Shown here: one piece after another, positions 1 to 22,484 of the stretch
How positions within the stretch are numbered: the first letter of the stretch is position 1
How the letters are laid out: each line of letters starts with the position of its first letter
From: a virus
Virus record (IMG/VR): IMGVR_UViG_3300029309_000377
Span: 1 to 22,484 of that record
Strand: one strand, 5' to 3'
Length of the DNA: 22,484 nt
Notes under the pieces: model-generated
The model's database searches: none
What the model saw: the letters and a program-made list of their open reading frames with translations, nothing else
What the model was told of the DNA's origin: nothing
Program-made: the position numbers and the translations under genes

Positions 1-2
1 GT

Positions 3-365
3 TTGGTTTGCGTCGCGCCCAAATTTGACCAAAAGTTGCCCGACGAATTGACCACCGCCCCCAAACAGTTGGTTGACATTGCCGCCGACCTTCGCGCGTT
101 GTATTTCCCCGGAACACATGTGCCGTTGTTCATTGCCGAGATGGTGGAAACGCAAGCGCGAAACCTGATGCGTCGCGAACGCTTGCAAAAATTCCTTGAC
201 GAAAACGGCGAGACATACACGCCCGAAAAATCGGCCCGCAGTTACGAACGGCCCGAATGGCAAGTGTACAAAGCATTGAACCAGGACATCAACCGCATAT
301 ACGCACGGCTTGAAAAATGGGCCGGGATCGGAGGCGACGACCCCGGTGCGGACTTGTTGAATTAA
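3..365 (+). CDS. terS: Phage terminase small subunit, P27-like (5'-truncated)
   Basis: The frame is open from the left edge, so the N-terminus (DNA-binding part) lies outside the window and the TTG at position 3 need not be the true start. The visible 120 residues are charged and helical, with an AEMVETQARNLMRRERLQKF stretch, a GETYTP turn and a C-terminal helix RIYARLEKWAGI. This matches the C-terminal half of P27-family small terminases, which recognise the packaging site and hand DNA to the large subunit. Position supports the call, because the stop TAA shares its last A with the ATG of the terminase large subunit (TAATG at 363-367), implying translational coupling. Sequence similarity alone would be weak; context carries much of the call. 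Confidence 0.72.
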   Translation: MVCVAPKFDQKLPDELTTAPKQLVDIAADLRALYFPGTHVPLFIAEMVETQARNLMRRERLQKFLDENGETYTPEKSARSYERPEWQVYKALNQDINRIYARLEKWAGIGGDDPGADLLN

Positions 366-1909
366 TGTTCGACGATGCAAAGGCCGACCGCGCCGTTCGT
401 TTTATTGAAACGCTTTGTTCGCATACGAAAGGCGCGAAGGGCGGTCAACCCTTTATTTTGGAACCGTGGCAACGTGACGAAATAATTCGTCCAATTTTTG
501 GCACGGTGCGCGACGACGGGTTGCGCCAGTATCGCACCGTGTATATTGAATTGCCACGAAAACAAGGGAAATCCACGCTTGCGTCGGCCATTGCGTTATA
601 TATGTTGATGGCCGACGGCGAACCCGGCGCCGAAATCATCAGCGCGGCGGCCGACCGAAATCAGGCGTCATTGGTTTTTGACCAGGCCCGAAGCCAAATT
701 CAAAACAACGCGACGTTGCGCAAGGCCGCAAAGGTTTTTCAAAACCGGATTGAATACGGTACATCATGGTACAAATCCATATCAGCCGAAGCAAACACAA
801 AACACGGTTTTAACGCTCATTGTGTGATTTTTGACGAACTACACGCAATGCCGAACGACTCGTTGTTTCGAGTTTTGGAAACGTCGACCGGCGCCCGAAC
901 GCAACCGTTGTTTGTGTCCATTACAACCGCCGGGGAATCGTTGAATTCAATTTGCGGAACCGTTCACGAATACGCCGTCAAAGTGCGCGACGGTATCGTT
1001 GACGACCCGACGTTTTTACCGATTATCTACGCCGCCGAAAGTGACGACGATTGGACGCAACCGGAAACATGGCACAAAGCAAACCCGGCGTTGGGTTCAA
1101 TTTGTTCCGTCGATTATTTCGAAACGCAAGTTCGACGCGCAAAGGTGACGCCGTCATACGTCAACACGTTCAAAAGGTTGCATTTGAACGTTTGGGTTGG
1201 TGCTTCGACGGCGTGGATCACCGACGACGAGTTTATGAAGGGCAACGAACCGATGCCGTCAAAACAAACGTTGTCGCGGTTGCCTTGTTGGTGCGGCCTC
1301 GACCTGGCGGCGACGCGTGATTTGACTTGTTTCGCCTCAATTTGGCACGATGCCGCAACTGGCCGTTTTTACCTTGACGTGCATTCGTTTGTAAACGAGG
1401 AACAAGCCGAATCCCGACGTTTGTCCGGTGGAACTAATTATTACGATTTCCAACAACGCGGTGAACTCACAATCACCGACGGCAACGTGACCGATTTTCG
1501 AGCCGTTCGCGACCACATCGTTGAATTTTGTGACGAAAACAACGTTCAAGGCGTCGCATACGACCGAAAATTTTCGACCTACATCACGCCGGAATTGATT
1601 GAACACGGAATTCGCATGTGCGATTTTGGTCAGGGTTTCTATTCAATGAGTTACCCAACAAAAACGTTCGAAATCGAACTTGCAAAAGGCAATGTCATTC
1701 ACGGTGGACACAATTTGTTGCGATGGCAATTTTCGTGTGTTCATTTGAAGCGCGACGACGCCGACAACATCAAGGTTGTAAAACACCGCAGAAATTCAGA
1801 AAACGACAAGGTCGACGCCGTTGTGGCGTCAATCATGGCGTTGGGCCAATTTTACGCGGATAATCAAACCGAAACGGGCGACCAACTCGCCGAAATCATC
1901 AATTTGTAA
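365..1909 (+). CDS. terL: Phage terminase large subunit (HK97-type, Terminase_1)
   Basis: This is the packaging motor ATPase and headful/cos nuclease. The chosen ATG at 365 (TAATG overlap with terS) gives 514 residues, normal for the HK97-like family; an upstream extension to 317 would only read through terS. Walker A is PRKQGKST (about residues 64-71), Walker B is CVIFDE (about 153-158), and the coupling motif ITTAG is near 187-190. The C-terminal RNase-H-like nuclease shows the first acidic residue in CGLDLA (about 313), a second acidic strand in GVAYDRKF, and the terminal DKVDAVVASIMAL helix expected in this family. All key motifs are intact, so the enzyme is probably functional. It acts with the small subunit and the portal encoded downstream. 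Confidence 0.96.
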   Translation: MFDDAKADRAVRFIETLCSHTKGAKGGQPFILEPWQRDEIIRPIFGTVRDDGLRQYRTVYIELPRKQGKSTLASAIALYMLMADGEPGAEIISAAADRNQASLVFDQARSQIQNNATLRKAAKVFQNRIEYGTSWYKSISAEANTKHGFNAHCVIFDELHAMPNDSLFRVLETSTGARTQPLFVSITTAGESLNSICGTVHEYAVKVRDGIVDDPTFLPIIYAAESDDDWTQPETWHKANPALGSICSVDYFETQVRRAKVTPSYVNTFKRLHLNVWVGASTAWITDDEFMKGNEPMPSKQTLSRLPCWCGLDLAATRDLTCFASIWHDAATGRFYLDVHSFVNEEQAESRRLSGGTNYYDFQQRGELTITDGNVTDFRAVRDHIVEFCDENNVQGVAYDRKFSTYITPELIEHGIRMCDFGQGFYSMSYPTKTFEIELAKGNVIHGGHNLLRWQFSCVHLKRDDADNIKVVKHRRNSENDKVDAVVASIMALGQFYADNQTETGDQLAEIINL

Positions 1910-1911
1910 GA

Positions 1912-2103
1912 ATGTCAGCCGAAGAAACCCGCGAATGTTGTCAGCAATTACACGATGCCGCGACAACTCTATTTGAAGAAATGTTCGATGAGAAAGGGCA
2001 AAATTTACTTGAACCGGACGAGGCCGAAGCCATAATCGACCAGCACGAACGCAAGATTTTGTCAATTTTGTTTGACTTGCGAATGGTTTTTTCGTATAGA
2101 TAA
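1912..2103 (+). CDS. Small acidic helical protein, unknown function
   Basis: This 63-residue protein begins at an ATG two bases after the terL stop and ends about 40 bp before the portal start. It is acidic and predicted all-helical (EETRECCQQLHDAATTLFEE, then DEAEAIIDQHERKILSILFD), with a vicinal Cys pair near the N-terminus. I recognise no family. Tight spacing on both sides and the lack of a better frame make it a likely real gene of the packaging/head operon. Small unassigned proteins between terL and portal are common in siphophages. A structural or packaging-accessory role is only a guess from position. Confidence 0.6.
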   Translation: MSAEETRECCQQLHDAATTLFEEMFDEKGQNLLEPDEAEAIIDQHERKILSILFDLRMVFSYR

Positions 2104-2144
2104 ACGCCGTATTTTTGCATGTGGCAATTTGGGATCGTGCAAAG

Positions 2145-3311
2145 ATGTTGTTCCGTCGTCGCGTCGAGTACACCGGCGCACCGGGATTTTGGGAACGGCA
2201 AATGCCGAATTTTAACTCCAAACACCGTGTCCAGGAACGCGACGCGCTCGGCATCGGCGCCGTATATGCGTGTGTCAGTAAGATAAGCGGCACAATCGCC
2301 GCGTTGCCGTTTGAGGTGTTCCGCATCGAAGGCAACCGCCGCGAATTAGACGCCGCACACCCGGCCGCCGAACTACTGGCGCAAAGTCCACAACCGGGAA
2401 TGACCCCGTTTGCGTTTTTCGAAACGATTGTTGCGCATGCCCTTGTTTACGGGAAAGGCTTTGCCATTATCCAACGCGACCGTGCCGCCGTGCCGGTGTC
2501 GTTGAGTATCGTCCACCCTGACGACGTCGAATATTTCAAAGATGAAACCGGTCACGGGTACGCGGTGCGCGAATTCGGATTTGTCGACGACGCGGATATG
2601 TTTTGCGTCAAGTGTATGCACGGCCTTTCGCCGGTTCGGTTGCATTCTGATTCATTGGCGACACTTCGCAACGCTGAAAATTTCGCGGGCGAGTTTTTCG
2701 GCAATGGCGGTCAAATGACCGGAATTTTGACGAGCGACACGCCAATTCGAGCCGAACAGGCGCAAGAAATTGTCAAACAGTGGCACGGCGGTTCGCAAGG
2801 CGGAACCAAAATTTTGCCGTTTGGCCTGAACTATCAACGAATAAGTTTGCGACCCGACGAGGCGCAATATATCGAAAGCCGAAAATTTGGAATCATTGAG
2901 GTCGCACGAATCTTTAACGTGCCGCCAATTATGATACAAGCCGAGGAAGCGGCATCATATCAGGGTAGCGCCGCATATGACCTGTTCTTTGCGAAACACA
3001 CGATTGCCCCGTGGGTTTGCCGTATTGAACAAGAAATTCGCAACAAGTTGATGACGAAAGCGGAACGGCAAACGCACGTTGCGCGATTTGACATGCGCGG
3101 GTTGATGCGTGGCGACCAGGCCGCACGGTCGGCGTATTTCTCAGCCATGTTGTCTAGCGGATCAATGACAATTGACGAGGTTCGCCGCGCTGAAAACCTC
3201 GACCCCGTTCCGAATGGCTTTGGTGCGCAACATCTTGTCCAGGTCAACCAATTGAACCTTGAACAGGTTCCGGAATACTCGAAAAAAATTGCCGGAAACG
3301 AACTATCCTAA
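2145..3311 (+). CDS. Phage portal protein (HK97-type)
   Basis: The portal forms the dodecameric DNA channel at the capsid vertex and docks the terminase. The ATG at 2145 (MLFRRRVEYTG) gives 388 residues; the frame is open to a TTG at 2115 and a GTG at 2121, so the start is uncertain by up to 10 residues. Family hallmarks are visible: ACVSKISGTIAALPFEVFR near residues 50-70, HPAAELLAQSPQPGMTPF, LVYGKGFAIIQRD, FFGNGGQMTGILTSD, ARIFNVPPIMIQ and the C-terminal DLFFAKHTIAPWVCRIEQEI. The order terL-portal-protease-capsid is canonical. The reading frame ends inside the longest possible frame of the next gene, but a GTG 20 bp downstream is the better start for that gene. Confidence 0.94.
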   Translation: MLFRRRVEYTGAPGFWERQMPNFNSKHRVQERDALGIGAVYACVSKISGTIAALPFEVFRIEGNRRELDAAHPAAELLAQSPQPGMTPFAFFETIVAHALVYGKGFAIIQRDRAAVPVSLSIVHPDDVEYFKDETGHGYAVREFGFVDDADMFCVKCMHGLSPVRLHSDSLATLRNAENFAGEFFGNGGQMTGILTSDTPIRAEQAQEIVKQWHGGSQGGTKILPFGLNYQRISLRPDEAQYIESRKFGIIEVARIFNVPPIMIQAEEAASYQGSAAYDLFFAKHTIAPWVCRIEQEIRNKLMTKAERQTHVARFDMRGLMRGDQAARSAYFSAMLSSGSMTIDEVRRAENLDPVPNGFGAQHLVQVNQLNLEQVPEYSKKIAGNELS

Positions 3312-3330
3312 AAAAGGCGACGACAAAAAA

Positions 3331-5556
3331 GTGTCGTTGAGCAACTCAAACGTTGCCAGGTTCGACCGTGCTTTTGCGGCCCGTATTAAAGAAAAATACC
3401 CGAAAATTTGGGGTGCGGGCGGAAACACGCGAGGAAATGCCGCGTGGCGTTTGTACAACCGCGCCTTGGATGGCGACGACGCACCCGCCGTTTTGGATTG
3501 GATTCGCGAACGCGAAGCGTGGGCGGCACGTCATGCAAAAGACGGTTCACAATTTCCAGGCGCCTCGGCGACCATTTCAAGCGTTGCCGGAGTCGTTGCG
3601 GCGATGAAATGGGGCGTCGTTTTAAACATTGGACAAAAGACCATGAAAAACACTATCAACGAAGTCGTCGAAAAATTAGACGACGACGAACGCACGGAAC
3701 CGCAGGAAACCGAAAACCGCGACACATACAATTGCACCGGGTCAACATGTGAAATTCGCATGTCCGAAGATGAACCGACCATTGTCGGGTATGCCGCATT
3801 GTATGACGCACCGACACAAATCGGTTCATTCCGTGAGGTTATCAAACCGGGCGCATTTGACGACGTCGTTGACGGCGACGTTCGAATGTTAATCAACCAT
3901 GACCCCAACCAGGTCGTTGCCCGAACTACTTCGGGAACGTTGAAATTGACGGTTGACGAACGCGGTTTGAAATATGAAGCCAAACCCGGTCAACAAACGT
4001 ATTCGCGCGACCTGGTCGAAAGTATTCAACGCGGTGACATTTCCGGTTCATCGTTTGCATTTACCGTGAAACCTGACGGTCAAGAATGGAACGAGGACCG
4101 AACCGAAAGGTCAATTTTTCGCGTGAATTCCCTTGCCGAAGTATCGGCGGTTGTTTTCCCCGCCTACGAACAAAGCACCGTCACGGTTCGAAGTGAGGAA
4201 CACAAAGAAGAAACAAATTCCCCGGTCGATACTGACCACAAAACACCATCCCCCAAAAAAAACGATTCCATGTCTTTGGAAACAAACGAAATCCGGCGCA
4301 AAATGTCGGAACTTAACGAGCGCACCGAAACGGTGAACAACGCCATCGAGGCCGACGGCCGTCAAGCCTTCGCCGAAGAACAGCGCGAACTTGACGAAAT
4401 TTCCGACGAGTACGGTCGATTGACTGAAAAATTGAAGCGGGCCGAACAGGTCGAGCGCCAACGCGCCGCCCTGGCCGTTTCCGGCGGTGCGTCCAAATCC
4501 GACGTTCGCGAAGCGCGGGAAATGAACCGCAAATTTAGTTTGTCGAAAGCCATCACAGAGGCGGCATATGGCAAGTTGAGCGGCGTCGAGGCGGAATGGT
4601 CCCAAACCGCACAAAACGAGGCGCGCGCGGCCGGCCAGACGCTCGAAGGCAATTTCGCAATTCCAGAAATGGCGTTTCGTGCTGACGAACCGGGCGTTTT
4701 CGGTGCAACCGCTTACGACACCTCTTTGGTCGCCAATTCTGACACCGCAACGGGCGGCGCATTTGTGCCAACCAACGTCGGGTCGTTCATTGAACAACTT
4801 CGCCCCGCGCCCCTCGTCGAAAGAATGGGCGCAACCGTTCTTAACGGTTTGACCGGCGACACGGTTTTGCCACGCGCAAACGCATTCAACGCCGCAGTTG
4901 CGGCCGAGGGCGGCGCTATGGGTTTCTCCGGTACGGTTGATTCAATCACGCTTTCCCCGAACCGCGTTGGTGGTCAGGGCATCTATACAAAACGCCTCCT
5001 GATGCAAGGCGGCGCCGATGTCGACCGAATGATTGCGTCTGAAATGGGACGTGCCATCACCGAAGCCATCGATTCGCTTTGTATTGAAGGCACGACACCC
5101 GCCGGTTTGAACCAAACAAACCAACACACCGACGTTGCCAACACTGGCGGCCTTGATGAAATTTTGCCACGCGCCGAGGGTGCATATATCGCCGCCGGCG
5201 GTGACCCCAACGCAATGGTGTTTTTGATGGGTCCGGAAGCACACGCCGACGCCCGAACCTCGGCATTGATTGCCAACGTCGCGCCCATTTACGGCAATGA
5301 CGGACAAGGTTCGACAATCTTTGGTCGCCCCGTGTTTGTTTCGAAGCATGTCACCGACACGGCCGCCGCGCCGGAGGTGTATTTGCTAGATCCTCGAACG
5401 CTGATTCTTGGATTCTTTGGAACGGGCGTTGATTTTATCGCTGACCCGTTTAGCAGTGGCGCCACGTCTGAAATTCGCTTGTATTCCTCGCGGTATTTTG
5501 ACACCGACGTTCGCCACGCGGGTCTGGTTCAATACTGTTCCGATACCATCGCCTAA
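3331..5556 (+). CDS. Three-part head protein: conserved N-terminal domain + HK97 prohead protease + HK97 major capsid protein
   Basis: One uninterrupted frame of 741 residues from GTG 3331, preceded by an AAGGCGA-like purine stretch; a TTG at 3259 would overlap the portal by 53 bp and is less likely. Residues 1-104 (RFDRAFAARIKEKYP, GGNTRGNAAWRLYNRA, AVAAMKWG-type end) resemble a small domain often encoded just before prohead proteases. From about 105 (internal ATG 3643) comes the S78-type protease, with His about 190 in LINHDP and Ser about 240 in ISGSSFAF. From about 314 (internal ATG 4270) comes HK97 gp5-like capsid: a charged coiled-coil delta domain, then a mature shell starting around TATGGAFVP and ending in SSRYFDTDVRHAGLVQ. 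The protease would cleave itself and the delta domain from the shell. Internal starts may also give separate products. Confidence 0.93.
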   Translation: MSLSNSNVARFDRAFAARIKEKYPKIWGAGGNTRGNAAWRLYNRALDGDDAPAVLDWIREREAWAARHAKDGSQFPGASATISSVAGVVAAMKWGVVLNIGQKTMKNTINEVVEKLDDDERTEPQETENRDTYNCTGSTCEIRMSEDEPTIVGYAALYDAPTQIGSFREVIKPGAFDDVVDGDVRMLINHDPNQVVARTTSGTLKLTVDERGLKYEAKPGQQTYSRDLVESIQRGDISGSSFAFTVKPDGQEWNEDRTERSIFRVNSLAEVSAVVFPAYEQSTVTVRSEEHKEETNSPVDTDHKTPSPKKNDSMSLETNEIRRKMSELNERTETVNNAIEADGRQAFAEEQRELDEISDEYGRLTEKLKRAEQVERQRAALAVSGGASKSDVREAREMNRKFSLSKAITEAAYGKLSGVEAEWSQTAQNEARAAGQTLEGNFAIPEMAFRADEPGVFGATAYDTSLVANSDTATGGAFVPTNVGSFIEQLRPAPLVERMGATVLNGLTGDTVLPRANAFNAAVAAEGGAMGFSGTVDSITLSPNRVGGQGIYTKRLLMQGGADVDRMIASEMGRAITEAIDSLCIEGTTPAGLNQTNQHTDVANTGGLDEILPRAEGAYIAAGGDPNAMVFLMGPEAHADARTSALIANVAPIYGNDGQGSTIFGRPVFVSKHVTDTAAAPEVYLLDPRTLILGFFGTGVDFIADPFSSGATSEIRLYSSRYFDTDVRHAGLVQYCSDTIA

Positions 5557-6131
5557 TGTTGCTATCCTCGTTTTCAAATACGGGGTCGCACAATTATTCC
5601 GATATTCTGACGGATGCGGAAACCTTCGCGCATTTGCGCGTTGGTTCCGCCCCGTCGGATTCGGCACTAATTCAGCGCATCCGAAACGCCGCCTTGCAAC
5701 AAGTCGAGGCGCGCGCCAACGTTTCGTTGCGTCGCGGAACTATGTCCGCAAAAATGACCGGGTTCAACCCCGGTGCATTTCCGATTGGCCCCAACGTCAA
5801 CGTGACTTCGGTCCAGTACGTTGGGGCCGCCGGAGGTGCGGCACAAACGTTCGCCGCCGAAAATTATTCGTTCAGTTCACAAGGCAACGTTCAACGGATC
5901 GTGTTCTATAACACGCCAGGATTGCACCCGTTCACGCTTGAACCGGTGACAATCAATTTTTCGGTTGGCTATAATGCCGCCGCAGACATTCCCGGCGACC
6001 TAATTCAGGCCGCTTTGTTGCTTGTCGGCCATTTCTACGAAAACCGTCAGGAAAACACAATCGGCGTTATGCCGGCCGCACTACAAACCGGCGTCGACGC
6101 GTTGTTGTCGCCATATCGAGTCATGTTTTGA
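5556..6131 (+). CDS. Head-tail connector / DNA-packaging protein (HK97 gp6-like)
   Basis: This 191-residue protein shares the A of its ATG with the capsid stop (TAATG). It has the gp6/YqbG architecture: an N-terminal acidic helical part (SDILTDAETFAHLRVGS, DSALIQRIRNAALQQVEAR), a beta-rich middle (FPIGPNVNVTSVQYV, EPVTINFSVGYN), and the typical DIPGDLIQAALLLVGHFYENRQ helix followed by a C-terminal ALLSPYRVM. Proteins of this type form the ring below the portal that starts the neck. Its position directly after the capsid and before the adaptor supports this. The first 15 or so residues are not needed for the family match, so a slightly later start cannot be excluded. Confidence 0.88.
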   Translation: MLLSSFSNTGSHNYSDILTDAETFAHLRVGSAPSDSALIQRIRNAALQQVEARANVSLRRGTMSAKMTGFNPGAFPIGPNVNVTSVQYVGAAGGAAQTFAAENYSFSSQGNVQRIVFYNTPGLHPFTLEPVTINFSVGYNAAADIPGDLIQAALLLVGHFYENRQENTIGVMPAALQTGVDALLSPYRVMF

Positions 6132-6460
6132 ATATTGGCCGTCTTGACCGTGAAATTGAAATTCAACAAGCGTCGTTAAGTAACCCTAACGACGGTTGGC
6201 GCGACCAGTCCAAAACATGGTCGACCGCCTCGACCGTTTGGGCAACGCGCAAAGACAAGACGACAAGCGAAACCGGCGACGTCCGGCAAAACGTGGCGTT
6301 GACCGTCACCGAATGGACGATTCGTTTCACCGAAAACGTCAGTGTACAAAATCGCGTCAAGTACGACACGGAAATTTTTTACATCACGGGAATTCGTGAA
6401 TTGGGACGCCGCGAGGGTCTTGTTTTAGTTACCGAAAGGCGAGACAATGGCACGGGGTGA
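6128..6460 (+). CDS. Head-tail adaptor / head closure protein
   Basis: This 110-residue beta-barrel protein begins with TTG in a 4-bp overlap (TTGA) with the connector stop. The opening NIGRLDREIEIQQ, the central WATRKDKTTSETGDVRQNVA and the ending VKYDTEIFYITGIRELGRREGLVLVTERR follow the phage head-tail joining family (SPP1 gp16 / HK97 gp7-like). These proteins close the connector after packaging and link it to the tail. Length and order fit. There is no ATG near the start, and the frame would be shortened badly by any later start, so TTG is preferred. Confidence 0.87.
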   Translation: MNIGRLDREIEIQQASLSNPNDGWRDQSKTWSTASTVWATRKDKTTSETGDVRQNVALTVTEWTIRFTENVSVQNRVKYDTEIFYITGIRELGRREGLVLVTERRDNGTG

Positions 6461-7046
6461 CGGTTTCACGGTAGAGGTCAACCAACAAGACCTTGACAAC
6501 ATTCGCGAATTGATGCGACGCGTTCCGGAGAAAGTCGGCGACCGCGCCGTGATTGCCGCAATGAAAAAGGCCATTGACCCGGCACGGGTTGCGGCCATTG
6601 CAAACGTAAAAGACCGCACCGGAGCGTTGGCCGGCGCAATCAAAACGACCAAAGGAAAAAAGGCCCGAAAGGGCGCCCCCGAAGTCGTCATTTCGACACG
6701 CCGAGCCAAAACGCAAATGTTGCGCCCGCCAGGTTCAAAAAAACCAAAGCGCGTCAATCCACGGTTTTATTTGCATTTGGTTTTATTAGGCACCAAAGCC
6801 GGACAACGCACGGCCGGCGTTGGTAAGGTCGCCAAAAAACGCGCCGACGGATCGGAAAAATTTTTCATGGTTCCGACTGGCGGCGGCGTAGTGCGAAAAA
6901 AGACAATCAGCCACCCCGGCCAACGTGGCAACCCAATTTTTGACGACGCTTTGCGCGGCCCAATTCGCGCCCGTGCATACAACGATTTGGCATCGTTTCT
7001 CATTCCGAGGTTGAAAAAACTTGCGGCGAAATACAACGCGCAATGA
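6447..7046 (+). CDS. HK97 gp10-like tail-completion protein
   Basis: This 199-residue basic protein overlaps the adaptor by 14 bp; the ATG is preceded by AAAGGCGAG, one of the few Shine-Dalgarno-like sequences in the window. It starts FTVEVNQQDLDNIRELMRRVP, continues AMKKAIDPARVAAIANVKDRTGAL, and carries the RFYLHLVLLGT strand and GNPIFDDALR motif typical of the HK97_gp10 family. Members sit between head closure and tail terminator and are thought to complete the neck/tail joint. The lysine-rich inserts (KGKKARKGAP, KKRADGSEKF) are longer than in minimal family members. Confidence 0.86.
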   Translation: MARGDGFTVEVNQQDLDNIRELMRRVPEKVGDRAVIAAMKKAIDPARVAAIANVKDRTGALAGAIKTTKGKKARKGAPEVVISTRRAKTQMLRPPGSKKPKRVNPRFYLHLVLLGTKAGQRTAGVGKVAKKRADGSEKFFMVPTGGGVVRKKTISHPGQRGNPIFDDALRGPIRARAYNDLASFLIPRLKKLAAKYNAQ

Positions 7047-7984
7047 TTAACGGCATATTGAAAAAATTACAAGACACGCCCGCCGTTACGGCATACGTTC
7101 CGGCCGGTCGAATTTTGCCGTTGGTACAAATGCAGGGCGATGTTGTCCCGGCAATTTTGGTCGATTTAGAAGGCGTCCGAACCAACGAATCAAAGTCGGC
7201 AACAAGTCGCAACGACGACAACGACGTGGCCGTTGTTGTGGTCTCGGAATCGGCCAAACAAGCGTATCAAATCGCGAGCGCATGCCGTGACGCCCTTGAC
7301 GGGTTTGCGGGTGCGTCTGATGGCGTACAAATAGCCGAATGCCGCTTTGTCAATTGGGCAACCGACGAGGCCGACGGCGGTCGGTTGTTCATTTTGTCGT
7401 CGGCGTATGCCGTGGCAACTATGCGCGGCGGTGCAACGGCGATTGTTTCCGGCACGGTACCGACCGGCCCGTTGACAATCAAAGAAACGGACGGAACGCC
7501 CACGGTGTCGGCGTCAACTTTAATTGTGCCGAACAACTCACTGGCCGCAAATGGCAACGTTGCAACCTTGACGTTTGCGGCGAGTGGCGCACAATTGGCC
7601 GCCCTTGTTTCGAATGCGTCGACCACATTCAACAACACGGCAACAACAATCGGCATCGGCACGGAATTGTTTGATGCGAACAATATTGTCGGCCTTGCGA
7701 CAAATGATTTTTCGGTGAACGGAAATTTTTTCGTGCAAGTCAACGCGCATGTCACGTCAGCCAATTCAAACGAGGAATTCAAATTTATTTTGCACGATTT
7801 AAACACGGGTTCGGACGTGTTCACATGCAACCAATTTTTGCGCACCTCAACCATTGGGCAAAACGTGAATTTTTGCGTTTCGTTGTCTGGCAACTTCAAA
7901 TTGATTTTGAAGGCGCAAAACCTGACGTCAACGGGCAACATGGTTTGTTCGTCCGTTCACGTTCAAATACAAAAAACATCATGA
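7043..7984 (+). CDS. Tail terminator (DUF3168-like) with C-terminal beta-rich extension
   Basis: This 313-residue protein starts with ATG overlapping the previous stop by 4 bp. Residues 1-131 fit the tail-terminator fold: N-terminal helix INGILKKLQDTPAVTAYVP, then VVPAILVDLEGVRTNESK, an AKQAYQIASACRDALDGF helix and RFVNWATDEADGGRLFILSSAYAV. Known members are about 120-140 residues and cap the tail tube. Residues 132-313 are extra: a Thr/Ser/Ala-rich linker, then a beta-sandwich-like region (SVNGNFFVQVNAHVTS, FKFILHDLNTGSDVF, FKLILKAQNLTSTGNM) resembling C1q/TNF-like fibre or decoration modules. The extension could decorate the neck or bind the cell surface; that is inference from fold-like patterns only. 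Confidence 0.82.
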   Translation: MINGILKKLQDTPAVTAYVPAGRILPLVQMQGDVVPAILVDLEGVRTNESKSATSRNDDNDVAVVVVSESAKQAYQIASACRDALDGFAGASDGVQIAECRFVNWATDEADGGRLFILSSAYAVATMRGGATAIVSGTVPTGPLTIKETDGTPTVSASTLIVPNNSLAANGNVATLTFAASGAQLAALVSNASTTFNNTATTIGIGTELFDANNIVGLATNDFSVNGNFFVQVNAHVTSANSNEEFKFILHDLNTGSDVFTCNQFLRTSTIGQNVNFCVSLSGNFKLILKAQNLTSTGNMVCSSVHVQIQKTS

Positions 7985-8232
7985 CCGAAATCGTTGTTGC
8001 GCTTATTACGGCCCTGACGGGTTCGACGGCGTGGACGTTCTACACGCGCCACCAAAAAAACCGTTTTCGTGAGCGCGAACAATTGATTGTCGAGTTGCGC
8101 GAATGGCGCGACGACTGGAAACAACGCGCCGAGGAACTCGACCGCAAAGTTCAAAACCTTTGTGTGGAAAACGGCAAATTGAGGGCGCAAATTCAAAAAC
8201 TCGAAACCCAACTTCAACACCTCACAAAATGA
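7981..8232 (+). CDS. Small membrane-anchored coiled-coil protein (spanin-like?)
   Basis: The ATG at 7981 overlaps the previous stop (ATGA), giving 83 residues. The layout is one N-terminal membrane helix (about residues 4-20, IVVALITALTGSTAWTF) followed by about 60 residues of highly charged coiled coil (LIVELREWRDDWKQRAEELD, then ENGKLRAQIQKLETQLQHL). This is the general layout of an inner-membrane spanin (Rz-like), though many unrelated small phage membrane proteins look similar. No lipoprotein partner gene is visible nested inside it. The location between tail terminator and tail tube genes is far from the endolysin, so the lysis role is uncertain. Confidence 0.6.
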   Translation: MTEIVVALITALTGSTAWTFYTRHQKNRFREREQLIVELREWRDDWKQRAEELDRKVQNLCVENGKLRAQIQKLETQLQHLTK

Positions 8233-8402
8233 CCGAATCCCCTTGGTACATTGAAAACGTATGGATCATTGTCACAGCCTTGTTGACGGCCGCAAAAGTC
8301 ATCATCAATTTGGTACCAACTGACAAACCGAAAGCCGTTTTCGGCGTTCTCGACAAAATCGTGAACGCGCTCATTCCTGACAACCTCAAAGACGCGAAAT
8401 AA
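8229..8402 (+). CDS. Small membrane protein, holin-like
   Basis: The ATG at 8229 overlaps the preceding stop by 4 bp; the 57-residue product ends in TAA sharing its A with the next ATG (TAATG). It has one hydrophobic helix (VWIIVTALLTAAKVIINLVP, about residues 9-28), a short PTDKPK turn and an amphipathic helix (FGVLDKIVNALIPDNL). Size and layout are compatible with small phage holins or holin-associated membrane proteins, and it is paired with another membrane protein just upstream. No family assignment is possible by eye. Coupling on both sides makes it a credible gene. Confidence 0.58.
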   Translation: MTESPWYIENVWIIVTALLTAAKVIINLVPTDKPKAVFGVLDKIVNALIPDNLKDAK

Positions 8403-8908
8403 TGGCGACGACAGGCAAAGTAAAATCGAACCTTCTTGCGGTTTTTATCGAAAGAATTTACAACGAGGCCGGCGCGGTTTCCGCCGTTGGTGGTCTCGGC
8501 GGCACGGCCGACACATACAACGCGGTGGGCGCCAGTAACAACGCCACCTTGTCGTTGACGCGCGACACAATCGACGCGACAAAGAAAGAAAACGACGGCG
8601 CACGGGTCATCATGCCCGCCGGCGAACAATTTCAAATGACGTGCGAAGGTTTTGTCATGTATGACGAAACAACCACGTTTACGGGTCTTGACCTGTTCGA
8701 CATTTGGAAAGACAAAAAGAAAGTTGTTTTGACCTGGATGACCGGCGTTGACGACGATTTTATGTTTAAAGGCGAAGCCTATTTGACCAACTACGAACAA
8801 AGCGCCGGCACCAATGAAGCGGCGTCGTATTCATGCACCTTTGAAGGAACCGGTTCGATTTCGAAAACGCAAATCAACACCGCCTCCGACACAATTCAAC
8901 ACGTCTAA
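8402..8908 (+). CDS. Major tail tube protein 1 (TP901-1-like)
   Basis: This 168-residue protein starts at ATG 8402. It has the tail-tube pattern: an N-terminal strand (KVKSNLLAVFIERIYNEAG), NATLSLTRDTIDATKKENDG, then an AGEQFQMTCEGFVMYD strand, LDLFDIWKDKKKVVLTWMTG, and the closing LTNYEQSAGTNEAASYSCTF with a GTGSI end. Phage_tail_2/TP901-1 tube proteins share the LS.TRD.ID.T and Y..SA..NE...YS..F.G.G signatures. Hexamers stack to make the tail tube. It lies directly before a clear paralogue. Confidence 0.86.
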   Translation: MATTGKVKSNLLAVFIERIYNEAGAVSAVGGLGGTADTYNAVGASNNATLSLTRDTIDATKKENDGARVIMPAGEQFQMTCEGFVMYDETTTFTGLDLFDIWKDKKKVVLTWMTGVDDDFMFKGEAYLTNYEQSAGTNEAASYSCTFEGTGSISKTQINTASDTIQHV

Positions 8909-8911
8909 ATC

Positions 8912-9445
8912 ATGCCCGCAGATTCAACCGGGGTTATTCGCTCGAATGCCCTTTCCGTTTACATTTCCACAACCGCCGGCGCGATTACCGCCACCCCGGC
9001 GATTGACAACGCCGCATATTGGGACCTGGTCGCCAACTCTACGTCCGGCGAAATTAGTTTGACCCGAAACGCAATCGACGTCAGCGACAAAGGGTCAAAA
9101 GGCCGGGAACACCTGCTCGACCTTATTGATTGGACTTTGTCAGTCGAAGCACAGGTTCGATACGATGGCACGGCCGAAAGCAACGGCACAATTCGGAACG
9201 CCGACGCAATGCAACAATTGTTTGCGTTGGGAACGAAAATCGCCGTTGCCTGGACTACCGGACAACAAACCGATTCGCCGGCCGCGTCCGACCCGATAAT
9301 GTTCGGTTATGCCTATATAACTGAATACAGCGAAAGCGCGGGTTTGAATGATGTCGCGACCGTTTCAATGACGTTTACCGGCGACGGACTCGTCACAATC
9401 GGCACGGTTGGCGATTCTGACAAATTTCAGGTTCCAAGCGCGTAA
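8912..9445 (+). CDS. Major tail tube protein 2 (paralogue of the preceding gene)
   Basis: This 177-residue protein begins 3 bp after the first tube gene. It repeats the same plan: IRSNALSVYISTTAGAI at the start, GEISLTRNAIDVSDKGSKGR matching the first protein's LSLTRDTIDATKKENDGAR, LSVEAQVRYDG matching MTCEGFVMYDE, and YITEYSESAGLNDVATVSMTF matching YLTNYEQSAGTNEAASYSCTF. The two therefore arose by tandem duplication, followed by strong divergence. It may form a mixed tube, a specialised ring, or a decorated variant; the sequence does not decide. Both copies look intact. Confidence 0.84.
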   Translation: MPADSTGVIRSNALSVYISTTAGAITATPAIDNAAYWDLVANSTSGEISLTRNAIDVSDKGSKGREHLLDLIDWTLSVEAQVRYDGTAESNGTIRNADAMQQLFALGTKIAVAWTTGQQTDSPAASDPIMFGYAYITEYSESAGLNDVATVSMTFTGDGLVTIGTVGDSDKFQVPSA

Positions 9446-9454
9446 TTTTGGCGC

Positions 9455-9784
9455 ATGAATAGGTTTTTAGGTGAACTTGCCTTCAACATTGAGGGCAAAC
9501 AATTGGACATTCGTTTGGACTTTAACGCGTTGCGTTTGTGGGCCGAAAAAAGCGAATGCGAATTCAACGACGTGACGGAACGTTTGCAAAGTGGTGATTT
9601 CAACCAAATTTGTGAATTCCTTTGGCACGGTCACCGCAGTTTTTGCCACCGCAATGGTTCGATTCCGCAAGTTGAGCGAAACGAATTCATGGCGTTGGTT
9701 TGCGGTCAAGACCCGGAGGAACTCGGCGAGGCCGTGACTAACGCGTTGGCACTGGGAAACAACGAGGGGGAGGCGACGGCGTAA
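9455..9784 (+). CDS. Tail assembly chaperone, short form (gpG-like)
   Basis: This 109-residue protein lies between the tube genes and the tape measure, the canonical place for the chaperone. It opens with a tail-tube-like strand pair (GELAFNIEGKQLDIRLDFNALRLWAE), then helices including FNQICEFLWHGHRSFCHRNG and GQDPEELGEAVTNALALGNN. The ending is Glu/Ala-rich. Short chaperones of this type bind the tape measure and recruit tube subunits. The last eight codons overlap a -1 frameshift signal, so only part of the ribosomes are expected to end at TAA 9782-9784. Confidence 0.83.
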   Translation: MNRFLGELAFNIEGKQLDIRLDFNALRLWAEKSECEFNDVTERLQSGDFNQICEFLWHGHRSFCHRNGSIPQVERNEFMALVCGQDPEELGEAVTNALALGNNEGEATA

Positions 9785-9800
9785 ATTCCGCGCCTCCCCT
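9754..9800 (+). promoter_or_regulatory. -1 programmed ribosomal frameshift signal: GGGAAAC + hairpin
   Basis: The heptamer G GGA AAC (9754-9760) is in the correct phase of the short chaperone frame for tandem -1 slippage. Five bases later a stem starts: 9766-9775 pairs with 9791-9800 (nine Watson-Crick pairs and one G-U). Three more pairs (9777-9779 with 9788-9790) lie above a bulged A, leaving an 8-base loop that contains the 0-frame stop codon region. Spacer length and heptamer type match known tail-chaperone frameshift sites such as lambda G/GT, whose heptamer is GGGAAAG. Confidence 0.88.
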
Positions 9801-10089
9801 AACGTTTGGCGATGTGTACGCCCACGCGATACGTTGCGGGGCATGCCCTTTCGAGTTTTGGCACATGACGTTGGCGCAAGTTCAATGTTTAGTTCAGCGG
9901 CCGGAATTGGTCGACGAATTAAATTGGAATCGCACCGCCACGACTTTGTCGCTCACGGCAAACGTTCACCGCTCTACGAATTCGCCAGTCATTAGACCGG
10001 ACGAATTCCACCCATATTCAAAAACGACCGATGCGCAACCGGTCGATGCGTCGGTTGTGGATCAAATGAAAAATTTCCTTAATGGCTAA
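9760..10089 (+). CDS. Frameshift-encoded C-terminal part of the long tail chaperone (gpGT-like)
   Basis: The -1 frame is open from a stop at 9739-9741 to TAA 10087-10089. Read after slippage at 9760 it continues QRGGGDGVNSAPPLTFGDVYAHAIRC in effect (shown here as QRGGGDGVNSAPP, then LTFGDVYAHAIRCG), followed by FEFWHMTLAQVQCLV, which resembles the second part of other siphophage chaperones. The fused product would be 102 + 109 = 211 residues. A GTG inside the frame could start a separate 91-residue protein, but no ribosome-binding site is seen, and the slippery heptamer plus hairpin make frameshifting the better explanation. It ends overlapping the tape measure start by 8 bp. Confidence 0.82.
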   Translation, partial: QRGGGDGVNSAPPLTFGDVYAHAIRCGACPFEFWHMTLAQVQCLVQRPELVDELNWNRTATTLSLTANVHRSTNSPVIRPDEFHPYSKTTDAQPVDASVVDQMKNFLNG

Positions 10090-12115
10090 ATCGGCGGCAT
10101 TTAATATTTTGTTCGGGGCAAACACCGCCCGCCTTGACAAAGCCTTGACACATAGTTCGAAACGCATTCGTGCGTTTTCGCAACGCATGTCAAAAATTGG
10201 CGGTTCGTTGTCAAAGTCGGTCACGTTGCCGTTGGTTGGCCTCGGCGTTGCGGGTGTCAAATCCGCAATGCAAATCGAGACCATGCAAACGTCGTTTGTC
10301 AGTTTGGCCGGCGGTGCAAAGGAAGCAGGCGACCTGGTCAACAAACTGAACAAATTCACGGCGTCAACGCCGTTTCAATTAGAGGGCGTCGCAACGGCCG
10401 CCAAACAATTGATTGCGTCGGGAACTGGCGTTGGCGAGGTTTCGACACAACTTCAATTTTTGGGCGACATCGCCGCGACGACGGGAAAGCCAATCGAACA
10501 ATTCGGGGCAATTTTTGCGAAGGTCAACGCAAAACAAAAGGTTGAACTTGAAAACCTGAATAGTCTTGCCGACGCCGGCGTTCCAATTTTTGAAGCGTTG
10601 GCCGAGGCCACCGGCCTCCCGGCGTCCGAACTCGGCGCCGGTGCGGTCAGCGTGGAACAATTCAATGCCACGTTGCAAAACATGGCCGCCGAAGGTGGTT
10701 TCGCCGAGGGCGCAATGTCTCGTTTGTCGCAAACCACAGGCGGCAAATTTTCCACGGCGATGGACAATTTCAAGTTCGCCACCGCCGGGTTGATGAAATC
10801 GTTCATGCCGATTTTGAATACGGCAATTGATTTTGCCACGCGCATGATGAAGGCGTTCACGGCTTTGTCGCCGGAGGTCAAACGCAACGTTTTAATCATC
10901 GCCGGGTTGCTTGCCGCCGCCGGGCCAATCGCAAGCGCCGTCGGCGCGTTGGTTCCGATCCTTGCCGGCATTTCGGTTCCCGTGGTTGCCGCCGGTGCGG
11001 CCGTGGCCGCGTTGGCTCATTTGATTATAACCAATTTTGACGTTGTCGAACCCGCGATTATTTCAGTCGTCAACGCAGTGATTCAGTTCCAAAACAAAAC
11101 GAAGGTTTTGAGCGTCATTTTCGCCGCGCTCAAAGGTTATTTGACCGGGTGGTTCAACTTTGTAAAACTTGGATTTCGAAGCCTGTTCAACATTTTGGGC
11201 GCCCTCGGCGAGGCCGTGCAACTTGTTTTTTCCGGTGAGTTCAGCAAAGCCGGCGACGTAATCGCAAACGCGTTTTCATCAATTGGCGACGATTTAGTTC
11301 AAACCGGGGCCGAGGCCGGGGCCAACTTGATGGCCGGAATTAACGCGGCGATGAATGCCGACGACATCGATTTGTTGCAACCGGGCGCAATTTCGAACAT
11401 GGTCGGCGGCATTGTGTCGAATGTGCAAGGCATGTTTGGCGGTGGCGGTGGCGGCGCCAGTAGCGACACCGGAGGCGGCGAAACCATACAACCCGCAACC
11501 GTTGGCGGCGGATTGGATTTTGGATTGGCTGACATCATAATTGACGAAAGCGAAGCGAACGAAATCGATTCGCGATTGGAACAAATGGCAACGCAAGCCG
11601 AAGCCGTGGCGGCAAGGACACAACAAGCGTTTGACCAGGTCGGCGGCGCAATCAAAAATTCAATTGGTCAGGCGTTCGACCTTGTAATGGAGGGCGGCGA
11701 CAACATGAAGGAAAATTTAAATAAACTCGGCGGGGACTTACTGAAACAATTGATGAAAATCGCCATTGGAAACGCCATTGCGGCCGCGTTCTCGCCTTTG
11801 TCGGCTGACAACGCCGCAACCGGAGGTTTGGCGGGAATTGCAAAATCAAGTTTTTTGCAAGCGTTGATTCCCGGCATGATGCCAAAATTGGCGCGTGGCG
11901 GATTGGCTTTTGGTCCAACAATGGCCGTCGTCGGGGATCAACCGAACGCCGGAATCAACCCCGAAGTCATCGCGCCGTTGTCCAAACTTCGGCAAATGAT
12001 GCAACCGCAAGGCGGGGCGATGTCGGCAACCATAGCGGGCCGGGATTTGTTGTTGGTTGGTCAGCGTGACCGCAATCGAGGCCGCCGCACCTTTGGCACA
12101 ATGGCAATTGGATAA
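10082..12115 (+). CDS. Tape measure protein
   Basis: This 677-codon gene sets tail length; at roughly 0.15 nm per residue a tail of about 100 nm would be expected. The N-terminal third has the conserved tape-measure pattern SFVSLAGGAKEAGDLVNKLN, TPFQLEGVATAAKQLIASG, FLGDIAATTGKPIEQFG and LADAGVPIFEALAEATG. A hydrophobic middle region (about residues 265-320, VLIIAGLLAAAGPIASAVG then VVAAGAAVAALAHLIITNF) could insert in membrane during DNA ejection. A Gly-rich linker (FGGGGGGASSDTGGG) near 450 separates a C-terminal domain containing the RGGLAFGPTMAVVGDQP pattern often seen at the ends of these proteins. The ATG overlaps the chaperone by 8 bp. Confidence 0.93.
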   Translation: MAKSAAFNILFGANTARLDKALTHSSKRIRAFSQRMSKIGGSLSKSVTLPLVGLGVAGVKSAMQIETMQTSFVSLAGGAKEAGDLVNKLNKFTASTPFQLEGVATAAKQLIASGTGVGEVSTQLQFLGDIAATTGKPIEQFGAIFAKVNAKQKVELENLNSLADAGVPIFEALAEATGLPASELGAGAVSVEQFNATLQNMAAEGGFAEGAMSRLSQTTGGKFSTAMDNFKFATAGLMKSFMPILNTAIDFATRMMKAFTALSPEVKRNVLIIAGLLAAAGPIASAVGALVPILAGISVPVVAAGAAVAALAHLIITNFDVVEPAIISVVNAVIQFQNKTKVLSVIFAALKGYLTGWFNFVKLGFRSLFNILGALGEAVQLVFSGEFSKAGDVIANAFSSIGDDLVQTGAEAGANLMAGINAAMNADDIDLLQPGAISNMVGGIVSNVQGMFGGGGGGASSDTGGGETIQPATVGGGLDFGLADIIIDESEANEIDSRLEQMATQAEAVAARTQQAFDQVGGAIKNSIGQAFDLVMEGGDNMKENLNKLGGDLLKQLMKIAIGNAIAAAFSPLSADNAATGGLAGIAKSSFLQALIPGMMPKLARGGLAFGPTMAVVGDQPNAGINPEVIAPLSKLRQMMQPQGGAMSATIAGRDLLLVGQRDRNRGRRTFGTMAIG

Positions 12116-15100
12116 ATGGCAATCAACAAAATTTATAATGCCGAGTTTACCGACGTTCGCGACAACGAATTTCGGGTCGACATTTACAAAAACCCGCAGG
12201 GAACAATAACGGCAAAAACGTTTGTTTTGGCCGACCCTGGTTTTACGATAAACTGGCAAGGCGCCGACAACATTTTTTCGCCGTTGTTGGCGTCAACATG
12301 CACGATTCCGTTTGTTGTTGAAGATGCCGACGACGTTTCGTTTGTGACCGACTTGTTTACAATGTCGGAGGGTCAATATATCGTCGACATAATCGCCGAC
12401 CCTGACAACACCGCGACGTTGCATTGGCGCGGGTTTTTGACTTCGGACAATCTCGCGTTGCCCGATTCGGTTCCGCCATACGTCATCGACTTGCAAGCGG
12501 TTGACGGATTGCAAACGTTAAGTCGACGCGACCAACCTGTGACGGGCAACCGCAAAATTGGTCAAGTCCTGACCGATGCGTTGTCGTCGATCCCAACGGT
12601 TGGCATGTATGGCGCAAACGACCAGTTTTTGCGATACAAAGTTGATTACACGCCGCAAGGCTTGTCGAGTTATGGCGGCGATTTTTTAGATGAATGCAAA
12701 ATTGCGGTCACAACGTTAGACCCTGTGACGGGTGAACCGTCAAACACGCCAACGGCCGAAACGGCAATTTTGCAAGTGTGCGCAATGTTGAATTCGCGCA
12801 TTATGCAACATGACGGCAAATGGACGTTGGTACCAATGACCAGAGTTTTGGACAACGCCGCCACGTTGCCGTATAGCGCACGAACAAAAACATGGACGTT
12901 GCCGAGTACATCGGGCGGAACAATTCTTTGGTCAAAAACGCTTGAAACTGGCAACAACAAGTTGGTCGGAGATTGGTCAATTGCTTTTATGCCGCCCGTG
13001 CGCCGAATACAACGCGAATTAAACTATTTAGGCAATCGACCGTTGGTTGGCGTAACCTTTCCGGGGTTTGACATTAGCGCGTCGAATACGTCACAAACTA
13101 ACCCCGTGTCGGTGACAACGTTTACCGCAGACATCGACACCCAATTTGCAGTTGACACAAAATTCACGTTGCGAATGCGCGTTGTTATGGAACAAGCGCC
13201 ATCGGCAACAACGACGGCGTCGCCTTTGGCTCGATACAAGGTCGGCGTTTTGGTTCGTGTCGGATCGTACTATTTAAAGCGTGAACAAACGCTTGGAACC
13301 GACACAACGCAAATTGATTCGGCGTTTTTCAATGTCGGCAACTCAAATCAGAACATGGAACGCCCGAACGAACCGGGCGCCGTGAGTTGGACGCAAACGA
13401 ACACCGACCGCGTGATGGCAATCGGTGACATCTTAAACAGTGACCTTGCAAACGGTACGGTCGCCGGAGGAACCGACACATGCGAATTCGAATTCAACAT
13501 TCAAACGCCGGGTTTGCCGGCGGCGTCTGACGTCGACGTTGAATTGAAGGTTTTCGCGTTTGGTTTTGGTCAGGGTGGCGGCGAAGTCAATTCGGCGATT
13601 GCAGATGCCGCAAATATTTTTTGCGACCCGCAATTTTTTGTTGGCACCGGGTCAGACTCTGACGCGATAACATTTGCGGCCGTTTCGAACAACAATGCGT
13701 CGGAGGAATTGACAATCGAACCGGCGTCAATGTATGGCGAAAGCGGGAACGCAAACGACCAATTTCCGGCGGTTTATTTTGGTTCAATTGTTGGGCCTGG
13801 AAACTCGTTGCCGACCGGGTTCCAATCGAGTTTGACAACCTCGACGACGTTCATCAACCGTTTGGTTTGCATTGACCAATTGCGGCACCTACAAACGCCG
13901 CAGGAAGTGCGGAACGGTCAGGTGTTCACATCCGATTTGTTGACGCCGGTCAACATTTTGTCGTTTGATTCTCATTCGTGGGGCATTTTGAACATGTCAC
14001 ATTCGGCAAAAGATGCGTTGTATCGAATCGAGGTCGTAAAACTTGCCGAATCTTCTGGGCCAGTCGTTGACGACGGCGTTGGCGGGGTTGACTTTGCTTT
14101 GCGTTCTATTTTGCCACCGCGAACGCGGAACGTTGGAACCGATTCTTTGCGGCGAAACCTCATCGTTGCGCAAAATCAAATTCAAGCCGATTTGACCGCC
14201 GAAGCGCAAGCCAGGGCGGCCACAACTTTGCATGACCTCGGCAATTGCGACACATCAACCGTCAGCACGGGCCAATTCATAAATTTCGACGGGACAAATT
14301 TTGTTCCCGTGGCTGACCCGTCGTTGTCGGCATCAAACCAAAGCATTGGCGCCGGTGTAACTCGCGAAATTGTTTTAAACGGCGGCGGCGGTCAACAATC
14401 AAAATTGAATGTTGTCGACGGTCAAGCCAATGTTTTGGAATCAATTACAAGTTTCGGAAATGGTGTTGTAATTCAGGAAAAATACGGCGCACTGGCCGTT
14501 CGGTCGTCGGCTTTAATGCAAGGCGCCGTTGCCCTATATGAAGCGGCGACAAACGGACAAAATACCATAATCCTAACCGCGCCAACCGCAGTTACGCAAA
14601 ACACAACGTTGATTTTGCCTGATGGCGCCGGGTCTAACGGTCAGGCGTTGACCACCGACGGAAGCGGCAATTTAAGTTGGTCAACCATTAGCGGCGGCGG
14701 CGGCGGTTCCGGAACCGTGACAAGCGTTAATATTACCGGTGGCACGGGTTTAACGGCAACCGGCGGCCCGGTGACGACATCAGGCGCAATTACGGTCGGA
14801 ATATCCGCCGGAGGTGTGGACACCACACAATTGGCCGACAACGCCGTGACGTCAAACAAAATAGAATTCGACGCGGTCACAACGTCCAAAATTGCCGATG
14901 AAGCCGTTGACGACAACAAGTTGGCCGACAACGCCGTGACGGCTGACAAACTCGCCAACACGGCCGTCACGCCAGGAAGTTACACCAATACGAACCTAAC
15001 GGTTGACGCGCAAGGCCGCATAACTGCGGCGGCCAATGGCACCGGCGGCGGCGGGTTTTCGTATTTCATTTTGAACAGCTCTTTTTTTGCATTTGATGGT

Positions 15101-15439
15101 AACGGCGACTATATACCAATCGGCGGAACCTTGTCCGAAACGACCTCGTCAAATTATTATACAATTTGGTCGGCACCGTGTGCTGGTGAGGTTTTGAAGG
15201 CGACTTGTCTTGTTCAAGCAACAACGGCGGGTTCAACAATTTTTACGATTCGCGGTTACCCATCAAACACAGCGTTGGCCAGCGATACACAAACAATTGT
15301 TGGCGGATATGCAACAAACACGTTTACGTTCAGCGGCGCGACATTTTCGGCCGGTGACCGGTTGCGTTTTAGATTTGATCCCACGGGACGACCGTCGGGC
15401 GTTCAGGTTTCATTATTGATTAAATTGACTCACGAATGA
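12116..15439 (+). CDS. Large tail-tip/receptor-binding protein with fibre-like C-terminus
   Basis: The 1107-residue protein starts on the base after the tape measure stop. Residues 1-160 resemble the N-terminus of a large post-tape-measure protein of Bacteroidota phages: RVDIYKNPQG, INWQGADNIFSPLLASTCTI, VDIIADPDNTATLHWRGFLTS (quoted in part) and PPYVIDLQAVDGLQTL. A second conserved block around 613-645 contains ILSFDSHSWGILNMSHSAK. Residues about 900-955 are decapeptide repeats (LADNAVTSNKI, IADEAVDDNKL, LADNAVTADKL), followed by TPGSYTNTNLTVDAQGRITA, a classic tail-fibre motif. The last 130 residues look like a beta-sandwich receptor or trimerisation domain. One protein thus seems to combine distal-tail hub and adhesin functions; the functional split is inferred. 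Confidence 0.8.
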   Translation: MAINKIYNAEFTDVRDNEFRVDIYKNPQGTITAKTFVLADPGFTINWQGADNIFSPLLASTCTIPFVVEDADDVSFVTDLFTMSEGQYIVDIIADPDNTATLHWRGFLTSDNLALPDSVPPYVIDLQAVDGLQTLSRRDQPVTGNRKIGQVLTDALSSIPTVGMYGANDQFLRYKVDYTPQGLSSYGGDFLDECKIAVTTLDPVTGEPSNTPTAETAILQVCAMLNSRIMQHDGKWTLVPMTRVLDNAATLPYSARTKTWTLPSTSGGTILWSKTLETGNNKLVGDWSIAFMPPVRRIQRELNYLGNRPLVGVTFPGFDISASNTSQTNPVSVTTFTADIDTQFAVDTKFTLRMRVVMEQAPSATTTASPLARYKVGVLVRVGSYYLKREQTLGTDTTQIDSAFFNVGNSNQNMERPNEPGAVSWTQTNTDRVMAIGDILNSDLANGTVAGGTDTCEFEFNIQTPGLPAASDVDVELKVFAFGFGQGGGEVNSAIADAANIFCDPQFFVGTGSDSDAITFAAVSNNNASEELTIEPASMYGESGNANDQFPAVYFGSIVGPGNSLPTGFQSSLTTSTTFINRLVCIDQLRHLQTPQEVRNGQVFTSDLLTPVNILSFDSHSWGILNMSHSAKDALYRIEVVKLAESSGPVVDDGVGGVDFALRSILPPRTRNVGTDSLRRNLIVAQNQIQADLTAEAQARAATTLHDLGNCDTSTVSTGQFINFDGTNFVPVADPSLSASNQSIGAGVTREIVLNGGGGQQSKLNVVDGQANVLESITSFGNGVVIQEKYGALAVRSSALMQGAVALYEAATNGQNTIILTAPTAVTQNTTLILPDGAGSNGQALTTDGSGNLSWSTISGGGGGSGTVTSVNITGGTGLTATGGPVTTSGAITVGISAGGVDTTQLADNAVTSNKIEFDAVTTSKIADEAVDDNKLADNAVTADKLANTAVTPGSYTNTNLTVDAQGRITAAANGTGGGGFSYFILNSSFFAFDGNGDYIPIGGTLSETTSSNYYTIWSAPCAGEVLKATCLVQATTAGSTIFTIRGYPSNTALASDTQTIVGGYATNTFTFSGATFSAGDRLRFRFDPTGRPSGVQVSLLIKLTHE
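14831..14941 (+). repeat. Short direct repeat pair in the tail-fibre region
   Basis: A 21-bp identical sequence beginning TTGGCCGACAACGCC occurs at 14831-14851 and 14921-14941, 90 bp apart (30 codons). It encodes the LADNAVT core of the decapeptide repeats. This is coding-level repetition typical of fibre shafts and could recombine to change repeat number. Confidence 0.8.
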
Positions 15440-15576
15440 TATTAAAAACATATGATGACGACGCACGGGACGACATCAGCGACGAAAACAACATTCGTTT
15501 GGTTTTGGACGAACTGCAAACGGTTTTGGTTGACATCATTGAACGTTTGGAAAATTTAGAAAATGCGAAAGATTGA
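15436..15576 (+). CDS. Small acidic coiled-coil protein
   Basis: This 46-residue frame starts ATG 15436 in a 4-bp ATGA overlap with the tail protein stop and ends TGA 15574-15576, overlapping the endolysin start by 14 bp. It begins MILKTYDDDARDDISDEN and ends with a heptad-like helix (LVLDELQTVLVDIIERLENL). Coupled overlaps on both sides and the absence of any other gene in this gap support expression. Function is unknown; small coiled-coil proteins at this place could be tail accessory or lysis-related. Confidence 0.6.
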   Translation: MILKTYDDDARDDISDENNIRLVLDELQTVLVDIIERLENLENAKD

Positions 15577-16033
15577 GAAAATTTATATTCATTGTAGCGC
15601 AACGCCGCCATCAATGGACGTCGACGCCGACACCATTAAAAAATGGCACACCGCCGAACCGCCAAATGGCAACGGTTGGTCGGACATTGGATATCATTTT
15701 GTGATTGGTCGAAGCGGCGAAATCGAAAGCGGCCGCGCGTTGGACAAGGTCGGCGCACATGTCAAAGGCGACAACAAATTTTCGATTGGGATTTGTTACG
15801 TTGGCGGCGTAGATGACGACGGTCAACCGTCCAACAATATGTCGAGAATGCAACGCGCGGCAATTGTGCGAATCGTTCGTTCGTTGCGGATCGTGTTGAA
15901 CACGCCGTTGGAACTTGTTGGTCACAACGACGACCCAAAAACGAACAAGGCTTGTCCGTCTTTTAAAGTGTGCGACGAGTTCGCCGACCTGGTTTCGTGG
16001 TTGCAACATTACGATGCCAATAAAAACGGCTGA
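15563..16033 (+). CDS. N-acetylmuramoyl-L-alanine amidase endolysin (Amidase_2, T7-lysozyme-like)
   Basis: The 156-residue zinc amidase cuts the bond between muramic acid and the peptide stem of peptidoglycan. Zinc ligands of the T7 lysozyme type are visible: His10 in YIHCSA, His121 in ELVGHNDDP and Cys131 in NKACPSF, with Lys129 just before; Tyr44 in DIGYHFVIG matches the catalytic tyrosine. Length fits a single catalytic domain with no cell-wall-binding module, which is usual for phages of Gram-negative hosts. No signal peptide or SAR segment is seen, so a holin is needed for release. The next gene is a candidate. Confidence 0.93.
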   Translation: MRKIEKIYIHCSATPPSMDVDADTIKKWHTAEPPNGNGWSDIGYHFVIGRSGEIESGRALDKVGAHVKGDNKFSIGICYVGGVDDDGQPSNNMSRMQRAAIVRIVRSLRIVLNTPLELVGHNDDPKTNKACPSFKVCDEFADLVSWLQHYDANKNG

Positions 16034-16223
16034 CAAAATCGCAAAGGCCGTCGGGCGCGTTGCTGATACAAGCGGCAAACGTATTCGGTGGCGTGTCGAC
16101 AAGGGCGTTCCCGGCCTTATTTGCGCGACGGCATGCGAACAAATTGTTGTTCATGGCCTAACGTGGCCGGCGGTCGCTTTGGCTTTCGTCGGAATCTTGC
16201 CGTTGTTACGGGGTGACCAGTAG
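16014..16223 (+). CDS. Small membrane protein after the endolysin, holin candidate
   Basis: The ATG at 16014 overlaps the endolysin end by 20 bp; the product has 69 residues. It has a basic N-terminal half (KIAKAVGRVADTSGKRIRWR) and a hydrophobic C-terminal half with one clear membrane helix (TWPAVALAFVGILPLL, about residues 49-64) plus a weaker one around GLICATACEQIVV. Location directly after the amidase at the end of the late operon suggests a holin or other lysis regulator. No holin family is recognisable by eye, so the role is inference from position and topology. Confidence 0.58.
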   Translation: MPIKTADKIAKAVGRVADTSGKRIRWRVDKGVPGLICATACEQIVVHGLTWPAVALAFVGILPLLRGDQ

Positions 16224-16382
16224 AGACCGGCCACCCCTAACAACAAAACAAGGAACACACAACGAAATTGTGCGCGACAAATATATGTCGCTGAATTCAC
16301 TTTGCGTTGTGTATAACTCGGCGCGACCTTCGGTTGATGGTGTGTAATTGGGCGACAAGTTGCGGCCAACAAAAAACACACA
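16224..16382 (+). promoter_or_regulatory. Intergenic control region with nested inverted repeats
   Basis: This 159-bp gap separates the late operon from the replication operon. A perfect 6-bp inverted repeat GCGACA-AATATA-TGTCGC (16274-16291) sits inside an 8-bp one, ACACAACG (16257-16264) with CGTTGTGT (16305-16312), with centres only 2 bp apart. A TATAAC -10-like hexamer (16312-16317) overlaps the outer right arm, but no good -35 box is at the right distance. The gap ends in an A/C-rich leader (CCAACAAAAAACACACA) before ATG 16383. A 20-codon frame (ATG 16285 to TAA 16347) lies inside. Operator or attenuator function is inferred; no T-run follows any hairpin, so no terminator is called. Confidence 0.4.
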
Positions 16383-16940
16383 ATGCCAGAATTTTTTGAA
16401 TTTTTTGAACGCCCGCAAGGCGGTTCAGACTTTGTACGCCTTAAAGATGGCGACCGTCGTTCGTTGCGAATCATTTCAAAACCCGTCCAAGGTTGGGAAA
16501 TTTTTCTTGACGGCAAACCGCGCCGTTGGCGACCCGATGAAAACATTCCGACCGACGTCACAATTCCGGAGGGTGAAAACGTGCGCCAATTTGCCGCATT
16601 CATCGTTTGCGAATACGACGAACAAAAACCAATTGGTGCGGTCAAAATTTGGTCGGTCACGCAAAAATCGATTTTGTCGGATATGCAAAACCTATTTGGC
16701 AACGGTCGTCATTGGACGGATTTTGAATTGGTCTTGACTCGTCGCGGCGAAGGTTTGCGCACAACCTATTCGTTGAGCGGTGTCGAACGCGCCATCGAAC
16801 CGGAATTGTTGCAAATCGCAAGCGAGACCGAAAAATTTATCGACCTCGACAAACTCTATTCGGGCGAAAATCCGTTTGTGACGCAACCGCCGCACGTTGT
16901 TAAAGCGGAAACCGCGAACCCGTCGGGAATGCCTTTTTAA
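16383..16940 (+). CDS. Putative single-stranded DNA-binding protein
   Basis: The 185-residue product is first in its operon. It has a beta-rich core with LKDGDRRSLRIISKPVQGWE, then FAAFIVCEYDEQKPIGAVKI, an ITQKSI-like SVTQKSILSDMQNLF helix and the ending DFELVLTRRGEGLRTTYSLSG. The C-terminal tail is acidic/hydrophobic around residues 150-170. I recall a phage protein family with the pattern KxxLRIxSxPxxGWE...WxVxxYxxxxxxxLExTQKSI, usually near recombination nucleases and described as SSB-like. The exonuclease and resolvase genes just downstream agree with a role in replication or recombination. The SSB assignment is from memory and pattern only. Confidence 0.55.
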   Translation: MPEFFEFFERPQGGSDFVRLKDGDRRSLRIISKPVQGWEIFLDGKPRRWRPDENIPTDVTIPEGENVRQFAAFIVCEYDEQKPIGAVKIWSVTQKSILSDMQNLFGNGRHWTDFELVLTRRGEGLRTTYSLSGVERAIEPELLQIASETEKFIDLDKLYSGENPFVTQPPHVVKAETANPSGMPF

Positions 16941-16941
16941 G

Positions 16942-17148
16942 ATGTGGAAAACATGGCAACAACGACAAGCCGAGGTTTCGGCAAAAAATGCGCAACGCAA
17001 GAAACATTTGACGCACCTTGCGAAACTGGCGGAACGGTCGCAATTGTACGGCCGCAAGTATCCCGACGTCTGTCAAAGCGTCATTGCGTGGGCGCACGTT
17101 CAAAACCATTTGTTGAATTCATCGACGGAACAAAATTTGTTCGTGTAA
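16942..17148 (+). CDS. Small basic helical protein, unknown function
   Basis: The ATG at 16942 follows the SSB-like stop by one base and gives 68 residues: MWKTWQQRQAEVSAKNAQRK and then LTHLAKLAERSQLYGRKYPD, ending with AWAHVQNHLLNSS. The protein is basic, rich in Gln/Ala/Lys/Arg and predicted helical. The alternative frame starting at 16944 is open through this region but gives a less protein-like sequence, and its true start is more likely at 17148. The stop TAA shares its A with ATG 17148 (TAATG), supporting two coupled genes. Function is unknown. Confidence 0.58.
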   Translation: MWKTWQQRQAEVSAKNAQRKKHLTHLAKLAERSQLYGRKYPDVCQSVIAWAHVQNHLLNSSTEQNLFV

Positions 17149-17351
17149 TGGACGAGCAAAGACCCGAAGAAATCAAACAAGAAATTTCGGAATTGCGGCG
17201 GTCGCGGTGGGCATTGTTAGCCCATCGCAACCAAATTTTGGAACTGAATTTGTCGGACTATGACGGCGAGGTTTATCGAACCGACAAGGCGTTGAAATTG
17301 ACAAATGCGCGATTGTTTGAATTGACACAAAACCCGATATATGAAAACTGA
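17148..17351 (+). CDS. Small coiled-coil protein, unknown function
   Basis: This 67-residue protein starts in a TAATG overlap and ends 11 bp inside the exonuclease gene. It is charged and heptad-like (RPEEIKQEISELRRSRWALL, then HRNQILELNLSDYDGE and KALKLTNARLFELTQN). I know of no family. It sits between the SSB-like protein and the exonuclease, so an accessory role in recombination is possible. An upstream extension in the same frame to 16944 would cover the previous gene and is not preferred. Confidence 0.58.
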   Translation: MDEQRPEEIKQEISELRRSRWALLAHRNQILELNLSDYDGEVYRTDKALKLTNARLFELTQNPIYEN

Positions 17352-18102
17352 TTTTTTGCCCTTGTCGTTTAGTAGTTTGAAGGCGTTCAGCGTTTCCCCG
17401 TTGAATTTCCTCAATTACAAATTGCACCGGCCGCCGTCGACGGAATCGATGAAATTTGGAACGCGTGTGCATTTGGCCGTTTTGGAACCGGAAAAATTTG
17501 AACGTGACGTTGTCGTTTACGATGGACGGCGCGACAAGCGTACCGAAGAATATCGCGAGTTCATGGCCGCGCACCCCGGCGCGGAAATTGTGACGCCGAA
17601 CGAAATGGGCAAGTTGCAAATGTGCCGCGACCGCGTTTGGCAACATCCATCCGCCGCCAGTATGTTGGAACATTGTCAAACCCGCGAACGTCCGATTGAG
17701 TTTACCCGCAAAGGCATTCACCATCGGGGGATCGTGGACGCACACGGTCACAATGTTGCATTGGACGTAAAAACGGCGGCCGCATGGCAACCGCGCAAAT
17801 GGGAATTTGCGGCATACGACGCATTGTATTTCATGCAAGCGGCGATGTACGTTCACGGGTTAGGACAAAACAACGTTCACGTCGAGCGTTTTTATTTTTT
17901 GGTCATTCAACCCGTCGCGCCGTTTCACGTCGTTTTGTATGAAGTCAACCCCGGATATATGAATCGAGGTTTGAACATTTGGGATTCGTTGTTGGTGCAA
18001 TTTGAACATTGGGACGGCACCGCAACGCCATACAAACACGGGGAAACGTTCCACATGAACGGCCCCGATTGGATTAATTTAAAAGACGACGAGCGTGATT
18101 AA
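17341..18102 (+). CDS. PD-(D/E)XK exonuclease (RecB/YqaJ/RecE-like)
   Basis: The 253-residue nuclease shows the motifs of the RecB-like exonuclease group used in phage recombination: S.SSLKAF.VSPLNF near the N-terminus, GTRVH at 40-44, RGIVD at 129-133, the catalytic DVKTA at 142-146 (Asp142, Lys144) and the QAAMY helix at 166-170. Such enzymes resect double-stranded ends and normally work with an annealing or SSB protein. The SSB-like gene two genes upstream and a resolvase-like nuclease downstream make a recombination cluster. No RecT/Erf annealase is visible in the window, which is somewhat unusual. Confidence 0.85.
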   Translation: MKTDFLPLSFSSLKAFSVSPLNFLNYKLHRPPSTESMKFGTRVHLAVLEPEKFERDVVVYDGRRDKRTEEYREFMAAHPGAEIVTPNEMGKLQMCRDRVWQHPSAASMLEHCQTRERPIEFTRKGIHHRGIVDAHGHNVALDVKTAAAWQPRKWEFAAYDALYFMQAAMYVHGLGQNNVHVERFYFLVIQPVAPFHVVLYEVNPGYMNRGLNIWDSLLVQFEHWDGTATPYKHGETFHMNGPDWINLKDDERD

Positions 18103-18427
18103 CAGCCGAAACAAGGGAAAGCGGTTTGAACTTCGGATTGCCGAAGTTTGGGCGCGTGTAATGGGTGGCGACCCTCAACGCACCGGGTACGTTTCAAAAT
18201 GGCTTGACGACCAGGGCGTTGACTTGACCGACACCGACCCGTTTTATTTGCAATGCAAGGCACACGAACGTTCGTTGCCAATGCACGACATATTGGACGC
18301 CATGCCGGACGGCGAAAATTACAATGTCGTAATTCACAAACGCAACAATCGCGGTTGCATTGTGGCGTTGAGGTTTTCCGACTTTTTGGAACTGGCCGAA
18401 ATGTTGCGCAAAAACGGCGTGTTGTAA
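18095..18427 (+). CDS. Holliday-junction-resolvase-like PD-(D/E)XK nuclease
   Basis: This 110-residue product uses GTG 18095 (8-bp overlap with the exonuclease). It has the compact resolvase fold pattern: NKGKRFELRIAEVW with Glu12, RTGYVSKWLDDQGVDLT with Asp43, and YLQCKAHE where Gln53-x-Lys55 takes the place of the usual E-x-K. The later part (NYNVVIHKRNNRGCIVALRF) supplies the core strands. Similar small phage proteins resolve branched DNA before packaging. The Q-x-K variant occurs in related nuclease families, so it does not by itself imply inactivity. Confidence 0.76.
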   Translation: MINSRNKGKRFELRIAEVWARVMGGDPQRTGYVSKWLDDQGVDLTDTDPFYLQCKAHERSLPMHDILDAMPDGENYNVVIHKRNNRGCIVALRFSDFLELAEMLRKNGVL

Positions 18428-18654
18428 TGTTCAAACTCGTTTTCACTTGTCCTGTTTTAGGCGAACGCCAATTTTGGTATTTGTCGAGCGAACAGGAAGC
18501 GCGGCGAACCTTGCGTCAACATATTGAAACGCCACGTCGAAAGCGTTTGCCACAATATAAGGGCATGATTCAGGGCGTCGACTTTTTTGTTGAGTTGGTG
18601 CCAACGTTTGGCGGTTACGATCCGTCAGGCGTTGACACAATGCATTGGACGTGA
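18427..18654 (+). CDS. Small protein of unknown function
   Basis: The ATG at 18427 overlaps the resolvase stop (TAATG), giving 75 residues. It has two strands (FKLVFTCPVLGERQFWYL), a basic helix (EQEARRTLRQHIETPRRKRL) and a closing strand (GVDFFVELVPTFGGY). I recognise no family. Coupling to both neighbours and its place between recombination and replication genes support a real small gene. The composition suggests a compact alpha-beta protein that may bind nucleic acid through the basic helix, which is inference only. Confidence 0.62.
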   Translation: MFKLVFTCPVLGERQFWYLSSEQEARRTLRQHIETPRRKRLPQYKGMIQGVDFFVELVPTFGGYDPSGVDTMHWT

Positions 18655-19502
18655 AACCGAAACAATACATCATATTAACCGCTGAAATTTGGAACATGCA
18701 CGAATTGCGACCGCGCGAACGGGTGTTGTTGGCGTTGATTGCCGGGTATTGTAAAAAGGGCGGTGCGTGTACGATGTCAAACGCAAAATTGGGCGAGTGG
18801 CTCGGCGTCACATCCCGACAAATTCAAAAATATTTGTCACGTCTTGTCGACTGCAATTTGGTGTTCATGACGCACAACCCACAACGCGAAATTCGGGTTG
18901 TATTGAACGCCGCACCCACGAACCACAGTTCACCCCCGGACGAACAAAAGGACGCCCCCCCCACGAACAAAAGTTCGCAAAGGGACGAACCACAGTTCAC
19001 CCATATAAGAAAGAACAATAAAATGAATAATAAATACCATAATGGTGAAAAGGAAAAAATTCCATCGGTAGACGAGGCAACGAGCGCGTTGCGACATATG
19101 GTTGAAAACGTCGAGGCGTTTGCACATGTTCCGTATGGTTTGTTGTCGTCAATGGCGAAAGATTGCCTTAATTATTATGAAGCCAACGACTACCGAACGA
19201 AACGCGGCGACGAAATACGACGGTGGCGGCCAGTGCTGGAAAATTGGTTGCGTCGCAACGCCGAGAAAATGCCGAAGCGCAAAACGCCGGCGAAGGAATA
19301 CACGTTGCGCGATATGCAATGGCACGAACGGCGTTCGGAATCGTGGCGAAAAAAGGCCGACGAATTGCCATTGTCCGACGAGCGTCGGGCCGATTGGATA
19401 AAGTACGCCAACGAGGAACGAGCGACGGCACAACACATCAAACAAAAGATTTTGCAGAATGCCAAAAATGCCGACGAAACAAAGTCGCGTCCCTTGGAAT
19501 AA
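18651..19502 (+). CDS. Replication initiator with winged-helix domain (HTH_36-like), carrying the origin in its gene
   Basis: GTG 18651 gives a 4-bp overlap with the preceding stop and 283 residues; a TTG at 18645 is also possible. The N-terminal domain is a winged helix: LRPRERVLLALIAGYCKKGG, SNAKLGEWLGVTSRQIQKYL and CNLVFMTHNPQREIRVV, as in phage replisome organisers and RepA-like proteins. A hydrophilic linker (about residues 85-130) is encoded by iteron DNA. The C-terminal part, with DEIRRWRPVLENWLRRN, resembles the helicase-loader or organiser tail of similar proteins. It would bind the iterons in its own gene and recruit the helicase, which is not in the window. Confidence 0.8.
   Translation: MKPKQYIILTAEIWNMHELRPRERVLLALIAGYCKKGGACTMSNAKLGEWLGVTSRQIQKYLSRLVDCNLVFMTHNPQREIRVVLNAAPTNHSSPPDEQKDAPPTNKSSQRDEPQFTHIRKNNKMNNKYHNGEKEKIPSVDEATSALRHMVENVEAFAHVPYGLLSSMAKDCLNYYEANDYRTKRGDEIRRWRPVLENWLRRNAEKMPKRKTPAKEYTLRDMQWHERRSESWRKKADELPLSDERRADWIKYANEERATAQHIKQKILQNAKNADETKSRPLE
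18918..19063 (+). other. Candidate replication origin: four iterons plus AT-rich stretch
   Basis: Four 16-bp units start at 18918, 18940, 18963 and 18985 (spacing 22, 23, 22 bp). Units 1 and 4 are identical (ACGAACCACAGTTCAC); unit 3 is ACGAACAAAAGTTCGC; unit 2 is ACGAACAAAAGGACGC, with its right half degraded. Three of the four have dyad symmetry GAAC-N4-GTTC. Directly after unit 4, positions 19001-19063 are strongly AT-rich in an otherwise balanced region. Iterons inside the initiator gene followed by an AT-rich unwinding zone is the layout of the lambda origin in gene O. Confidence 0.78.
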
Positions 19503-19755
19503 AGACAACCCAAAACGGGAACGACGACCGGACGCAAGGTATCACACTTGGCGATGGACAAAGTTTAGTCGTTGGTATCGCAAAACGTTTCCGGTGTGCG
19601 TCCAATGCGGCCACGCCGCCCAGGTCGTCGACCACATAAAACCGGCGCGCGTCATTGACGAAAAATTGTTCTACGATACGTCCAACATGCAAAGTCTTTG
19701 TCATAGATGCCACAACCGCAAACGAGCAACGGACGACAAACAATGGAACAAATGA
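19459..19755 (+). CDS. HNH endonuclease
   Basis: The 98-residue protein starts at ATG 19459, overlapping the initiator end by 44 bp; ATG 19468 is an alternative. It has a compact ββα-metal HNH core with structural zinc: CVQC at 47-50, DHI at 58-60 with catalytic His59, Asn76 in SNMQSLC, and CHRCHN at 81-86 with His85. The N-terminal 40 residues are basic (RYHTWRWTKFSRWYRK) and probably bind DNA. Phage HNH proteins of this size either assist packaging or are free-standing homing nucleases. Its place far from the terminase, beside a truncated gene, is compatible with either, and homing is not excluded. Confidence 0.88.
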   Translation: MPKMPTKQSRVPWNKDNPKRERRPDARYHTWRWTKFSRWYRKTFPVCVQCGHAAQVVDHIKPARVIDEKLFYDTSNMQSLCHRCHNRKRATDDKQWNK

Positions 19756-19856
19756 AAACATTTAATTCGTTGAGCGGCGGCCAGTCGTCGTCATACATTG
19801 CCGCCAATTACCCGGCCGATTTTGACGATTGTGATTCGGGTCATTGCGGGTTATGA
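19752..19856 (+). pseudogene. N-terminal remnant of a PAPS-reductase-like (PP-loop) gene
   Basis: A 34-codon frame begins ATG 19752 (4-bp overlap with the HNH stop) and ends TGA 19854-19856, overlapping the methyltransferase ATG. Its first 25 residues contain NSLSGGQSSSYIAANYPADF, the start of phage phosphoadenosine-phosphosulfate-reductase-like proteins, including the SGGxSS PP-loop. Full proteins are normally around 200-300 residues, and here the match stops after about 27 residues and runs into CDSGHCGL. The simplest reading is an internal deletion that removed most of the gene and joined its head to the methyltransferase. It may still be translated as a short peptide. Confidence 0.68.
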
Positions 19857-20734
19857 TGCGTCACGGATCGTTATTTTCAGGCATCGGGGGTTTTGACCTC
19901 GCCGCCGAGCGCGTCGGTTGGCGCAACGTTTATCATGTGGAACGTGACCCGTTTTGCCAAACGGTATTGAAACACCATTTTCCAAATTCAAGAAGTTTTG
20001 AAAAAATCGAAGAATTCGACGGGTTCACCCCAATTGTCGATGTCATCACTGGCGGGTTTCCTTGCCAACCATTCAGCAACGCCGGACAACGAAAAGGCAT
20101 TGCCGACGACCGCTATTTGTGGCCCGAAATGTTCCGCGTCATTGGCAACGCTCGGCCCCGATGGGTCGTCGCTGAAAACGTTTCGGGCCTTGTTCGTTGG
20201 TCGGGCGGATTGGTACTCGACACGGTGTGCGCTGATTTGGAAAATATTGGGTACGACGTCGGGGCGTTTCTTGTTCCAGCTTGCGGCGCGAACGCGCCCC
20301 ACCGACGTGAACGAATATGGATTGTTGCCAACGCCAAACACGCAACCACGGGAACGAACGGCGGATCAAACCAAAAAACGCCGCCAGAAATACGGCGGGA
20401 CGCGGCGCGGAATGTACCTGGAACATTTACTCGTCGAAGGGTTGTTGCCAACACCATTGGCACAGGAAAGCGACAAGATAACAGGCAAGGAAAATCAAGA
20501 TTCATTGACAAAACGTTGCCGTTTACAAACTGGAAAGAATTCCCAACTATCTCCCCTATTCGTTGCGGAAATGATGGGGTTCCCGATACATTGGACGGTC
20601 TCACCGTTTCAAAATGGCGCCGACAATCGTTGAAGGCATACGGCAACGCAATTGTGCCGGTAATTGCGCAACGCATATTTGAAACAATTCAAGCCGTCGA
20701 AGATGGTTTGACATCGTGGGATGAGGTTAAATAA
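19853..20734 (+). CDS. C5-cytosine DNA methyltransferase (Dcm-like)
   Basis: ATG 19853 gives 293 residues in an ATGA overlap with the upstream remnant. Motifs are in order: I, SLFSGIGGFDLAAERVGW (AdoMet binding); IV, GGFPCQPFSNAGQ with catalytic Cys71; VI, VAENVSGL at 106-113; VIII, APHRRERIWIV at 148-158; and X, QSLKAYGNAIVPVIAQRIFE near the end. The region between VIII and X is the target-recognition part. All catalytic motifs are intact, so the enzyme is probably active and would protect phage DNA from host restriction. No cognate restriction gene is visible. A long second frame is nested inside it. Confidence 0.94.
   Translation: MMRHGSLFSGIGGFDLAAERVGWRNVYHVERDPFCQTVLKHHFPNSRSFEKIEEFDGFTPIVDVITGGFPCQPFSNAGQRKGIADDRYLWPEMFRVIGNARPRWVVAENVSGLVRWSGGLVLDTVCADLENIGYDVGAFLVPACGANAPHRRERIWIVANAKHATTGTNGGSNQKTPPEIRRDAARNVPGTFTRRRVVANTIGTGKRQDNRQGKSRFIDKTLPFTNWKEFPTISPIRCGNDGVPDTLDGLTVSKWRRQSLKAYGNAIVPVIAQRIFETIQAVEDGLTSWDEVK
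19998..20633 (+). other. Long overlapping frame nested in the methyltransferase gene
   Basis: In the +1 frame relative to the methyltransferase, 211 codons are open (TTG 19998 or ATG 20040 to the stop at 20631-20633). The translation does not look random: RADWYSTRCALIWKILGTTS, RFLFQLAARTRPTDVNEYG, LLPTPNTQP, LLPTPLAQE and LSPLFVAEMMGFPIHWT. I remember similar LLPTP and FVAEMMGFP stretches in database proteins encoded by other phage methyltransferase loci. Those entries could themselves be shadow frames, preserved because the methyltransferase is conserved. Coding status is therefore open and the feature is not called as a gene. Confidence 0.4.
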
Positions 20735-20738
20735 AAAA

Positions 20739-20762
20739 CGCCCCCCGACGTTTCGGAGGGCG
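20739..20762. terminator. Hairpin terminator T1 between convergent operons
   Basis: Stem 20739-20748 pairs with 20753-20762 (ten positions, one C-A mismatch) around a CGTT loop. On the minus strand the hairpin is followed by six T (plus-strand A-run just left of the stem), a strong terminator for the gene ending at 20828. On the plus strand only TTT follows, so it is weaker for the methyltransferase transcript. It is probably bidirectional. Confidence 0.85.
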
Positions 20763-20766
20763 TTTG

Positions 20767-20833
20767 CCGTGACCACGTTCAACAACGTGGCGGCATCATG
20801 AACCAATTCAGCGATTTGCCGCCGTGGTCACGG
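20767..20833. repeat. Large inverted repeat with alternative hairpin, 3' of the minus-strand gene
   Basis: CCGTGACCACG (20767-20777) pairs perfectly with CGTGGTCACGG (20823-20833), and directly inside GCGGCA (20790-20795) pairs with TGCCGC (20817-20822). The left side alone can form a competing hairpin, CCACGTT-CAAC-AACGTGG (20773-20790). The right arm includes the stop codon of the minus-strand gene (20828-20830), and terminator T1 lies just beyond. In the minus-strand transcript this is a structured 3' UTR of about 100 nt including T1. Confidence 0.8.
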
Positions 20834-21280
20834 TTTCCAAATTGAACAGTCGGAGAAATTACGACCCGACGTGAAATCAACTTTGTAATCGCCGAAATTG
20901 TACGGCCGGTGTTCCTTCATTGATACGATTCGCGCTTTTGACATGTCACGCGGCGAACGACCGGTTATTTCACAGGCTTCATCAAACGTCGACATGATTT
21001 CAATGTTTTCGAAGCGGTTGTTCCGTGGACACATCATATATGTATGTCCGGGATGTGATGCCGATTCGCAAGTGTCGTCACAGTCAAAACCGAATTGGTC
21101 AATAATTTCGTCGACGAGAATGATTTCCGCGTCAGTCAACATTTTTGTTTTGTTGGTGCGCGTTATGACCATTTGAAACCCAACGCCACCAATGGCGTTT
21201 TGAAGGCTGATAACAGAAAAACCACGGGCGGCCAATTCGACCTGCATTTTCGCGACGCGAATGTTGTAATTGTATGACAT
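20828..21280 (-). CDS. Hypothetical protein, 150 residues
   Basis: ATG at 21280 is chosen because it directly follows a conserved promoter/leader repeat; a TTG at 21316 would add 12 residues encoded by that repeat. The protein has an N-terminal helix with VAKMQVELAARGFSVISLQN, a middle acidic helix (LTDAEIILVDEIIDQFGF), a possible metal-binding patch with Cys and His (CDDTCESASHPGHTYMMC), and a C-terminal half with FDEACEITGRSPRDMSKARI. I recognise no family. It lies in the minus-strand accessory unit, has its own apparent promoter and terminator, and so may be expressed independently. A host-takeover or anti-defence role would be guesswork. Confidence 0.7.
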   Translation of the reverse strand: MSYNYNIRVAKMQVELAARGFSVISLQNAIGGVGFQMVITRTNKTKMLTDAEIILVDEIIDQFGFDCDDTCESASHPGHTYMMCPRNNRFENIEIMSTFDEACEITGRSPRDMSKARIVSMKEHRPYNFGDYKVDFTSGRNFSDCSIWKP

Positions 21281-21331
21281 TTTGTTGTTGTTGATACCGC
21301 AATGTACACACAACAATTCATTCGGCCAAAA
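21278..21331 (-). promoter_or_regulatory. Promoter/leader repeat, copy 1
   Basis: This 54-bp unit matches 21823-21876 at 50 of 54 positions without gaps and ends at the ATG of the gene on the minus strand. Read on the minus strand it carries TTGGCC (21329-21324), a 17-bp spacer and TACATT (21306-21301), each 4/6 matches to sigma-70-type -35 and -10 boxes. An A/C-rich leader (ATCAACAACAACAAA) of about 15 nt follows. It lies immediately after terminator T2, so a promoter is needed here. Boxes are inferred. Confidence 0.6.
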
Positions 21332-21336
21332 AAAAA

Positions 21337-21357
21337 CGCCCCCAATGTTTGAGGGCG
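21337..21357. terminator. Hairpin terminator T2
   Basis: CGCCCCC (21337-21343) and GAGGGCG (21351-21357) form a 7-bp stem (one G-T pair) with the loop AATGTTT. Nine A on the left give a nine-T tail on the minus strand, and five T on the right give a tail on the plus strand. It ends the minus-strand unit that finishes at 21380 and separates it from the next minus-strand gene. Confidence 0.87.
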
Positions 21358-21379
21358 CTTTTTGTTGTGACTGGATTTG

Positions 21380-21604
21380 TTACGGTGTCAATCCGTTGAT
21401 TGCCAACACTGCGCATTTCAACGCGCGATAAGTGACCCACTTATTTCTTCGAATTTCTTCAAATTTTGCCTTGTCTTTCGCCTTGTCCATTTTCGACAAT
21501 GTTTTCCGATTTTTATAGCATGTACGCAACTTTTCTTCGGCTTGCGCGTGTGCCTTTGCGGCGCTCAAAATCGCCCGTTCTTGTTCTTTCGTCATTGTTA
21601 CCAT
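21380..21604 (-). CDS. Small basic helical protein, unknown function
   Basis: ATG 21604 (overlapping the upstream stop as ATGGTAA) gives 74 residues; ATG 21595 is equally possible. It is lysine/alanine-rich and predicted all-helical: TKEQERAILSAAKAHAQAEE, then KNRKTLSKMDKAKDKAKFEE and a C-terminal YRALKCAVLAINGL. I recognise no family. The overlap with its upstream neighbour implies co-translation, and terminator T2 follows its stop. Coiled-coil or nucleic-acid-binding activity is plausible from composition only. Confidence 0.65.
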   Translation of the reverse strand: MVTMTKEQERAILSAAKAHAQAEEKLRTCYKNRKTLSKMDKAKDKAKFEEIRRNKWVTYRALKCAVLAINGLTP

Positions 21605-21825
21605 GTTCTATAATTACACGCATTGTGTAAGCCCGGATAAGTAGCAAAACAAGCGTCGACGCGTTTGTTTTTTGGGTTGTATCCGATGATACGGCGGTTT
21701 TTGTTTGTTGGGTGTTCCAACTTATACCAAACGCACAAAATGCCGTGCCTTTTTTCTTTGATGATGCCTTTGACGATGTGACCTTTTATGTCATCGCCTT
21801 TTTGCGGGTGCCTCGAAAGTTTCAT
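21598..21825 (-). CDS. Hypothetical basic protein, 75 residues
   Basis: The ATG at 21825 follows the second copy of the promoter/leader repeat; a TTG at 21861 would add 12 residues encoded by the repeat. The protein is basic and beta-rich: MKLSRHPQKGDDIKGHIVKG, then RHGILCVWYKLEHPTNKNRR and IIGYNPKNKRVDACFATYPG, ending CNYRTW. I recognise no family; the strand pattern could fit a small barrel or single-domain nucleic-acid binder. It overlaps the next gene by 7 bp. Confidence 0.63.
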   Translation of the reverse strand: MKLSRHPQKGDDIKGHIVKGIIKEKRHGILCVWYKLEHPTNKNRRIIGYNPKNKRVDACFATYPGLHNACNYRTW

Positions 21826-21876
21826 TTGTTTGTTGTTGATACGGCAATGTACACACAACAATTCATTGGGCCAAAA
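21823..21876 (-). promoter_or_regulatory. Promoter/leader repeat, copy 2
   Basis: This is the second copy of the 54-bp unit; the four differences are two in the leader next to the ATG, one beside the -10-like box and one beside the -35-like box. The boxes TTGGCC (21874-21869) and TACATT (21851-21846) and the 17-bp spacing are unchanged. It overlaps the last codons and stop of the upstream gene, so it would act as an internal promoter within the minus-strand unit. Confidence 0.58.
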
Positions 21877-22423
21877 CTTTGTTGCACAATTCGACGGCCT
21901 CGACGTTATAATGAATGACCCGATTCAGCGTGAACCGCAATGCAACGGGCGACATTGAATTGACACGGTCGCAATTGAGTTCATGGCCCGACCTGGTCGC
22001 CAACGCCTCGACGTAATTAATGACGCGTTCGGCGAGGTCACGGCGGAACGGATCAACCGTGCGCACCCATACGCACAACCCGCGACCCGATGCCGACACG
22101 CCCACCATTTCACACCACGGTTGCAAAGCAAACCACGCCCCCACCTCGTCGAGGCGGTCGCCGTGAATGGATTCGTTGTGCGCGTGGTCAATGTCCAGTT
22201 GCACACGCTTGTTGTATGCGACGACGTGAGCGGATGACCGCCCCCCCCTCGTCGTTGCGTGTGGCAAACAGGCGGTCAATGTTTGTTTTGCAGTTCGTAA
22301 CGCGTGGCCGTCGAGGTGTTCAAGGTGGCAAGATTGTTTCAAAAAGTCGGCTACATTGCACGATGAAACGTGCCGCGACTGGCAATTGTAGAGAACGGAA
22401 AGGGTTTGTCGATTTTGTTGCAT
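21863..22423 (-). CDS. VirE-N / primase-like domain protein
   Basis: ATG 22423 gives 186 residues. The pattern resembles the VirE N-terminal (BT4734-like) domain common in Bacteroidota mobile elements: TACLPHATTRGGRSSAHVVA around residues 48-68, RVQLDIDHA (about 73-81) with an acidic DID pair, EMVGVSASGRGLCVWVR (about 109-125) and a closing DRVNSMSPVALRFTL. These blocks look like an archaeo-eukaryotic-primase-type core (DxD, then SxSGxGL). Full proteins usually carry a helicase or other C-terminal part, absent here, so this may be a stand-alone or shortened version. A role in priming or early replication is inferred. Confidence 0.62.
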   Translation of the reverse strand: MQQNRQTLSVLYNCQSRHVSSCNVADFLKQSCHLEHLDGHALRTAKQTLTACLPHATTRGGRSSAHVVAYNKRVQLDIDHAHNESIHGDRLDEVGAWFALQPWCEMVGVSASGRGLCVWVRTVDPFRRDLAERVINYVEALATRSGHELNCDRVNSMSPVALRFTLNRVIHYNVEAVELCNKVLAQ

Positions 22424-22428
22424 GCAAT

Positions 22429-22457
22429 AAGATACAACGCAACCCGGTGGGGGTCAA
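22429..22457 (-). promoter_or_regulatory. Sigma-70-like promoter for the minus-strand unit
   Basis: On the minus strand, TTGACC (22457-22452; 5/6 match to -35), a 17-bp spacer and TATCTT (22434-22429; 4/6 match to -10). The expected transcription start falls at about 22420-22424, on or next to the ATG at 22423, so the message could be leaderless. A palindrome TTGCATGCAA (22418-22427) spans the start codon and may be an operator. Confidence 0.45.
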
Positions 22458-22479
22458 CAACATACACACAAAAAACACC

Positions 22480-22484
22480 ATGAC
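22480..22484 (+). CDS. Start of a plus-strand gene cut by the window edge
   Basis: An ATG at 22480 is preceded by an A/C-rich leader (ACACACAAAAAACACC) very like the one before ATG 16383, and a divergent gene lies on its left. A weak promoter-like pair TTGTCG (22406-22411) and TAAGAT (22428-22433), 16 bp apart, points toward it. Only two bases of coding sequence beyond the ATG are visible, so nothing can be said of the product. Confidence 0.4.

Follow-up and report, generated by a model that had tools for sequence, protein, structure and literature searches.

In phage HK97, the prohead protease (gp4) is encoded by a gene separate from that of the capsid protein (gp5), which carries a delta scaffold domain. 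The locus described here resembles HK97 in having an S78-type protease, an HK97 fold and a scaffold segment within the capsid protein, but its protease is fused to the capsid protein and preceded by a further N-terminal domain, here called dom1. A second point of comparison is phage lambda, whose nested genes C and Nu3 were reportedly described by Shaw and Murialdo in 1980. There, an in-frame start nested inside the protease-containing gene gives rise to an abundant assembly protein, as we propose from sequence signatures for the present locus, although what lambda makes from the inner start is the scaffold, Nu3, with the capsid protein E made separately and a protease from an unrelated family. 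Genes in which protease and capsid are fused are described, in the passages concerned, for Arthrobacter phages Circum, Gordon, and Maggie and Rhodococcus phage RRH1 (PMC5513430), and for Lactococcus phage Nocturne116 and Pseudomonas phage PAJU2 (PMC8306868). Like the present locus, these fusions, and likewise PHROG 617 and PHROG 4523, join the protease and a capsid protein of HK97 type in a single frame; the passages on the named phages mention neither an additional N-terminal domain nor an internal capsid start. Two-part fusions and delta-scaffold arrangements have already been published, and the less familiar elements are dom1 and a conserved inner start. Our literature search, which covered mostly openly accessible papers and is weak evidence of absence, found no report of an inner capsid start in a protease-capsid fusion.

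With regard to dom1, two further groups come close. Head maturation proteases of PHROG 80 (e.g. that of Pontimonas phage phiPsal1) carry, as with dom1, a module N-terminal to the S78 protease, and a W..R.AW.ARH..D ... GVVA..KWG-like motif appears to be common to both. The match between dom1 and this module was partial (hhalign, probability 73.6%, E 2.9e-5 for the single pair, 37 aligned columns), and the PHROG 80 profile matched the window protein only from residue 110 on, with no match to dom1 alone; dom1 may be a distant relative of the PHROG 80 module. In Salinibacter ruber phage protein 9_3_27 and related proteins (183 records), dom1 occurs with 49% identity and precedes a DUF5824-like domain and a protease, but, unlike in the window, the capsid protein of these phages is encoded by a separate gene.

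In this study, we analysed a virus record of 22,484 bases (hereafter the window), in which a fusion frame stands behind a TerL-like gene and a portal gene. Encoded in this frame are dom1, a prohead protease of the S78 family, and a capsid protein of HK97 type, and the earlier note on this DNA was right in reading it as a single three-part frame without an internal stop: it is open from 3256 to 5553 on the plus strand, up to a stop codon at 5554-5556. Its closest relative is G001 (IMG/VR 3300037961_002933), the TerL and portal of which are closely similar to those of the window. The features of the locus, referring in part to an alignment of dom1 sequences (A2), are as follows.

2115 to 3311, plus strand: portal protein gene (Pfam Phage_portal, 4.2e-79), with an uncertain start codon, TTG 2115 or ATG 2145.
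3289 to 5556, plus strand: fused head gene of 755 aa, an open frame with TTG 3289 as its probable start (relatives' alignment, low local structure).
3289 to 3693, plus strand: dom1, with a lead-in at 3289-3366 and helices at 3367-3693 (A2 alignment, AlphaFold2).
3643 to 3645, plus strand: in-frame ATG encoding Met119 of the last dom1 helix, counterpart of the G001 protease start (alignment, AlphaFold2).
3694 to 3738, plus strand: disordered linker between dom1 and protease, residues 136-150 (pLDDT < 50, full-length model).
3745 to 4152, plus strand: prohead serine protease, Peptidase_S78 (Pfam/NCBIfam, model).
4171 to 4263, plus strand: disordered, fast-changing linker between protease and capsid, residues 295-325 (pLDDT < 50; divergence from G001).
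4267 to 4629, plus strand: helical delta/scaffold segment of the capsid protein, residues 327-447 (full-length model).
4270 to 4272, plus strand: probable internal capsid start codon, Met328 (context, structure, synonymous constraint, relatives).
4279 to 4357, plus strand: stretch of strongest synonymous constraint against G001 (0/15 synonymous differences, 6.4 expected; best windows).
4690 to 4779, plus strand: low-confidence stretch, residues 468-497 (full-length model).
4780 to 5553, plus strand: HK97-fold capsid domain (Pfam Phage_capsid; Foldseek).

The protease part matched Peptidase_S78 over residues 141-293 of the 741-aa reading (Pfam, 1.2e-40, 139.8 bits against a curated cut-off of 21) and TIGR01543 (NCBIfam, 102.3 bits against a cut-off of 59), and by its score above the curated cut-off it is a member of the Peptidase_S78 prohead proteases. 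We take His204 (3898-3900) and Ser254/255 (4048-4053) to be its candidate catalytic residues, their roles being assumed from family knowledge. The capsid part matched Phage_capsid over residues 479-730 of the 741-aa reading (Pfam, 3.4e-18, 66.5 bits against a curated cut-off of 24.2) and TIGR01554 (NCBIfam, 51.1 bits against a cut-off of 27.5). A PHROG 617 match (residues 145-739, 2.2e-50) spans both parts, and by this match the window protein is a PHROG 617-type protease-capsid fusion with both parts in one open frame. The full-length model (AlphaFold2, 755-aa chain, 41-row alignment of the window and its relatives; mean pLDDT 78.6, pTM 0.46) shows a helical dom1 to residue 135, a beta-rich protease at 153-288, a helical delta segment at 327-447, and then the capsid domain. 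With the full model, Foldseek returned 325 PDB matches at E <= 0.001, the best 50 of which were phage, GTA, archaeal tailed-virus, cf-PICI, or encapsulin shells or engineered cages. The capsid domain best matched the phage R4C capsid (8gta, 6.2e-12), and also other HK97-fold shells; as modelled, the capsid part has the HK97 fold. By analogy with HK97, maturation cleavage would be expected within residues 468-497 (4690-4779). Elsewhere in the window, an ORF at 15563-16033 (plus strand) resembles by eye an N-acetylmuramoyl-L-alanine amidase, and a 211-aa ORF at 19998-20633 (plus strand) lies in another frame over a putative cytosine methyltransferase gene (19844-20734, plus strand). The latter ORF has a protein-like make-up by eye (LLPTP..., ...MMGFPIHWT) and may be a real overlapping gene.

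The fused gene had been taken to begin at GTG 3331, but a conserved lead-in runs further upstream. In the relatives this lead-in has the form M..TDFPxxGDDxxVSLRNS, and its window version upstream of GTG 3331 reads PETNYPKKGDDKKVSLSNS; since the lead-in is present there, the gene begins upstream of that codon. Of 91 distinct non-portal dom1 ORFs, a start codon lies 1-7 codons upstream of the lead-in motif in 86, and within 3 codons of it in 84; the corresponding start codon of the window is TTG 3289. Four of the five exceptions are contig-end cuts or have a divergent lead-in missed by the search pattern, and the remaining one is a Salinibacter phage ORF with dom1 in mid-protein. As to local structure, 7.7% of 362 structure windows were less stable than that at TTG 3289, compared with 68% for GTG 3331. 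The fusion gene probably starts at TTG 3289 instead of GTG 3331, in which case it overlaps the 3' end of the portal gene by 23 nt.

The N-terminal domain of about 100 residues is indeed conserved, as had been claimed, with 27 invariant columns among the 39 aligned sequences of A2. Its first ~100 residues had no match in Pfam, PHROGs, or NCBIfam. Modelled alone with AlphaFold2, dom1 gave a mean pLDDT of 90.9 and a pTM of 0.85, its last helix comprising residues 116-135 (counted from TTG 3289), and neither a sequence relative (best E 1.8) nor a fold match (best E 3.9) was found for it in the PDB. Matches in BFVD at E <= 0.0031 were to viral proteins without a name only, and structure matches to prohead proteases were weak (E 0.27 and above); these weak matches point to the same PHROG 80-type kinship, albeit they prove nothing.

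When viral contigs were first scanned with dom1, 48 loci were obtained, and a scan with alignment A1 gave at least 577 dom1 relatives among at least 599 candidate stretches, with 80 kept. The cellular scan, covering 84,980 species, gave a single locus, and matches in the phage collection were confined to the 183 Salinibacter phage records. Our census is of kept loci, which are those most similar to the query, so that the sample is not random, and its 108 distinct dom1 ORFs include ORFs cut by contig ends and that of the window. How often the domain is fused, a question raised in the earlier note with a profile search in mind, can be answered within this census: there is no named family, and 33/108 ORFs reach the capsid, with dom1, protease, and capsid in one frame. 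Twenty-eight of these 33 also contain a DUF5824-like domain, and 29 are complete. Another 17/108 have dom1 on the portal C-terminus, and the remaining 58/108 are of other kinds, mostly dom1-protease with a separate capsid gene; dom1 was also found on a different protease family, XkdF/Peptidase_S78_2 (L043). Judged from this distribution, dom1 is a mobile module, located on the protease N-terminus or the portal C-terminus. A tree of 58 protease domains requires at least 3 changes of protease-capsid fusion state, rows of unknown state being left out, and at least 8 changes in the place of dom1, counts that are rough because the tree has several long branches and many open forks (21/53 inner branches).

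Several other arrangements were seen among these phages. The DUF5824-like domain (PF19141), for which a literature search of the same scope found no paper naming it, appears as a second mobile module after dom1, on proteases, on portals, or alone (L020, L034, L089, L107, and L134). The portal of some dom1 phages is itself joined to a Mu F-like domain (L055:749-3796 and L059:2093-5956; Pfam Phage_portal and Phage_Mu_F), which adds another fusion to this gene cluster; the Phage_Mu_F match in L059 is just below the cut-off. In L032:3127-5246, as compared to L031/L033, the dom1-DUF5824 part and the protease-capsid part lie in different frames, owing to a frameshift or an assembly error.

G001 contains a protease-capsid fusion with 81% identity to that of the window and no stops; the only interruption is 10 consecutive N within the protease (3586-3595, L145), where the frame also appears to shift. 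It lacks dom1, and the ATG with which its protease begins overlaps the stop codon of the portal gene and corresponds in the alignment to window ATG 3643. The DNA of G001 at the position of the lead-in would read ETNFP, which suggests that dom1 was lost. Because the same bases encode the conserved C-terminus of the portal, they do not decide the direction of change, and the protease tree likewise gives no direction between the window and G001.

ATG 4270 had been placed exactly at a domain border, and in the model it does lie at the start of the delta helix, just after the disordered linker of residues 295-325. Initiation at this codon, with a shorter product, had also been suggested and appears probable in view of its start-like context, low structure, and downstream constraint. 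As a reference set we used 15 gene starts in the window that we judged plausible. These starts share A-rich contexts, and a Shine-Dalgarno sequence (SD; 4-nt match) was present in only 1/15; ATG 4270 is also without an SD, which is uninformative given that the starts of the window are SD-poor. In a context model derived from the 15 starts, ATG 4270 scored 0.40; 11/15 starts score at least as high, but just 7% of 101 internal ATGs do so. No other ATG of the frame is as weakly structured (0.6% of 362 structure windows less stable), and 11/15 of the chosen starts fall in the lowest 12% of local structure. In the comparison with G001, the linker before 4270 has changed freely, and the constraint at 4279-4357 has a P of 0.012 for any place in the whole compared frame.

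The corresponding site was tested in 35 fused ORFs, namely the 33 with dom1 (the window counted once, as L011), L032, and that of the cultured Acinetobacter phage Alexa (L062), where we examined the ATG that comes first behind the protease domain and counted an SD when it had at least 4 nt. In Alexa, AGGA precedes this ATG. Such an SD was found at the capsid ATG in 30/35 fused ORFs (11/15 by sequence cluster), compared with 163/847 other in-frame ATGs, and an SD of 6 nt or more in 9/35 compared with 6/847. The five ORFs without it are those of the window, L019, L020, L023, and L024; in L019 and L020 the capsid start is likely the next ATG. In a whole-gene scan of synonymous change, the lowest of 899 windows in group A (7 sequences) was located 8 codons after the ATG (z -4.31) and the lowest of 900 in group B (9 sequences) 7 codons after it (z -4.81), and these minima were reached in 0/1000 shuffles. 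In group C (5 very similar sequences), the minimum lay 19-26 codons upstream and the near-start value was not significant. An earlier scan of 7 groups, from the protease onward, placed the minimum directly behind the start in no groups other than A and B; it was upstream in C and F, at -42 in D, and far away in G (two sequences each in D, F, and G), and group E had six differences in all, which is too few. Local structure at the capsid ATG of the relatives is low in some and average in L107 and L136.

The capsid gene of unfused relatives starts at a similar place. Readthrough or a same-frame design in these relatives was considered and dropped, since among 51 distinct protease/capsid pairs 14 were in the same frame and 27 and 10 in the other frames, with no excess over one third. 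Separately, a recurring DNA word of about TTCGCGC[AG]GA was seen 30-50 nt after the inner capsid ATG in L089, L107, L081, and their relatives, which belong to different groups; this word may be part of the constrained element.

Taken together, these signals make it moderately likely, in our judgement, that the gene has a dual output, consisting of a scarce full-length fusion (about 82 kDa, estimated from its length) and an abundant capsid precursor started from within (about 46 kDa, likewise estimated). From TTG 3289, a weak start that overlaps the portal gene, would come a minor amount of the full-length fusion, which would join the prohead via its capsid part as a subunit bringing its own protease, and the internal ATG 4270 would supply most of the capsid protein, delta scaffold included. 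Once assembly is complete, the protease would cut its own disordered linkers and the delta segment, freeing dom1 and the protease inside the head. Judging from gene context alone, dom1 would probably serve to dock the protease or an initiator complex at the portal. The portal, protease, and scaffold of lambda have been described, in the passage concerned, as an initiator complex (PMC3224144), which by analogy fits a portal-protease link through dom1, albeit it is no test of that link.

Alternatively, every capsid subunit may be made as the full fusion, with a self-cleaving protease and one protease per subunit. Such an obligate polyprotein would be in keeping with a frame without a stop, with the missing SD at window ATG 4270, and with PAJU2, whose capsid polyprotein is so described, with self-cleavage proposed, in the passages concerned (PMC8306868). 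We nevertheless consider it rather unlikely, as the fused relatives show a conserved SD-ATG and synonymous constraint at the capsid start, and ATG 4270 itself is start-like in context and low in structure. The 1:1 ratio of protease to capsid raised in the earlier note is not supported as stated: if ATG 4270 works, most capsid subunits need not bear a protease, and the concern about stoichiometry is probably resolved in this way.

Less likely than the obligate polyprotein is a set of three nested products, in which ATG 3643 also initiates and gives a protease-capsid fusion without dom1, besides the product of ATG 4270. The suggestion that ATG 3643 acts as a start stands in part, in that the dom1-less G001 starts its protease at the equivalent position, and among the ATGs of the frame only ATG 4270 is less structured than ATG 3643 (3.9% of 362 structure windows less stable). 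Its context score of -2.2, however, is equalled or exceeded by 14/15 starts, as well as by 24% of internal ATGs, and the encoded Met119 is a conserved structural residue. Rather than marking a domain border, as had been assumed, this residue lies inside the last helix of dom1 (residues 116-135); it is invariant in 39/39 rows of A2, and a Met follows the KWG motif in 102/108 dom1 ORFs, including the 17 portal-fused ones. Among fused ORFs an SD was present at this Met in 4/28, and the whole-gene scan of fused relatives detected no synonymous constraint around it. With neither signal, ATG 3643 was dropped as a conserved start in the fused relatives.

Slightly less probable again is that the constraint near the capsid start reflects not initiation but a structured RNA, a joint left by recombination, or the remnant of a once separate capsid gene. 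The constraint extends to about codon +29 after ATG 4270 in the window, and to codon +20 or beyond in groups A and B as well as the window. In group B it is also found 15 codons upstream of the ATG, and the capsid modules of this group differ downstream. Since the constrained stretch is longer than an initiation site needs, an additional RNA element or recombination is possible. Yet the constrained position is that of an ATG which has an SD in 11/15 clusters, and the shuffle-tested minimum falls there in two separate groups. Finally, an assembly or sequencing artefact, such as a base lost in the A8 run (4255-4262) that lies in the protease/capsid linker directly before the capsid start, is hardly credible, and a homopolymer artefact was rejected, because the same joint is open without a stop in G001, an independent contig with 81% identity, and comparable joints are open in many further contigs.

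In summary, the window contains dom1, protease, and capsid in one open frame, for which we favour a dual output from TTG 3289 and ATG 4270. More tentatively, and with somewhat less than even confidence, we suggest that it represents a recurrent design of environmental phages, in which a portal-proximal docking domain, protease, scaffold, and shell share a single gene and the shell has a conserved start nested inside it. Translation within one frame would then set how many subunits bear a protease relative to those that are plain, in a design that would have arisen by at least three separate fusions and been maintained because the inner start is under selection. As a module, dom1 is widespread and matches no named family in the libraries searched; that it is found fused to portal as well as to protease hints that these two proteins are linked during prohead initiation. 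If true, the conserved inner start would be a simple answer to how phages with protease-capsid fusions avoid a protease on every subunit, and the same question of an inner start applies to the cultured phages that have such fusions.
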